A DNA stretch of 53,919 nt from assembly GCF_900120295.1 (NCBI RefSeq), contig NZ_LT635464.1, positions 1 to 53,919 on the forward strand, written 5' to 3'. The stretch comes from Blautia sp. Marseille-P3201T (GTDB taxonomy: Bacteria > Bacillota > Clostridia > Lachnospirales > Lachnospiraceae). The translations under genes were made by a program, and so were the position numbers. The notes under the pieces were generated by a model. It was given only the letters and a program-made list of their open reading frames with translations, did no database searches and was not told the DNA's origin. This document shows positions 1-53,919 of the stretch, piece after piece (the stretch's first letter is position 1; each line of letters opens with the position of its first letter).

Positions 1-61
1 GATGAAGACGGACTATCTTCTTCTTGAATTCTGGTTCATAGTATTGACTCATCTGTAACAT
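1..61 (-). CDS. IS3-family transposase OrfA, N-terminal part only (runs off the window)
   Basis: Reading leftward from an ATG at 61-59, 20 codons begin MLQMSQYYEPEF and continue with a KKKIVRLH motif. That is the usual opening of the helix-turn-helix OrfA protein of IS3-family elements (IS150-like group), which binds the element ends. An AGGAGG ribosome binding site lies at 76-71 with 9 bases of spacing, so this start is well supported. The element end is probably near 108, where a GATGTTACA tail could be its CA terminus, but the other end is outside the window. The family call rests on 20 residues only. Confidence 0.6.
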   Translation of the reverse strand, partial: MLQMSQYYEPEFKKKIVRLH

Positions 62-140
62 ACCTCGTTTCCTCCTAAGATTATATCTTATTAGGTCGAG
101 ATGTTACAACTATGTTATATCACAACATGGATTTGAAAAA

Positions 141-806
141 ATGGATATCCATGCTCCAGGGAGTCGAGAAATGTGGATGGGACTTATTGGAGCGGCATTG
201 GGTGGTTGGTTTACTATGGCGGGTGTTCTTGTGACCATATATAAGCAAGAAGAGGAAAATAAAGAAGATAAACGCTTAGAATTTATGCCAGTGTTGAAAT
301 TTTGTATTATTGATATGCATAACATGGATGAAGAGGAACCAATGTTTGATGCAACGTTATCGCGTTTAAATGGTGAACTATTTACATCGGGATTTGAGTT
401 TATTGAACAAAAGAAGTGTAAAATGATTGAAATTTCTATTCTAAATAATGTATGCGTATTTGATTTTACTATAGAAGGTTGCCTTATAAATGGTAAAGAG
501 ATGAAAAAAGGGATTTTTTTCAATCCAGATTTGAGAAGATTGGTAGAGGATGAAAAGTATAGATTGATTTTTGATAATGGTGATTATACAAATACGAATG
601 AGTTTTGTTTAATTCGGTTTTCTTATAAAGATATTTTTGGACATCAATATTATCAAGACTTGCCATTAGTGTATTTTGAAGTAAATAGTAATACTGAACA
701 TTGTTTAGAAATAAGAGATGTAAAAGCACCAATACTTGTGAGTGGAAATGAGAGGTCATTGGAACAAGTAGCGAAAGAGTATTGTGATTATGGAATATTG
801 TTTTGA
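141..806 (+). CDS. Hypothetical membrane-anchored protein
   Basis: This 221-residue protein has one hydrophobic segment near the N-terminus (about residues 13-33, GLIGAALGGWFTMAGVLVTI), then a short charged linker and a soluble, acidic domain that I do not recognise. It is probably an N-anchored membrane protein with a cytoplasmic C-terminal domain. The start is uncertain. ATG 141 has no clear ribosome site, whereas ATG 171 (giving MWMGLIGAA) is preceded by AGGGAG at a good distance and places the membrane segment right at the N-terminus. It stands alone between an IS3 end and the LCP gene, so it may be cargo or a remnant of mobile DNA. No function can be given. Confidence 0.6.
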   Translation: MDIHAPGSREMWMGLIGAALGGWFTMAGVLVTIYKQEEENKEDKRLEFMPVLKFCIIDMHNMDEEEPMFDATLSRLNGELFTSGFEFIEQKKCKMIEISILNNVCVFDFTIEGCLINGKEMKKGIFFNPDLRRLVEDEKYRLIFDNGDYTNTNEFCLIRFSYKDIFGHQYYQDLPLVYFEVNSNTEHCLEIRDVKAPILVSGNERSLEQVAKEYCDYGILF

Positions 807-1022
807 CGGATATGCCTTTGAAAGAGGTACAGAAACTATTAACATTCAGATCGAGGATCTGGTGTGAAACGAGCCAAATTTCATAGTAGTGAAGTTTTAT
901 GCGTGATTTCAACTGTAAAGAAGCAAAGGACATAATTTCTATTGCATTTGGAAATATCAAGTGCTAAAATTAAAAATTGATTATAGGAACTTGTGTTATT
1001 AGTTTAATAGAAAGGACAAGAG

Positions 1023-2471
1023 ATGAAGAAAAAGAGAATACCAGGAATCATAGCTGTGTTGTTAGAGATAATCATATCCGCTGTATTTATGATATTTTTA
1101 TTTTCAACGAAGATGATCCCAAATAAGTTATTTTTACTGATTGGTGTAGGAATACTTGTACTTACGCTTATTGTATATTTACTTACAATGAATTTTAAGA
1201 AAAAGGTTCGTTTTGTAATTGGCGTTGTGGTGATTGTGCTGACGACAATCTGTTATATCGTTGGTGGCAGTTACTTGAAGAAGGGTATCGATACATTATC
1301 TGATATTACAAAACCAGCAGTGGAGAAATCTGGAATTGCAGTATATGTTCGTGAGTCAGACAAAGCAGAAACGTTGGAAGATACAAAGGGATATACATAC
1401 GGTGTATTAGAGGTATTAGATAGAGAGAATACAGATACAGCTATGGAACAGATGAGTGAAGTTGTTGGAAATATTGAGACAAAAAACTATACAGATGTAT
1501 CTGCGTTAGTAGATGGTTTGGAAAAAGATCAAGAAGTTGATGCTATTATTCTGAACACAGGATTTATGAGCTTGCTTGAGAGTCGAGAAGATTATGAAAC
1601 TGTGAAGGCTCAGATGAAGCAGATTCATGTGGAAGAAATTGAGAAAAAGGTAGACTCTGTGGAGGAACCAGTGGCAAGCTCAGAAATTCCAAAAACATTT
1701 TCTGTTTATATTAGTGGAATTGATTCTCGTGAAGGTCTTGTAGCAAATAGTCGTAGTGATGTTAACATCGTGGCTACAGTGAATACAGAAACACATCAAG
1801 TGTTGTTAGTTTCTACTCCACGAGATTATTTTGTACCATTGTCAATTTCTAATGGGGTTCCTGATAAGTTGACACATGCGGGAATTTATGGAATTGATGT
1901 CAGCAAAGATACATTGGCAATGTTGTATCAGACAGATATTGATTACTACTTCCGTGTGAATTTTGGAGGATTTGAAAAAATTATTGATTCACTTGGTGGT
2001 ATTACAATCGTATCAGACTATACCTTTGATTCACAGAATGTAGATGGATATTCATATGTAAAGGGTGAAAATCAGGTAAATGGCGCACAGGCACTGGCAT
2101 TTGCTCGTGAAAGATATGCGTTTTCAGAAGGTGACAGACAGCGTGGCAAGAACCAGTTACATGTTATCGAAGGGGTAATTAACAAAGCCATGAGCCCAGC
2201 TCTTTTAAAGAATTATTCACAGACCATGGAAAGTCTTGTAGGAAGTTTCGAGACAAATGTTCCATACGATGTCATTGCCGGTCTTATACGCCAGCAGTTA
2301 AGTGATGGCGGAGACTGGTCTGTAGAAAGCTACAGTGTAGATGGCAGTGGTGCAACGAAAGTGCCATATTCAATGAGTATGGCGGCCTATGTTATGATTC
2401 CAGATATGAATACAGTGAATACAGCTATTGAGAAGATGAATCAAGTAAAAGAAGGTATTACAGAAGAATAA
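1023..2471 (+). CDS. LytR-CpsA-Psr (LCP) family wall-polymer transferase
   Basis: LCP proteins transfer undecaprenyl-linked polymers (teichoic acids, capsular or wall polysaccharides) onto peptidoglycan at the outer face of the membrane. The 482-residue protein has three N-terminal membrane helices (about residues 8-28, 34-54, 61-82), then an extracellular linker, then the LCP domain from about residue 225 to 400. Diagnostic segments are STPRDYFV, DKLTHAGIYG, FGGFEKIIDSLGGI and the arginine-rich ALAFARERYAFSEGDRQRGK, which in the family binds the pyrophosphate-lipid head group. Three helices rather than the usual single one is a variant often seen in Clostridia. The start has an AAAGGA site. 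It forms a single-gene unit closed by a hairpin at 2500-2560. The polymer it ligates cannot be deduced here. Confidence 0.88.
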   Translation: MKKKRIPGIIAVLLEIIISAVFMIFLFSTKMIPNKLFLLIGVGILVLTLIVYLLTMNFKKKVRFVIGVVVIVLTTICYIVGGSYLKKGIDTLSDITKPAVEKSGIAVYVRESDKAETLEDTKGYTYGVLEVLDRENTDTAMEQMSEVVGNIETKNYTDVSALVDGLEKDQEVDAIILNTGFMSLLESREDYETVKAQMKQIHVEEIEKKVDSVEEPVASSEIPKTFSVYISGIDSREGLVANSRSDVNIVATVNTETHQVLLVSTPRDYFVPLSISNGVPDKLTHAGIYGIDVSKDTLAMLYQTDIDYYFRVNFGGFEKIIDSLGGITIVSDYTFDSQNVDGYSYVKGENQVNGAQALAFARERYAFSEGDRQRGKNQLHVIEGVINKAMSPALLKNYSQTMESLVGSFETNVPYDVIAGLIRQQLSDGGDWSVESYSVDGSGATKVPYSMSMAAYVMIPDMNTVNTAIEKMNQVKEGITEE

Positions 2472-2499
2472 AAGTAAGTGCTGAGCAGGTTTATTTACG

Positions 2500-2560
2500 A
2501 ACCAGGCAACTCCGGGAAAGCAGTTTATGGTTTCGATTGGAGAGGCCTGGTTGGTATTTT
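2500..2560 (+). terminator. Imperfect stem-loop after the LCP gene, probable terminator
   Basis: AACCAGGC at 2500-2507 pairs with GCCTGGTT at 2545-2552, and AACTCC with GGAG inside it, followed by a weak U-rich tail (ATTTTATAG). The long loop and modest tail make it a weaker terminator than the others in the window. Confidence 0.5.
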
Positions 2561-2613
2561 ATAGTAATGATTAGATTAACATGAAAATAAAATGTGTATA
2601 AGGAAGAGTAAAG

Positions 2614-3276
2614 ATGGCAAGACCAAGAAAAAAACCAGACTACAATGCAAAGATAATTATGGATGATTTTTTAAAGGACATAGTAGAGTATTATGAGGAG
2701 TCGCCGGAGGTGTCTCTTCGTGATGTGGCAGCGGAGTTTGATATTACTTTGTTGAAAGCGAGGAAGCTATTGATAACAGCCGGAGTGTATTCTACAGATG
2801 CTTCTGTTCAAATTCAGGAGTTAAAAGAGCAGGGAAAGACAATAACGGAGATTGTGGATAAGATGGGACTGAGCAGAGCTTCTGTACATTCGTATCTTCC
2901 ATATAAAAAAGGAATTTATAATGCCAGGGAACTAAGTCTTGACGCGGAGCGTTCAAGAAGATATAGACAGAGAAAATTAGCTGTTATTAGATTAAGGGAG
3001 GCTCCATCTAATCTGGAATTATTATGGGATGCTATAGAAGCTTTTACAGACTATCCTTTTCGGACAGAACACAAGGGTTTGAAGTTTAAATATCAGGTAA
3101 AGGGAAATGAAATTTTTATAGATCGGAAAAAGAAGTCTGTTACCAGATCTACAGTGGTGCTGGCATATCAGAAGATGAGAGAAGCAGAGGAAATCAGAAA
3201 AGCGAAAGATTTAGGTACTTTTGGGGCATCTTACTTGTATCCGATTTTTATACGCTTAGGTGTGTTAGGGGGATAA
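2614..3276 (+). CDS. Small DNA-binding protein with two helix-turn-helix regions
   Basis: This 220-residue basic protein starts MARPRKKPDYN and shows two likely helix-turn-helix segments. One is at about residues 38-60 (LRDVAAEFDITLLKARKLL) and the other at about 75-97 (TITEIVDKMGLSRASVHSYL). Between and after them is an R/K-rich stretch (ERSRRYRQRK). The layout resembles sigma-factor-like or replication-initiator-like HTH proteins common in Clostridia and often linked to mobile DNA. The start has an AGGAAGAG site. The next gene downstream is another small regulator, but with its own ribosome site. The target is unknown, and calling it a regulator is inference from the HTH segments. Confidence 0.6.
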   Translation: MARPRKKPDYNAKIIMDDFLKDIVEYYEESPEVSLRDVAAEFDITLLKARKLLITAGVYSTDASVQIQELKEQGKTITEIVDKMGLSRASVHSYLPYKKGIYNARELSLDAERSRRYRQRKLAVIRLREAPSNLELLWDAIEAFTDYPFRTEHKGLKFKYQVKGNEIFIDRKKKSVTRSTVVLAYQKMREAEEIRKAKDLGTFGASYLYPIFIRLGVLGG

Positions 3277-3332
3277 TTTGCAAATTTCCGGATATACTTT
3301 AGGAAATAGAGTGATGGAGGTATTGAAAAAGA

Positions 3333-3713
3333 ATGATTTCATATATTATCACATTCTTTGTCGGAATATATTTTGGAGTAGCTTTTATGTGTTTGTTTCA
3401 AATCAATAAAAAATTTAGTGGGAATTCTTCTAATACTAGCAGTACATTAATGGAAGGAAAAACGGAGATGTTATCTATAATTGATGCACGGAAAATATTA
3501 GCAAAGCGTGTAAATGAACTGTGTAAAGAAAGAGAGCTTACATATGAAGAATTATCAGCTAAGTCTGATGTACCTCTTGAGGTAGTATTACAAATTGTAG
3601 ATGGTTCTATAAAAAGTCCAGGTATATTTATAATTGATAAAATTTGCAGAGGACTGGATATTTCATTAAGGAGCTTCTTTGATACAGAAGAATTTAGAAA
3701 TATTATGATGTGA
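3333..3713 (+). CDS. XRE-type regulator with an N-terminal membrane segment (possible two-start gene)
   Basis: Residues 1-26 form a hydrophobic segment of the kind found in tiny DUF3789-like membrane peptides of conjugative elements (MISYIITFFVGIYFGVAFMC). After a short polar linker comes an XRE-type helix-turn-helix domain (about residues 55-125) ending in DISLRSFFDTEEF. This domain is clearly paralogous to the one at 16851-17111. GGAGG lies 12 bases before ATG 3333, which is rather far. An in-frame ATG at 3468 has a better placed GGAAGGA and would give a soluble 82-residue protein, close in size to the paralogue. Both a membrane-bound and a soluble form could therefore be made, or the membrane segment may be a fusion relic. 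Confidence 0.6.
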   Translation: MISYIITFFVGIYFGVAFMCLFQINKKFSGNSSNTSSTLMEGKTEMLSIIDARKILAKRVNELCKERELTYEELSAKSDVPLEVVLQIVDGSIKSPGIFIIDKICRGLDISLRSFFDTEEFRNIMM

Positions 3714-3722
3714 GTTGAATAT

Positions 3723-3860
3723 GTGATAAATGAGCACTTTGCAGATTTGTTCAATACAATCATATTTCGTGGAGAGCAGGTAATCAAGCTGGAGGATTTG
3801 AAAGAGGAGTATGTTGGTAAGATACAAGAAGGAAAAAATACTTCTTGCTTCTTTCCATAA
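3723..3860 (+). pseudogene. Remnant of an Rpn-family (PD-(D/E)XK) nuclease/transposase gene
   Basis: In one frame the DNA reads NEHFADLFNTIIF, then RGEQVIKLEDLKEE and a short unrelated tail to a stop at 3858-3860. The phrase 'N..FADLFN...F.G.Q.IKPE.L.E' is the standard N-terminus of the Rpn-like nuclease/putative transposase proteins that are abundant in Lachnospiraceae. Only about 35 of the usual roughly 300 residues remain and there is no convincing ribosome site, so this is a decayed fragment. Its 3' end carries the promoter of the phosphocholine operon. Confidence 0.6.
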
Positions 3861-3873
3861 AAGGTGCTATGAT
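3845..3873 (+). promoter_or_regulatory. Probable promoter of the phosphocholine operon
   Basis: TTGCTT at 3845-3850 and TATGAT at 3868-3873 are separated by 17 bases, a good sigma-A arrangement, about 36 bases before the ATG at 3910. It lies inside the remnant nuclease gene, so operon expression here may date from, or have survived, that gene's decay. Confidence 0.5.
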
Positions 3874-3909
3874 ACCATTATGTTCATAAAAATAAAAAGG
3901 AGAGAGAAC

Positions 3910-5673
3910 ATGAACATACAAGAATATGATTTGATGAACTGCATGATGGAACAGGAATATGTGAACCAGAGAATTCTATCAGAGATAACAGGATATTCTT
4001 TGGGTAAGGTTAACAGTTCCTTGAAGAAACTGACAGAACTTGGTTATTTAGATGAAAAGATGCAGTGTACCCCAAAGGTATATGAGGAATTAGAAGAAAA
4101 GAAGCCGGAAAATGCAATTATTCTTGCAGCGGGATTTGGAATGAGAATGGTACCGATTAATGTGGAAGTTCCAAAGGGAATTTTGGAGATTAAGGGAGAG
4201 CCGCTGATTGAAAGACTGATTAAGCAATTACACGAGGCTGGGATTTTTAGAATTGATATTGTTGTAGGGTTTATGAAGGAGCAGTATGAGTATTTAATTG
4301 ATAAATATGATGTGAATTTGGTGTATAACAAAGATTATATGACAAAGAATAATCTTTTTTCTCTGAAAAAGGTTATGGATAAAATCGGGAATACTTATAT
4401 TTTGCCTTGTGATTTGTGGTGTTTTGAAAATCCTTTTTCCAGTAAGGAATGGTATTCCTGGTATATGCTAAGCGACAGAGAGGTTGAGGAAAGTAATGTA
4501 AGAATTAACCGCAAAAAAGAGATTGTCGAGACGAAGAAAGAGGAACCGGGAAATCAGATGTTTGGTATTTCTTATATTTTGAAGAAAGATGCGGAGATTT
4601 TAAAAGAAAATATTCTGCGTCTTTCAAAAGAAAGAGAATATTCCTATGCATTCTGGGAAGAAGCGGCAATGAAGGATGGCAAAATGATTTTGAAGCCTCG
4701 TGAGGTTTCTCAAAATCTGGTATATGAAATTAATACTTTGGAAGAATTGAGAGAATTAGACGAAGACTCTAATCAGTTGAATTCTGATATTATTTCCCTG
4801 ATTTCTGATGTGCTTTCCTGTGATACAAAGGAAATTGTAGAGATAAAGGCTTTGAAAAAGGGCATGACAAACCGTTCCTTTGAATTTAGCTGTCGGGGAG
4901 AACGCTATATTATGCGTGTTCCGGGAGAGGGAACAGATAAGATGATTAACCGTAAGAATGAATACAATGTCTATCAGGCATTGGAAGGGCAGAATATTTG
5001 TGATCCGGTTTGTTATATGTCTCCTGAAACGGGATATAAAATTACAAGATTTTTAGATAATGCCAGAGTATGCGATCCTTATGCAGAAGAAGATGTACAA
5101 CAGTGTATGAAAAAACTTCGCAAGTTCCATGAATGCAGACTTCAGGTAGACCATGAATTTGATATATTTGGACAGATAGAATACTATGAAGCCCTGCGAA
5201 ATGGTGCAAAATCCATGTATCGCGATTATGAAGAAACAAAAAGAAAAGTATATGAGTTAAAGACATATATTGATAAAGCTCCTAAAGATATTGCTCTTAC
5301 ACACATTGATGCAGTTCCGGATAATTTCCTGTTTACCGGTGATGAAATTCGTTTGATTGACTGGGAATATGCAGGGATGCAGGATGTGCATGTGGATATT
5401 GCCATGTTTGCAATTTATGCTATGTATGACAGAGAACAGGTAGAAAAGCTGATTGACTATTATTTTGACGGTGCTTGTGACAGAGGGGTTAGGATAAAGA
5501 TTTATGCCTACATTGCTGTGTGTGGATTTTTGTGGAGCAACTGGTGTGAATACAAGAGTATCTGTGGTGTGGAATTTGGCGAGTATTCTTTAAAACAGTA
5601 TCGATATGCCAAGGATTATTATAAGATCGTAAAAGAAGAACTTAGCAGGGAAGGAAATGGAAAAAATGTATAA
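3910..5673 (+). CDS. Fusion protein: winged HTH, LicC-like cytidylyltransferase and LicA-like choline kinase
   Basis: Three parts are visible in 587 residues. Residues 1-65 look like a MarR-type winged helix (VNQRILSEITGYSLGKVNSS). Residues 66-300 are a nucleotidyltransferase with the signature AIILAAGFGMRMVPINVEVP and a following lysine, as in CTP:phosphocholine cytidylyltransferases. Residues 310-587 are a choline/ethanolamine kinase-like domain with the catalytic H465-x-D467....N472 and the metal-binding D484 (LIDWEYAG). It would phosphorylate choline and activate it to CDP-choline in the cytoplasm. ATG 3910 was chosen for its AAGGAGAGAG site; the frame is open further upstream but has no ribosome site there. 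The start of the next gene overlaps the end of this one. A DNA-binding domain on such an enzyme suggests self-regulation, which is inference. Ethanolamine or another small alcohol is an alternative substrate. Confidence 0.8.
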   Translation: MNIQEYDLMNCMMEQEYVNQRILSEITGYSLGKVNSSLKKLTELGYLDEKMQCTPKVYEELEEKKPENAIILAAGFGMRMVPINVEVPKGILEIKGEPLIERLIKQLHEAGIFRIDIVVGFMKEQYEYLIDKYDVNLVYNKDYMTKNNLFSLKKVMDKIGNTYILPCDLWCFENPFSSKEWYSWYMLSDREVEESNVRINRKKEIVETKKEEPGNQMFGISYILKKDAEILKENILRLSKEREYSYAFWEEAAMKDGKMILKPREVSQNLVYEINTLEELRELDEDSNQLNSDIISLISDVLSCDTKEIVEIKALKKGMTNRSFEFSCRGERYIMRVPGEGTDKMINRKNEYNVYQALEGQNICDPVCYMSPETGYKITRFLDNARVCDPYAEEDVQQCMKKLRKFHECRLQVDHEFDIFGQIEYYEALRNGAKSMYRDYEETKRKVYELKTYIDKAPKDIALTHIDAVPDNFLFTGDEIRLIDWEYAGMQDVHVDIAMFAIYAMYDREQVEKLIDYYFDGACDRGVRIKIYAYIAVCGFLWSNWCEYKSICGVEFGEYSLKQYRYAKDYYKIVKEELSREGNGKNV

Positions 5674-6400
5674 AGTAAAGCGTGCAATTATTATGGCAGC
5701 AGGGATTGGAAAGAGGATGCAGCCGGTGACATTAGAAACACCTAAGCCTCTTGTAAGAGTAAATGGAGTGCGAATGATTGATACAGTTATTCAGGGACTT
5801 CTGGAAAATGAAATTTCGGAAATTTATGTAGTTGTGGGATATTTAAAAGAGAAATTTGCGGTTTTAGAGCAAGATTATCCACAGGTGAAGCTGATTGAAA
5901 ATCCTTATTACGATATTTATAATAATATTTCTTCTCTGTATGCGGCAAGAGATTATCTGGAAGATGCGATTATTCTGGATGGAGACCAGATTATTTATAA
6001 TTCGTCTATTCTGGCACCGGAATTTGAGCGTTCCGGCTATAATGCAGTCTGGACAGATAAGGAAACAGACGAATGGCTGATGACTGTGGAGAATGGAATT
6101 GTGAAATCCTGCAGCAGAACCGGAGGAAAAGCAGGCTGGCAGCTTTTCAGCATTTCCCGTTGGAATGCAGAAGACGGAAGGAAGCTGAAAAAGCATCTGG
6201 AAGAAGAGTTTGAAGAAAAAGAAAATCGCCAGATATACTGGGATGATGTTGCCATGTTCTGTCATCCGCAGGAATATCAGTTGGGAATTCGAAAAATGCA
6301 GGCAGGTGACATCATAGAGGTAGATAATCTGTCAGAGCTTGTTCAATTAGACAGTAGTTATGCGAAATATTTAGGAGGAAACGCAGATGAAGAAAGATAG
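5666..6400 (+). CDS. LicC-like nucleotidyltransferase (probable phosphocholine cytidylyltransferase)
   Basis: This 244-residue single-domain NTP transferase has the signature AIIMAAGIGKRMQPVTLETP followed by KPL, and the acidic LDGDQII metal-binding segment near residue 105. It would couple a phosphorylated small alcohol, most likely phosphocholine, to CTP. The start at ATG 5666 is preferred over ATG 5657 because AAGGA (5651-5655) then sits at a normal distance. It overlaps the upstream gene by 8 bases and the transporter gene by 14, so translation is likely coupled. Its presence beside a fusion that already has such a domain is redundant: the two may use different substrates, or one may have lost activity. 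Confidence 0.78.
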   Translation: MYKVKRAIIMAAGIGKRMQPVTLETPKPLVRVNGVRMIDTVIQGLLENEISEIYVVVGYLKEKFAVLEQDYPQVKLIENPYYDIYNNISSLYAARDYLEDAIILDGDQIIYNSSILAPEFERSGYNAVWTDKETDEWLMTVENGIVKSCSRTGGKAGWQLFSISRWNAEDGRKLKKHLEEEFEEKENRQIYWDDVAMFCHPQEYQLGIRKMQAGDIIEVDNLSELVQLDSSYAKYLGGNADEER

Positions 6401-7916
6401 TAAAAAACAAATTGACTGGATGATTACTCTGGTTCCTCTTGGGATTGTAGTAGCTTTAAGTGTGTTGTTTTTTCTCATGCCAGAACAGTCTAATGCGGTA
6501 TTGAGTCAAATTCGTTTTTTCTTTGGTGATACATTTGGCACTTATTATTTAATTATTGGTCTTGGCGTATTCTTACTTTCCATTTATATAGCAATGTCTA
6601 AGTATGGTGATATTGTACTGGGAGGTCAGGATGAGAAGCCGAAATATTCCTTTTTTGCATGGGGAAGCATGATGTTTACCTGTGGACTTGCAGCAGATAT
6701 TTTGTTCTATTCTTTTTCTGAATGGGTGATGTATGCATCTGATCCCCACATTGCAGAACTGGGAAGTATGCAGGAGTGGGCAGGAGTGTTCCCGATGTTC
6801 CACTGGAGCTTTATTCCATGGGGATTTTACCTTGTTTTGGCAGCGGCATTTGGGTTTATGCTCCACGTAAGGAAAAGAGACCGTCAGAAATATTCGGAAG
6901 CATGTCGCCCTTTATTGGGTAAACATACAGACGGATTTGCAGGGAAAATTATTGATTTATTGGCTGTATTTGCTCTTCTGGCAGGAACAGCAACGACTTT
7001 CAGTGTTGCAACTCCTTTAATGGCAGAAGTAGTAAGCGAATTGTTTCATGTTGAAATCAGTCGTACCGTAATTACCATTATTATTCTGTTGTTGACCTGC
7101 CTTGTTTATACTTATTCTCTTTTACATGGATTTAAGGGAATTAGTTTTCTGGCGAAAGCATGTATTTATCTGTTTTTCGGTTTGCTGCTGTTTGTCCTTT
7201 TATTTGGTGGGGAAACAAAATATATTATTGAATCAGGATTTGCTTCTTTCGGAAAGATGATTGGAGAATTTGTGGAGCTGTCTACATTTACAGACCCTCA
7301 AAGAACCACTTCTTTCCCACAAAATTGGACCATATATTACTGGGCATATTGGATGGTATGGTGTGTTGCAGCTCCATTTTTTATCGGAAGTATTTCCAGA
7401 GGAAGAACCATTCGCCAGACGATTTTGGGAGGATATGGATTTGGAGTTGGCTCTACACTGGTGAGCTTCGTGATTTTAGGGAATTATTCCATGGGATTGC
7501 AGACATCAGGGGCAGCAGACTTTGTTGCACAGTATCAGGCTGACGGAGATGTATATGGAATGATTATTTCTGTAATTAAAACACTTCCATGTGCACCGCT
7601 GATTTTAGTATTATTGTTAGTTACTATGATTGCATTTTATGCGACTTCTTTTGACTCTATAGCGCTGACAGCTTCCTGCTATAGCTATAGAAAGCTGGGA
7701 GAAAATGAAAATCCAAGCAGGATGATACAGTTAATGTGGTGTATTTTATTAATTGTACTTCCTATCGGACTGGTATTTTCGGAAAGTTCCATGAGTAATC
7801 TTCAGTCTGTAAGTATTGTAGCGGCATTTCCTATAGGAATTGTAATTGTAATGATTGCAGCTAGTTTTATAAAAGATGCGGGAAAATATTTGAAAGAGAA
7901 TAAGAGAGAGAAATAG
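6387..7916 (+). CDS. BCCT-family choline/betaine/carnitine transporter
   Basis: BCCT carriers move quaternary ammonium compounds across the membrane with sodium or protons, or by exchange. The 509-residue protein has about twelve membrane helices. It carries the family's aromatic substrate segment (WTIYYWAYWMVWCVAAPFF) followed by the conserved SRGRTIRQ region near residues 315-345, and an FYATSFDS stretch in the late helix. AGGAGG at 6374-6379 fixes the start. Its place at the end of an operon with choline kinase and cytidylyltransferases suggests choline as the main substrate, taking the role LicB plays in Haemophilus and Streptococcus although LicB belongs to another family. The operon ends at the terminator at 7934-7971. 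Confidence 0.9.
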   Translation: MKKDSKKQIDWMITLVPLGIVVALSVLFFLMPEQSNAVLSQIRFFFGDTFGTYYLIIGLGVFLLSIYIAMSKYGDIVLGGQDEKPKYSFFAWGSMMFTCGLAADILFYSFSEWVMYASDPHIAELGSMQEWAGVFPMFHWSFIPWGFYLVLAAAFGFMLHVRKRDRQKYSEACRPLLGKHTDGFAGKIIDLLAVFALLAGTATTFSVATPLMAEVVSELFHVEISRTVITIIILLLTCLVYTYSLLHGFKGISFLAKACIYLFFGLLLFVLLFGGETKYIIESGFASFGKMIGEFVELSTFTDPQRTTSFPQNWTIYYWAYWMVWCVAAPFFIGSISRGRTIRQTILGGYGFGVGSTLVSFVILGNYSMGLQTSGAADFVAQYQADGDVYGMIISVIKTLPCAPLILVLLLVTMIAFYATSFDSIALTASCYSYRKLGENENPSRMIQLMWCILLIVLPIGLVFSESSMSNLQSVSIVAAFPIGIVIVMIAASFIKDAGKYLKENKREK

Positions 7917-7933
7917 AAAGTATATAAGGAGAT

Positions 7934-7971
7934 AATCCCTTCACTTTGTAAAAAAGTGAGGGGATTTTTTT
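7934..7971 (+). terminator. Rho-independent terminator of the phosphocholine operon
   Basis: ATCCCTTCACTTT pairs with AAAGTGAGGGGAT around a short loop, followed by seven Ts. Confidence 0.9.
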
Positions 7972-8011
7972 CGCTTATATGAAATTTTGTGTTGTAAAAA
8001 TAAAAAATGTA

Positions 8012-8051
8012 TTGACTATATGTATACAAGTTGTATAATATAAATATACAA
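8012..8051 (+). promoter_or_regulatory. Promoter of the larA-like/acnX/TRAP operon with overlapping palindromic operator
   Basis: TTGACT (8012-8017) and TATAAT (8034-8039) are 16 bases apart. The spacer and -10 are covered by a perfect 15-base palindrome, TATACAAGTTGTATA (8023-8037), and a further TATACAA half-site lies at 8045-8051. A palindrome in this position would block RNA polymerase when bound, as GntR/FadR-family repressors do. A related palindrome sits at the promoter of the GntR-type gene at 13987, making that protein the likely ligand. Confidence 0.7.
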
Positions 8052-8080
8052 ACGGAAGCAATAAAGAAAAGGGGGAATAA

Positions 8081-9331
8081 ATGATGGCTATTTTGCTGGA
8101 GGAAGATTATGAATATCCGCTTCCGAATTTAATTGCGGTTAAGCAAATTTTTGACGATCTGGAAATAAAAGATGTAGAAAACAGTACAAAAGCTGAGTTG
8201 AGAAAAGAAGAAATTGTCCAAAAGATACATCCGGGGGATATGGTTGCTATTGCTGTTGGAAGCAGAGGAATTCAGAACTTAAAAGAGATCGTTAGGATTT
8301 TGATACAAATGGTGAAGAGCCGTGGGGCGAGTCCTTATATTGTGTCTGCAATGGGAAGTCATGGTGGTGGAAAAGAAGATGGACAAAGAGCAGTGCTTGC
8401 GGGATATGGTATTACACAAGAAAGCATGGGAGTTCCGGTAATCACGACTACGGATGTAGAAGAGGCAGGCGAATTACCAGGTGGACAGAAGGTATATTTT
8501 GATCGTGCTGCTGCAAAAGCGGATGCAATTATTGTGGTAAATCGGATTAAATTACATACGGATTTTACAGGAGAACTTCAGAGCGGGCTCTGCAAAATGT
8601 TAGTAATTGGATTGGGAAATCAAAAAGGTTGTTCTTCTATACATGAGGAAGATCCGGAAAATTTTGCAGAAATTATAGAGGGAGCAGCTAAACTGATTTT
8701 GGATAAATATCCGGTAATTTTTGGCTTGGGTATTATAGAAAATGCATATGACAGAACTTTTCATGTGGAAGCGGTTCCTTCTGAAAATCTTATTGAGCGT
8801 GAGAAAGAGCTGGTGAAGGTTGCAAAAGGTAAAATGCCAAGACTTATGGTGCCGGATATTGATGTTCTGATTGTAGACGAAATAGGAAAGAATATTTCCG
8901 GAGCTGGATATGATCCTAATATATTAGGACGCAGTTCTGTTTTAAAAGAATATTCTCTACCTATACCTAATATTAAGAAAATGGTCTTGCTAAACCTTAC
9001 CCACGAATCTCATGGAAATGGTATAGGTATGGGGTTATTTGATGTGATTACAAAAGAAGTGTTTAAACAATTGGATTATGAGGCAATGTACGCAAACGCA
9101 CTTGCCTGTAAGTGTATAGAAGATGCGAAAATTCCTATGATTGCAGTTGACAAAGAGGAGGCCGTCAGAGCTGCCATAAGATGTATAAGAGGTGCAGACA
9201 AAGAAAACTTAAAAATTGTAGAAATTAAAAACACGCTTTCGCTGGATAAAATATGGGTTTCAAAAAGAGTACTGGAAGATATTCGGAATAACCCCAAAAT
9301 AGAAATTGAAGAGGAGGAAATAAAATTATGA
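8081..9331 (+). CDS. LarA-like nickel-pincer-cofactor-dependent isomerase homologue
   Basis: Lactate racemase (LarA) and its homologues racemise or epimerise 2-hydroxy acids by hydride transfer to a nickel-pincer nucleotide bound to a lysine. The 416-residue protein has the LarA/DUF2088 layout. There is a glycine-rich AMGSHGGGKEDGQ loop with H94, then NRIKLHTDFTGELQSGLCKM with H159 and K172, candidates for a catalytic histidine and the cofactor-binding lysine. The wording differs from true lactate racemases, so another substrate is expected. A GGGGG-type site precedes ATG 8081; ATG 8084 is possible. The last codons overlap acnX by 4 bases. No larB, larC or larE cofactor-synthesis genes occur in the window, so they must lie elsewhere if the enzyme is active. 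Confidence 0.75.
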   Translation: MMAILLEEDYEYPLPNLIAVKQIFDDLEIKDVENSTKAELRKEEIVQKIHPGDMVAIAVGSRGIQNLKEIVRILIQMVKSRGASPYIVSAMGSHGGGKEDGQRAVLAGYGITQESMGVPVITTTDVEEAGELPGGQKVYFDRAAAKADAIIVVNRIKLHTDFTGELQSGLCKMLVIGLGNQKGCSSIHEEDPENFAEIIEGAAKLILDKYPVIFGLGIIENAYDRTFHVEAVPSENLIEREKELVKVAKGKMPRLMVPDIDVLIVDEIGKNISGAGYDPNILGRSSVLKEYSLPIPNIKKMVLLNLTHESHGNGIGMGLFDVITKEVFKQLDYEAMYANALACKCIEDAKIPMIAVDKEEAVRAAIRCIRGADKENLKIVEIKNTLSLDKIWVSKRVLEDIRNNPKIEIEEEEIKL

Positions 9332-10536
9332 AATTGACACAGGAACAGAAAGATATGTTGGATGGAAAATATGGAAAAGGAACAGCATATGCCATGAAAA
9401 TTCAAGTGGCGATTGGAGAATCTTTTGACGCAGAAAGAATGGTTCCAATTACTCGGGCACATGTAGCACTTTCTAACCAGGAGGCTGATTTATGGTTTTG
9501 TGAAAAGTTGTTAAGTGAGGGAGCAAAGTGCAGAGTAACACCAACAGTAAATCCGGGATTTTGTTTGGATTTTTTTAAAAAAAGAGACATGGTAGCTCCG
9601 GAATACGCGGATTTAATGCAAAGAACACACAATGCTTATAAGGCCATAGGAGCTCAGCTTACTTATAATTGTACCCCGTATATTGATACAAATGTTCCTA
9701 ATTTTAAAGAAGTTATTGCTTTTTCTGAATCCAGCGCAACTCCATATGCGAATGCTGTTTGGGGAGCAAGAACAAACCGAGAGGGAGCAAATAGTGCTCT
9801 TTGTGCGGCAATTACAGGATATGTGCCGGAATATGGTCTGTTGTTAGATGAAAACAGGAAAGGCGATATTTTGGTAGAAGTTCAGGCAGATGTAAAGACA
9901 GCGTATGATTATCATATTATTGGAATGCTTGGAAAGAAAATAGGAGAGGGAATTCCGGTATTTACAGGCTTTCCTAAAGAGACTATTACGAAAGAAGCTT
10001 TAAGAAACTTAGGGGCGCAGTTAAATACATCCGGTGCATATGGCATGTACCATATTTTAGGGGTTACTCCGGAAGCACCTGATTTGGAGACCGCTTTTGG
10101 AGGAAAAGAACCAAAGAGAAAAGTAGTTCTTACGAATAAAGATAAAGAAGATATTTTGAAAGAAATTTCAGAAGAAGGAAACAGAAAAATTGATTTTGCA
10201 ATGTTTGGATGTCCTCACTTTACATTAGAAGAAGTAAAATATATTGCTTCAAAAATAGAAGGAAAAAAACTCGAAAAGGAGATGTGGATTTTAGTTTCCA
10301 GCCATGTGAAAGAAATGGCTGTTCGTATGGGATTAGATGAAATTATCAGTAATGCGGGAGGATTTGTTATCCCAGACACATGTCCAGACCAGCCTTGTTG
10401 GAGACATTTAGAAGGTAAAATTGGAATTACAGAGTCACCAAAATGTGCTTATTATCCGCAGAGAAGAGGAATTCATTTTGTTATTAGAGATTTAGATACT
10501 TGTATAGAAGCTGCATTAACAGGGGAGGTAAAATAA
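9328..10536 (+). CDS. Aconitase X (AcnX) catalytic (large) subunit
   Basis: AcnX proteins are an aconitase-superfamily branch of dehydratases. Characterised members dehydrate cis-3-hydroxy-L-proline in bacteria or phosphomevalonate in archaea. The 402-residue protein shows the family's segments: YNCTPYIDTNVP (C115), WGARTNREGANS, AMFGCPHFTLEEV (C295) and IPDTCPDQPCWRH (C352, C357). These cysteines are the expected Fe-S ligands. In fused AcnX proteins the swivelling domain is part of the same chain; here it is the separate next gene, so this is the two-subunit form. Coupled by a 4-base overlap to the LarA-like gene, it probably dehydrates a hydroxy acid that the isomerase sets in the right configuration (inference). 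Confidence 0.85.
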   Translation: MKLTQEQKDMLDGKYGKGTAYAMKIQVAIGESFDAERMVPITRAHVALSNQEADLWFCEKLLSEGAKCRVTPTVNPGFCLDFFKKRDMVAPEYADLMQRTHNAYKAIGAQLTYNCTPYIDTNVPNFKEVIAFSESSATPYANAVWGARTNREGANSALCAAITGYVPEYGLLLDENRKGDILVEVQADVKTAYDYHIIGMLGKKIGEGIPVFTGFPKETITKEALRNLGAQLNTSGAYGMYHILGVTPEAPDLETAFGGKEPKRKVVLTNKDKEDILKEISEEGNRKIDFAMFGCPHFTLEEVKYIASKIEGKKLEKEMWILVSSHVKEMAVRMGLDEIISNAGGFVIPDTCPDQPCWRHLEGKIGITESPKCAYYPQRRGIHFVIRDLDTCIEAALTGEVK

Positions 10537-10941
10537 ATGGGAAAAAAATTTAAATGTCATAAAATATCAGAAGGGTGTATAGAAGCTCAGGCAATTGTAT
10601 CAAAAGATAATATTATGTTTTATTTAGTAAATCCAGAGACAGGAGTAATTATAGAAAAAGCGCATGATTTAGAAGGAAAGAGTATTGCGAATAAGGTTTT
10701 GATTTTCCCGGGAGGAAAGGGAAGCTCAGTGGTACAGGCAGATGGATTATATCAGCTTAAAATGAGAAAAAACATGCCGGCTGCTATGGTAATAGAATAT
10801 CCGGAAACAGTGTTGGTTTCCAGTGCAATTATCATGGAAGTTCCCATGGTGGATAAAGTGGATCCGGAGTTTTATAAAGAAGTAAAGAACGGAGATATAA
10901 TTCGCATTGATGCTAATAATCAGGTAATAGAAATATTATAA
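10537..10941 (+). CDS. Aconitase X small (swivel, DUF126) subunit
   Basis: This 134-residue protein begins at the base after the acnX stop codon, with AGGGGAGG just upstream. It matches the swivelling beta-barrel domain of AcnX, with the conserved FPGGKGSSVVQADGLY segment that carries the catalytic serine in the family, and a VPMVDKVD stretch near the end. It closes over the large subunit to complete the active site. A separate small subunit is typical of the split AcnX type. Confidence 0.85.
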   Translation: MGKKFKCHKISEGCIEAQAIVSKDNIMFYLVNPETGVIIEKAHDLEGKSIANKVLIFPGGKGSSVVQADGLYQLKMRKNMPAAMVIEYPETVLVSSAIIMEVPMVDKVDPEFYKEVKNGDIIRIDANNQVIEIL

Positions 10942-10975
10942 TTCTGTTTGAAAGTCTGTTGGAGGAGGAATGCAG

Positions 10976-11995
10976 ATGAGTCTGAAGAAAATTGGGATTG
11001 TAGGATTTGCAGTAATTATAATGTTGACGACTACAGGATGTGGAAGAAATCTGGGTAGCAAAGGAAGCAATGGAAAAGATGTTGTTACTATTAATATAGG
11101 GCATGTAGAGGCAGAAGACAGATCTACACATCGGGCATTGGTAGAGCATTTTAAAAAACCGGTTGAAGAAAAGTCAAAGGGATCTATTTCCGTACAAATA
11201 TATGCAAATAGTGTATTGGGAGGCGATTCGGAGTTGACAGAATCTGTTGCAATGGGAACTTTGGAGGCAGCGCTTCCGTCAACTTCTGTGTTAGTTAGTT
11301 ACTCAGATGACTTTGGAATTATGGATATGCCGTATTTGTTTAATAGTCCGGAAAAAGCTTTTGAGGCCATGGATGGGGATTTAGGTGATTATTTTAATGA
11401 AAAATTAGAAAAAGTAGGAATTCATGGATTAGGATATTCTTATAACGGACTTAGGAGTATGACTAATAGTTCGCATCCAATTGAAACACCGGAAGATTTA
11501 AAAGGGCTTAAAATGCGAGTTATGGAAAACGAGGTATTTATAGATTTTTTTGAAACTTTAGGTGCCAGTGCAACGCCGATGAGTTTTAATGAACTTTTTA
11601 CCGGATTGCAGCAACATACCGTAGATGGACAGGAAAATCCACCGTCCTTAATTTATGCAAGTAAATTTCAGGAGGTACAAAAATACCTTAGTCTCACAGA
11701 ACACGTGAATAACTTTCTGGGATTTATTATGAATAAAGATTTTTACGACAGCTTGACAAAAGAACAGCAGGAAATCGTTCAGGATGCGGCACAGGAATTT
11801 GTGGATTATCAAAGGAAAATGGAATTGGAGGATACAGAGGAATATGTCAAGAAACTAGAAGAAGAAGGAATGCAGGTTAATAAATTGACAGATGAACAAA
11901 AAATAAAGTTTAGACAGGAACTGGAACCTATGTATGAAAAGTACGAAGAAAAGTTTGGAGAAGAAATTTTTGAAACTTTGGAAAAATATCAATGA
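10976..11995 (+). CDS. TRAP transporter solute-binding lipoprotein (DctP type)
   Basis: TRAP solute-binding proteins capture organic acids outside the membrane for a sodium-driven permease. The 339-residue protein has a lipoprotein signal (hydrophobic residues 7-19, lipobox LTTTGC with C22), then a DctP fold. The LKGLKMRVMENEVF segment carries the arginine that binds the substrate carboxylate, and FTGLQQHTVDGQENP is also typical. GGAGGAGG (10961-10968) suits ATG 10976 better than ATG 10970. With the Q and M genes it forms a full TRAP system, and it probably imports the acid processed by AcnX and the LarA-like protein. Confidence 0.88.
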   Translation: MSLKKIGIVGFAVIIMLTTTGCGRNLGSKGSNGKDVVTINIGHVEAEDRSTHRALVEHFKKPVEEKSKGSISVQIYANSVLGGDSELTESVAMGTLEAALPSTSVLVSYSDDFGIMDMPYLFNSPEKAFEAMDGDLGDYFNEKLEKVGIHGLGYSYNGLRSMTNSSHPIETPEDLKGLKMRVMENEVFIDFFETLGASATPMSFNELFTGLQQHTVDGQENPPSLIYASKFQEVQKYLSLTEHVNNFLGFIMNKDFYDSLTKEQQEIVQDAAQEFVDYQRKMELEDTEEYVKKLEEEGMQVNKLTDEQKIKFRQELEPMYEKYEEKFGEEIFETLEKYQ

Positions 11996-12009
11996 CAGGA
12001 GGGAGTAAA

Positions 12010-12531
12010 TTGAAAGATAAAGGATTTCTTGGAAAAATAGTGTATGGATATAATCATTTAGAAGAATATCTGCTAGTTGGAAGTTTGGTTTTTAGTGTCC
12101 TCCTGGTATTTTTGCAAGTAGTAATGCGTACTGTTTTTAAAAATTCGCTTTCCTGGTCGGAAGAATTAGCCAGATATCTCTTTATTTGGCAGACCTGGCT
12201 GGGAGTAAGTATTGCTTTTAAAGAGGATGAACATATTAAAGTTACTTTAATTTACAGCATTATTAAAAACAAAAGGGGTCAGGCAATCATTGATTTTTTA
12301 GCAGATAGTATATGGTTTTTGTTTTCATTCTTTTTAATTTTTAATGGTGCAAAATTAGTTTCTTCTATTGTATCTAGAAATGTGACTTCTTCAGGACTTG
12401 GACTTCCTATGGCATTTGTATATGTGGTCTTTCCTATATCATCAGCCTTGGTTTGTATCCGACTAATTCCTAAACTGAAGGAAAAAATGAATTTAATTAT
12501 GAATAAAGAGGCTGGAGGTGATGATTTATGA
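12010..12531 (+). CDS. TRAP transporter small permease subunit (DctQ type)
   Basis: This protein of about 173 residues has four membrane helices and the family motif around WSEELARYLFIWQTWLG. It pairs with the large permease in the membrane. Two starts are possible. ATG 11992 overlaps the previous stop but has no ribosome site. TTG 12010 follows AGGAGGGAG directly and is preferred. It ends in a 4-base overlap with the large subunit gene. Confidence 0.85.
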   Translation: MKDKGFLGKIVYGYNHLEEYLLVGSLVFSVLLVFLQVVMRTVFKNSLSWSEELARYLFIWQTWLGVSIAFKEDEHIKVTLIYSIIKNKRGQAIIDFLADSIWFLFSFFLIFNGAKLVSSIVSRNVTSSGLGLPMAFVYVVFPISSALVCIRLIPKLKEKMNLIMNKEAGGDDL

Positions 12532-13796
12532 GTGCCGTAGTATTATTTGGAACTTTTCTTATATTATTATTGTTAAGTGTACCTATTGGCTATGCTATAG
12601 GAATATCCAGTCTGGCAGGTATTTATTTCTTTTCAGATATTCCGTTGGAAATTATTGCACAAAAAGTCATTACTGGTATAGACTCTTTTCCGCTTCTGGC
12701 AATTCCTTTCTTTATGCTGGCAGGAAATTTAATGAGTGGTGGAGGAATTGCAAAACGACTTGTAAACTTTTTCGATTCGCTGATTGGACATGTGACGGGA
12801 GGACTGGGCATTGTAACAGTTGTGGTATGTATGTTTTTTGCTGCTATTTCGGGTTCAGCAGTAGCAACAGTATCCGCTGTCGGTGCATTTATGATCCCTG
12901 AAATGGTGGAACACGGATATGATAAGAAGTTTAGCGCTGCATTAACTGCAGCAGCGGGAACAATTGGGGTGGTAATACCGCCGAGTATTCCGTTTGTTAT
13001 TTATGGCGTTGTTTCTGGCACATCAATTACAGATTTATTTACAGCAGGATTTCTTCCTGGTATTATGATGGGCTTGGCATTAATTGTAGTGTGTTATTTG
13101 GTTTCTAAGAAAAATGGTTATAGAGGAAAAGGAAGTCGTTCTTCCTGGAAGGAAATTGGAAAAGCTTTTAAGGATGCTATATGGGCTATTTTATCCCCGG
13201 TGATTATTTTAGGTGGGATTTATTCAGGCTTTTTTACTCCTACTGAAGCGGCGGTGGTTTCTGTAGTATATTCTTTTATAATAGGAACATTTGTTTATAA
13301 AGAACTGAATTTTAAAGGAGCATATAAAGCCTTTAAAGATGCTGTTGTGGTAAATGGTTCTACGACGTTTATGGTAGGATTTTCAACAGTGTTTGCGGCA
13401 TTCCTTACCATTGCACAAATTCCTAATATGATTGCAGAAGGAATTACAGGATTAACCAGTAATAAATTCTTGATTTTGCTGATAATTAATTTGTTATTGT
13501 TAGTTATTGGAATGTTTGTGGATAATATTCCGGCTACTATTATTTTAACTCCGATTTTATTACCGATATGTACCTCATTTGGTATGAGTCCGGTAACCTT
13601 TGGTATTATGTTAACAATGAATTTAGCGATAGGTTTCTGTTCACCGCCATATGGCATTAACTTATTTGTGGCCAGTTCCATATCGAAAGTTTCTATAGAG
13701 GATTTGACAAAAAATATAATAAAACCTTTAATTGGACTTTTGATTGTTTTATTGTTAATTACTTACATACCATATTTTACGACCCTCTTTATTTAA
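12528..13796 (+). CDS. TRAP transporter large permease subunit (DctM type)
   Basis: This 422-residue DctM-type protein has about twelve membrane helices and the two internally similar halves typical of the ion-transporter superfamily. Characteristic segments are FPLLAIPFFMLAGNLMSGGG, AAISGSAVATVSAVG and IPPSIPFVIYGVVSG. It forms the sodium-coupled channel of the TRAP system. GGAGGTGAT precedes the start. The operon ends in the hairpin at 13836-13893. Confidence 0.9.
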   Translation: MSAVVLFGTFLILLLLSVPIGYAIGISSLAGIYFFSDIPLEIIAQKVITGIDSFPLLAIPFFMLAGNLMSGGGIAKRLVNFFDSLIGHVTGGLGIVTVVVCMFFAAISGSAVATVSAVGAFMIPEMVEHGYDKKFSAALTAAAGTIGVVIPPSIPFVIYGVVSGTSITDLFTAGFLPGIMMGLALIVVCYLVSKKNGYRGKGSRSSWKEIGKAFKDAIWAILSPVIILGGIYSGFFTPTEAAVVSVVYSFIIGTFVYKELNFKGAYKAFKDAVVVNGSTTFMVGFSTVFAAFLTIAQIPNMIAEGITGLTSNKFLILLIINLLLLVIGMFVDNIPATIILTPILLPICTSFGMSPVTFGIMLTMNLAIGFCSPPYGINLFVASSISKVSIEDLTKNIIKPLIGLLIVLLLITYIPYFTTLFI

Positions 13797-13835
13797 TATT
13801 TATAGAAGTGAATAAATTATTCACTGAGAAAAGGA

Positions 13836-13893
13836 GGCTGCCGCTTTAAATATTCAGGAAATGTTATGCACTTAATGCGACAGCCCTTTTTTC
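13836..13893 (+). terminator. Terminator of the TRAP operon, member of a dispersed palindromic repeat
   Basis: GGCTGCCGCTTTAA pairs with TTAATGCGACAGCC around a loop of about 25 bases and is followed by a T-run. The arms and loop borders resemble, in inverted orientation, the hairpin at 19483-19536, with the shared blocks CGCTTTAAA and ACTTAATGCGACA. The two therefore look like copies of one repeat family used as terminators. Confidence 0.8.
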
Positions 13894-13926
13894 TTAATAT
13901 ATGTTTGTTTAAATTCATTTCTTTAG

Positions 13927-13964
13927 TTGCCACTGTAGGATGGTTTGTATTATACTTAAAGTAT
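13927..13964 (+). promoter_or_regulatory. Promoter of the GntR-type regulator with palindromic operator
   Basis: TTGCCA (13927-13932) and TATACT (13951-13956) are 18 bases apart. The -10 is overlapped by the palindrome ATACTTAAAGTAT (13952-13964). With the site at 8023-8037 it shares the form TATAC-N5-GTAT, which fits autoregulation by the gene product. Confidence 0.5.
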
Positions 13965-13986
13965 TATATTAATTGAGGTAATTGAA

Positions 13987-14667
13987 GTGAAGGAATTTAA
14001 AAATTTGAAATTAAAAACTAAGAAAAAAAGCCTCACGGATGTGGCATTTGAAGAAATTAAAGAATTGATTTTAAATGAAGAAATTGAACCAGGGGAAATC
14101 GTCAGTGAAAATCAGTTGGCTGAATATCTGAATATGAGTCGTACTCCTATAAGAGAGGCAATTCGTCGGTTAGAAGCAGATGGAATTTTGATATCAAGGC
14201 AGGGATATGGGACAATTGTTAAGATGCTTACTTTGAAGGATATCGAAGATGTTTTTGAAGTAAGAGAAGCAATGGAATTAATTGCATCTGAAACAGCAAT
14301 TTATAATATTTCAGATCAGGAGATACAGGAAGTTAAAGATAATTTTTTAAATTTATTGGAGCGACATCATAGAGGTGAGATAATAGAAAAAGAAGAATTT
14401 ACAGCTATTGATGGGCAAATTCATGATTTGATTGTAAAGAAATCTGACAATGAATATGTTAAGATGCTTATGGAAAGAATTGATTTCAATGTGGGAAGAT
14501 ATAGAGCCATGTCTTATAAGGTTTCTTTGGATTTAGAAGAGAGTACAAAGCAGCATTTGAAATTATTGAAGTACATGGAGGAACGAAATGTAGAAGTGTT
14601 TAAGGAGCATTTGAAAGAGCATCTTTATTGGTCTTTGAATATTATTAAAGAACATGCAAGGTTATAA
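13987..14667 (+). CDS. GntR family regulator, FadR/FCD subfamily
   Basis: This 226-residue protein starts at GTG with GAGGT upstream. Residues 15-80 are a GntR winged helix (LAEYLNMSRTPIREAIRRLE). Residues 85-220 form the all-helical FCD domain with likely metal or effector ligands D142, H146 and H190, plus a histidine near 208-212. FCD regulators usually sense carboxylic acids, and the gene directly follows the acid-transport operon, so it probably represses that operon and itself. The palindromes at 8023 and 13952 support this. Which acid it senses is unknown. Confidence 0.88.
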   Translation: MKEFKNLKLKTKKKSLTDVAFEEIKELILNEEIEPGEIVSENQLAEYLNMSRTPIREAIRRLEADGILISRQGYGTIVKMLTLKDIEDVFEVREAMELIASETAIYNISDQEIQEVKDNFLNLLERHHRGEIIEKEEFTAIDGQIHDLIVKKSDNEYVKMLMERIDFNVGRYRAMSYKVSLDLEESTKQHLKLLKYMEERNVEVFKEHLKEHLYWSLNIIKEHARL

Positions 14668-14691
14668 AGAAAAAATAATAAGAAGAGTAAG

Positions 14692-14724
14692 AAGACGAAA
14701 GTGATGGATGCTTTCGTCTTTTTC
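14692..14724 (+). terminator. Terminator of the GntR-type gene
   Basis: AAGACGAAAG pairs exactly with CTTTCGTCTT around a 9-base loop, followed by Ts. Confidence 0.88.
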
Positions 14725-14908
14725 TATGAATAAGTTATTCATCGTAAATATTATAAGAAAAAACGGATAAAAAAGAAGGTTTTTTTGTAAGGTATGGAAA
14801 AAATGAGAAAATACGCAAGAAAATATTAAAAAATGGAAAGAAATCTGTTATAATTAGACGAAAATGCAAAAAAAGAAAACGATTGTGCAAAAACAGGAGG
14901 TATAAAAT

Positions 14909-16747
14909 ATGTGTGGAATTGTGGGATATGTGGGAAAAGAAAATGCGGCATCTATTTTGATAGAGGGGCTTTCCAAGCTGGAGTATAGAGGATATGATTC
15001 TGCGGGTATTGCAGTGCTGGATAATAGCCGCGACAAAAAAGAAATTGAAATCATCAAGGCGAAAGGTCGTTTACAGGCGCTTCGTGAGATGACAGATAAT
15101 GGAAAAGCGGTAAAAGGGTATTGTGGAATTGGTCATACCCGCTGGGCTACGCATGGTGAACCATCAGTGATTAATGCGCACCCTCATGTATCAAAGGATA
15201 AAAAAATTGCAGTAGTACATAATGGGATTATTGAAAATTACAAGGAGATAAAGGAATATTTGCAGAAAAAGGGTTATGAATTTGTGTCAGAAACAGACAC
15301 AGAAGTAATTGCTCATCTTTTGGATTATTATTATAAAGGGAATTGCTTGGAGGCAATTACAAAGGTATTAGGAAGAGTGAGAGGTTCCTATGCCCTGGGT
15401 ATTCTTTTTCAGGAAAATCCGGAAGTTATGTATGCGGTGAGAAAGGATAGTCCTTTAATCGTTGGAAAATCTTCTCAGGGAAATTTTATTGCATCTGATG
15501 TTCCTGCGATTTTAAAATATACAAAGACAGTATGTTATATTGATGACAGAGAAATTGCTGAAATTAAGGCAGATGGTATTCGGTTTTATGATATTGACCA
15601 GGAAGAACTGCAGAAAGAGTTCAAAACCGTGGAGTGGGATGCAAAGGCGGCGGAAAAAGAGGGATTTGAGCATTTTATGTTGAAGGAAATCTATGAGCAG
15701 CCAAAAGCGGTGGCGGATACCATCAGTCCCAGAATTAAGAATGGAAAAATTGTAATTGATGAATTGGAGATGACAGATGAGGATATTAAGAAAGTCAGTC
15801 GTATTCAGATGGTAGCCTGTGGTTCTGCATATCATGTATGTGTATGTGCAAAATATGTGTTGGAAAAGCTGGCAAAAATACCGGTAGACGTGGATCTGGC
15901 ATCAGAGTTTCGATACAGGAACCCTCTTATGACAGAGAATACATTGGTGATTGTGGTGAGTCAGTCAGGTGAAACGGCAGATTCGCTGGCAGCTTTAAGG
16001 GAGTCTAAGAAAAAGGGCTATAAAGTGCTGGGGATTGTAAATGTAGTAGGAAGTTCTATTGCACGAGAAGCGGACAGTGTTTTTTATACATGGGCAGGAC
16101 CGGAAATTTCTGTGGCCACTACAAAAGCGTACAGTACTCAGCTGGCAGCAGTTTATCTCATTGGATTACTTTTTGGAAAAGTAAGGGGCACGATTAAGGA
16201 TAAAGAGTATAAAGAATATATTCATGAACTGGGAAGACTGCCTGAGAAAATTCAGAAAATTTTAGATGAAAAAGAGAGGATACAGTGGCTGGCTAATAAG
16301 TATTCGCATACAAAAGATGTGTTCTTTATTGGAAGAGGTCTGGACTATGCAATTTCTTTAGAAGGTTCTTTGAAGCTAAAAGAAATATCTTATATTCATT
16401 CGGAAGCTTATGCGGCAGGGGAATTAAAACATGGCACGATTTCTCTTATTGAAGAAGGAGTTCTGGTAGTTGGCGCAGCGACACAACCAGATTTATTTGA
16501 GAAAGAAGTCAGCAATTTAGTTGAAGTACGAAGCCGTGGCGCGTGTGTATTAGGGCTGACGTCTTATGGGAATTATTCCATAGAAGATATTGCAGATTTT
16601 ACTGTGTATGTGCCTAAAACACAGGATGTTTTTACTACCAGTCTGGCTGTTGTTCCACTGCAGTTGCTGGCATATTATATTTCAGTTGCTAAGGGCTTGG
16701 ATGTTGATAAACCAAGAAATCTTGCAAAGAGTGTTACGGTAGAATAG
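14909..16747 (+). CDS. glmS: Glutamine--fructose-6-phosphate aminotransferase (isomerising)
   Basis: GlmS makes glucosamine-6-phosphate from fructose-6-phosphate and glutamine, the first step to UDP-GlcNAc and peptidoglycan. The 612-residue protein has the N-terminal nucleophile cysteine (MCGIVGYVG), glutaminase residues (IGHTRWATHGEP, HNGIIENY), and two SIS domains with VACGSAYHV and SQSGETADS. It ends in the family-type PRNLAKSVTVE. AGGAGG precedes the start. A TATAAT at about 14849 leaves a leader of only some 50 bases, too short for the glmS ribozyme found before this gene in many Firmicutes, so feedback must work differently here. Confidence 0.96.
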   Translation: MCGIVGYVGKENAASILIEGLSKLEYRGYDSAGIAVLDNSRDKKEIEIIKAKGRLQALREMTDNGKAVKGYCGIGHTRWATHGEPSVINAHPHVSKDKKIAVVHNGIIENYKEIKEYLQKKGYEFVSETDTEVIAHLLDYYYKGNCLEAITKVLGRVRGSYALGILFQENPEVMYAVRKDSPLIVGKSSQGNFIASDVPAILKYTKTVCYIDDREIAEIKADGIRFYDIDQEELQKEFKTVEWDAKAAEKEGFEHFMLKEIYEQPKAVADTISPRIKNGKIVIDELEMTDEDIKKVSRIQMVACGSAYHVCVCAKYVLEKLAKIPVDVDLASEFRYRNPLMTENTLVIVVSQSGETADSLAALRESKKKGYKVLGIVNVVGSSIAREADSVFYTWAGPEISVATTKAYSTQLAAVYLIGLLFGKVRGTIKDKEYKEYIHELGRLPEKIQKILDEKERIQWLANKYSHTKDVFFIGRGLDYAISLEGSLKLKEISYIHSEAYAAGELKHGTISLIEEGVLVVGAATQPDLFEKEVSNLVEVRSRGACVLGLTSYGNYSIEDIADFTVYVPKTQDVFTTSLAVVPLQLLAYYISVAKGLDVDKPRNLAKSVTVE

Positions 16748-16756
16748 AGATGGAAA

Positions 16757-16848
16757 GTGTACTATCAAATAAGGCAGTAGTGTTATATATGGTAGTAATT
16801 GGAAAATAATAAGTAGTACACTGATAGTACCAAAAATGGAGGTACTAT
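16757..16848 (+). promoter_or_regulatory. Repeated TAGTAC/GTACTA sites upstream of the XRE gene
   Basis: GTGTACTATCA at 16757-16767 is mirrored by TGATAGTAC at 16822-16830. TAGTACAC (16814-16821) and GGTACTAT just before the start add more copies of the same core. This cluster of inverted half-sites in a 100-base gap looks like an operator region, most simply for the adjacent XRE protein. I could not place a convincing -35/-10 pair. Confidence 0.4.
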
Positions 16849-16850
16849 TT

Positions 16851-17111
16851 ATGATTCGTTCACGAAAGATATTGGCAGATCGTATTAATAATCTGTGTAA
16901 GGAACAAGGGATAACCTATTATGCATTATCCTATAAATCTGCAGTTCCCCTTACTACGTTGCTGCACATTGTAAATGGCTCAACAAAAAATCCGGGAATA
17001 TTTACTATTCATAAACTTTGTGAGGGGTTTGACATTTCATTAAGAGACTTTTTTGATACAGAGGAATTTAGTGAAATGAGAGGAGACTTTGAAGAAGAAA
17101 CGCAGATTTAA
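16851..17111 (+). CDS. XRE-family helix-turn-helix regulator
   Basis: This 86-residue protein is an XRE-type domain (RSRKILADRINNLCKEQGIT) with the recognition region near YKSAVPLTTLLHIVNGS, ending DISLRDFFDTEEF. ATG 16851 was chosen because GGAGG (16838-16842) lies 8 bases upstream; an ATG at 16836 overlaps that site. It is a clear paralogue of the C-terminal part of the protein at 3333-3713. The next gene begins 16 bases after its stop, so the two are probably an operon. Confidence 0.8.
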   Translation: MIRSRKILADRINNLCKEQGITYYALSYKSAVPLTTLLHIVNGSTKNPGIFTIHKLCEGFDISLRDFFDTEEFSEMRGDFEEETQI

Positions 17112-17127
17112 CCAATGGAGGATAAGG

Positions 17128-17730
17128 ATGCCAGAAATAAACAAGAACAACTTTTCCAAGTTTTGCAGGACAAAGGAGGAGTGGCTGAAACAAGAGTTAA
17201 GAAAGCAAATATTAGAAGGGGAGTTTATGAGCGAGTCTAAATTCCCAATTATATATGCTTCTGATGTTATTTCCCAATGCAATTCAGAAAAAGCAGATTT
17301 AAGTATGAAGGAAAGTATAAAAGGAGTCATTCAGGGGATTTTTTGCTCTCCGGTAGCGGAAGTGAGCGTTGCAGGTATAACTGCGCTTATGGAAAAGCAT
17401 ATAAAGGAATTTGATAATTTGGAACGGCAAGAGGAGAAAACTTTAAAAGGATATGCAATAGCTGTGGATTCTTTTGCTTTCGTACGCATAGATTATCGGA
17501 TATGGGCTTACAGGCACGAGGAACGTTATGCTTTTGCAGTTGCGGGAGTAAGAGGTGTTTTGAATGTCAGGAGAACAGACTGGAATGAGTTTCTGAATGC
17601 TTATACGGAGATTTTGAGACTGGGATTTCCGGAAGATATTTCACAGGAAGAAAAACAGAAGCAAATGATAAAATACGTGGAAAAAGCACAGAGGTTATTT
17701 AAGCTTTTTAAAGGAGAGCTGGCAATATGA
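17128..17730 (+). CDS. Hypothetical protein paired with the XRE regulator
   Basis: This soluble protein of about 200 residues is one I do not recognise. It has no membrane segment or obvious catalytic motif. The middle part (VAEVSVAGITALMEKHIKEF) looks helical, and a later part contains AYRHEERYAFAVAGVRGV. ATG 17128 follows GGAGGATAAGG; an upstream in-frame ATG at 17089 lies inside the previous gene and has a poor ribosome site. Operon position after an XRE protein recalls regulator/partner pairs, including some toxin-antitoxin or phage-type modules, but nothing in the sequence proves that. Confidence 0.55.
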   Translation: MPEINKNNFSKFCRTKEEWLKQELRKQILEGEFMSESKFPIIYASDVISQCNSEKADLSMKESIKGVIQGIFCSPVAEVSVAGITALMEKHIKEFDNLERQEEKTLKGYAIAVDSFAFVRIDYRIWAYRHEERYAFAVAGVRGVLNVRRTDWNEFLNAYTEILRLGFPEDISQEEKQKQMIKYVEKAQRLFKLFKGELAI

Positions 17731-17746
17731 AATTTCTAAGCTCCCG

Positions 17747-17774
17747 TTGACGAATATTAATATAATGGTATAAT
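17747..17774 (+). promoter_or_regulatory. Sigma-A promoter of the acyltransferase/kinase fusion gene
   Basis: TTGACG (17747-17752), a 16-base spacer and TATAAT (17769-17774) give a near-consensus promoter about 60 bases before the likely ATG at 17835. Confidence 0.7.
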
Positions 17775-17834
17775 GTTACTAAATATTATTCGTGAAAGGA
17801 GAACGAGAAGCTTTTGTGCTTCACACGAAAGAGA

Positions 17835-19454
17835 ATGAAAAGTTTATTGATTTTAGGAGCAGGCGGCTTTGGTCAGATGATTCAGGAAACAGCCAGACTT
17901 TTGGGATATGCAAAGGTGGTATTTTTGGACGATGCAGCTAAATGCGACAATGTAGTAGGAAAATGCTGTGATTATCAGGCACTTTTGGGAGAGTATGATA
18001 CTGCGGTTGCAGCTCTTGGAGATAATGGCATGCGTCTTTATTGGACAGAGAAACTTATGGAAGCAGGATATAAGGTACCGGCAATTATTCATCCGTCAGC
18101 AGTAGTCAGCCCCAGCGCGCAGATTGGAAGCGGAAGCTTTATTATGCAGCGTGCAGTTGTCAACACGCATACTGTAATTGAGCATGGTGTTCTTGTAAAC
18201 AGCGGCGCTGTGGTAGACCACGACTCTCATGTTGCAAAGGGAGCTCATATTGGATTGGGCAGTGTTGTAAAAGCCAATTGTAATATTGATGTTAAGCGTA
18301 AGGTAGAAGCCGGGGAAGTTGTATTTTCCACAAGAAGGAAGATTGATGGTGTTACAAGCAGAAATCTGGAAGATGCGTTGTATGCTTTTGGATTTGGTAA
18401 CCAGTGCAGCTACGTGAAACCTTTTGGTGAAGGTCATATTAATGAAACTTATGCTGTTTATATGCCTACTGAGGCAGGAGATGAATTTGCATATATCCTT
18501 CAGAGAGTAAATAATAATGTATTTAAAGATCCTGCCGGTGTTATGGAAAACATCTTTGGAGTCACAGAATATCTTCGAAATGTAATCAGAGAAGAAGGAG
18601 GAGATCCGGATAGAGAAACTTTGTCTTGTATTAAGACAAAAGATGGTCGTACCTTCTTTGAGGACAGTGAAGAACAGCCATGGAGATGCTACAATTATAT
18701 TCCAAATTCTGTTTGTTATCAGCTGGTGGAAGAACCTGAGCAGTTCTATCAGTCAGGAAACAGCTTCGGACATTTTCTGAAACAGCTTGGTAATTATCCG
18801 GCTGCCAGTTTAAATGAAACAATTCCTGATTTTCATAATACAGTGAAACGTTTTGCAAACTTCCAGCGCGCAGTAAAGCGTGATATTAAAAACAGAGCGA
18901 TTACCTGCCGTCAAGAAATTAAATTTGCATTGGACAGAGAAGCGGATTGTGCTGTATTGGTGAAGCAGCAGGAAGAAGGAAAACTTCCTTTACGAGTAAC
19001 ACATAATGATACAAAGTTAAATAATATTTTATTTGATGCAGAGACAGGAAGAGGGCTTTGTATTATTGATTTAGATACGATTATGCCGGGATTAGCAGCG
19101 AATGATTTTGGTGATTCTATTCGTTTTGGCGCTGCAACAGCAGAAGAGGATGAAAGAAATCTGGATTTGATGCATTTTGATATTTCTTTATATGAATTGT
19201 ATGTAAAAGGGTATCTGGAAGCTACAGAGGGCGTGCTTACTCCTGAAGAAATTGAAAGTCTTCCTTGGGGAGCGCGTTTAATGACTTTAGAGTGTGGTAT
19301 GCGTTTCCTGACAGATTATCTGGAAGGAGATACTTACTTTAAGACAGCTTATCCAGAGCATAATCTGGTACGTGCCCGTACACAGTTCCGTCTGGTTGAT
19401 GAGATGGAGCAGCAATTTGAGAGAATGCAGGAAATTGTTCGTCAGTACTGCTAA
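17835..19454 (+). CDS. Fusion of a NeuD/PglD-like acyltransferase module and a NahK-like sugar kinase
   Basis: Residues 1-170 match NeuD/PglD-type sugar O-/N-acyltransferases: a Rossmann-like start (SLLILGAGGFGQMIQ), then left-handed beta-helix hexapeptides (HPSAVVSPSAQIGSGSFI, VVDHDSHVAKGAHIG). Residues 185-540 are an aminoglycoside phosphotransferase-type kinase like N-acetylhexosamine 1-kinase, with VTHNDTKLNNILFD (catalytic H390-N-D392) and IIDLDTIMPGLAANDFGD for metal binding. It may both acylate and phosphorylate amino sugars, but both substrates are inferred. The start is uncertain. AAAGGAG at 17795-17801 lies 33 bases before ATG 17835, with a small hairpin (GAAGC/GCTTC) between; TTG 17814 is the alternative. 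Confidence 0.72.
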   Translation: MKSLLILGAGGFGQMIQETARLLGYAKVVFLDDAAKCDNVVGKCCDYQALLGEYDTAVAALGDNGMRLYWTEKLMEAGYKVPAIIHPSAVVSPSAQIGSGSFIMQRAVVNTHTVIEHGVLVNSGAVVDHDSHVAKGAHIGLGSVVKANCNIDVKRKVEAGEVVFSTRRKIDGVTSRNLEDALYAFGFGNQCSYVKPFGEGHINETYAVYMPTEAGDEFAYILQRVNNNVFKDPAGVMENIFGVTEYLRNVIREEGGDPDRETLSCIKTKDGRTFFEDSEEQPWRCYNYIPNSVCYQLVEEPEQFYQSGNSFGHFLKQLGNYPAASLNETIPDFHNTVKRFANFQRAVKRDIKNRAITCRQEIKFALDREADCAVLVKQQEEGKLPLRVTHNDTKLNNILFDAETGRGLCIIDLDTIMPGLAANDFGDSIRFGAATAEEDERNLDLMHFDISLYELYVKGYLEATEGVLTPEEIESLPWGARLMTLECGMRFLTDYLEGDTYFKTAYPEHNLVRARTQFRLVDEMEQQFERMQEIVRQYC

Positions 19455-19482
19455 AATATGAATTTCAGATAGAATAGTTATA

Positions 19483-19536
19483 GGGGATGTCGCATTAAGT
19501 ACATATTTAAGGATATGTTTAAAGCGACATCCCCTT
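19483..19536 (+). repeat. Palindromic repeat/terminator-like hairpin
   Basis: GGGGATGTCGC pairs with GCGACATCCCC; the loop holds ATTAAGTACAT and GTTTAAA. The T-run after it is short. It shares its conserved blocks, inverted, with the terminator at 13836-13893. It probably ends transcription of the preceding gene. Confidence 0.65.
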
Positions 19537-19570
19537 CTGTGAATGATTATTAAGAAGGAGGAGAAATTCA

Positions 19571-20947
19571 TTGTCAGAAAATACAGATAAAATCATTTTG
19601 TTTGAGCAGACACCAATTCCAAAGGCAGTTGCAAAGCTGGCAGTACCCACAATTCTCAGTTCTCTTGTTATGGTGCTTTATAATCTGGCAGATACCTATT
19701 TTGTGGGGATGTGCAATGATCCAATTCAAAATGCGGCAGTTACTTTGGCGGCGCCGGTACTTTTGGCATTTAATGCAGTGAATAACCTTTTTGGTGTGGG
19801 AAGTTCCAGCATGATGAGCCGGGCGCTGGGGAGAAAAGATTATGAAACAGTGTATAAAAGTTCTGCGCTGGGCTTTTATTGTGCAGTCGTATCAGGAGCG
19901 TTGTTTGCGTTGGCGTGTTTTGTCTTTCATGTACCATTGCTCCATATGCTGGGAGCGAATGCGGAAACTATGGCAGCTACAGGCGAATATGTGAAATGGA
20001 CTTCCATTTATGGTGCAGTACCAGCTATTTTAAATGTGGTCATGGCATATATGGTAAGAGCAGAGGGTGCTGCTTTGCATGCAAGTATTGGGACAATGAG
20101 TGGCTGCTTTTTGAATATTATTCTGGATCCGATTTTTATACTTCCATGGGGACTGGATATGGGAGCGGAGGGGGCAGGACTTGCTACGTTTTTGTCTAAT
20201 TGTATTGCCTGTATGTATTTCTTTGTGTTGATTTATAAAAAGAGAAAAAATACATTTGTGTGTATTAATCCCAAGCGCCTTTCCGCAGACAGAAGTATTA
20301 TATATGGAATTTGTGCAGTGGGAATTCCGGCTTCAATTCAAAATCTCTTAAATGTTACGGGAATGACGATTTTGAATAATTTTACCTCTTCTTTTGGAGC
20401 AGATGCAGTTGCGGCAATGGGAATTACACAGAAAATTAATATGGTTCCAATGAATATTGCAATGGGAATATCACAGGGAATTATGCCTTTAATCAGTTAT
20501 ACATATTCCAGTGGTAATCATAAGAGAATGAAGGGGACACTGGTATTTGCATCAAGGGCAAGCTTAGGATTTATTACAATAGTGGCAGCTCTGTATTACC
20601 TGAGTTCTGCACAGCTGACAGAATTGTTTATGTCAAATGAAGTGATTGTTTCTTATGGAACGAAATTTTTGAGAGGATTTTGTCTGGGATTGCCGTTTTT
20701 ATGTATGGATTTTCTGGCGGTAGGTGTGTTTCAATCAGTGGGAATGGGGAGAGAAGCTCTTATTTTTGCTATTATGAGAAAAATCGTTTTGGAAATTCCG
20801 GCGCTGTATATTTTGAATTATCTATTCCCTTTATATGGATTGACTTATGCTCAATTTGTAGCAGAAATAGTATTGGCAGCAGCGGCGGTTGTTGTGTTGG
20901 CAAGACTGTTTAAGCGAATAGAGAAACAAAAAGTGATTGTCGGATAA
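19571..20947 (+). CDS. MATE-family multidrug/metabolite exporter
   Basis: This 458-residue protein has about twelve membrane helices. The N-terminal IPKAVAKLAVPTILSSLVMVLYNLADTYFVG is typical of NorM/DinF-like cation-coupled exporters, and the second half repeats the fold (ISQGIMPLISYTYSSGNHKRM). The start is a TTG with AAGGAGGAG at the right distance. The preceding hairpin separates it from the kinase fusion, so it is probably its own unit. A 28-base stretch near its 3' end (20899-20926) is exactly repeated at 21321-21348. Its export substrate is unknown. Confidence 0.9.
   Translation: MSENTDKIILFEQTPIPKAVAKLAVPTILSSLVMVLYNLADTYFVGMCNDPIQNAAVTLAAPVLLAFNAVNNLFGVGSSSMMSRALGRKDYETVYKSSALGFYCAVVSGALFALACFVFHVPLLHMLGANAETMAATGEYVKWTSIYGAVPAILNVVMAYMVRAEGAALHASIGTMSGCFLNIILDPIFILPWGLDMGAEGAGLATFLSNCIACMYFFVLIYKKRKNTFVCINPKRLSADRSIIYGICAVGIPASIQNLLNVTGMTILNNFTSSFGADAVAAMGITQKINMVPMNIAMGISQGIMPLISYTYSSGNHKRMKGTLVFASRASLGFITIVAALYYLSSAQLTELFMSNEVIVSYGTKFLRGFCLGLPFLCMDFLAVGVFQSVGMGREALIFAIMRKIVLEIPALYILNYLFPLYGLTYAQFVAEIVLAAAAVVVLARLFKRIEKQKVIVG
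20899..20926 (+). repeat. 28-base direct repeat, copy inside the MATE gene
   Basis: This stretch is identical over 28 bases to 21321-21348 (it begins GGCAAGACTGTTTAAGCG). It belongs to the MATE coding sequence, so it is the parental copy; the downstream copy lies in non-coding DNA. Confidence 0.9.
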
Positions 20948-21012
20948 AATAAATTAAGCTATACTGATAATGTTGCCACCCTCTATAAAGGCATAGAAAG
21001 GGGGTGTTGCTT

Positions 21013-21102
21013 GTGGAAGATATACTCATATCGTTTGTTGTTTCTGTTACGGCTGGTGTGGTTTGCCATCTCATCAGCAAATGGTTAGACGGAGACAAAT
21101 AG
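21013..21102 (+). CDS. Small hydrophobic peptide (29 residues), possible type I toxin-like peptide
   Basis: GTG 21013 follows GAAAGGGGG at 8 bases and opens a 29-codon frame. The peptide has one membrane helix (ILISFVVSVTAGVVCHLI) and ends in charged residues (SKWLDGDK). The ribosome site lies in one arm of a hairpin (ACCCTCTAT with ATAGAAAGGGGGT, about 20978-21005), and a strong terminator follows at 21169-21195. Tiny hydrophobic peptides with a masked ribosome site and a short structured mRNA are typical of type I toxins, though an antisense RNA is not proven. It could also be a small membrane regulator. Confidence 0.5.
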   Translation: MEDILISFVVSVTAGVVCHLISKWLDGDK

Positions 21103-21164
21103 CTGGCAGCTAGCCTATGGGGTTAAGCCTTCCCATTGCCAAAATTAGGAATAGAAAAAGCCGA

Positions 21165-21197
21165 AGGTCTCGCACACCTCCGGCTTTTTTGTTGCTA
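21165..21197. terminator. Terminator after the small peptide gene, possibly bidirectional
   Basis: AGCCGAAGGT pairs with ACCTCCGGCT (one mismatch) around a 7-base loop. A long T-run follows on the plus strand and an A-run precedes it, so the minus strand also ends in Ts. Confidence 0.8.
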
Positions 21198-21283
21198 ATG
21201 AAAGATAACTCTCATATCGTTTTGCCTACTGGCATTATAGCATATGCAATTTAAGAATACAATATGCAGATTTCCTGAGTTTC

Positions 21284-21348
21284 ATATTTCCGCTGTAAAA
21301 AGCAGATGTTTCAATTTGAAGGCAAGACTGTTTAAGCGAATAGAGAAA
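21284..21348 (+). other. IS scar: transposase fragment joined to a copy of the MATE gene end
   Basis: Bases 21284-21320 match the transposase segment YFRCKKQIFQFE of the IS4-like element at about 31726-31762 in 34 of 37 positions. They are joined directly to the 28-base duplicate of the MATE gene (21321-21348). No intact IS is present. This looks like debris from an insertion and imprecise excision or recombination. The rest of 20948-21456 outside the peptide gene and its hairpins shows no other gene. Confidence 0.65.
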
Positions 21349-21456
21349 AGGCTATAAATTTAGGCGGATGTGTCTTTTTCATGAGAAACTATTGTGGTAC
21401 AATGAATTTACATTGTTTAGTATAATAATTTTAAGAGAAAGAGTAAACGTCAATCA

Positions 21457-22740
21457 ATGAAAAGATCATTTGTTTATATTTTAGGGGGAATATGTCTTAT
21501 TGCTGTTCTGTTTTTGCTTCCCTCCGGTCAAAAGGAGAAAACTGAACAGAAAAGTGAGAAGGTCCGTCTGGAATTTTATAATAGGAAACGTGAAGTTTAT
21601 GCGGTTTTAGAAGAAATTATTGAGAAATTTAATGCATCTCAGGATGAGATAGAAGTGTATCAGAATATGAATACTAATGCAGATGCATCTTTGAGGATTT
21701 CGGCTGTTGAAGGTGATTTTCCGGATGTTGTAGAACTGGGTGGACTGCAGAGTGTGGAAACTTTTGAATATGTTATGGGAGGTTGTCTTCGCCCCTTGGA
21801 TAACATGGAGTGTGTCGAGCGTATTAAGGACGAATATCTGCCATATCTTCGCTATAATTCTCATATTTATCAGATGCCTCTGGCTATGAGTTTTGAAGGG
21901 ATTTATATAAACAAAGATTTGTTTTTGGAAGAGGGACTTACAATTCCGAAAACCTATGAAGAATTATGTCAGGTGTCTCGTGAAATACAGAAGCGGGGGA
22001 AAGTGCCGTTTCTTTTTGCAGATAAGGAAAGTTGGACGGTGCATCAGAACTGGGAGAGTATAGAAGGTGCGTACAGGGGGAATTTTGAAAGTTTCTGGAC
22101 GGAGGTGGCTACAGGTAAGACTTCTTTTACAGAGGATTCCACCAGCAGAGGTTCTCTGGAAAAGCTTATAGAATTACATCAGTATACCACGGAGGAGTGC
22201 AGCAATCTGAATTATGATGAGGCTATGACAAAATTTGCATCGGGAGAAAGCTTTATGTTTATGCAGGGAAGCTGGGCTTATGGGAGTATTATGGAGAGAA
22301 ATCCACAGATGAACGTGGAACTTATTCCTTTTCCTGTGGATAACGGCAGTGAGCAGCTTGTGACCATGTGGATAGACAGCAGTGTGGGGATTTCCAAAGA
22401 CTGTAAGTATCCGGAAGAGGCGGAGAGGTTTGTGGAATTTTTAATGCAGCCGGAAAATTTGCAGATTTATCTGGATGCAGAGTGTTCTCTTAGCAGTATG
22501 GAAGGGAATAGAGATCGGGCAGAGTATGCGCCTAAAGTTCATGAACTTTTACGGGAAGACAGAGCGGTCATGGACGCATCCTGGCTGCCTTTGCAGACCA
22601 GTGTTATCAGGGATAAGGATATTTTGGAGCTGATGCCGGATGCAAGTGCAAAAGAGATAGATGCATATCTGGATAAATATACGAAAAGTTTACAAAAGTA
22701 TAAGGATGTGTATCTGGAAGCAAAGGAGAGAAAACAATGA
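21457..22740 (+). CDS. Extracellular sugar-binding protein linked to a two-component system
   Basis: This 427-residue family 1 ABC-type solute-binding protein (LEFYNRKREVYAVLEEIIEKF near the start, FMFMQGSWAYGSI in the second lobe) has an N-terminal hydrophobic segment (about residues 5-22) with no lipobox cysteine. It is probably tethered by an uncleaved signal anchor or secreted. It overlaps the histidine kinase gene by 4 bases and precedes its response regulator, and a second, lipid-anchored binding protein serves the importer downstream. This one may therefore present sugar to the kinase rather than to the permease. The ribosome site is weak. Confidence 0.8.
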   Translation: MKRSFVYILGGICLIAVLFLLPSGQKEKTEQKSEKVRLEFYNRKREVYAVLEEIIEKFNASQDEIEVYQNMNTNADASLRISAVEGDFPDVVELGGLQSVETFEYVMGGCLRPLDNMECVERIKDEYLPYLRYNSHIYQMPLAMSFEGIYINKDLFLEEGLTIPKTYEELCQVSREIQKRGKVPFLFADKESWTVHQNWESIEGAYRGNFESFWTEVATGKTSFTEDSTSRGSLEKLIELHQYTTEECSNLNYDEAMTKFASGESFMFMQGSWAYGSIMERNPQMNVELIPFPVDNGSEQLVTMWIDSSVGISKDCKYPEEAERFVEFLMQPENLQIYLDAECSLSSMEGNRDRAEYAPKVHELLREDRAVMDASWLPLQTSVIRDKDILELMPDASAKEIDAYLDKYTKSLQKYKDVYLEAKERKQ

Positions 22741-24557
22741 AGAGCAGATGGCAAAAGAAGTCTTTACAACAGACTATGATGTATGGTTTCGGAGCTCTGT
22801 TTGCTGTTTCACTTTTGGCGTTTCTCTTGTTTTTTCTTCGGAGCTATCAGGAAGAACTGCAGACAGAAATTGAACACATGGAGGAATATAACGAGCAGCT
22901 TACCATAAATTTGGACAGCACTCTAAATAGTACGGAGTCTTTTCTTTATTTACATTTTTCAGATGATAAAATCCGCAATCTTCTGTGTAGTGATGACAGT
23001 GATATTGATGCGGAAAGTCAGAAAGCTACAGAAAATAACTTAGAAGAGTATCTGAAACTGCTGGTGGATATGGAGAATGATGTGTTGCGTGCTGTAATTG
23101 TAACGCAGGATGGCAGAATTTATAAAAGTGTAGAAGAAATAGAAGATGATTATATCGAGAGAATGGGTTATCTGATAAAAGATGTTCAGTGGGAAAAAGA
23201 TACACCAGGTTATTTTAGTCCTGTGCATAAGGAAACAATTAGTTTAGTAGAGCATAAAGTAGTGTCGGTTATTCATCCTGTGTGGAATATTGTAGATGAG
23301 GAACCTATAGCGACGATATATTTGGATTTGGATTTTGATAAGCTGTCAAATCAGTGGTATCGCTCTGCAAAAATGAACCAGAGCTTTGAATTTTTCATTT
23401 TAGGAGAGGGAGAGCTTTTATTTGACTCTCAAAAAGGAGAACTTTCTCAGACAGAAACTATGGAAGAACTGACACAGAAAAGTAAAATTTTGGTACAAAC
23501 GCAGGAAAAGCAAGGTTTGTTAAAGCTGCATGGGAAACAATGTGTGGCTTCAGCAGTAAAACATGAAGATACGGGATGGTATTTGGTGCAGTATCTTCCG
23601 GTATGGGGGCTGGTTTTACAGATTTTAGATAATATGTCTGTGCTGTTGGTAGTATTAATCGGAGTTGTATTGATTACTGCAGCAGGCAGTTATGCTTTGG
23701 CAAAATGGGTTAGTCACCCCGTAAAGGAACTATCTGACTTTATGGGGAATGTGGCAGATATTTCTGAGGAAGGGCAGGAGATTGCTTTTTTTCCTCGGGA
23801 ACAAGTGGAGGGAACGGAAGAAATTCAGCAGATGATTGAAAGTTATAATGCCATGGCCAAGAGGATTAATGACAATATTATTAAAGACTATATTTATAAA
23901 TTAAATCAGAAACAGGCAGAGTTGAAAATGCTGCAGTTTCAGATAAATCCCCATTTTCTTTATAATGCGCTGAATACAATCAGTTCCATAGCCCAATTGC
24001 AGGATGTGGACTATATACCGGAAATTGCTTCTGGACTATCCGATATGTTCCGGTATAACATTGACGGAAGAGAAATTGTTTCCATACGAGAAGAAATTAC
24101 GCAGACAGAAAATTATATGTGCATTCAGAAAATTCGTTTTCCGGAGCGTTTTTCTGTGGAAATTTCTATGGAGGAAGAATTATTTGACTGCAAGGTATTG
24201 AAGTTTATTTTGCAGCCTATTGTGGAAAATTCTTACAAATATGGATTTACCGAGAAAAAGAAGAAGGACATTTTGAGAATTCGAGGATACCGGGAAGCAG
24301 AGGAAACCATTATTCTTATTGTGGAGGACAATGGCGTGGGCATGGAAGAAGAAAAAGTTCAGGCTATAAACGAAGCTCTTGAAAGAGAAGCCGGATTCGA
24401 GGCAGCAGCAGGGATTGGACTTCGCAATGTAAATGCCAGAATTAAAAATTATTATGGGGAACCTTGTGGTATCTGGTTGGAAAGCTGTTTGGGAGAATAT
24501 ACCCGAGTGTATCTGCGGGTGAAGAGTATGGATGTTTCACAGGAAAAGAGAGGGTAG
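22737..24557 (+). CDS. Sensor histidine kinase, YesM/LytS-like type
   Basis: The 606-residue membrane kinase has a helix at about residues 13-33, a roughly 260-residue extracellular sensing region, a second helix at about 298-318 and a HAMP linker. The His_kinase domain has the phospho-acceptor motif INPHFLYNALNTISS (H406), and an ATPase domain with VENSYKYGF and DNGVGM boxes follows. This class usually pairs with AraC-type response regulators to control sugar uptake, and that regulator is the next gene, 4 bases downstream. The overlap with the upstream binding-protein gene suggests a three-part sensor. Confidence 0.92.
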   Translation: MKSRWQKKSLQQTMMYGFGALFAVSLLAFLLFFLRSYQEELQTEIEHMEEYNEQLTINLDSTLNSTESFLYLHFSDDKIRNLLCSDDSDIDAESQKATENNLEEYLKLLVDMENDVLRAVIVTQDGRIYKSVEEIEDDYIERMGYLIKDVQWEKDTPGYFSPVHKETISLVEHKVVSVIHPVWNIVDEEPIATIYLDLDFDKLSNQWYRSAKMNQSFEFFILGEGELLFDSQKGELSQTETMEELTQKSKILVQTQEKQGLLKLHGKQCVASAVKHEDTGWYLVQYLPVWGLVLQILDNMSVLLVVLIGVVLITAAGSYALAKWVSHPVKELSDFMGNVADISEEGQEIAFFPREQVEGTEEIQQMIESYNAMAKRINDNIIKDYIYKLNQKQAELKMLQFQINPHFLYNALNTISSIAQLQDVDYIPEIASGLSDMFRYNIDGREIVSIREEITQTENYMCIQKIRFPERFSVEISMEEELFDCKVLKFILQPIVENSYKYGFTEKKKKDILRIRGYREAEETIILIVEDNGVGMEEEKVQAINEALEREAGFEAAAGIGLRNVNARIKNYYGEPCGIWLESCLGEYTRVYLRVKSMDVSQEKRG

Positions 24558-24561
24558 AGAA

Positions 24562-26085
24562 ATGCGGATAATTGTTGCTGATGATGAATTTTTTGCCAGA
24601 AAGGCGCTGGTGAAAAGGATTGAAGAATTAACAATCGAAATAGAATTCTGCAAAGAGGCAGAAAACGGCAGAGAAGTTCTGGAACTTCTGGAAGAAGAGG
24701 GGGCAGATTTAGTAGTGACAGATATTCGAATGCCGGATATGGATGGACTGGAGGTAGCCAGACAGCTGTGGGAAAAATTTCCGGAAACTAGTGTAATTAT
24801 TGAAAGTGGATATGCAGATTTTGATTATGCGGCTACAGCTATTCGCTATGGAGTGAAAGATTATCTTACAAAACCGGTAAAAAAAGAAGAGCTTGAAAAA
24901 GCGATAAAAAGAGTAGGAGAAGAGCAAAAGAAGCTGCGACAGAAAATAGAGAAACAGCTGGCAATCCAAAGGGGAGAGTTTATGGATTTTTCCCACATAC
25001 TGGAGAATGAAGTGACAGCAGAGGAAATTTTGGGGAATTTATTTCAGAAAACAGCAGCAGACAGCTGGTATCTGGCAACGGTGCAGAGCAGAAAACAGCA
25101 ATTAAATAAAGAAAAAATTCAAAATATATTAGAGATTTTCAGGGGAGAGGACATTCGTGTAGGTTATTTTTGCCCTAAACAGGAATTTATTCTGGTGTTG
25201 AAAGCTGATGGCGGGAAAGAGTTTCCAGAAATATTTTTCCGAAAAAAACTAGTGTCCTGTTGGAATAAAACAGGGGTAGAATTACAGGTGGGTATTAGTC
25301 AGTGCCATGAAAAAACAGAAAATGGTGTAAAAGAGGGAGCAGGTGCTTACAGGGAAGCAGTGTATGCTATAAATCAGAGACTTTTGCAGCCTGAGCAGCA
25401 GATTTATCGTTATGAAGCAGAGGTAAATGTGGTGCAGTTGTTTTCTCAGGCAGAGGAAATAGAGTTGGAGAGATGTCTGACAGAAAATCGGACTGAGGAT
25501 GCGATAAATATGGCACGAAAGCTGTTTCAACAATGTGAAAATCGAGAGGAAATCAGTATTTATTCTCTTTTTACTTCTTTAATTCAGATTATGAATGTAA
25601 TTAATAAGGTGTATACCATTCGAAAAGGTCAGGAGAGTGAGGAAACGGACAAAAGCTCTTATTTGTTATTTAATTTTAAGACGGATTTGTATGCCTTTCA
25701 TTCTATGGAGGAACTGCAGCGTTATATTTTTGATTTGATTTCCGATATGTCAGAGGAAGAAGGGCAGAAAGCTTCTATTATAGAGGATTTACTTAAATAT
25801 TTAGAGTGGAATTATCAGCATGACATTACGGTTAACGAATTGGCGGCCCATAAGTATTTTGTTAATCCCAGTTATTTGAGCCGCCTGTTTAAGGCGGAGA
25901 CAGGTAAGACATTTTCTAAATATCTGACAGAACTGCGTATGCAGAAGGCTGCGGAGCTTTTAAAGGAGAGCGGGCTGAAAATCAGCGATGTAGCACTTTG
26001 CGTGGGATATAATGATGTATCTTACTTTATACAGACTTTTAAAAAGTATTATCTTATGACTCCTGAGCAATACAGAAATCAGTAA
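24562..26085 (+). CDS. AraC-type response regulator (YesN-like)
   Basis: This 507-residue protein has a receiver domain at residues 1-120 with VADDE and the phospho-acceptor D54 in VVTDIRMPDMDG. A middle region of unknown fold follows, then an AraC DNA-binding domain at about 405-507 (INVNELAAHKYFVNPSYLSRLF-type helices; ISDVALCVGYNDVSYFIQTFKK). ATG 24562 lies after GAGGG. It probably activates the ABC importer 117 bases downstream when the kinase senses sugar; the importer promoter has a TATAAT but a poor -35, as expected for an activated promoter. Confidence 0.92.
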   Translation: MRIIVADDEFFARKALVKRIEELTIEIEFCKEAENGREVLELLEEEGADLVVTDIRMPDMDGLEVARQLWEKFPETSVIIESGYADFDYAATAIRYGVKDYLTKPVKKEELEKAIKRVGEEQKKLRQKIEKQLAIQRGEFMDFSHILENEVTAEEILGNLFQKTAADSWYLATVQSRKQQLNKEKIQNILEIFRGEDIRVGYFCPKQEFILVLKADGGKEFPEIFFRKKLVSCWNKTGVELQVGISQCHEKTENGVKEGAGAYREAVYAINQRLLQPEQQIYRYEAEVNVVQLFSQAEEIELERCLTENRTEDAINMARKLFQQCENREEISIYSLFTSLIQIMNVINKVYTIRKGQESEETDKSSYLLFNFKTDLYAFHSMEELQRYIFDLISDMSEEEGQKASIIEDLLKYLEWNYQHDITVNELAAHKYFVNPSYLSRLFKAETGKTFSKYLTELRMQKAAELLKESGLKISDVALCVGYNDVSYFIQTFKKYYLMTPEQYRNQ

Positions 26086-26140
26086 GAAAATTCTTATTGG
26101 TTATATCAGATAATTTATACTGAAAAAAGGATATTCTCCT

Positions 26141-26146
26141 TATAAT
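26141..26146 (+). promoter_or_regulatory. -10 element of the ABC importer promoter
   Basis: TATAAT lies 57 bases before the start codon. No good -35 is found 16-18 bases upstream (ACTGAA), which fits dependence on an activator, probably the AraC-type regulator just upstream. Confidence 0.5.
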
Positions 26147-26202
26147 AAATTCCAGAAAGAGGGTAAGACCCCAAAAAGGAATGTTATAAGGAGGATTTTT
26201 TT

Positions 26203-27489
26203 ATGAAAGGAAAAAAATTAACAGCACTTGGACTTGCTGCAATGATGGGTATGAGTTTGCTTACCGGCTGCAGTGGCGGAAGTGCAGAGACAGGAAAAGA
26301 AACAAAGAAAACTTCTGATGGAAAGACAGAATTGGAACTGTTTGGTACAAAGCCGGAAAATAAAGAAACTTTACAGAAATTAGTAGATACTTACAATAAA
26401 TCTCAGGATAAAGTAACTGTAAAATTGACACAGCCTGCAGATGCTGGTACAGTTTTGAAAACTCGTATGACAAAAAATGACCTTCCTGATATGGTAGCTA
26501 TGGGTGGTGATTTCAACTATGCGGAATTACAGTCTGCAGGAGTGCTGACAGACTTATCCGGGGAAGAATTTTTGGATGATATTAATGAGTCTTACATTAA
26601 TATGCTTTATGCCTTGAATAAAGATCAGGAAGAAAAATCTTACGGTGTCCCTTATGCAACAAATTCTTCCGGAATTATTTATAACAAAGATATTTTCGCA
26701 GAAAATGAGATTGAAATTCCGACTACTTTTTCTGAATTAATGGCAGTATGTGAAAAGTTAGAAGCAGCAGGAGTCACACCATTTGAACTGACTTTCAAAG
26801 ATGCATGGACTATTCTTCCGGCATGGAATGCGATGGCGCCGGTTATGCAGCCGGAAAACTTCTACAACGATAAGAAAGCCGGAAAAGCTACTTTTGAAGG
26901 TACTCACGAAGCAATTTTGGAAAATTATCTGAAACTGGTAGAGTATGCACAGAAAGACTACATGGGTACTTCTTATGATGACGGAAATAAGAAATTTGCG
27001 GCAGGGGAAGCAGCTATGATGATAAATGGAAGTTGGGCGATTACAGAAATCAAAAAAGCAAATCCGGATGTTAATATTGACCAGTTTAAATTCCCGGCTA
27101 CTGATGAGGCAGATGCAAATAAAGTAACCTCCGGTGTGGACGTACTTCTGGGTATTACTACAAATTGCGGTGATCCAGACGGTGCAAAAGATTTCATTAG
27201 CTTTATGGTGCAGAAAGAAAATGCACAGCTTTATGCAGATGAGCAGTTTGCTTTCTCCGCAGTAAAAGGTGTTGAACAGAACGACCCAAGTGTTGCAGGT
27301 GCAAAACCGGATATTGAAGCCGGAAATGTGGTAGACTTCCCAGACCACTACTATCCAAGCGGATTTGATATAAGCGCAGCTCTTTCCAACTTCTTCCTGG
27401 AAAAAGGAAACGGAAAAGATGATGCGGCAAATATTGCAGATACTTTAAAGAAATTGGATACAGATTATGATACATTAAATGTGAACTAA
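26203..27489 (+). CDS. Sugar ABC importer, solute-binding lipoprotein
   Basis: This 428-residue family 1 binding protein has a lipoprotein signal (MKGKKLTALGLAAMMGMSLL, then TGCSGG with the lipid-modified cysteine at 23). The mature protein shows NKSQDKVTVKLTQ and the AAMMINGSWAITEI segment typical of oligosaccharide-binding proteins. It delivers sugar to the two permeases encoded next. AAGGAGG precedes the start. The exact sugar cannot be read from the sequence, and no glycosidase gene is present to suggest it. Confidence 0.92.
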   Translation: MKGKKLTALGLAAMMGMSLLTGCSGGSAETGKETKKTSDGKTELELFGTKPENKETLQKLVDTYNKSQDKVTVKLTQPADAGTVLKTRMTKNDLPDMVAMGGDFNYAELQSAGVLTDLSGEEFLDDINESYINMLYALNKDQEEKSYGVPYATNSSGIIYNKDIFAENEIEIPTTFSELMAVCEKLEAAGVTPFELTFKDAWTILPAWNAMAPVMQPENFYNDKKAGKATFEGTHEAILENYLKLVEYAQKDYMGTSYDDGNKKFAAGEAAMMINGSWAITEIKKANPDVNIDQFKFPATDEADANKVTSGVDVLLGITTNCGDPDGAKDFISFMVQKENAQLYADEQFAFSAVKGVEQNDPSVAGAKPDIEAGNVVDFPDHYYPSGFDISAALSNFFLEKGNGKDDAANIADTLKKLDTDYDTLNVN

Positions 27490-27500
27490 GAGGTAGAAGA

Positions 27501-28385
27501 ATGAAGAAGAAACACGGAAAGAAATCCACTGTCAACAAATCGTTTTATTTTATGGTGGTTCCGTTTATAATTCTGTTCTTTATTTTCCATACTATACCGT
27601 TTTTCCAGGGTATCTTTTATAGTTTTACTGACTGGAAAGGGTATGGTATCTGGAATACCGTAGGATTTCGGAACTACATTCAGTTTTTTAAAGACCCGGC
27701 TATGGGACAGACTTATGCCTTTACAATTAAATTTGCACTGTGTGCCACAATTTTAGTAAATGCTCTCAGTCTTGCTCTTGCCTGTGGTTTAAATGCAAAA
27801 ATAAAATTTAAAAATACTATTAAGGCAATTTATTTTCTTCCTTATATGTTGGGTACTTTGATTATTGGTTTTGTATTTAACTTTATTTTCGGTAATGTCA
27901 TTCCTATTTGGGGACAGAAGCTGGGAATTGAGGCGCTGAGTACAAATATTCTGGGAACCAATCATGCGTGGCTGGGAATTTTGTTTGTAACGGTATGGCA
28001 GGCTATGGCATTTAACACTTTGATTTACCTGTCAGGACTGCAGACGGTGGACCGTGACGTATATGAAGCAGCAGACCTGGACGGTGCAACTGGATTTAAG
28101 AGATTTACTAAGATTACTTTCCCTTTAATTGCCCCATTCTTTACCATTAATATGGTTTTGAGTGTGAAAAACTTCCTTATGGCATTCGACCAGATTATGG
28201 CAATGACAGGCGGTGGTCCCGGTACATCCACAACAAGTATCTCTGTATTAATTTACAAACGAGGTTTTGACGGTGGACAGTTTGCATACCAATCAGCCAA
28301 TGCGGTAATTCTGTTTCTGATTATTGCGGGAATTTCTATATTCCAGCTGAAAGTACTTGAGAAGAGGGAGGCGAAGATGAACTAA
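27501..28385 (+). CDS. Sugar ABC importer permease (MalF/UgpA type)
   Basis: This 294-residue protein has six membrane helices and the permease EAA loop (YEAADLDGATGFKRFTKITF) that docks the ATPase. Its start is 12 bases after the binding-protein stop, with GAGGTAGAAG upstream, and its stop shares bases with the next start. No ATPase gene is linked, so it must use a shared MsmK/UgpC-like ATPase encoded elsewhere, as is common for this class. Confidence 0.93.
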   Translation: MKKKHGKKSTVNKSFYFMVVPFIILFFIFHTIPFFQGIFYSFTDWKGYGIWNTVGFRNYIQFFKDPAMGQTYAFTIKFALCATILVNALSLALACGLNAKIKFKNTIKAIYFLPYMLGTLIIGFVFNFIFGNVIPIWGQKLGIEALSTNILGTNHAWLGILFVTVWQAMAFNTLIYLSGLQTVDRDVYEAADLDGATGFKRFTKITFPLIAPFFTINMVLSVKNFLMAFDQIMAMTGGGPGTSTTSISVLIYKRGFDGGQFAYQSANAVILFLIIAGISIFQLKVLEKREAKMN

Positions 28386-29230
28386 TGGGAAAAAGCAAAT
28401 GTAAAGTAAAAGAAAAATATAACTGGCCCATGACTATACTGCTGCTTGTGCTGGCAGTGGTGTTTATCCTCGGACCTTTATATATAGCAGTACTGATTGC
28501 AGTAAAAGACCCGTCAGAAATGGCGAATGTATTGTCTTTTCCAAAAAAACTCAGATTGCAGAATTTTGTAGATGCATGGGTAATGACGGATTATCCGAGA
28601 AAGTTTATGAATACTTTGTTCATTACGGTTATTAATCTGGTATTTACCATTCTTTCAAATTCTATGGTAGCTTATGCTATTACAAGGAATAAAGACAAGA
28701 GTAAATTTTTTAACTTCGCGTATTACTACTTTGTCAGTGCTATGTTCATTCCGTTTAATGTTATTATGCTGCCATTGGTAAAACAGGCTTCTGCCTTCCA
28801 TATGGACAATATTTTTGGAATTACGTTCCTGTATATTATTTTCGGTCTTCCGATGAATATTTTCCTGTATACGGGTTTTGTAAAATCCATACCTCCGGTT
28901 CTGGATGAAGCGGCCTATATTGACGGTGCAACTCCGTTTCAGACCTTTTATAAAATTATTTTTCCTTTGATGAAGCCTATGAGCGCGACTGTGGCTATTC
29001 TGTCCTTTATGTGGACCTGGAATGACTTCTCCATGCCTCTGGTACTTTTAAGCGAGGAGAAATATCAGACCTTACAGCTGGCACAGTATGTGTTTAAGGG
29101 GCAATTTAATACAGAATATAATCTGGCATTTGCATCTTATGTGCTGGTACTGATCCCAATTCTTCTAGTGTATATTTTCTGTCAGAAGTGGATTATTGCG
29201 GGAGTTACCAACGGGGCAGTAAAGGCATAA
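28385..29230 (+). CDS. Sugar ABC importer permease (MalG/UgpE type)
   Basis: This 281-residue protein has six membrane helices and the EAA loop DEAAYIDGATPFQTFYKIIF. Its ATG uses the last A of the preceding stop codon, a sign of coupled translation. It is the partner of the upstream permease. No terminator hairpin is visible before the queT promoter, so some read-through is possible. Confidence 0.93.
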   Translation: MGKSKCKVKEKYNWPMTILLLVLAVVFILGPLYIAVLIAVKDPSEMANVLSFPKKLRLQNFVDAWVMTDYPRKFMNTLFITVINLVFTILSNSMVAYAITRNKDKSKFFNFAYYYFVSAMFIPFNVIMLPLVKQASAFHMDNIFGITFLYIIFGLPMNIFLYTGFVKSIPPVLDEAAYIDGATPFQTFYKIIFPLMKPMSATVAILSFMWTWNDFSMPLVLLSEEKYQTLQLAQYVFKGQFNTEYNLAFASYVLVLIPILLVYIFCQKWIIAGVTNGAVKA

Positions 29231-29245
29231 AATTTTGAACAGACC

Positions 29246-29274
29246 TTGATTTTTCAGCACTGCCATGCTATACT
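29246..29274 (+). promoter_or_regulatory. Promoter of queT
   Basis: TTGATT (29246-29251), a 17-base spacer and TATACT (29269-29274). Transcription would begin near 29281, giving a leader of about 160 bases with several hairpins before the riboswitch-like element. Confidence 0.7.
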
Positions 29275-29342
29275 ACCAATCGTTGTAAAGCCCATAAAAA
29301 CAAGGTCTTATAAGGGCTTCGCCGATTTCCGGCATAATGGGA

Positions 29343-29378
29343 TGTTATAAAAGACATCCGCCGGATATCTTTTATAAC
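29343..29378 (+). other. Long hairpin in the queT leader
   Basis: An inverted repeat of about 17 bases per arm (TTATAAAAGA and ATCCG facing CGGAT and TCTTTTATAA) sits just before the riboswitch-like element. No T-run follows, so it is not a standard terminator. It may be a structural or processing element. Confidence 0.5.
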
Positions 29379-29388
29379 CGCTTAGGCG

Positions 29389-29432
29389 CGAGTGTTCGTG
29401 ACCTTCCACTCGTAAAACAAAACTAAAGGAGA
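29389..29432 (+). promoter_or_regulatory. preQ1-I-like riboswitch controlling queT translation
   Basis: CGAGTG pairs with CACTCG around the loop TTCGTGACCTTC, followed by an A-rich tail TAAAACAAAACTAAAGGAG that contains the ribosome site. This is the layout of preQ1-I aptamers: a small hairpin with a TTCGTGAC-type loop and an A-rich tail folding back so that ligand binding hides the ribosome site. The downstream gene is a queuosine-precursor transporter, the usual target. I identified it by eye, without a covariance model. Confidence 0.7.
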
Positions 29433-29441
29433 AAACAGAAT

Positions 29442-29936
29442 ATGAAAAACAAAAATGTGTCGTACTTAACACAGGCTGCAATGATTGCGGCAATCTACGT
29501 GGTGCTTACTATTGTCTTTGCGCCTATCAGCTTTGGAGAAATACAGGTTCGTATTGCCGAAATGCTGACAATTTTACCTATTTTTACACCGGCGGCAATT
29601 CCGGGATTGTTTGTAGGATGTCTGATTGGAAATATTACAGGCGGAGCAATCTTACCTGACATTATTTGCGGCAGCATCGCAACACTTATAGGAGCGGCAG
29701 GGACATACGCATTGAGAAATCACCACAGAGCATTGGCAGTTTTACCGCCTATTTTGGTAAATGCCTTGGTTGTTCCGTTTGTACTTCGCTATGCTTACGG
29801 TGTGGTACTTCCAATTCCATTTTTGGCTTTAACCGTAGGAATTGGGGAAATTATTTCCTGTGGAATACTGGGAAATGTTTTAGCGGCAGTTTTGAAAAAA
29901 TATAGCGGAAAGATTTTCGCATCACAAAGAGCATAA
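29442..29936 (+). CDS. queT: QueT-family queuosine precursor transporter
   Basis: This 164-residue membrane protein has about five helices and the QueT/COG4708 hallmarks (APISFGEIQVRIAEMLTILP, IPGLFVGCLIGNI). It is the substrate-binding component of an ECF-type importer for preQ1 or related queuosine precursors and would work with a shared energising module encoded elsewhere. AAAGGAG, part of the riboswitch tail, sets the start. No other queuosine gene is nearby. Confidence 0.9.
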   Translation: MKNKNVSYLTQAAMIAAIYVVLTIVFAPISFGEIQVRIAEMLTILPIFTPAAIPGLFVGCLIGNITGGAILPDIICGSIATLIGAAGTYALRNHHRALAVLPPILVNALVVPFVLRYAYGVVLPIPFLALTVGIGEIISCGILGNVLAAVLKKYSGKIFASQRA

Positions 29937-29951
29937 GATAAAAAATAAGGG

Positions 29952-29980
29952 GGTTCTGCAGACGCAGGATCTTCTTTTTT
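29952..29980 (+). terminator. Terminator of queT, invaded by a transposon in its U-tract
   Basis: GGTTCTGC pairs with GCAGGATC (two G-U pairs) around AGAC, followed by CTTCTTTTTT. The last eight bases of that tract (29973-29980) are the left copy of the target duplication of the composite element. Confidence 0.85.
29973..29980 (+). repeat. Target site duplication, left copy
   Basis: TCTTTTTT directly abuts the left terminal repeat at 29981 and is repeated exactly at 36762-36769 after the right terminal repeat. Eight bases is the duplication length of ISL3-family transposition. Confidence 0.75.
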
Positions 29981-30113
29981 GGTTCTATGTCAATAGTTGG
30001 GGCGGGATTTTCTGAATTCCGCTCCATAGTTGTATTTAGAGGTATTTTTTGTTTGCATGGAAAAAATCAAATTTATGACATGGCAAACAAACCTTCAAGC
30101 ACCCACCTTGTTT

Positions 30114-30626
30114 TTAATTGTCTGTTACAAGAAAAATACGAGTTCTGAGACGTTCAAATTTTCGAATTCCATAGGAAATACGTTTCAGAACTTTTATCTT
30201 ATTGTTAAATCCTTCTGTTGGTCCATTGGTGATATGTGGATATTTAAAAGCATGAAGGATTTCTTTTGCCCAGTTCCGGTAGGTTCTGGCACATTTTTCA
30301 AATTCCGCCAGACCGGAAGTTTCAGCTGCTTTTATCCAGTCAAAGAAATTTTTTCTCTGCCGGGAATATTTGTGGTCCTGACAGATATCATAAAATTTTT
30401 CTTTCAGGAAATGTGCCTTGTGCAGGTCGTCGTTATAAAGCAGCATAAGGTCACAGGCTTTTTTGTTTTCCTCATTTAACTTCTGGTATCTGGTAAGGAT
30501 GAGACGTTTACTCTTTTTGTAATACTTCCGCAGGGAAGAAGGCATGGAACGTTGCAGTCTTTTGCGGACACCTTCAATTGCCCATGTAACCTGCCGGATA
30601 AAATGATATTTGTCAATGATAATCTT
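30114..30626 (-). pseudogene. ISL3-family transposase, C-terminal part (truncated by an IS4-like element)
   Basis: On the minus strand this frame encodes about the last 170 residues of an ISL3-type transposase (KIIIDKYHFIRQVTWAIEG through KFERLRTRIFLVTDN). It is nearly identical to the copy at 35515-36603 where they overlap, and it retains the true C-terminus that the other copy lacks. Upstream sequence switches at 30627 into the end of the IS4-like element, and the missing N-terminal half is not found on the far side of that element, so a deletion followed the insertion. Confidence 0.85.
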
Positions 30627-32193
30627 CTTGAGTTTCCGCAGTTCTGTCCACAGAACTCCCAATCAGTCTTACTGATTATACACAATTTTTTAAAAATGCC
30701 CAAAATATAAGGAATTCTCTCTCTTTTTGATGTAAAATAAAATCACCACAAAATTATCCCACTAAACAAAAAAAGAAAGGATCCCTTATGGCTAATTTTA
30801 CATCAAAAACCTACCAAATGAAACGGGAAATTTTAACTTTTTCAAATAAATTTTCCGGAAAGCTTCCCAAACCGGAACGAAAGTTTATGGCTGACATGAA
30901 TTATGGTATGCTTGCTTCCAACAGTTGTCTGCTTACAGACATTGTTGACCGGTTACATGAGCATTCCAAAAAGATTAATAGCGTCGACCGCCTTTCCAGA
31001 CATTTATCAAAAGGCACACCAAAAGACGCTTTAAATGCTTACCTGACCAACATAAAAAAATGGTGTCCGGTTCATCCTGTCATTCATATCGATGACAGTG
31101 ACGTTGTAAAACCGGATGGTTATAAATTTGAGTCTCTCGGCTTGGTACGCGATGGTTCTGAGAGTACCTCTGCAAAAAATGTCTATAAGAAAGGGTATCA
31201 TGTCACAGAAGCCACTGTACTTACCAACAACAATCATCCAGTCAGTCTTTTTTCAGAAATTCATTCTTCAAAGGAAAAAAGCTTCACATCCACCAATGAC
31301 ATTACTTTTTCTGCTATGGAACGTGCAGCTGCATTATTTGAAAAAGCAACCTTTGTCATGGACCGGGGCTACGATGATAACAAGATGTTTCTCAAACTGG
31401 ACTCCATGGACCAGGAATATGTCATCCGCCTGACTGCAAAACGGAAGCTCCTATACCATAATAAATGGGTATTTGCCACGGAACTGCGTAACAGAAGGAA
31501 AGGCAAAGTAAAACTTCCCCTGTTCTACAAAGGGAAAAAGCACGAGGCTTATCTTTCCCATGTAAAAGTACAAATCACTGCATCCAGAAAAGATATTTAT
31601 TTAGTCCTTGTTTATGGCATTACGGATCACCCTATGATGCTTGCAACCAATAAAGAGATCAAATCGAAAAACGATGTGATAAAGGTTGCAAAGCTTTATT
31701 TTTCCAGATGGCGCATTGAAGAATATTTCCGCTGTAAAAAACAGATATTCCAATTTGAAAACTTCCGGGTACGGAAGCTCAAAGCAATCAATGCCTTAAA
31801 TTTCTATATCACTTTATGCATGGCATTCCTGGCTCATCTTTCCATGAAGCCGGAAACAAATATCCTTAAAGCTGCTATTATAAAGACAGCGGATCCAATA
31901 ACAGAAAGATATTTTCACTTTTATTGGCTCTGCTGTTTTTGCAATAGCAACTTCTATAAACATTTTTGTAGAGGTACTCTCAGACCATTACGTATCCAGC
32001 CAAAAGACTCAAATTTATAATCATCGGGTTTTTCAGCGACCTGGTCATCGATATGAATGACAGGGGAAGCCGAGTATCATTTCTTTACGTGGGTTAGATA
32101 AGCGTTCAAAGCACTTTTGGGTGCTTTTGGAAAGTTGTGTATAATCAGCAGGGATGAGTAGAAGTTCTGTGGATAGAACTGCGGAAACTCAAG
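30627..32193 (+). mobile_element. IS4-like insertion sequence with about 60-base terminal inverted repeats
   Basis: The left end (CTTGAGTTTCCGCAG...) and the inverted right end (32131-32193) agree for about 30 bases with one mismatch. Each contains an inner palindrome (AGTTCTGT/ACAGAACT) and a TGATTATACACAA block. It carries one transposase gene on the plus strand. No target duplication is seen, because the flanks differ (ISL3 sequence on the left, unrelated sequence on the right), which points to a later deletion at the right side. Confidence 0.8.
30788..32020 (+). pseudogene. IS4-family (DDE) transposase with a replaced C-terminus
   Basis: The first roughly 379 codons are a DDE transposase with HIDDSDVV (first D), TFVMDRGYDDN (second D) and the SRWRIEEYFRCKKQ segment with the catalytic E. 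From about 31925 to 32124 the DNA is the reverse complement of a diverged copy of the gene's own early part (similar to about 31013-31215). The last 31 residues of the frame are therefore antisense nonsense rather than the natural C-terminus. Loss of the C-terminal helices probably inactivates it. The start is at ATG 30788. Confidence 0.75.
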
Positions 32194-32203
32194 CAAGTTT
32201 TAC

Positions 32204-32232
32204 TTGACTCTCTTTTTCTATCTATATATAAT
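32204..32232 (+). promoter_or_regulatory. Promoter of the glycosyltransferase cassette
   Basis: TTGACT (32204-32209), a 17-base spacer and TATAAT (32227-32232) start 10 bases after the IS4-like element ends and lie about 45 bases before the ATG at 32275. Confidence 0.7.
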
Positions 32233-32274
32233 AATTTAGGAATTTTAATTTAAGAAAAAGGGGGGATAAGATTG

Positions 32275-34089
32275 ATGAGAGTAATAGCATTAGTTGGAGC
32301 AATTTTGGGATATTACTTTTATTATAATATGCGCTGGAAAAAGAAAAATGCATATTTTCCAATAATAGTTGTTTCGTGGATTACGTTTGTAATGTATATT
32401 GCAGGAGTTTTGGAATGCTTAAAGTGGGGAACTTTTAGTATTGTATTTATTGGTTGGTTTCTTCTTTTTGGAATATTTGTTATGACAGTGAAGAAGAAAA
32501 AACTGGATTTTTACATAAAAGCAGTTTTTAATTCTACTATTATATGTATGCTAATAGGTCTAATTTGGCTATGGGTAATAACAAGAGGAGTGGGACTTTC
32601 TCATTATGATGATTTTTCACATTGGTATCGTATTTGCAAAATGATGCATGTAGAAAATGCATATCCATCACAGCCAGATATGTATTTTCCATCTTATGTA
32701 CCAGGAACAGCTACATGGATATATTTTATTACTCGATTTATAAGTTTTTCAGCAGAAAACTGTTTATTTGCACAGGCAATTTTAATACTTTCTTGCTGTG
32801 CTGTTTTTTTAGGGGTAATTGGTGAAAAAATTGAAAAAAAATGTAAAGCATTAAGTTTTATTTATGTTTTTGTGGTATCAACTATTTTGTGCGCAATGAA
32901 TGTAAGCATTTATTCCTTACTGGTAGATACTGTTTTAGCACTTATTCCGTTAGCAGTTGTTGTTCTCATTTTTAATGAAAGAGACAGAATGGATATTAAG
33001 TTATATTTCGGTGTCATGTTAGGAGCTTGTTTTACAGCATTGGTGAAAACATCGGGACTTCTTTTAGTATTTTTTATTGCATTGGCATGGTTTATGAACG
33101 TTAATCAGAATAATGAGAGAAAAAATGTAAAAAAGAATATTATTATAAGTTTTTTATTAACTATTATTCCATTTTTATGTACAAGGCTATATATAAATCG
33201 CTCAGTAGTGATTTATGGAAATATTTCAGATACTTATCAAGGTGTGTCATTGAATAGATATTTAGGAATATTTTCAGGAAAAACGTTTCAGGACATAGTT
33301 GGAATATTTGGGAAATACATGTCTGAAATATTTAAAGGCAGTGGAATGATTTCGCAGGTAAAAGTAATTTGGATATGTTTAGCGTTTATGCTAATTTTTT
33401 ATTATGCTTTGAAATATTTTCATAGAAAAGAAACTGTATGGGTAAAGAATATTTTTCTATATGTTATAAGCTTTTTCGTTCTTTATAATATAGGATTATT
33501 ATTTACTTATATGTTTTCTATGGGAGAGAATGAGGCAAATTCTACTTATTTGGCATCGTTTTATAGATATATGGGAACTGCATCAATTTTTATTACAGGA
33601 ATAGTTGCATTCGTCATTCTGTATATAATTATGAATATTTCTGTTGTAAAGCAAAAAGTAATGTTAGCGGTTAGTTGTATTATGTTTGGAATTTTAGGAA
33701 TGTTTTATTTTGACACAGGATATGTTTGGGGACGTGATTTTGAATATCAGAAAGAAAATTATACAACAGACGCATGGGAGCTATGTCAGAAATATGTTCC
33801 AGAAAGCTGGGAATATAACGATTATAGTTATCTGGTTTTATGGAACTCAGATGATTTTCAAGATTCGGGTAAAATTTGGTGGCTCATGTCAGCATATTTA
33901 AGAAGTGTGCATATTGAAACATATAATTTGGAGGATTTGAAACAGAGTAATATTACAGAAGATCAAAAATCTAAGATGAAACAATGCGAGTATTTGGTAA
34001 CATTAGGAGATTTTTCGAGCTCCATTGATGTGATTAATGAATACGTATCAGTTAGAAATTATAAGCCAGGAATATCAGAGATAAATTAA
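32275..34089 (+). CDS. Polytopic membrane protein, probable GT-C-type glycosyltransferase
   Basis: This 604-residue protein has about 11-12 membrane helices. The first large extracytoplasmic loop has acidic/aromatic motifs (GVGLSHYDDFSHWYRI) of the kind seen in GT-C enzymes that use lipid-phosphate sugars, and a soluble C-terminal tail begins after the last helix (about residue 485). GGGGGG before ATG 32275 supports the start over TTG 32272. The partner gene 21 bases downstream encodes an undecaprenyl-phosphate-sugar synthase fused to a GtrA flippase. The likely role is to attach the flipped sugar to an extracellular polymer. No close family is recognised, so the enzyme class is inference from topology and neighbour. 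The DNA is visibly more A+T-rich than the flanking genes. Confidence 0.6.
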   Translation: MRVIALVGAILGYYFYYNMRWKKKNAYFPIIVVSWITFVMYIAGVLECLKWGTFSIVFIGWFLLFGIFVMTVKKKKLDFYIKAVFNSTIICMLIGLIWLWVITRGVGLSHYDDFSHWYRICKMMHVENAYPSQPDMYFPSYVPGTATWIYFITRFISFSAENCLFAQAILILSCCAVFLGVIGEKIEKKCKALSFIYVFVVSTILCAMNVSIYSLLVDTVLALIPLAVVVLIFNERDRMDIKLYFGVMLGACFTALVKTSGLLLVFFIALAWFMNVNQNNERKNVKKNIIISFLLTIIPFLCTRLYINRSVVIYGNISDTYQGVSLNRYLGIFSGKTFQDIVGIFGKYMSEIFKGSGMISQVKVIWICLAFMLIFYYALKYFHRKETVWVKNIFLYVISFFVLYNIGLLFTYMFSMGENEANSTYLASFYRYMGTASIFITGIVAFVILYIIMNISVVKQKVMLAVSCIMFGILGMFYFDTGYVWGRDFEYQKENYTTDAWELCQKYVPESWEYNDYSYLVLWNSDDFQDSGKIWWLMSAYLRSVHIETYNLEDLKQSNITEDQKSKMKQCEYLVTLGDFSSSIDVINEYVSVRNYKPGISEIN

Positions 34090-34110
34090 ATACAGGAGAA
34101 GTTTTTAAAT

Positions 34111-35184
34111 ATGAAAGAAATACCAATTATTATTCCGGCATATGAACCGGATGAAAGACTGATAAAATTATTAAAAGAATTTAGAGAAAAAAATGTTCGA
34201 GATGTTATTCTTGTAGATGATGGTAGTAGTGTAGAATATAAAGAAATTTTTCAACAAGCAAAACAGATATTGAGAGAGATTGATGGAATATTGCTAATTC
34301 ATGAATGTAATCAAGGTAAGGGAAGAGCTTTAAAAACAGCGTTTTCATATATTTTAGATAATTGTCCAGAGGCTATTGGAACAGTTACCGCTGATTCTGA
34401 TGGACAGCATACAATAGAATGTATTTCTTCTGTTTCAGATGAATTGTTGAAAAATCCGAATAAATTAATTTTAGGTGTTCGGAATTTTGAAGAAGAAAAT
34501 ATTCCATGGAAAAGTGAGTTTGGAAATAAAATAACAATGAAAGTACTCGGGTATGTATCAGGTATACATGTCAGTGATACGCAAACAGGATTAAGGGGAA
34601 TACCTCGCGGCTTTATGAAGGAACTTATAAATGTTGCAGGGGAGCGTTTTGAATTTGAAACAAGAATGCTCTTGGAAAGTGTTGGAAAATATTCCATTAA
34701 AGAAGTTCCAATTAAAACAATATATGATTCAAAAGAAAATCATCAAACACATTTTAGACCAATAAAAGATTCCTTAAAGATATATAAAATATTGGGAGCT
34801 AAATTTTTTAAATATATTTTTACATCGTTGTCTGCAAGTGTTCTGGATATTCTTATTTTTACAATCTGTTGTTATTTATTAAAAGAGGGCAATAGTGCAT
34901 CACAAATTGTAATTGCTACAATTACTGCAAGGTTTTTTTCTGCAACGTATAATTGTGCGATGAATTATAAAGTTGTTTTTAACAGCAATGAGAAAGTTTT
35001 AAGAGCAGTTTTAAAGTATATTTTTCTTGCAGTGATACAAATGAGTTTAAGTGCGGTTTTAGTGATTTTTGGTGTGAAAATTTTAGCTCCTATTTCTGAA
35101 GTTATCGTAAAAATTGTTGTAGATACAGTTTTATTTTTTATTAGTTTTTATATACAGCGAAAGTATGTTTTTAAAAAGCAGTAA
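34111..35184 (+). CDS. GT2 polyprenyl-phosphate glycosyltransferase fused to a GtrA flippase domain
   Basis: Residues 1-220 are a GT2 domain like dolichyl/undecaprenyl-phosphate glucosyl or mannosyl transferases: IPIIIPAYEPDERL, LVDDGSS, metal-binding DSDGQH (95-100) and the QTGLRGIPRGF acceptor segment. Residues 228-357 have four membrane helices of the GtrA family (FKYIFTSLSASVLDILIF through FYIQRKYVF), thought to flip the lipid-linked sugar. GtrB- and GtrA-like functions are thus in one chain. Together with the upstream membrane protein this forms a three-function glycan-modification set, like the Gtr systems that glucosylate O-antigen or teichoic acids. AGGAG precedes the start. Confidence 0.85.
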   Translation: MKEIPIIIPAYEPDERLIKLLKEFREKNVRDVILVDDGSSVEYKEIFQQAKQILREIDGILLIHECNQGKGRALKTAFSYILDNCPEAIGTVTADSDGQHTIECISSVSDELLKNPNKLILGVRNFEEENIPWKSEFGNKITMKVLGYVSGIHVSDTQTGLRGIPRGFMKELINVAGERFEFETRMLLESVGKYSIKEVPIKTIYDSKENHQTHFRPIKDSLKIYKILGAKFFKYIFTSLSASVLDILIFTICCYLLKEGNSASQIVIATITARFFSATYNCAMNYKVVFNSNEKVLRAVLKYIFLAVIQMSLSAVLVIFGVKILAPISEVIVKIVVDTVLFFISFYIQRKYVFKKQ

Positions 35185-35233
35185 TGGGATTTGAAGCAGA
35201 AAAAATAACTACTTTTATGCTATAATCTCATCT

Positions 35234-35262
35234 TTGACAGTTAAGAAAATGGGTGCTACAAT
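35234..35262 (+). promoter_or_regulatory. Orphan strong promoter between the cargo and the right ISL3 copy
   Basis: TTGACA (35234-35239), 17 bases and TACAAT (35257-35262) form a near-consensus promoter with no gene behind it before the convergent ISL3 copy. The downstream bases (TGTCATTAACTTAAGG) look like a leftover IS leader. 35185-35399 holds no coding sequence I can support. Confidence 0.5.
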
Positions 35263-35399
35263 CCTTGAAAACACTCAATGTCATTAACTTAAGGAAAAGA
35301 AAAAGATAGTTGTTTCATTTCTTGGTTTTAGAAATAACGAGAGTATGAAACTTTTTCTGTAAATAATGTTTTAGAAGGTCTTCTATGATAAAATGTTTT

Positions 35400-36761
35400 G
35401 GTTCTATGTCAATAGTTGGGGCGGGATTTCCTGAATTCGCTCCATAGCTGTATTTGGAGGTGTTTTTTTTGCTTGCATGGAAAAAATCAAATTTATGGCA
35501 TGGCAAACAAACCTTCAAGCACGTTTCAGAACTTTTATCTTATTGTTAAATCCTTCTGTTGGTTCATTGGTGATATGTGGATATTTAAAAGCATGAAGGA
35601 TTTCTTCTGCCCAGTTCCGGTAGGTTCTGGCACATTTTTCAAATTCCGCCAGACCGGAAGTCTCAGCTGCTTTTATCCAGTCAAAGAAATCTTTTCTCTG
35701 CCGGGAATATTTGTGGTCCTGACAGATATCATAAAATTTTTCTTTCAGGAAATGTGCCTTGCGCAGGTCGTCGTTATAAAGCAGCATAAGGTCACAGGTT
35801 TTTTTGTTTTCCTCATTTAACTTCTGGTATCTGGTAAGGATGAGACGTTTACTCTTTTTGTAATACTTCTGCAGGGAAGAAGGCATGGAACGCTGCAGTC
35901 TTTTGCGGACACCTTCAATTGCCCATGTAACCTGCCGGATAAAATGATATTTGTCAATGATAATCTTGGCATGGGGAAAATAAATTTTTGCCAGTTCCGT
36001 ATAAGGAGTCCACATGTCGCATACAAAATATTTTACACGATACCGTTCTGTTTTTGGGACAGAAGAAAAATAAACAGCCAGATGCCCCTGTGTCCGGTTG
36101 GGGAGGATATCCAAAATGCGGTGTTTTATGGGATCTGTCAAAATACACTGGTATTTACCGGTATCCGCATTTCCTTTGAATTCATCAATAGAAAGGACTT
36201 CGGGAAACCTCCTGCGGGAATAGGAAACCGTATCCAAAATCCGGTGAACGGTAGAAGGGGAAACATTGGCAGAGAGAGAAAACTCCTTAATACTTTGATT
36301 TTTATGCAGGGAGTCTGCAAGAAAAGCAGTCAGCCTGGAGGTACGCTGGAAATAGCGTGGTAAAAAAGAATACTTCTCATAAAAATGTTTCCCACAGCTG
36401 CAGGTATATCTTCTTTTTCTGAGCACAAGATAGCAATGTTTCAATTGGAGGGGAAGATCCTTGATTGTCTGGGAACGGTAATCATGGATTTTTTTTGTGG
36501 AAGCACCACAGTGGGGACAAATTTGTTGTGAGGGTTTGGTTTCGAGATAAATTTTAACAAAAGAGTCCGCATGAATAATTTTTTTTACAATTACCCCTTC
36601 CAAATTTAGTAATTGATTGATACAATGATTATGAATGGTTCATACCTCCTAGTGTCTGATAGTAATGTGTGGGTGCTGGGAGGTTTTTCTTTTATTTTAG
36701 CGCAAAAAATAAATGATGGGAATATGGAAATAAACCATACCCCAACATTTATTATAGAATC
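35400..36761 (-). mobile_element. ISL3-type insertion sequence, right copy
   Basis: It is bounded by GGTTCTATGTCAATAGTTGGGG at 35400-35421 and the inverted, diverged CCCCAACATTTATTATAG-containing end at 36740-36761. It carries one transposase gene on the minus strand. Relative to the left copy it lacks about 80 bases near the transposase stop. Bases 36604-36739 hold only its leader (ribosome site at 36650-36645) and no gene. Confidence 0.75.
35515..36603 (-). pseudogene. ISL3-family transposase, C-terminally deleted and lacking a normal start
   Basis: The 362-codon frame has the ISL3 zinc-finger region (CPHCGASTKKIHDYRSQ, then CSCGKHFYEKY), an HTH, and the DDE core (SIDEFKGNADTGKYQCILTD; CDMWTPYTELAKIYFPHA; EGFNNKIKVLKR). 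Compared with the left copy, a deletion removes the last 20 or so residues and a TGA arises at the junction. At the 5' end the best AGGAGG is followed by frame TIHNHCINQLLNLEGV with no ATG in register. A single lost base may have removed the original start, and only a TTG at 36603 remains. It is probably inactive. Confidence 0.8.
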
Positions 36762-36769
36762 TCTTTTTT
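36762..36769 (+). repeat. Target site duplication, right copy
   Basis: TCTTTTTT directly follows the right terminal repeat and equals 29973-29980. The sequence beyond it (TCGCTTCTTCC) would have followed the queT terminator tract before insertion. Confidence 0.75.
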
Positions 36770-36791
36770 TCGCTTCTTCCAATCATTTACT

Positions 36792-36820
36792 TTGACATAC
36801 AATAGTCTGTATGCTAGAAT
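36792..36820 (+). promoter_or_regulatory. Promoter of the TPR/P-loop gene
   Basis: TTGACA (36792-36797), 17 bases and TAGAAT (36815-36820), about 100 bases before the start codon. Confidence 0.7.
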
Positions 36821-36919
36821 TAAATCAATTATGGAGTCTTATACCCTCAGCAAGAATTACAGATAAGAATACATATTTGAAACTATATACAAATCAATAA
36901 ATGTACAGAGGTGAATAAA

Positions 36920-39322
36920 TTGGATAAAAACGAGTACAGGGCAAAGTTGGAAGAAATCAGTCAGCTGGTTGATAAACAGGATTACAAGGGTGCCCTAAAA
37001 ATTGTAGATACCATTGATTGGCGTAGAGTGCGCAGTGCCAGAACTTTATGTATGGTAGGCGAGATATACGAAGCTAATAAAAGGTATGAAGATAGTCGAA
37101 AACTTCTGCTCCTTGCACATCAGAGAGCTCCTATTGGTAAAACTGTTATTTATAGATTAGTTGAGCTTTCTATTAAAATGGGTGAATTTGATGAGGCACT
37201 GAATTATTACAAGAAATTTGTGGAGATTTCTCCTAATGATAATAGTCGATATATTTTGAAGTATAAAATTTACAGGGCAAGACGTTCACCTATTGAGGAA
37301 CAGATTGAAATTCTTCAGGATTATAAGAGCAGAGAGTATACAGAAAGATGGGCTTATGAATTAGCTCGCCTTTATGCAAAAGCCGGTATGAAGGAAGCTT
37401 GTATAGAAGAATGTGATGATTTGATTTTGTGGTTTAGTGAAGGGAAATATGTTACAAAAGCCATGGAATTGAAGATGAAATTTGTACCGTTAACTGCCTC
37501 ACAGCAGGAAAGCTACAATAAGGCCAAAGGCATTCCAGTAAGAACATCTGTAGTGTCCAAACCAGCAGAACCACAGGTAAAAGAACCTGCAAATCAGCAG
37601 GATAAAGAGATAGAAGAGATTTTAAACAGTATTAAATTAGGTGATTTTGCACCGGAAACTCCATCTGAAACAGTGGTACAGCAGCCGGAGGATCTTCCGG
37701 AGCGAGTGGCTCAGGGATTAAGAGATGTGTTCCAGCCTAAAATGACGGCTGCCGAGGAGATGGAAACAGCAGCAACAAGAGAGCCATCCCAGGCCAGCGA
37801 AGAGCAGGGATATGTAATTAAGGATTTAGAGCCGGAAGATATGACAAAAGGCAGCGGATTTAAGCCGTTCCATATTGGAAATGCCATGACTATGGAAGTA
37901 AAAGCCGAGGCGCCAAAGTCAGAAATGCTTTCTTCTGATGGGGCGAAAGCGGAAGCTTTTAAGACAGATACAAAAGGTGTGGAATTTGATTTAGAAGCAC
38001 TTTTGGCAGAAACAGCAAATGAGCTTGCACAGGCAGTTGCTGAAGAAACAACAGGAGAAGCAGTAGAGGAAGTTGTTGAAGAAGCAACAGAAGAAGCGGT
38101 AGAGGAAGCCGTTGAAGAAACAACAGAAGAAGTCGTTGAAGAGGCAACAGAAGAAGTTGCAGAGGAAGCTGCTGAAGAGACAGTAGAGGAAGCAGCAGAA
38201 AATATTTTGCCTGCACCGGCAGCGGCAAGAGCAGCTATGATTGCAGAAAATTTAAGCGCTGTTTTTGAAGAAAAGGCAAGTGAAATTGAAGCTCTAGCAG
38301 CAGAGAATACAGAAGAAGAGCCTGAACAGGTTTCTGCGGAAGCAGAAGAAGTGATGGAAGAAGTTCCGGAGGGAGTTTTTGGAGCAGACGTAGAAGTATC
38401 TGAAGAGGCAACCAGAGAAATACCTGTGGAAGAAGTGAAAGAAGCTGCATTGGAATCACAGAAGGAAGAAAGTCATATAAAACGTGTGGCAGCTTCTGCG
38501 GTAGATGAAACGCAGAAATCTTCTGCATTTCAGACGGCAGTAGAAAGTTTGATGCGCCATCATCTTACAGAAGAAGAACACAGAAGATTGTTTACATATT
38601 TCGCACCTATTCCAGGGATGACACAGCAGATTAATGAAGCATTAGACACTGCGCAGGAGTCAGCGTGTGCTAAGACATCTCAGGCTGGAAATATTATTGT
38701 TACAGGACGAGAGGGTTCTGGAAAAACAAGACTTTCTGAAGGCCTTATTAAAGCCCTTTGCAAGGAACGTCAGATGGAAGGGGCAAAAGTTGCTTTTATC
38801 ACAGCTCAGGAATTGAATAAAAAAGACCCTATAGCAGTTGTAGGAAAATTATCAGGAGGATTTCTGGTAGTGGAAAATGCAGGGGAATTAGATGGTGATG
38901 TAGTTGAAGATATGTCAAAGGCTATGGAATTTAAGACAAATCGTTTGACTGTAATTTTAGAGGATTTAAAGCCGGGCATTCGCAGCTTAGAAGAAAAATA
39001 TCCGGAATTTATTAAAAAATTTGACTCTCGTATTGTAATACCTGTTTTTACCAATGATGAATTAGTATCCTTTGCAAAGACTTATGCCAAAGAATTAGGA
39101 TATAAAATTGATGATATGGCAGTTCTTGCGCTGTATACTCTTATCGGAGATAATCAGAACGAAGAAAACCCGGTTGCAATTGGCATGGTAAGAGAGATGA
39201 TGGACGAAGCTATCAAAAGAGCTTCTAAAAAAGGGCGCAGGGTAGGAAAGAAAGTAGGAAAACGCCATTTGGATGATGAAAGCGGCAGAATTATGCTGTA
39301 TGAAAAAGATTTTGATATTTAG
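36920..39322 (+). CDS. TPR protein with acidic Glu/Ala repeat region and C-terminal P-loop ATPase-like domain
   Basis: About 800 residues. Residues 5-190 contain TPR-like helical pairs (GALKIVDTIDWRRV, EDSRKLLLLAHQRAP, FDEALNYYKKFVEISP). Residues 190-530 are low-complexity and highly acidic, with many VEE/TEE/AEE units at about 375-435. Residues 560-800 have a Walker A (TGREGSGKTRLS), a VVENAGEL segment in the Walker B position and a basic tail, resembling AAA-type ATPases. TTG 36920 is preferred since AGAGGTG lies just before it; GTG 36911 overlaps that site. It is followed 15 bases later by rsmA, so it may be co-transcribed. The function is unknown; scaffolding plus ATP use is suggested only by its parts. 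Confidence 0.7.
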   Translation: MDKNEYRAKLEEISQLVDKQDYKGALKIVDTIDWRRVRSARTLCMVGEIYEANKRYEDSRKLLLLAHQRAPIGKTVIYRLVELSIKMGEFDEALNYYKKFVEISPNDNSRYILKYKIYRARRSPIEEQIEILQDYKSREYTERWAYELARLYAKAGMKEACIEECDDLILWFSEGKYVTKAMELKMKFVPLTASQQESYNKAKGIPVRTSVVSKPAEPQVKEPANQQDKEIEEILNSIKLGDFAPETPSETVVQQPEDLPERVAQGLRDVFQPKMTAAEEMETAATREPSQASEEQGYVIKDLEPEDMTKGSGFKPFHIGNAMTMEVKAEAPKSEMLSSDGAKAEAFKTDTKGVEFDLEALLAETANELAQAVAEETTGEAVEEVVEEATEEAVEEAVEETTEEVVEEATEEVAEEAAEETVEEAAENILPAPAAARAAMIAENLSAVFEEKASEIEALAAENTEEEPEQVSAEAEEVMEEVPEGVFGADVEVSEEATREIPVEEVKEAALESQKEESHIKRVAASAVDETQKSSAFQTAVESLMRHHLTEEEHRRLFTYFAPIPGMTQQINEALDTAQESACAKTSQAGNIIVTGREGSGKTRLSEGLIKALCKERQMEGAKVAFITAQELNKKDPIAVVGKLSGGFLVVENAGELDGDVVEDMSKAMEFKTNRLTVILEDLKPGIRSLEEKYPEFIKKFDSRIVIPVFTNDELVSFAKTYAKELGYKIDDMAVLALYTLIGDNQNEENPVAIGMVREMMDEAIKRASKKGRRVGKKVGKRHLDDESGRIMLYEKDFDI

Positions 39323-39337
39323 TCAGGAGGAAAAAAG

Positions 39338-40204
39338 ATGACAGCCCCTTATCTGGGAAATCCGAAAAGAACCATAGAAGTTCTACAAAAATATGATTTT
39401 GTTTTTCAGAAAAAATTTGGGCAGAATTTCCTGATTGATACCCATGTATTAGATAAAATCGTGAGTGCTGCAGAAATTACAAAAGATGACTTTGTACTGG
39501 AAATTGGTCCCGGAATTGGGACCATGACTCAGTATCTGGCATGTGCAGCCAGAGAGGTCGTTGCGGTCGAAATTGATAAAGCACTGATACCAATTCTTGA
39601 GGATACGTTGCAGGAGTATTCCAATGTAACGGTTCTTAATGAGGATATTTTAAAGGTAGATATCAAAAAACTGGCAGATGAGCGCAATAATGGAAAACCC
39701 ATTAAGGTTGTGGCAAATCTGCCATATTATATTACAACACCGATTATCATGGGATTATTTGAAGGAGAAGTGCCGATTGAATCCATTACAGTAATGGTAC
39801 AAAAAGAAGTGGCAGACAGAATGCAGGTAGGACCAGGGACAAAGGAGTATGGCGCTTTGTCATTGGCAGTCCAGTATTATGCAGAGCCATATATCGTGGC
39901 GAATGTACCGCCTAACTGCTTTATGCCAAGACCTAAGGTGGGAAGTGCGGTAATACGTTTGACGCGGCATGCAGCTCCACCGGTGGAAGTTGTTGATGCA
40001 AAGCTGATGTTCCGTATTATTCGGGCGTCTTTTAATCAGAGAAGAAAAACGCTTGCTAACGGATTAAATAATTCACCGGAGCTTTCCTTTGGGAAGGATG
40101 AAATTCAAAGGGCGATAAAGGCCTGTGGATTTCCTGAAGGAGTACGGGGAGAAGCTTTGACTTTGGAAGAGTTTGCAGCATTAGCAAATGAATTTCGAAA
40201 ATAA
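39338..40204 (+). CDS. rsmA: 16S rRNA (adenine1518/1519-N6) dimethyltransferase
   Basis: RsmA (KsgA) dimethylates two adjacent adenines at the 3' end of 16S rRNA late in 30S assembly. The 288-residue protein has KKFGQNFLIDTHVLDKIV, the SAM-binding EIGPGIGTMTQYLA, VVANLPYYITTPIIM with the catalytic NLPY, and FMPRPKVGSAV. The length is standard. AGGAGG precedes the start, and a strong terminator follows. Confidence 0.96.
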   Translation: MTAPYLGNPKRTIEVLQKYDFVFQKKFGQNFLIDTHVLDKIVSAAEITKDDFVLEIGPGIGTMTQYLACAAREVVAVEIDKALIPILEDTLQEYSNVTVLNEDILKVDIKKLADERNNGKPIKVVANLPYYITTPIIMGLFEGEVPIESITVMVQKEVADRMQVGPGTKEYGALSLAVQYYAEPYIVANVPPNCFMPRPKVGSAVIRLTRHAAPPVEVVDAKLMFRIIRASFNQRRKTLANGLNNSPELSFGKDEIQRAIKACGFPEGVRGEALTLEEFAALANEFRK

Positions 40205-40218
40205 TAAATGAGAAACAG

Positions 40219-40258
40219 AAAAGCATCGCAGAGAAGTGAGTCTGCGATGCTTTTTTTT
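40219..40258. terminator. Terminator after rsmA, probably bidirectional
   Basis: AAGCATCGCAGA pairs with TCTGCGATGCTT and is followed by eight Ts. The minus strand also ends in Ts, so it can serve the convergent ROK gene. A second small hairpin (AGTCGGC/GCCGACT, 40278-40297) lies beside it; nothing else is seen up to 40437. Confidence 0.9.
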
Positions 40259-40437
40259 CTATAAATATTAAAGGAAGGAGAGTCGGCAGTAACGCCGACT
40301 TATGAAAAAGAAAATATAAAAATAATTTGCTCTGTATTATTTTTATGATATTAGTATATCCTGGAAATATGTTCAAAACATGATGAACTTGTGAAGAAAT
40401 CATGAACGAATTTAAAAACTTTTATGAATGCTCCGTA

Positions 40438-41604
40438 TTAACGCTCTAAAACCGTAGAAACAGATGAAATCTGTAAGTGATGAATACCCAAAAAGTTTTC
40501 GACAGATATTCGCGCACCTCCTAGAAGACAGGAAAAATCCCTTAATTTAGAAGGAATAATTTTACAATCCCGGTTTTGGTGTTTTGCTAAGTATTCTAAA
40601 ATTTTCTTGTTTACGTGGGGAATGTGATTGGAAAAAGCGCTGTTTAATACAATCACATCTGTATTGAAGGTATTGATGATATTATTAATGCCAATGGAAA
40701 TGTATTTTACAAATAAATCCATCATTTCACCTGCAAGAGGCAGGCCTTTATCATAATCTTCTAAAAATTCTGTAATGGTAACGGAGTTTTTCCCCTGGCG
40801 TTGAGCGTAATTTTCAAGGATAGCTTTTTGAGAAGCATAAAGTTCAAAACATCCATGATTTCCACAGGGACATGGTTTTCCGTCAGGAAATAGTATGGTG
40901 TGACCGAATTCGCCGGCATAGCCATCCCGTCCTTTGTATAAGCGGCCGTTTACAAGAATTCCCATACCAATTCCGTCATGTACATTAATATGTATCATGT
41001 TTTTGTATTTGTGGTGAAAGGCGGCTTCTCCTAAAACTGAGAGATTTGCTTCGTTTTCCACAAAAACCGGAATTTGAAACAGTTCCTGTAAACGAATTCC
41101 CAGTCCTTTATCCGGGAGAGGATAATAAGGAGTAAATAAGATTTCATTTTTTTGTACGACACCATAAATACCGATAGAAACACCTATAATTTTATTTTTA
41201 AAAGAGGTATTTTCTTTTGTGTAAAAGTTTAAAATCTGCTCCAAATGATGTAAAAGGTTATTTTTAGAAAGAAAAGGTACTTTTTTGATTTCCTGTACTT
41301 CTCCTTTTAAATTGGTTATAAGAGCGATGATTTGCTGCGGTTGTACTTCTAAGGATAAGGTAAAACCATATGATTTATTAAATTCCAGTAAAATAGGTTT
41401 TCTGCCCATGGAAGTCTGGGCGCTGCCGATTTCCTGTATGAAATGTTGATCCAGTAATTCCTGTACAATAGTTGAAATGGTTGCTTTTGTAAGGGAAAGC
41501 TGTTTGGCCAGAGCAGCTCTGGAAACAGGAGGATTATTGATAATAAATTCCAATACCAGACGGCGGTTATTGGCACGTATCATTTCCTGATTGGCGATGG
41601 ACAT
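40438..41604 (-). CDS. ROK-family transcriptional repressor (NagC/XylR type)
   Basis: ROK repressors bind DNA through an N-terminal winged helix and release it on sugar binding. The 388-residue protein has a winged HTH (PVSRAALAKQLSLTKATIST), a GRKP linker, and an ROK sugar-kinase-like domain. That domain has the ENEANLSVLGEA and YAGEFGHTI segments and the zinc motif CPCGNHGCFELYAS. AAGGAG before ATG 41604 fixes the start; the frame is open further but lacks a ribosome site there. No sugar genes adjoin it, so its regulon is elsewhere, possibly including the divergent promoter module at 41743. Confidence 0.9.
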   Translation of the reverse strand: MSIANQEMIRANNRRLVLEFIINNPPVSRAALAKQLSLTKATISTIVQELLDQHFIQEIGSAQTSMGRKPILLEFNKSYGFTLSLEVQPQQIIALITNLKGEVQEIKKVPFLSKNNLLHHLEQILNFYTKENTSFKNKIIGVSIGIYGVVQKNEILFTPYYPLPDKGLGIRLQELFQIPVFVENEANLSVLGEAAFHHKYKNMIHINVHDGIGMGILVNGRLYKGRDGYAGEFGHTILFPDGKPCPCGNHGCFELYASQKAILENYAQRQGKNSVTITEFLEDYDKGLPLAGEMMDLFVKYISIGINNIINTFNTDVIVLNSAFSNHIPHVNKKILEYLAKHQNRDCKIIPSKLRDFSCLLGGARISVENFLGIHHLQISSVSTVLER

Positions 41605-41742
41605 AATAAAAGGCTCCTTCGTATCTATTAAACTTTTTGTTCTTATCATACACTTTTATGGGGAATGGGGCAAGAGATACACGGTAACTACAGTTCTTCT
41701 TTTGAGAACCTTTAGAGAAACTTTAGAAGTATATGAGGAGAA

Positions 41743-42060
41743 GTGTGGTATAATAATTGCACGATGTGCAATTCAAGCCAATAAAATTGGCTTGCCGCCA
41801 CAAGAGTGGCGGATTATACCGGCAAGCCACAACTTGCCGAGAAAATGCTCTGGCGAGCGCTTCCTCGCCTGCGTATGTGGTATAATAATTGGACAACGTG
41901 TAATTTAAGCCAATTTTATCGGCATGTCGCCATAAAGTGGCGGATTATACCGGCAAGCCACAACTTGCCGAGAAAATGCTCTGGCGAGCGCTTCCTCGCC
42001 TGCGTATGTGGTATAATAATTGGACGATGTGCAATTTAAGCCAAAGGAATTGGCTTGCCG
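41743..42060 (+). repeat. Tandem promoter module (about 131-bp unit, nearly three copies)
   Basis: Extended -10 boxes TGGTATAAT occur at 41746, 41878 and 42009, spaced by 132 and 131 bases. Each is followed by a mirrored sequence (perfect ATTGCACGATGTGCAAT in the first unit, decayed in the others) and GCC-rich hairpins (CCGCCAC/GTGGCGG, CGGCAAG/CTTGCCG, GGCGAGCGCTTCCTCGCC). The third unit is cut short and leads into the DUF1002 gene. There is no good -35 in any unit, so these rely on the extended -10 or an activator. This accounts for the gene-free stretch 41605-42101. Confidence 0.8.
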
Positions 42061-42101
42061 CCACAATAATAAAATATATAGAGTTTAAGGAGATTGAGGA
42101 T

Positions 42102-42995
42102 ATGAAGAAAAAAGGAATTGCGTTGTTACTTGCAGGTGTTGTTATGGCATCTTGTTCTATGCCTGTTTATGCTGACAGGGAGGATGCGAAACTGGATGTT
42201 CCTTATATTTCTCTGGGAGCAGATTTAAATGCACAGGAGAAGGCTTCTGTTTTGGAGCTTTTAGGTGTTTCTGAAAAGGATTTGGAGAATTATACTGTTG
42301 CTACCGTTACCAACAAAGATGAGCATAATTATTTGGACTCTTATCTGGATAAAAGCGTTATCGGTTCAAGAGCTCTTTCTTCTGTTTTGGTAGAAGGGAA
42401 GGAAGATGGGAATGGTATTCATGTAACAACAAAAAATATTACATATTGTACACCGGGTATGTATGAAAATGCTCTTGCCACAGCAGGAATTAAAGATGCG
42501 GACATTGTGGTGGCAGGTCCTTTTAAAATTTCCGGAACAGCAGCTTTAGTAGGCGCTATTAAATCTTATGAAAATATGACTGGTGAGAAAGTCAAAGAGG
42601 AAAATGTAGAAACGGCTACTAATGAGCTGGTGATTACCGGTCAGGTCGCAGAAGAAGTGGGAAGTCAGGAAAAGGCAGAACAACTCATTGGGGCGATAAA
42701 AGGGCAGGTGGTCAGCGGAGAAGCATCTACACCGGAAGAAATAGGAGAGATTGTAGATCAGGCTGCAAAAGAAATGGAAGTGAAGCTTTCTGAGGAAGAC
42801 AGGCAGGCAATTGTAAAACTGATGGAAAAAATTGAAAACCTGGATTTGGATATTAACAGTTTAAAAGAGCAGGCTAAAAATCTTTATGACAAAATAGAAG
42901 ATTTAGGCTTAAAGCTGGATATTAATGAAGAGCAGGTTAAAGGATTTTTTGATAAAATTGTAGAGTTTTTTAAAAATTTGTTCTCCGGTAATTAA
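42102..42995 (+). CDS. Secreted DUF1002 protein
   Basis: The 297-residue protein has a Sec signal peptide (MKKKGIALLLAGVVMASCSM, cleavage near VYA). The DUF1002 domain follows (ISLGADLNAQEKASVLELLG, SVIGSRALSSVLVEG, NAGI-like ATAGIKDADIVVAGPF), then an amphipathic helical C-terminal region of about 90 residues. The function of the family is not known to me; it is exported in Firmicutes. AAGGAGATTGAGG precedes ATG 42102, while the frame extends far upstream through the repeat module without a sensible start. Three stacked promoters upstream suggest tuned or high expression. Confidence 0.85.
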   Translation: MKKKGIALLLAGVVMASCSMPVYADREDAKLDVPYISLGADLNAQEKASVLELLGVSEKDLENYTVATVTNKDEHNYLDSYLDKSVIGSRALSSVLVEGKEDGNGIHVTTKNITYCTPGMYENALATAGIKDADIVVAGPFKISGTAALVGAIKSYENMTGEKVKEENVETATNELVITGQVAEEVGSQEKAEQLIGAIKGQVVSGEASTPEEIGEIVDQAAKEMEVKLSEEDRQAIVKLMEKIENLDLDINSLKEQAKNLYDKIEDLGLKLDINEEQVKGFFDKIVEFFKNLFSGN

Positions 42996-43008
42996 GAATA
43001 AAAAAATC

Positions 43009-43044
43009 TGCCCTCAAATGTGGATATATGTACATTTGAGGGCG
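43009..43044 (-). terminator. Terminator of the alarmone synthetase gene
   Basis: GCCCTCAAATGT pairs with ACATTTGAGGGC. On the minus strand it is followed by ATTTTTTTA, so it ends the leftward gene; on the plus strand the tail is weak, although it may also help end the DUF1002 transcript. Confidence 0.85.
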
Positions 43045-43072
43045 AATTATAAAAGATATGAATTGTTCCAGA

Positions 43073-43717
43073 TTATTTCTTTCCGGAAAATTCCTGTATT
43101 TTTTCATTCAGGGAAAGCATGCGGCGGTCTAAATTTGAGACAATGTTTGCACATTCCTGAAGTTCACGGCGAATATAATCCGGTGCATTTCCTTCAAATT
43201 TGTAATAGATTTTATGCTCCAGACTTGCCCAGAAATCCTGTGCAATAGTACGGATTTGTATTTCTACAATCGTATCTACAATCCCCTGTGTTAAATGAAT
43301 AGGAACTGTCACCAGAATGTGATAGCTTTGGTATCCGCTTACTTTGGGGTGCGTGATATAATCTTTTACAGAAACTACCTTTAAATCGCTTTGCTTTGTA
43401 ATCATATCTGCAATCAAATAAATATCAGAAGTAAAAGAACATATAATGCGGATACCTGCAATGTCATTTACATATTTGACCATGTTTTCCACACTGGTTT
43501 CGTATCCGTTCTTTTTCAGCTTATTTACAATACTGGCAGGGGTTTTGATGCGGGATTTAATGTGTTCGATAGGGGTATAATGATAAATATGCTGAAACTC
43601 ATCATTGAGAATGTCAATTTTTGTATTAATTTCTTTTAGAGCAGCGTTATAGAGGAACATGAGCGTTTCCCAGCCATCTGCATCTTCTTGTTTTATCAGG
43701 TCTATAAGTTTTTCCAT
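43073..43717 (-). CDS. Small alarmone synthetase ((p)ppGpp synthetase, RelQ-like)
   Basis: This 214-residue single-domain RelA/SpoT synthetase makes (p)ppGpp from ATP and GDP/GTP. It shows SRIKTPASIVNKLKKNG (nucleotide binding), DIAGIRIIC, the catalytic-site PKVSGYQSYH and VEIQIRTIAQDFWASLEHK. It lacks the hydrolase and the C-terminal regulatory domains of long RSH enzymes. It is monocistronic, with its own promoter at 43763-43791 and its own terminator. RelP-like and RelQ-like types cannot be separated firmly by eye; the C-terminal helix region fits RelQ. Confidence 0.9.
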   Translation of the reverse strand: MEKLIDLIKQEDADGWETLMFLYNAALKEINTKIDILNDEFQHIYHYTPIEHIKSRIKTPASIVNKLKKNGYETSVENMVKYVNDIAGIRIICSFTSDIYLIADMITKQSDLKVVSVKDYITHPKVSGYQSYHILVTVPIHLTQGIVDTIVEIQIRTIAQDFWASLEHKIYYKFEGNAPDYIRRELQECANIVSNLDRRMLSLNEKIQEFSGKK

Positions 43718-43744
43718 TTTTGTGTCCTCGTTAAAGAAAATAAA

Positions 43745-43791
43745 AGTCTGTCACTTTTTCTTAGTATAGCAAAAAAGTAACAGACAGTCAA
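43745..43791 (-). promoter_or_regulatory. Promoter of the alarmone synthetase gene within an inverted repeat
   Basis: On the minus strand TTGACT (43791-43786) and TATACT (43768-43763) are 17 bases apart. The same stretch holds an inverted repeat, GTCTGTTACTTTTT and AAAAAGTGACAGAC, spanning the -10. It could be an operator, or the terminator of the upstream PTS-like gene sharing its bases with the promoter. Confidence 0.65.
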
Positions 43792-43800
43792 AAAAGATTT

Positions 43801-44808
43801 CTACATTGTATGAAGAAGCATGTCCTGAGATTTAATCAGATTTAATTTTCGCATGCCATTTGCTATAAATAATGTAAGGACACCGGGCAGGATAAAATGA
43901 AGCAGAAGGATTTTAAGAAATACCATTTGAGGGGCTTCTCCTGTTATCATAGTTTTCCAGGTGGTAATCTGTCCGGCAATCCCCATAGTACCAAGACCGG
44001 AGCCTATAGGGGAATTCTGCATTTTTCCTATAAGAACACCCACAGGACCTAAAACAGCGCTGGAAATTACGGAAGGAAGCAGCAGTAAGGGGTTTTTCAG
44101 AATATTGGGGAGCAACAGCACAGGTGTGCCTGCTCCAATAGAAAGAAGTCCTGAAAAACCATTTTCCCGATAACTTGCAATAGCCATTCCCACCATGCTG
44201 CAGCAGCATCCAATGGTTGCTGCTCCGGCAGCGAGTCCTGATAATCCAAGCATAGTACCCAGGGCTATGGTATTTATAGGGAAAATAACAGCAATTCCCA
44301 TAAGTACAGAAACGGTTATTCCCATAAGAATGGGCTGCTGCTGTGCACCCCAGTTTATCCAGTTTCCAAATTCTCCTATGAGATGATTAAGCGGTGTGCT
44401 TATCCAAAGTCCCACAAGTCCTCCACATAAAATTCCGGTAAGAGGACACAAAAGCAAATCAAAGCGGGTTTTTCCGGCTAAAAGCCTGGAGAGTTCAATC
44501 GCTGCAAAGGCAGCTAAAAAAGCTCCCAGAAATTGCCCGGGGCCGGGTGTTCCTCCTGCCATACCTGCAATGCCTGCGCACAATGCGATGAGAGGTTCTT
44601 CCCGAAGGCGGCAGGCAATACCGACTCCGATGCCGGCGCCGGTAAAAGAGGCGGCGATACCGCCCAGATGGGTAAGTGCATTTCCCAGATTGCCCGGAAA
44701 AAATCCGGAAATCTGTTGGAAAATTGTTCCCATAACCCATGTGGCAAAGATGCCGCAGGCCATTCCGTGAACCCCTTCTATGAAAAATCGTTCAAACAGC
44801 TTTCTCAT
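43801..44808 (-). CDS. PTS EIIC-like membrane permease (PTS_EIIC_2 family)
   Basis: This 335-residue protein has about nine or ten membrane helices rich in glycine (AASFTGAGIGVGIACRL, IAGMAGGTPGPGQFLGAFLA, SGLGTMGIAGQI). These match the group of stand-alone EIIC-like proteins without EIIA or EIIB partners. Its start overlaps the end of the S1-domain gene by 4 bases, so the two are co-transcribed. The substrate is unknown, and without EIIA/EIIB linked it may not be a sugar-phosphorylating transporter. Confidence 0.8.
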   Translation of the reverse strand: MRKLFERFFIEGVHGMACGIFATWVMGTIFQQISGFFPGNLGNALTHLGGIAASFTGAGIGVGIACRLREEPLIALCAGIAGMAGGTPGPGQFLGAFLAAFAAIELSRLLAGKTRFDLLLCPLTGILCGGLVGLWISTPLNHLIGEFGNWINWGAQQQPILMGITVSVLMGIAVIFPINTIALGTMLGLSGLAAGAATIGCCCSMVGMAIASYRENGFSGLLSIGAGTPVLLLPNILKNPLLLLPSVISSAVLGPVGVLIGKMQNSPIGSGLGTMGIAGQITTWKTMITGEAPQMVFLKILLLHFILPGVLTLFIANGMRKLNLIKSQDMLLHTM

Positions 44809-45506
44809 AATTTCAGATTTTTAAATAAAGAGCCTAAAGAAGTGGAAATTTCTTCGCTTTCCGGTAATTCGTAATCTGGTTCTTCTTCTTTTTCTTCAAC
44901 AATTTCATTGAGGGCTTTAATGCTCAGACTGATTTTTCCGTCTTCATTTTTAATTACTTTTGCTTTTACAGTATCACCGATATTTAGAACAGCTTTTGGT
45001 GATTTAATTCTTTTTTCGGAAATCTGGGAAATGTGTACAAGGCCGGATATTTCGTTACCCAAATCAATAAAAGCGCCATAAGTCTGTAAAGACTCTACTG
45101 TACCTTCTACAATACTTCCTACTTTAATGTCATCGATTTTACTGCGCTTTTCTGCTTCTTCTTTTTCTTTTAAGATTTCTTTTGCAGAAAGAACAAGTCG
45201 GTTTTCCTGTTCATCTACTTCGAATACTCTTACTGTAATTGTCTTTTTTAAGAAATCTTCCGGGTTTTCTACATAGTTTAAAGCCAGTTTGGAAACTGGA
45301 ATAAAAGCGCGGATACCTTCTACATAAGCAATAGCGCCGCCTTTTACAATTCCCTCTACAGATACGTCAAATTCTGTTTTGTCTTCTTTCATCTGCTCTA
45401 GTTTGTCCCATATAAGCATATCATCATCGCGGAAGTCAGAGAAAGAAGCATCGATTTCTTTCATGTAGTCTTCCATAGTTTCCTGTTTTTTTAATTCTTC
45501 TGACAT
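44805..45506 (-). CDS. S1 RNA-binding domain protein (RpsA-like)
   Basis: The 233-residue protein has two S1 domains. The first is degenerate, at about residues 45-112 (TEFDVSVEGIVKGGAIAYVEG). The second is canonical, at about 128-200 (KVGSIVEGTVESLQTYGAFI, GLVHISQISEKRI). A coiled-coil-like KEKEEAEKRSK linker lies between them and the tail is acidic. It is shorter than ribosomal protein S1 and matches the two-domain S1 proteins of Firmicutes involved in RNA binding or translation. GGAGG precedes ATG 45506, giving MSEELKKQ. Confidence 0.87.
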   Translation of the reverse strand: MSEELKKQETMEDYMKEIDASFSDFRDDDMLIWDKLEQMKEDKTEFDVSVEGIVKGGAIAYVEGIRAFIPVSKLALNYVENPEDFLKKTITVRVFEVDEQENRLVLSAKEILKEKEEAEKRSKIDDIKVGSIVEGTVESLQTYGAFIDLGNEISGLVHISQISEKRIKSPKAVLNIGDTVKAKVIKNEDGKISLSIKALNEIVEEKEEEPDYELPESEEISTSLGSLFKNLKL

Positions 45507-45550
45507 TGAAATACCTCCATGTTTTAAAATTTGGATTAAGTATATCATAA

Positions 45551-45579
45551 TTGCCATTGATTTAGAAGTATGTTACTAT
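45551..45579 (+). promoter_or_regulatory. Promoter of the pyrophosphatase operon
   Basis: TTGCCA (45551-45556), 17 bases and TACTAT (45574-45579), about 40 bases before the start at 45622. It lies in the divergent gap with the S1 gene. Confidence 0.5.
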
Positions 45580-45621
45580 AAAAACAGATAGAACTGCAGT
45601 AAAGGCAGAAAGGAAAGAAGA

Positions 45622-47280
45622 ATGGGAAAGCAAGGAAAAATATACATTATCGGACATAAAAATCCAGACACAGACTCTATTTGTTCAGCGATTGCTTATG
45701 CTGATATTAAGAACAGAATGAGTAATGGAAATCGTTATGTGGCAAAGAGAGCAGGACAGATAAATGAAGAAACAGAATATGTGTTAAAAAGATTTGGCGT
45801 GGAAGCGCCGGGATACCTGTCAGACGTTGGGACGCAAGTAAAAGATATGGATATTCGGGAAACGCCGGGAGTTCCTAACAGCATTTCCATTAAAGATGCG
45901 TGGGCAATTATGAAGGAAAACAGTGCGGTAACGCTTCCTATTACGAAAGAAGATGGACAGCTGGAAGGTTTAATTACTACAGGGGATATTGCAAAATCTT
46001 ATATGGATGCGCATAATAATTATTTTCTTTCCAATGCCAGAACCCAGTACAGAAGTATTGCCAATACAGTGGAAGGTGTTATTGTAACAGGTAATTCCCA
46101 CGGGTATTTTGTAAAAGGGAAGGTTGTAATTGGTGCAGCAAACCCGGATAAATTAGGAGATTTTTTAGAAGAAGATGATCTGGTTATCTTGGGAGATCGA
46201 CATGAAGACCATTTATGTGCAATCCGGGAGAATGTAAGCTGCATAATCGTATGCAATCATGCTCAGGTGTCAGCGGATATTATTGAAGCGGCAGATAAAA
46301 ATCAATGCGTTATTATTCAGTCTGCACTTGATACTTTTACAGTAGCAAGGCTTATTAATCAGAGTATTCCTGTAAAACATATTATGAAAAAGGAAAATCT
46401 GATTACTTTTCAGACGGATGATTTTACAGACGATGTAAAGGATATCATGGTAAAAAACAGACACAGAGCATTTCCAGTAGTAAATAAGCATGGAAAGTAT
46501 ATTGGTACGGTTTCCCGCCGTAATTTGCTGGGAATGAAAAAGAAACAGCTGATTTTAGTTGACCATAATGAGAAGACACAGGCAGTGGACAATATTGATG
46601 CGGCAGAAATATTGGAAATTATCGACCATCACAGATTGGGCTCACTGGAAACTTTACAGCCGGTGATGTTCCGCAATCAGCCGGTAGGGTGTACAGCGAC
46701 AATTATGTATCAGATTTATGTGGAAAAGGCGTTGGAAATCAGTCCGTCTATTGCGGGGCTTTTATGTTCTGCGATTATTTCAGATACTTTGATGTTTCGT
46801 TCGCCTACCTGTACCTCTGCGGATAAAATGGCGGCAGGCGCTTTGGCTTTGATTGCGGGAATTAATATAGAAGAACATGCAAAAGAAATGTTTACTGCGG
46901 GAAGTAATTTGAGAGGAAAGACTACGGAAGTTATTTTCTATCAGGATTTCAAGCGATTTACGGCAGATACCGTGAATTTTGGCGTAGGGCAGATTAGCTC
47001 CATGAATGAAGATGAGCTGAAAGATTTAAAGAAAAGGCTTATTCCATTTATGGAGCATGAGTGTGGAAAGAATGGAATTTCCATGGTATTTTTCATGCTG
47101 ACAAATATTCTGAATGAGTCTTCTGAGATTATATGTTATGGTGAGGGCAGCGGAAAGCTGGTGCAAGAAGCTTTTGAAGTGCAGGAGTCTGACGGAGGGT
47201 ATGTATTGCCGGGTGTGGTATCCAGAAAAAAACAGCTGATACCTGCATTTATAGGAACTTTACAGCAAAATGGGAATTGA
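45622..47280 (+). CDS. Family II (DHH) inorganic pyrophosphatase with CBS and DRTGG domains
   Basis: This is a 552-residue manganese-dependent pyrophosphatase of the nucleotide-regulated type. The order is DHH domain start (IIGHKNPDTDSICSAIAYA), CBS1 (about 75-130), DRTGG domain (about 130-245), CBS2 (about 250-305), the second DHH motif (EIIDHHRLGSLETLQP) and DHHA2 (SRKKQLIPAF at the end). CBS pairs bind adenine nucleotides and tune activity in the family. It splits PPi to drive biosynthesis. It probably leads an operon with the flavoprotein and aroK genes, which follow closely. Confidence 0.92.
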   Translation: MGKQGKIYIIGHKNPDTDSICSAIAYADIKNRMSNGNRYVAKRAGQINEETEYVLKRFGVEAPGYLSDVGTQVKDMDIRETPGVPNSISIKDAWAIMKENSAVTLPITKEDGQLEGLITTGDIAKSYMDAHNNYFLSNARTQYRSIANTVEGVIVTGNSHGYFVKGKVVIGAANPDKLGDFLEEDDLVILGDRHEDHLCAIRENVSCIIVCNHAQVSADIIEAADKNQCVIIQSALDTFTVARLINQSIPVKHIMKKENLITFQTDDFTDDVKDIMVKNRHRAFPVVNKHGKYIGTVSRRNLLGMKKKQLILVDHNEKTQAVDNIDAAEILEIIDHHRLGSLETLQPVMFRNQPVGCTATIMYQIYVEKALEISPSIAGLLCSAIISDTLMFRSPTCTSADKMAAGALALIAGINIEEHAKEMFTAGSNLRGKTTEVIFYQDFKRFTADTVNFGVGQISSMNEDELKDLKKRLIPFMEHECGKNGISMVFFMLTNILNESSEIICYGEGSGKLVQEAFEVQESDGGYVLPGVVSRKKQLIPAFIGTLQQNGN

Positions 47281-47298
47281 TTTTGAGAGGAAATAGAA

Positions 47299-47892
47299 AT
47301 GAGTAAAATAGAATGGAAACCGGGAAATATGCTTTACCCACTTCCGGTGGTAATGGTAAGTGTGGCAGATGAGGACGGAAAGGATAACATTATAACAGTT
47401 GCATGGGCTGGGACTGTTTGTACAAATCCACCTATGGTGTCTATTTCTGTAAGACCGGAGAGATATTCTTATCATATGATAAAAGAAACAGGAGAGTTTG
47501 TAATCAACCTCACTACAGAAAAACTGGCTTATGCAACGGATTATTGTGGAGTGAAGTCCGGTCGGGATGTAGATAAGTTTAAAGAGGTACATTTGACAAG
47601 AGAAGCGGCTTCTCACGTGGGAGCGCCTATGATAAAAGAAGCTCCGGTTTCTATTGAATGTCGTGTAAGGGAAGTGCAGGAGTATGGAAGTCACAGTGTG
47701 TTTACGGCAGACGTATTGGCTGTACATGTAGATGACCAATACATGGATGAAAAAGGCAAATTTGATTTGGCTATGTCAAATCCGATTGTTTATTCTCATG
47801 GGGAATATTATGGATTGGGAAAGAAATTGGGAACTTTCGGGTATAGTATTAAGAAGAAAAGAAAAAAGAAACAGAAAAAACAGGGGAAATGA
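47299..47892 (+). CDS. Flavin reductase-like FMN-binding protein
   Basis: The 197-residue protein has the flavin reductase split-barrel fold. The start LYPLPVVMVSVADEDGKDNI is followed by VAWAGTVCTNPPMVSISVRPERYSY and FVINLTTEKLAYATDYCGVKSG, and the family typically binds FMN. The C-terminus is a lysine-rich tail (KKKRKKKQKKQGK) outside the domain, perhaps for binding nucleic acid or membrane. The natural substrate is unknown. It overlaps the region of the aroK ribosome site. Confidence 0.87.
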   Translation: MSKIEWKPGNMLYPLPVVMVSVADEDGKDNIITVAWAGTVCTNPPMVSISVRPERYSYHMIKETGEFVINLTTEKLAYATDYCGVKSGRDVDKFKEVHLTREAASHVGAPMIKEAPVSIECRVREVQEYGSHSVFTADVLAVHVDDQYMDEKGKFDLAMSNPIVYSHGEYYGLGKKLGTFGYSIKKKRKKKQKKQGK

Positions 47893-47894
47893 GT

Positions 47895-48392
47895 ATGGAA
47901 AATATTACACTGATTGGTATGCCTGGTGTAGGAAAGAGTACGGTGGGTGTTATCCTGGCTAAGGTGCTGGGATATGAATTTGTAGATTCGGACCTGTTAA
48001 TTCAAAAGTCTGAAAATATGCTTTTGCGTGAAATTATTGCAAGAGATGGACAAGATGGTTTTCTGAAAATAGAAAATCGGGTAAATGCTTCTATTGAGAC
48101 GGAAAAATCTGTAATTGCTACAGGGGGAAGTGTAGTGTATTGTGCAGAGGCTATGGAGCATTTAAAAAAAATAGGTAAAGTTGTATATTTGAAACTGGAG
48201 TATGAAGAATTAAAGAAACGTCTGGGAAATTTGAAAGGCAGAGGTGTGGTTCTGCGAGAAGGACAGACTTTGAAGGATTTGTATGACGAGAGGACACCTC
48301 TTTATGAGAAGTATGCAGATATAACAGTTGATGAGAAAAAATTGGATGTGGAAGGAACTTTACAGAAAATTCTTGAAAATATTGCCAAATAA
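47895..48392 (+). CDS. aroK: Shikimate kinase-like protein
   Basis: This 165-residue P-loop kinase has Walker A GMPGVGKST, FVDSDLLIQ with the shikimate-binding aspartate, ATGGSVVYC and the LYDERTPLYEKYAD end motif. It would phosphorylate shikimate in aromatic amino acid synthesis. AGGGGA sits 7 bases before ATG 47895; ATG 47889 is too close. No other aro gene is nearby, and the substrate loop (LGNLKGRGVV) is a little unusual, so a related small-molecule kinase role is possible. Confidence 0.78.
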   Translation: MENITLIGMPGVGKSTVGVILAKVLGYEFVDSDLLIQKSENMLLREIIARDGQDGFLKIENRVNASIETEKSVIATGGSVVYCAEAMEHLKKIGKVVYLKLEYEELKKRLGNLKGRGVVLREGQTLKDLYDERTPLYEKYADITVDEKKLDVEGTLQKILENIAK

Positions 48393-48630
48393 GTGTTAAT
48401 AATCTCTGGAAAAAGCACGGAACAACAGGAAAATAAGGATTTTTATTTACAAATGCATATATCTGTTATAATATAATGGATAAGCCATAAAATAGTATTG
48501 AGAAAGTATTGAGAAAAACCTAAATTCGAGAGTGGCTTTTTACATTATAGATAAACAGATAAAACCTGCATAGACAGGCAGACATAGATTTAGACAGGTA
48601 ATTGTACCTGGGAAAACAAGAGGTGTGTAT
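48393..48630 (+). promoter_or_regulatory. murA leader region
   Basis: It contains TTTACA and overlapping TATAAT boxes near 48448-48478, and a direct repeat AGTATTGAGAA twice (about 48496-48517) in the loop of a weak AAGCCA/TGGCTTTTT hairpin. A CAGGTA/TACCTG hairpin lies just before the AGAGGTG ribosome site. This structured leader suggests some control of murA, but no known riboswitch is recognised. Confidence 0.4.
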
Positions 48631-49923
48631 ATGGAACAGTATATCATTAAGGGTGGAAACCCATTGGTCGGTGAAGTGGAAATTGGCGGTGCCAAGAACG
48701 CTGCTCTGGCTATACTGGCAGCAGCAATCATGACAGATGAAACAGTACACATTGAAAACTTACCAGATGTTCGTGATATTAATGTGTTGTTAGAGGCAAT
48801 TAAAGAAATTGGTGCAACAGTTGATCGTATTGGCCCTACAGAAGTGAAGATTGCAGGGGCAACTATTGGAAATATTACTGTTGAGTATGAATATATTAAG
48901 AAAATCAGAGCGTCCTATTATTTATTGGGGGCTCTTTTAGGCAAATATAAAAATGCAGAAGTACCCCTTCCGGGAGGATGTAATATAGGAAGTCGTCCCA
49001 TTGACCAGCATTTAAAAGGCTTTCGGGCTCTTGGTGCGTCTGTGGATATTATTCACGGTGCCGTTGTAGCAAAGGCAGAGCATCTTACAGGGAAACATAT
49101 TTTTATGGACATGGTATCCGTAGGTGCGACAATTAACGTTATGATGGCAGCGGCAATGGCGCAGGGAAATACAATTATTGAAAATGCGGCGAGAGAACCT
49201 CATGTTGTAGATGTCGCAAACTTCTTGAACAGCATGGGTGCAAATATTAAAGGTGCCGGTACAGATGTTATTCGTATTCAGGGAGTGGACAAGCTTCATG
49301 GTACGACTTATTCCATTATTCCGGATCAGATTGAAGCAGGAACCTTCATGTGTGCAGCAGCAGCAACCATGGGGGATATTATGGTGAAAAATGTTATTCC
49401 AAAACACTTGGAAGCTACTACGGCAAAATTGGAGGAAATCGGATGTCAGGTAGAGGAGTTTGACGATGCGGTGCGTGTTGTGGCAAACAAACGTTTAAAA
49501 CGCACGAATGTAAAAACTATGCCGTATCCGGGTTATCCCACAGATATGCAGCCTCAGTTTGCAGTGACATTAGCACTGGCAGAAGGGACAAGCATTGTGA
49601 CAGAAAGTATTTTTGAAAATCGTTTTAAATATGCTGATGAGCTTACCAGAATGGGTGCAAATATTAAGGTAGAGGGTAATACAGCTATTATTGACGGTGT
49701 ACAGAAGCTCACAGGTGCGAGAGTTAGTGCGCCGGATTTAAGAGCGGGTGCAGCTCTTGTTATTGCAGGTTTAGCATCTGAAGGTATTACAATTGTAGAT
49801 GATATTGTTTATATCCAGAGGGGATATGAACGTTTTGAGGAAAAACTCAGAAGTCTTGGAGCTGAAATTGAGAAGGTTTCCAGTGAAAAGGAAATTAAGA
49901 AATTCCAGCTGAGAGTAGGCTGA
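48631..49923 (+). CDS. murA: UDP-N-acetylglucosamine 1-carboxyvinyltransferase
   Basis: MurA transfers enolpyruvate from PEP to UDP-GlcNAc, the first committed step of peptidoglycan synthesis. The 430-residue protein has the opening K22-N23 pair (GGAKNAALAILAAA), the fosfomycin-target cysteine C117 in LPGGCNIGSRPIDQH, and late segments DLRAGAALVIAGL and YIQRGYERFEEKL. AGAGGTG precedes ATG 48631; a GTG at 48625 overlaps that site. Length and motifs are normal. Confidence 0.96.
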   Translation: MEQYIIKGGNPLVGEVEIGGAKNAALAILAAAIMTDETVHIENLPDVRDINVLLEAIKEIGATVDRIGPTEVKIAGATIGNITVEYEYIKKIRASYYLLGALLGKYKNAEVPLPGGCNIGSRPIDQHLKGFRALGASVDIIHGAVVAKAEHLTGKHIFMDMVSVGATINVMMAAAMAQGNTIIENAAREPHVVDVANFLNSMGANIKGAGTDVIRIQGVDKLHGTTYSIIPDQIEAGTFMCAAAATMGDIMVKNVIPKHLEATTAKLEEIGCQVEEFDDAVRVVANKRLKRTNVKTMPYPGYPTDMQPQFAVTLALAEGTSIVTESIFENRFKYADELTRMGANIKVEGNTAIIDGVQKLTGARVSAPDLRAGAALVIAGLASEGITIVDDIVYIQRGYERFEEKLRSLGAEIEKVSSEKEIKKFQLRVG

Positions 49924-49945
49924 CAGAGTTTTTGTGAAAAAACAC

Positions 49946-49974
49946 TTGACGGATAGCGGGAAAAGCGTTATCGT
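49946..49974 (+). promoter_or_regulatory. Promoter of the metK riboswitch transcript
   Basis: TTGACG (49946-49951), 17 bases and TATCGT (49969-49974) lie about 37 bases before the riboswitch. The spacer carries a mirrored GATAGCG/GCGTTATC. Confidence 0.55.
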
Positions 49975-50010
49975 AATAGTGCTAAATGAAAACTAAAAAT
50001 GTTATATTTT

Positions 50011-50110
50011 CTCTTATTCAGAGTGATGGAGATACATAGGATCTGTGAAGTCACGGCAACCCCGCATGGCGGAAGGTGCCAACCTGAGCGAATAATCGAA
50101 CAATAAGAGG
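50011..50110 (+). promoter_or_regulatory. SAM-I (S-box) riboswitch upstream of metK
   Basis: The P1 arms CTCTTATT (50011) and AATAAGAG (50102-50109) enclose the S-box hallmarks: CAGAGTGATGGAG, CTGTGAAGTCACGGCAACC, and AAGGTGCCAACCTGAGC before the final AATAATCGAACAATAAGAG. It senses S-adenosylmethionine. The terminator at 50132-50158 lies at the right distance for premature termination when SAM is plentiful, so MetK, which makes SAM, is feedback-controlled. Confidence 0.94.
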
Positions 50111-50131
50111 ATTCATTTTATGGAAAGTATA

Positions 50132-50158
50132 TGAGTCCGCTTTGTCGGACTCTTTTTA
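50132..50158 (+). terminator. Riboswitch-controlled terminator before metK
   Basis: GAGTCCG pairs with CGGACTC around a short loop, followed by a T-run. A further perfect ATTGTATAG/CTATACAAT hairpin (50158-50186) and a TCCGC/GCGGA hairpin follow in the rest of the leader. Confidence 0.88.
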
Positions 50159-50288
50159 TTGTATAGGAAAGTGCGTTCTATACAATAAAAATCTCCGCAG
50201 GGATGCGTAGCTCGCGGAAATGAAATTATCAGATTGTACTGCGGTAAAAATGGAAGAGAAAATATAAACTTAAGAAAAGGAGAAAAAC

Positions 50289-51476
50289 ATGGAAAAAAGA
50301 TTATTTACTTCTGAATCTGTAACTGAAGGCCATCCAGATAAAATGTGCGATGCGATTTCTGATGCAATTTTAGATGCACTTATGGAAAAAGATCCAATGA
50401 GCCGTGTTGCCTGTGAAACAGCTACAACAACAGGTGTTGTTATGGTTATGGGTGAAATTACAACAAATGCTTATGTGGATATTCCTAAAATTGTAAGAGA
50501 TACTGTACGCGAAATTGGTTATACAAGAGCAAAATATGGTTTTGATGCAGATACTTGTGGTGTTATTACTACAATTGATGAACAGTCTGCAGATATTGCG
50601 CTGGGTGTTGATAAAGCTTTAGAAGCAAAAGAAAATAAAATGTCTGAAGAAGAAATCGATGCAATCGGTGCCGGGGATCAGGGTATGATGTTCGGATTTG
50701 CAACAGACGAGACAGAAGAATTTATGCCATATCCAATTGCACTTGCTCATAAACTGGCATTACAGCTTACAAAAGTACGTAAAGATGGTACATTAACTTA
50801 TTTGAGACCGGACGGAAAAACACAGGTTACAGTAGAGTATGATGAAAATGATAAACCAATGCGTTTAGATGCAGTTGTATTGTCTACACAGCATGATCCG
50901 GAAGTGACACAAGAACAAATTCATGCGGACATTAAAAAGTATGTATTTGATCCAATTCTTCCGGCAGACATGGTAGATGATGAAACAAAATTCTTTATTA
51001 ATCCAACAGGACGTTTTGTAATTGGCGGTCCTCACGGGGATAGTGGATTGACGGGACGTAAAATTATTGTAGATACTTATGGTGGATATGCGCGTCATGG
51101 CGGTGGTGCTTTCTCTGGTAAGGATTGTACAAAAGTGGACCGTTCTGCAGCTTATGCGGCGCGTTATGTGGCAAAAAATATTGTGGCGGCAGGTCTTGCA
51201 AAGAAATGTGAAATTCAGTTATCTTACGCAATCGGTGTAGCGCATCCGACTTCTATTATGGTTGATACTTTTGGAACAGGAAAGCTTTCTGATACACGTT
51301 TGGTGGAAATTATTCGTGAGAACTTTGATTTAAGACCGGCAGGAATTATTAAAATGTTGGATTTACGCCGTCCAATCTATAAACAGACAGCAGCTTACGG
51401 ACATTTTGGAAGAAATGACTTGAACCTGCCTTGGGAAAAATTAGACAGAGTAGAAGATTTAAAGAAATATTTATAA
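50289..51476 (+). CDS. metK: S-adenosylmethionine synthetase
   Basis: MetK makes SAM from methionine and ATP. The 395-residue protein has [20 protein letters not shown] (catalytic H15), [32 protein letters not shown] and [19 protein letters not shown], with full length. AAGGAG precedes the start. Expression is under the SAM riboswitch and ends at the terminator at 51504. Confidence 0.97.
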
Positions 51477-51503
51477 GATATTTATAAGAATAGGAATTTT
51501 ATA

Positions 51504-51537
51504 TGTCGGACTGTTTCGTGAACGGTCCGACTTTTTC
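51504..51537 (+). terminator. Terminator of metK
   Basis: GTCGGAC pairs with GTCCGAC, with extra pairing inside, followed by TTTTTCT. Confidence 0.9.
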
Positions 51538-51650
51538 TATTTTGTACCGAAAGTATTACATTTGTGTGTATATTCAGAAATAAGGTTGAAATTATCAGGA
51601 GATTGTAATAGGATAAAAATATAGAAAATAAAGTAGTAGGAGGGAAAGGA

Positions 51651-53396
51651 ATGAAGAAAAAAACATTACAGGCTGTAATAGTTGCTTTGGGTATTTTGGG
51701 CAGCAGTTTTACGGTATCTGCTATGGGGAAAACAAATGTAGAAAATGCTGTGCTGCCGGAAATAACGGAAGAAAGTGTACAAGATCAAGATATTGAAACA
51801 GAGGAAACTGTAGACCAGGTAGAACCAGATGTGCCACAAACAAATCCAGATACTCTACCAATAGAACCGGAAGCTCCGGAAACAGTACCGGATAATCCGC
51901 AGCCAGAAGTGCCGGATGAAGGAGAAGATAGTAAGCCGGAGAGTGGATGGATTGAAGATGAGAAGGGCTGGCAGTACAAAGATGAGAATGGAAATCTGTT
52001 GAAAGATGGCTGGTGGGAGATTGACGGAGAAAAATATTATTTTGATAAGGATGGATATAGAGCTACTGACTGGCTGAAAACAGAAAATAAATGGTATTAC
52101 TTAGGAACAGATGGTATTATGCGGACAGGCTGGCAGGAAGTCAGAGGTAAAAAGTATTACCTTGGAACAGATGGAGTAATGCAGACAGGCTGGCAGGAAC
52201 TTGGAGGTAAGTGGTATTATTTAGGTGGTGCAGATGATGGTATTATGCGAATAGGCTGGCAGGAACTTGGGAGTAAATGGTATTACTTAGGAACAGATGG
52301 TATTATGCGGACAGGCTGGCAGGAACTTGGAGGCAAGTGGTATTATTTAGGTAGTGCAGATGATGGAGCAATGCGAACAGGCTGGCAGGAACTTTGGGGT
52401 ACGTGGTATTACTTAGGCGGTGCAGATGATGGAGCAATGCGAACAGGCTGGCAGGAACTTTGGGGTACGTGGTATTACTTAGGCGGTGCAGATGATGGAG
52501 CAATGCGAACAGGCTGGCAGGAACTTTGGGGTACGTGGTATTACTTAGGCGGTGCAGATGATGGAGCAATGCGAACAGGCTGGCAGAAGCTTTGGGGTAC
52601 ATGGTACTATTTAGGTGGTGCTAATGATGGGGCGATGCAGACTGGATGGATTTATCCAGGCGATGGAAAATGGTATTATGCATATGCAGATGGAGCGATG
52701 CAAACTGGCTGGGTTTTAACGGGAACAGATGATTGGTATTATGCCTATGGAAATGGTGCGATAGCAATTAATACCTGGGAAAAAATAAGTGGACAGTGGT
52801 ATTGGTTTGATGAAAGCGGTCTAATGGCACAAGGATGGAAGTATATAGGAAGATATAAATATTATTTTGATAAATCGGGATATATGCTTCAAGATTTAGA
52901 TGGAATTCTGGGAAGACAGTCTTCCTATGAAATTACAGTAAACCGTAAAAGATGTCAGGTGATGGTTTATGCGAAAGATGGAAGTAATGGATATATTATT
53001 CCAGTGAAAACATTTACTTGCTCTGTAGGACTTCCTTCTACACCTACACCAACAGGAACATTCTATACACCGAATAAATATCGCTGGCATACATTGATGG
53101 GACCTTCTTATGGTCAATACTGCACCAGAATTAATGGAGGAATTTTATTCCATTCAGTAGCTGGTTATAATAAGACAAGTTATAATATTCATGCAAGGGA
53201 TTACAATAAATTGGGTTCACCGGCTTCTCATGGCTGTGTACGTTTAAATGTACGTGATGCCAAGTGGATATATGATAACTGCAGTCTCGGAACAAAAGTT
53301 ACAATTTCCGATTCTGTAGCAACACCATTTGATAAGCCTGCAACAATTAAAATTCCTGCCAGTCAGAACTGGGATCCAACAGACCCTAATATTTAA
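51651..53396 (+). CDS. Secreted L,D-transpeptidase with about 15 choline-binding-type repeats
   Basis: Residues 1-25 are a signal peptide (LQAVIVALGILGSSFTVSA). Residues 30-95 are a Pro/Glu/Asp-rich linker. Residues about 98-420 hold some 15 cell-wall-binding repeats of the form W/YYY-x-G-x-(A)DG-x-M-x-TGW. Residues 425-555 are a YkuD L,D-transpeptidase domain ending in HARDYNKLGSPASHGCVRL, with catalytic C529. Such enzymes form 3-3 cross-links or attach proteins in peptidoglycan; the repeats in related proteins bind phosphocholine on wall or lipoteichoic polymers. The window also encodes a phosphocholine pathway, which fits. Several repeats are identical at DNA level (52377-52640). AGGAGGGAAAGG precedes the start. 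Confidence 0.9.
   Translation: MKKKTLQAVIVALGILGSSFTVSAMGKTNVENAVLPEITEESVQDQDIETEETVDQVEPDVPQTNPDTLPIEPEAPETVPDNPQPEVPDEGEDSKPESGWIEDEKGWQYKDENGNLLKDGWWEIDGEKYYFDKDGYRATDWLKTENKWYYLGTDGIMRTGWQEVRGKKYYLGTDGVMQTGWQELGGKWYYLGGADDGIMRIGWQELGSKWYYLGTDGIMRTGWQELGGKWYYLGSADDGAMRTGWQELWGTWYYLGGADDGAMRTGWQELWGTWYYLGGADDGAMRTGWQELWGTWYYLGGADDGAMRTGWQKLWGTWYYLGGANDGAMQTGWIYPGDGKWYYAYADGAMQTGWVLTGTDDWYYAYGNGAIAINTWEKISGQWYWFDESGLMAQGWKYIGRYKYYFDKSGYMLQDLDGILGRQSSYEITVNRKRCQVMVYAKDGSNGYIIPVKTFTCSVGLPSTPTPTGTFYTPNKYRWHTLMGPSYGQYCTRINGGILFHSVAGYNKTSYNIHARDYNKLGSPASHGCVRLNVRDAKWIYDNCSLGTKVTISDSVATPFDKPATIKIPASQNWDPTDPNI
52377..52640 (+). repeat. 66-bp tandem coding repeats in the transpeptidase gene
   Basis: GCTGGCAGGA recurs at 52381, 52447, 52513 and 52579, exactly every 66 bases (22 codons). 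The first three units are base-for-base identical and the fourth differs slightly, a sign of recent duplication or gene conversion. Each unit adds one wall-binding repeat without breaking the frame. Confidence 0.93.
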
Positions 53397-53430
53397 AGTG
53401 AAATAAAAATGTAGATTGTACATAAAGTGA

Positions 53431-53480
53431 AAAGAGATCGTTTCATAAATATATAGAGAGATTATGGGACGATCTCTTTG
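53431..53480 (+). terminator. Terminator of the transpeptidase gene
   Basis: AAAGAGATCGT pairs with ACGATCTCTTT, with further pairing (CATAA/TTATG) inside; the tail is short. Confidence 0.8.
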
Positions 53481-53556
53481 CTTATATGTGAAACTGTGTT
53501 TAGGATACTGTTTTTCAAATTATATAAATAAAATATAAAAATTAAACAAAAACAGC

Positions 53557-53585
53557 TTGACATAGCAAATAGAAGGTGATATTAT
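53557..53585 (+). promoter_or_regulatory. Tandem promoter P1 of the probable rRNA operon
   Basis: TTGACA (53557-53562), 17 bases and TATTAT (53580-53585). First of four equally built promoters. Confidence 0.75.
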
Positions 53586-53639
53586 ATCAAAGTTGCTGTT
53601 AAACAAACAAAAACAAAAAAATTAAAAAACAAAAAAGTA

Positions 53640-53668
53640 TTGACAAATATTAAAACAAATGATATTAT
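53640..53668 (+). promoter_or_regulatory. Tandem promoter P2 of the probable rRNA operon
   Basis: TTGACA (53640-53645), 17 bases and TATTAT (53663-53668); followed by GAGCTGTCGCAAAACGAC, a motif echoed after P3 and P4. Confidence 0.78.
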
Positions 53669-53734
53669 AGTCGAGCTGTCGCAAAACGACAACGAAGCAG
53701 TCGAAAAAGACTGAAAAAAGTTTAAAAAAAGTTC

Positions 53735-53763
53735 TTGACAGAAAGATGCAGATGTGATAATCT
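53735..53763 (+). promoter_or_regulatory. Tandem promoter P3 of the probable rRNA operon
   Basis: TTGACA (53735-53740), 17 bases and TAATCT (53758-53763); followed by GGCTGTCGCAAAAG. Confidence 0.75.
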
Positions 53764-53827
53764 AGTGTGGCTGTCGCAAAAGAGCAGAGATGCCGAAAGG
53801 CAGCAAAAAAACTTTTTAAAAAAGTAC

Positions 53828-53856
53828 TTGACAAGCTGAAAGCGATATGATAAAAT
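53828..53856 (+). promoter_or_regulatory. Tandem promoter P4 of the probable rRNA operon
   Basis: TTGACA (53828-53833), 17 bases and TAAAAT (53851-53856); followed by GGAGCTGTCAAATGACAG and then the leader CCTTGATAATTAAACAGTG, which resembles the 5' leader before 16S rRNA in Lachnospiraceae. The rRNA itself would begin beyond the window. Confidence 0.78.
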
Positions 53857-53919
53857 ATCGGAGCTGTCAAATGACAGGAACCTTGATAATTAAACAGTGA
53901 AACACATGAAAACGAAAAT

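Follow-up and report, generated by a model that had tools for sequence, protein, structure and literature searches.

Comparison with described systems

The closest described relative of the locus analyzed here is a putative composite transposon of Enterococcus faecium, in which ISL3 elements bound the liaSR genes (PMC9484755). In the available text of that report, the authors stated that they knew of no earlier description of an ISL3 structure of this type, and they asked that target duplications be examined. A second relative is the ISL3-like transposon that carries fosB on enterococcal plasmids (PMC5559704), where, according to the accessible part of the paper, an ISL3 transposase also moves a passenger gene and the 8-bp duplications are AT-rich, but the passenger lies within one element rather than between two. 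IS1272 and TnSha1 provide another kind of precedent, namely an IS associated with a metabolic gene that inserts at transcription terminators (PMC4923244, as far as its available portion goes).

The window considered here is a stretch of 53,919 nucleotides from a Blautia genome. It contains a unit which, like the liaSR structure of PMC9484755, has two ISL3 copies in identical orientation around cell-envelope genes (assigned by prediction in the present case). Unlike the liaSR structure, as described in the accessible part of that report, the unit has a demonstrated target duplication and an uninterrupted counterpart of its insertion site. In the literature searched, as represented by the text available from it, no earlier ISL3-bounded composite was found for which both an uninterrupted site and a duplication around the whole unit had been shown.

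Structure of the unit

The unit occupies 6,781 bp (29981-36761), and its outer ends belong to two ISL3 elements in the same orientation. An earlier note on this DNA had claimed an exact 8-bp duplication outside these ends and none at the inner end at 35400, and both claims were borne out. The sequence TCTTTTTT adjoins the left end (29973-29980) as well as the right end (36762-36769), and the inner end is preceded by AATGTTTT, so that the two flanks of the right-hand copy agree at only 5 of 8 positions. One target duplication therefore spans the unit, with this inner end the only one that could be checked; the inner end of the left-hand copy is lost.

The right-hand copy, ISL3-B (35400-36761, minus strand), retains both ends but has lost about 80 bp internally, which changes the C-terminus of its transposase (ORF 35515-36603). 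This protein exceeds the Pfam cut-offs for DDE_Tnp_ISL3, Zn_ribbon_ISL3 and HTH_Tnp_ISL3 and scores 297 bits against NF033550, for which the cut-off is 180. The left-hand copy, ISL3-A (29981-30626, minus strand), corresponds by copy comparison to positions 1-647 of a 1,441-bp element and has its outer left end intact. The description of two ISL3-type copies thus held in that both flanking proteins are ISL3 transposases by Pfam, but it needed correction in that the left copy is just a 646-bp fragment. Passenger DNA is bracketed by two IS copies, as expected of a composite, the left one being a fragment that retains the outer end. The fragmentation of ISL3-A, together with the transposase deletion of ISL3-B and a right end that reads GATTCT where a complete copy has GGTTCT, makes present mobility doubtful.

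That complete copy lies elsewhere in the genome, on contig C10, and is 1,441 bp long with an open frame of 394 codons and its own 8-bp duplication, ATAATAAA. Another genome (G009) has five ISL3 copies, about 65% identical, and the hallmarks of the ISL3 family (inverted terminal repeats and an 8-bp duplication, exact in each of these five) are present in them and in the C10 copy. Among the 20 copies with both ends readable, the duplication matches at all eight positions in 12 and does not in the other 8.

The earlier description correctly saw the two ISL3 ends and the duplication, but it overlooked that IS4-like debris cuts the left ISL3 and that the right one lies in an IS256 end. The stretch 30627-32193, between ISL3-A and the cargo, is occupied by one IS4-like element and the inverted remains of another. 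The first, X (30627-31929, plus strand), is truncated on its right side, has an ORF at 30788-32020 with a DDE_Tnp_1 match, and is 92% identical to a copy at G000:C10:829402-830708. The second, Y (31955-32193, minus strand, with its end at 32193), was recognized from self comparison and copy comparison. The bases outside X and Y are unlike, GATAATCTT versus CAAGTTTTA. On the other side of the cargo, a repeat at 35263-35296 (plus strand) matches sequences in other contexts in other genomes at 91-94% and may be the end of another element. It is followed by an IS256 element of the Mutator family, of which the left end is present (35326-35399, plus strand); this element is interrupted by ISL3-B, and its transposase was identified in another genome's copy.

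The insertion site

The host gene upstream of the unit is queT (29442-29936, plus strand; Pfam QueT, E 5e-48), which encodes a QueT transporter. It is followed by a site resembling an intrinsic terminator (29947-29980, plus strand), with a hairpin whose 13-pair stem (29947-29976) was found by a terminator scan, and a T-tract; the site is a consensus match and is intact upstream of the insert. Beyond the unit, an undisturbed promoter-like site (36792-36820, plus strand; a consensus match, with the sequence conserved in relatives G008 and G003) precedes a gene for a TPR protein (36911-39322, plus strand; Pfam TPR). The duplicated 8 bp are the T-tract itself, and the queT terminator therefore keeps both its hairpin and a T-run.

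The letters TCTTTTTT are by themselves weaker evidence than they appear, because they recur as a target of this ISL3 lineage (they form the left flank in 3 of 73 distinct flanks, with the window's own counted), and it is the uninterrupted site that bears the argument. Such a site was found, as had been predicted, in the nearest relative, G008. When the G008 site was aligned with the joined flanks of the window under one scoring scheme, a single TCTTTTTT scored 170, two copies 163 and no copy 156, and the matching 8 bp are thereby taken beyond chance similarity. The flanks are likewise close together in G003, and neither of these two relatives, which have the closest flanks, carries the cassette at the site. 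In a comparison that used one genome per species, both flanks were found on a single contig in 12 of the 19 further genomes in the genus, at 13 places with gaps of 25-2,019 bases, and none of the ISL3 matches from the genus search lay at these queT-flank places. Transposition into the T-tract of the queT terminator, as the earlier note had proposed, is well supported by these results.

Origin of the unit

On balance it is probable that the cassette and the two flanking ISL3 copies moved as one unit, a compound transposon, into the T-tract. According to this model, two direct-repeat ISL3 copies would have come to flank the two-gene cassette at an IS-rich donor site, and an ISL3 transposase would have used the outer left end of ISL3-A together with the outer right end of ISL3-B. 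Everything between the outer ends would have been carried into the queT terminator T-tract, with duplication of the 8 bp and with the downstream promoter left untouched. The transposase could have been supplied in trans by the complete copy elsewhere in the genome, and IS4-like insertions and a deletion, before or since the move, would have removed the inner part of ISL3-A. ISL3-B breaks the IS256 end, yet beyond ISL3-B the sequence continues with the queT site instead of IS256, as if the old right neighbor of this copy had stayed behind. Only a fragment of IS256 may have been left by the time ISL3-B inserted there.

Movement of the whole, as originally suggested, is the simplest reading, but an identical outer duplication results if a single ISL3 inserted and then recombined with an ISL3-carrying circle. 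In this two-step alternative, which we regard as unlikely but worth serious consideration, a lone ISL3 would have entered the queT terminator with TCTTTTTT, and a RecA-mediated crossover with a circle carrying ISL3 and the cassette would have followed, leaving direct ISL3 repeats as well as the duplication. The available text of PMC5559704 reports circular intermediates of the ISL3-like transposon, and in the accessible part of PMC9484755 the authors judged that the E. faecium liaSR structure had more plausibly spread by homologous recombination than by transposition. If the unit had been built in this way, the right end of ISL3-B should be of the ISL3-A lineage, and yet, compared to the complete copy, ISL3-A has 11 differences in 566 shared columns of the left part of the element, and the right 793 bp of ISL3-B have 5 (Fisher P about 0.04). 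This counter-evidence is weak, since the left part of ISL3-B has 7 differences in the same 566 columns, the right part of the element may be better conserved, and a crossover near the right end would be invisible.

The two remaining alternatives are much less likely. In the first, which is improbable, ISL3-B alone would have moved neighboring DNA by means of a remote, solitary left end, with ISL3-A already a fragment at that time. ISL3-A today contributes an outer end only, solitary ISL3 left ends do occur in the genus, and the accessible text of PMC11702846 describes DNA that entered the terminator of an rRNA operon with an 8-bp duplication and a single ISL3 at one of its ends, through a mechanism that the authors call uncharacterized. 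The mismatch between the bases outside X and Y fits a later truncation of a longer ISL3-A instead, which may have come before or after the move. Least likely of all are independent ISL3 insertions on both sides of a resident cassette, for although 45 of the 73 lineage flanks are T-rich and the matching 8 bp (found as a left flank in three of them) could be a coincidence of that preference, ISL3-B would then be expected to have its own duplication, which its flanks, alike at 5 of 8 positions, do not show, and G008 and G003 lack the cassette, with the G008 site fitting one T-tract better than two.

The search for the cassette at other loci that the earlier note had proposed gave no near-identical cassette among the matches listed from 396 other family genomes, with two candidates scored per genome. 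Outside its own place, the DNA search of the 397 family genomes (own genome included) gave at best 64-67% identity among the matches listed, mostly in the GT2 part, along with short matches to the IS256 end and other stretches. A scan of genome contigs with GT-C peptide patterns gave 9 stretches that fitted a pattern, none of which was confirmed as a GT-C relative. Phages gave no match and plasmids two partial ones, in lactobacilli, at 25-27% identity, so that no donor locus or second location of the cassette was found in the family genomes, genome contigs, phages and plasmids searched.

A predicted glycosylation cassette

The cargo begins with a promoter-like site just outside Y (TTGACT-17-TATAAT, 32204-32232, plus strand; a consensus match), followed by two genes on the same strand. 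The second encodes a 357-residue protein (34111-35184) in which Pfam finds both Glycos_transf_2 and GtrA_DPMS_TM, which confirms the proposed GT2-GtrA fusion. The first encodes a probable membrane glycosyltransferase of the GT-C type (605 residues, 32272-34089) with no match in Pfam or NCBIfam. Its AlphaFold model (pLDDT 78.8) gave Foldseek probabilities of 0.97-1.00 in the first 15 rows, but with E values of 0.0014 to 0.11, none at 0.001 or better, and TM scores of 0.26-0.41. These rows comprise OST complexes, DPY19, AftA, ALG12 and PMT, all of which we take to belong to the GT-C class.

Homologues of the GT-C protein occur in 10 of 298 other family genomes, a count that takes in two that are broken by stops and near threshold, and the best is 36% identical. 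Three of the eight aligned homologues (in G297, G175 and G298) adjoin a GT2-GtrA gene; among the other five, three lie beside a GT2-type plus PilZ gene, one beside a PilZ-only ORF and one beside a radical-SAM gene. The GT-C family thus occurs outside GtrA-type systems as well, but the gene in the window is of the GtrA-paired kind. The suggested role in surface-glycan synthesis is in keeping with the domains, the predicted fold and the neighbors of the three homologues, and is weakened by the five without a GT2-GtrA neighbor.

From these predictions, the two genes probably form a compact transmembrane glycosylation system, in which a sugar would be loaded onto undecaprenyl phosphate by the GT2 domain, flipped in its undecaprenyl-linked form by the GtrA domain and transferred to a surface polymer by the GT-C protein. 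Multi-component transmembrane glycosylation systems of Gram-positive bacteria, such as GtlA-GtcA-GtlB and CsbB-GtcA-YfhO, have the same parts, a GT-A lipid-sugar synthase, a GtrA flippase and a GT-C transferase (PMC8035078, in its available text). The cargo differs from the systems described there in that its synthase and flippase parts are fused, which leaves two genes, and in that these lie inside a transposon-like unit.

Insertion at terminators

The lineage of ISL3-A and ISL3-B often inserts at the T-tracts of intrinsic terminators. A strong hairpin lies just upstream in 29 of 73 distinct flanks of the lineage (44 lack one) and in 26 of the 45 that are T-rich, with 5 or more T in 8, compared to 168 of 2,500 intergenic T-rich control sites and none of 52 flanks of an IS4-like element. 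Flanks shorter than 60 bases or containing N were excluded and identical 40-base flanks were counted as one; 7 of 68 listed left-end places were left out, and the set also takes in loci from further ISL3 searches and three flanks from the window's own genome, where only the queT flank has a hairpin. The hairpin threshold of -13 kcal/mol was chosen after the list had been seen, and for this reason a rule-based stem test, shifted sites, the intergenic control and the second IS were added.

The hairpins are mostly on one side, at the left end in 8 and at the right end in 1 of the 20 copies with both ends readable; among the 12 with a complete duplication, a strong hairpin is found on the left in 5 and on the right in 1. 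In this respect, and in its 8-bp duplication at the T-tract beyond the hairpin, the lineage is unlike IS1272, which, in the available portion of PMC4923244, cuts at the hairpin, makes no target duplication and occurs in both orientations at one terminator.

We consider it fairly probable that this lineage targets terminators, recognized as a hairpin and T-tract, mostly in one orientation. Because the duplication is a copy of the T-tract, the host terminator survives, and composites would therefore deliver cargo operons to harmless slots between genes, the cassette described here included. If true, this preference would help to explain the spread of ISL3-type elements in the family at little cost to the host, show how cargo operons come to be parked between genes, and provide a simple rule for predicting insertion sites. 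Surface-sugar genes moved by such units could alter the cell-surface sugars of their hosts.

Structure of the insertion and its target site

The DNA inserted between queT, a host gene with a terminator T-tract, and the downstream TPR gene runs from 29981 to 36761 (6,781 bp). Its outer boundaries are formed by two ISL3-family elements in the same orientation, one contributing its left end (29981) and the other its right end (36761). Both the left fragment (ISL3-A) and the right copy (ISL3-B) were identified as ISL3 by Pfam models, and ISL3-B by an NCBIfam model as well. The sequence TCTTTTTT directly abuts the unit on both sides, at 29973-29980 and 36762-36769. The earlier note had described an ISL3-bounded unit with an 8-bp target duplication, and this observation is confirmed, with its coordinates correct to within one base.

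The uninterrupted site that the note proposed to seek in related genomes is present in the same-genus genome G008, where the queT block is 96% identical and is separated from the TPR-gene block by 25 bases. Alignment of the joined window flanks to G008 was best with one copy of TCTTTTTT (170), compared to 163 with two copies and 156 with none. The two blocks are 73 bases apart in G003 and share a contig in 12 of the 19 other genomes of the genus (13 places, two of them in G014), with gaps of 25-2,019 bases. The longer gaps (G004, G007, G011) hold other DNA, and none of the 13 places coincides with an ISL3 match of the genus search. Elsewhere in the window, a SAM riboswitch lies at 50011-50109 (Rfam RF00162, 73.5 bits).

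Related copies of the ISL3 element

One complete copy in the same genome (G000:C10:624390-625830) is 1,441 bp long, carries an open frame of 394 codons (stop to stop), and has ATAATAAA on either side. Genome G009 carries five copies, about 65% identical, each with an exact 8-bp duplication (GTTTTTTT, TTTGTTTT, TTTATTCT, CTTTTTTT and TTTTTAAT). The 8-bp target duplication is therefore a property of this ISL3 lineage. The eight letters of TCTTTTTT alone are weaker evidence, because the same sequence recurs as the left flank in 3 of 73 distinct flanks of the lineage.

Several partial or unusual forms were also seen. Solitary left ends of about 55-100 bases occur in G008 and in the same genome (C10:406741 and C10:781627), and a terminator-like palindrome within the ISL3 left end (29998-30026 in the window) is seen too in a solitary end fragment. 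A short stretch near G003:C26:46796 has ISL3-like left and right ends without a transposase and by eye resembles a miniature derivative. In G169, of the same family, two tandem ISL3 transposase genes in the same orientation are about 236 bases apart (C6:178942-181319), possibly a nested or compound arrangement.

Interior of the unit

ISL3-A ends at position 647 of 1,441, where an IS4-like element (X) begins at 30627; X is 92% identical over 1,307 bases to a copy at C10:829402. By eye, the IS4-like copies in contigs C10 and C8 have an identical inverted repeat at both ends, with the 9-bp repeats AAATAATAG and ACTCATGTT flanking them. The X of the window has no right end, and is followed by Y (31955-32193), the inverted and internally deleted left end of a second IS4-like copy. 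The bases outside X and Y are unlike (GATAATCTT and CAAGTTTTA), and so the region is not one simple insertion. Probably, X inserted into ISL3-A and Y immediately ahead of the cargo promoter; a deletion would then have fused X to Y, taking out the inner part of ISL3-A; these events could have preceded or followed the move of the unit. Promoters appear to be a target of the IS4-like element: 20 of its 52 distinct flanks have a sigma70-like promoter (at least 9 of 12 matches) immediately beyond the IS end, and in 19 of these the -35 box begins at base 11 or 12. Six shifted sites gave 0 or 1 of 51-52, and shuffles 2.5%. Y itself is closely followed by the cargo promoter (32204).

On the right, 35326-35399 corresponds to an IS256-type left end that recurs across many genomes of the family, in several cases at a contig end; in a copy from another genome it is followed by a Mutator-family transposase. 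ISL3-B (35400-36761) starts inside this IS256 end and is followed from 36762 by the queT site, where no IS256 sequence resumes. It thus appears that ISL3-B inserted elsewhere into IS256 DNA, either a full element or one already reduced to a fragment, and then arrived with the cargo. Positions 35263-35296 are similar to a further repeated sequence, and the donor site was probably rich in insertion sequences.

The simplest account of this anatomy is composite transposition, since a single move suffices, and the unit is probably a composite transposon. A rival route is insertion of a lone ISL3 element that later recombined with a circle carrying ISL3. In that case the right part of ISL3-B would derive from the resident lineage, predicting divergence like that of ISL3-A (11 of 566 positions), but over the right 793 bp ISL3-B differs from the complete copy at only 5 positions (P ~0.04). 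This test is weak, since ISL3-B, too, differs more from the complete copy in its left part (7 of 566) than in its right part; private changes over the 566 shared columns number 9 in ISL3-A, 5 in ISL3-B and 2 in the complete copy. The earlier note's suggestion that the unit moved as a whole fits the anatomy but falls short of proof, and we lean only modestly towards one step, because the copy comparison is weak and TCTTTTTT is recurrent.

The cargo genes

The first cargo protein (605 aa) has no Pfam or NCBIfam match. Its alignment with eight homologues contains 17 invariant columns, including D113, H117 and W118. The first 15 Foldseek rows for its AlphaFold model (pLDDT 78.8, pTM 0.82) are oligosaccharyltransferase complexes, DPY19, AftA, ALG12 and PMT, all of the GT-C class, with probabilities of 0.97-1.00, TM-scores of 0.26-0.41 and no E-value below 0.001; lower rows are mostly unrelated membrane proteins with low probability. 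The model thus favours a GT-C fold but does not prove it. In the second protein, GT2 and GtrA domains are fused (Pfam), and another GT2-GtrA protein is encoded in contig C6 of the same genome. The two genes adjoin in 3 of 8 homologous loci (G297, which also has a neighbouring ABC transporter ATPase, G175 and G298); in the other five, the GT-C gene adjoins a PilZ-containing gene (four loci, in three of which that gene also has a GT2-type domain) or a radical-SAM gene (one). A review (PMC8035078), in its available text, treats multi-component transmembrane glycosylation systems built from the same three parts. The surface-glycan role proposed earlier is consistent with the domains, the predicted fold and the pairing at three of the eight loci, and is probable.

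Frequent insertion at terminator-like sites

Among 73 distinct left flanks of the ISL3 lineage, from a moderate number of genomes, 29 have a hairpin at least as strong as -13 kcal/mol, a threshold picked after the list was seen, that ends 4-12 bases before the element; the other 44 have none. The queT site is among the 29, and the flanks of ISL3-B and the complete copy are not. Such hairpins precede 26 of the 45 flanks with at least five T in the last eight bases. Among control sites, which overlap one another, they occur at 62 of 3,000 T-rich positions and 50 of 3,000 positions irrespective of composition, all drawn from this same upstream DNA, and at 168 of 2,500 intergenic T-rich sites. A separate stem rule combined with a T-tract identified 25 of 73 flanks at the insertion point, 3 of 73 when shifted 12 bases upstream, 5 of 73 at 20 bases, and 0 or 1 of 72 at 30-150 bases. 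In the 20 copies with both ends readable, the strong hairpin is on the left in 8 and on the right in 1. By the same procedure, the IS4-like element had no hairpin of that strength in 52 flanks (best -9.0).

Composites bounded by ISL3 were called new in 2022 (PMC9484755, in the part available), and in the available text of PMC5559704 fosB is carried by an ISL3-like transposon whose 8-bp duplications are AT-rich. The accessible portion of PMC11702846 describes an E. faecium rRNA-operon terminator holding inserted DNA with an 8-bp duplication and ISL3 at one end, and makes no general claim. IS1272 inserts at terminator hairpins through a different mode (PMC4923244, as far as its text was available). 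The available sections of two enterococcal papers (PMC4438569, PMC10266640) and an insertion-sequence survey (PMC9208149) contain no statement of a terminator preference of ISL3, and no report of one was found in the open-access literature, as far as its text was available. The probable targeting of terminators by this ISL3 lineage is the most interesting part of the result.
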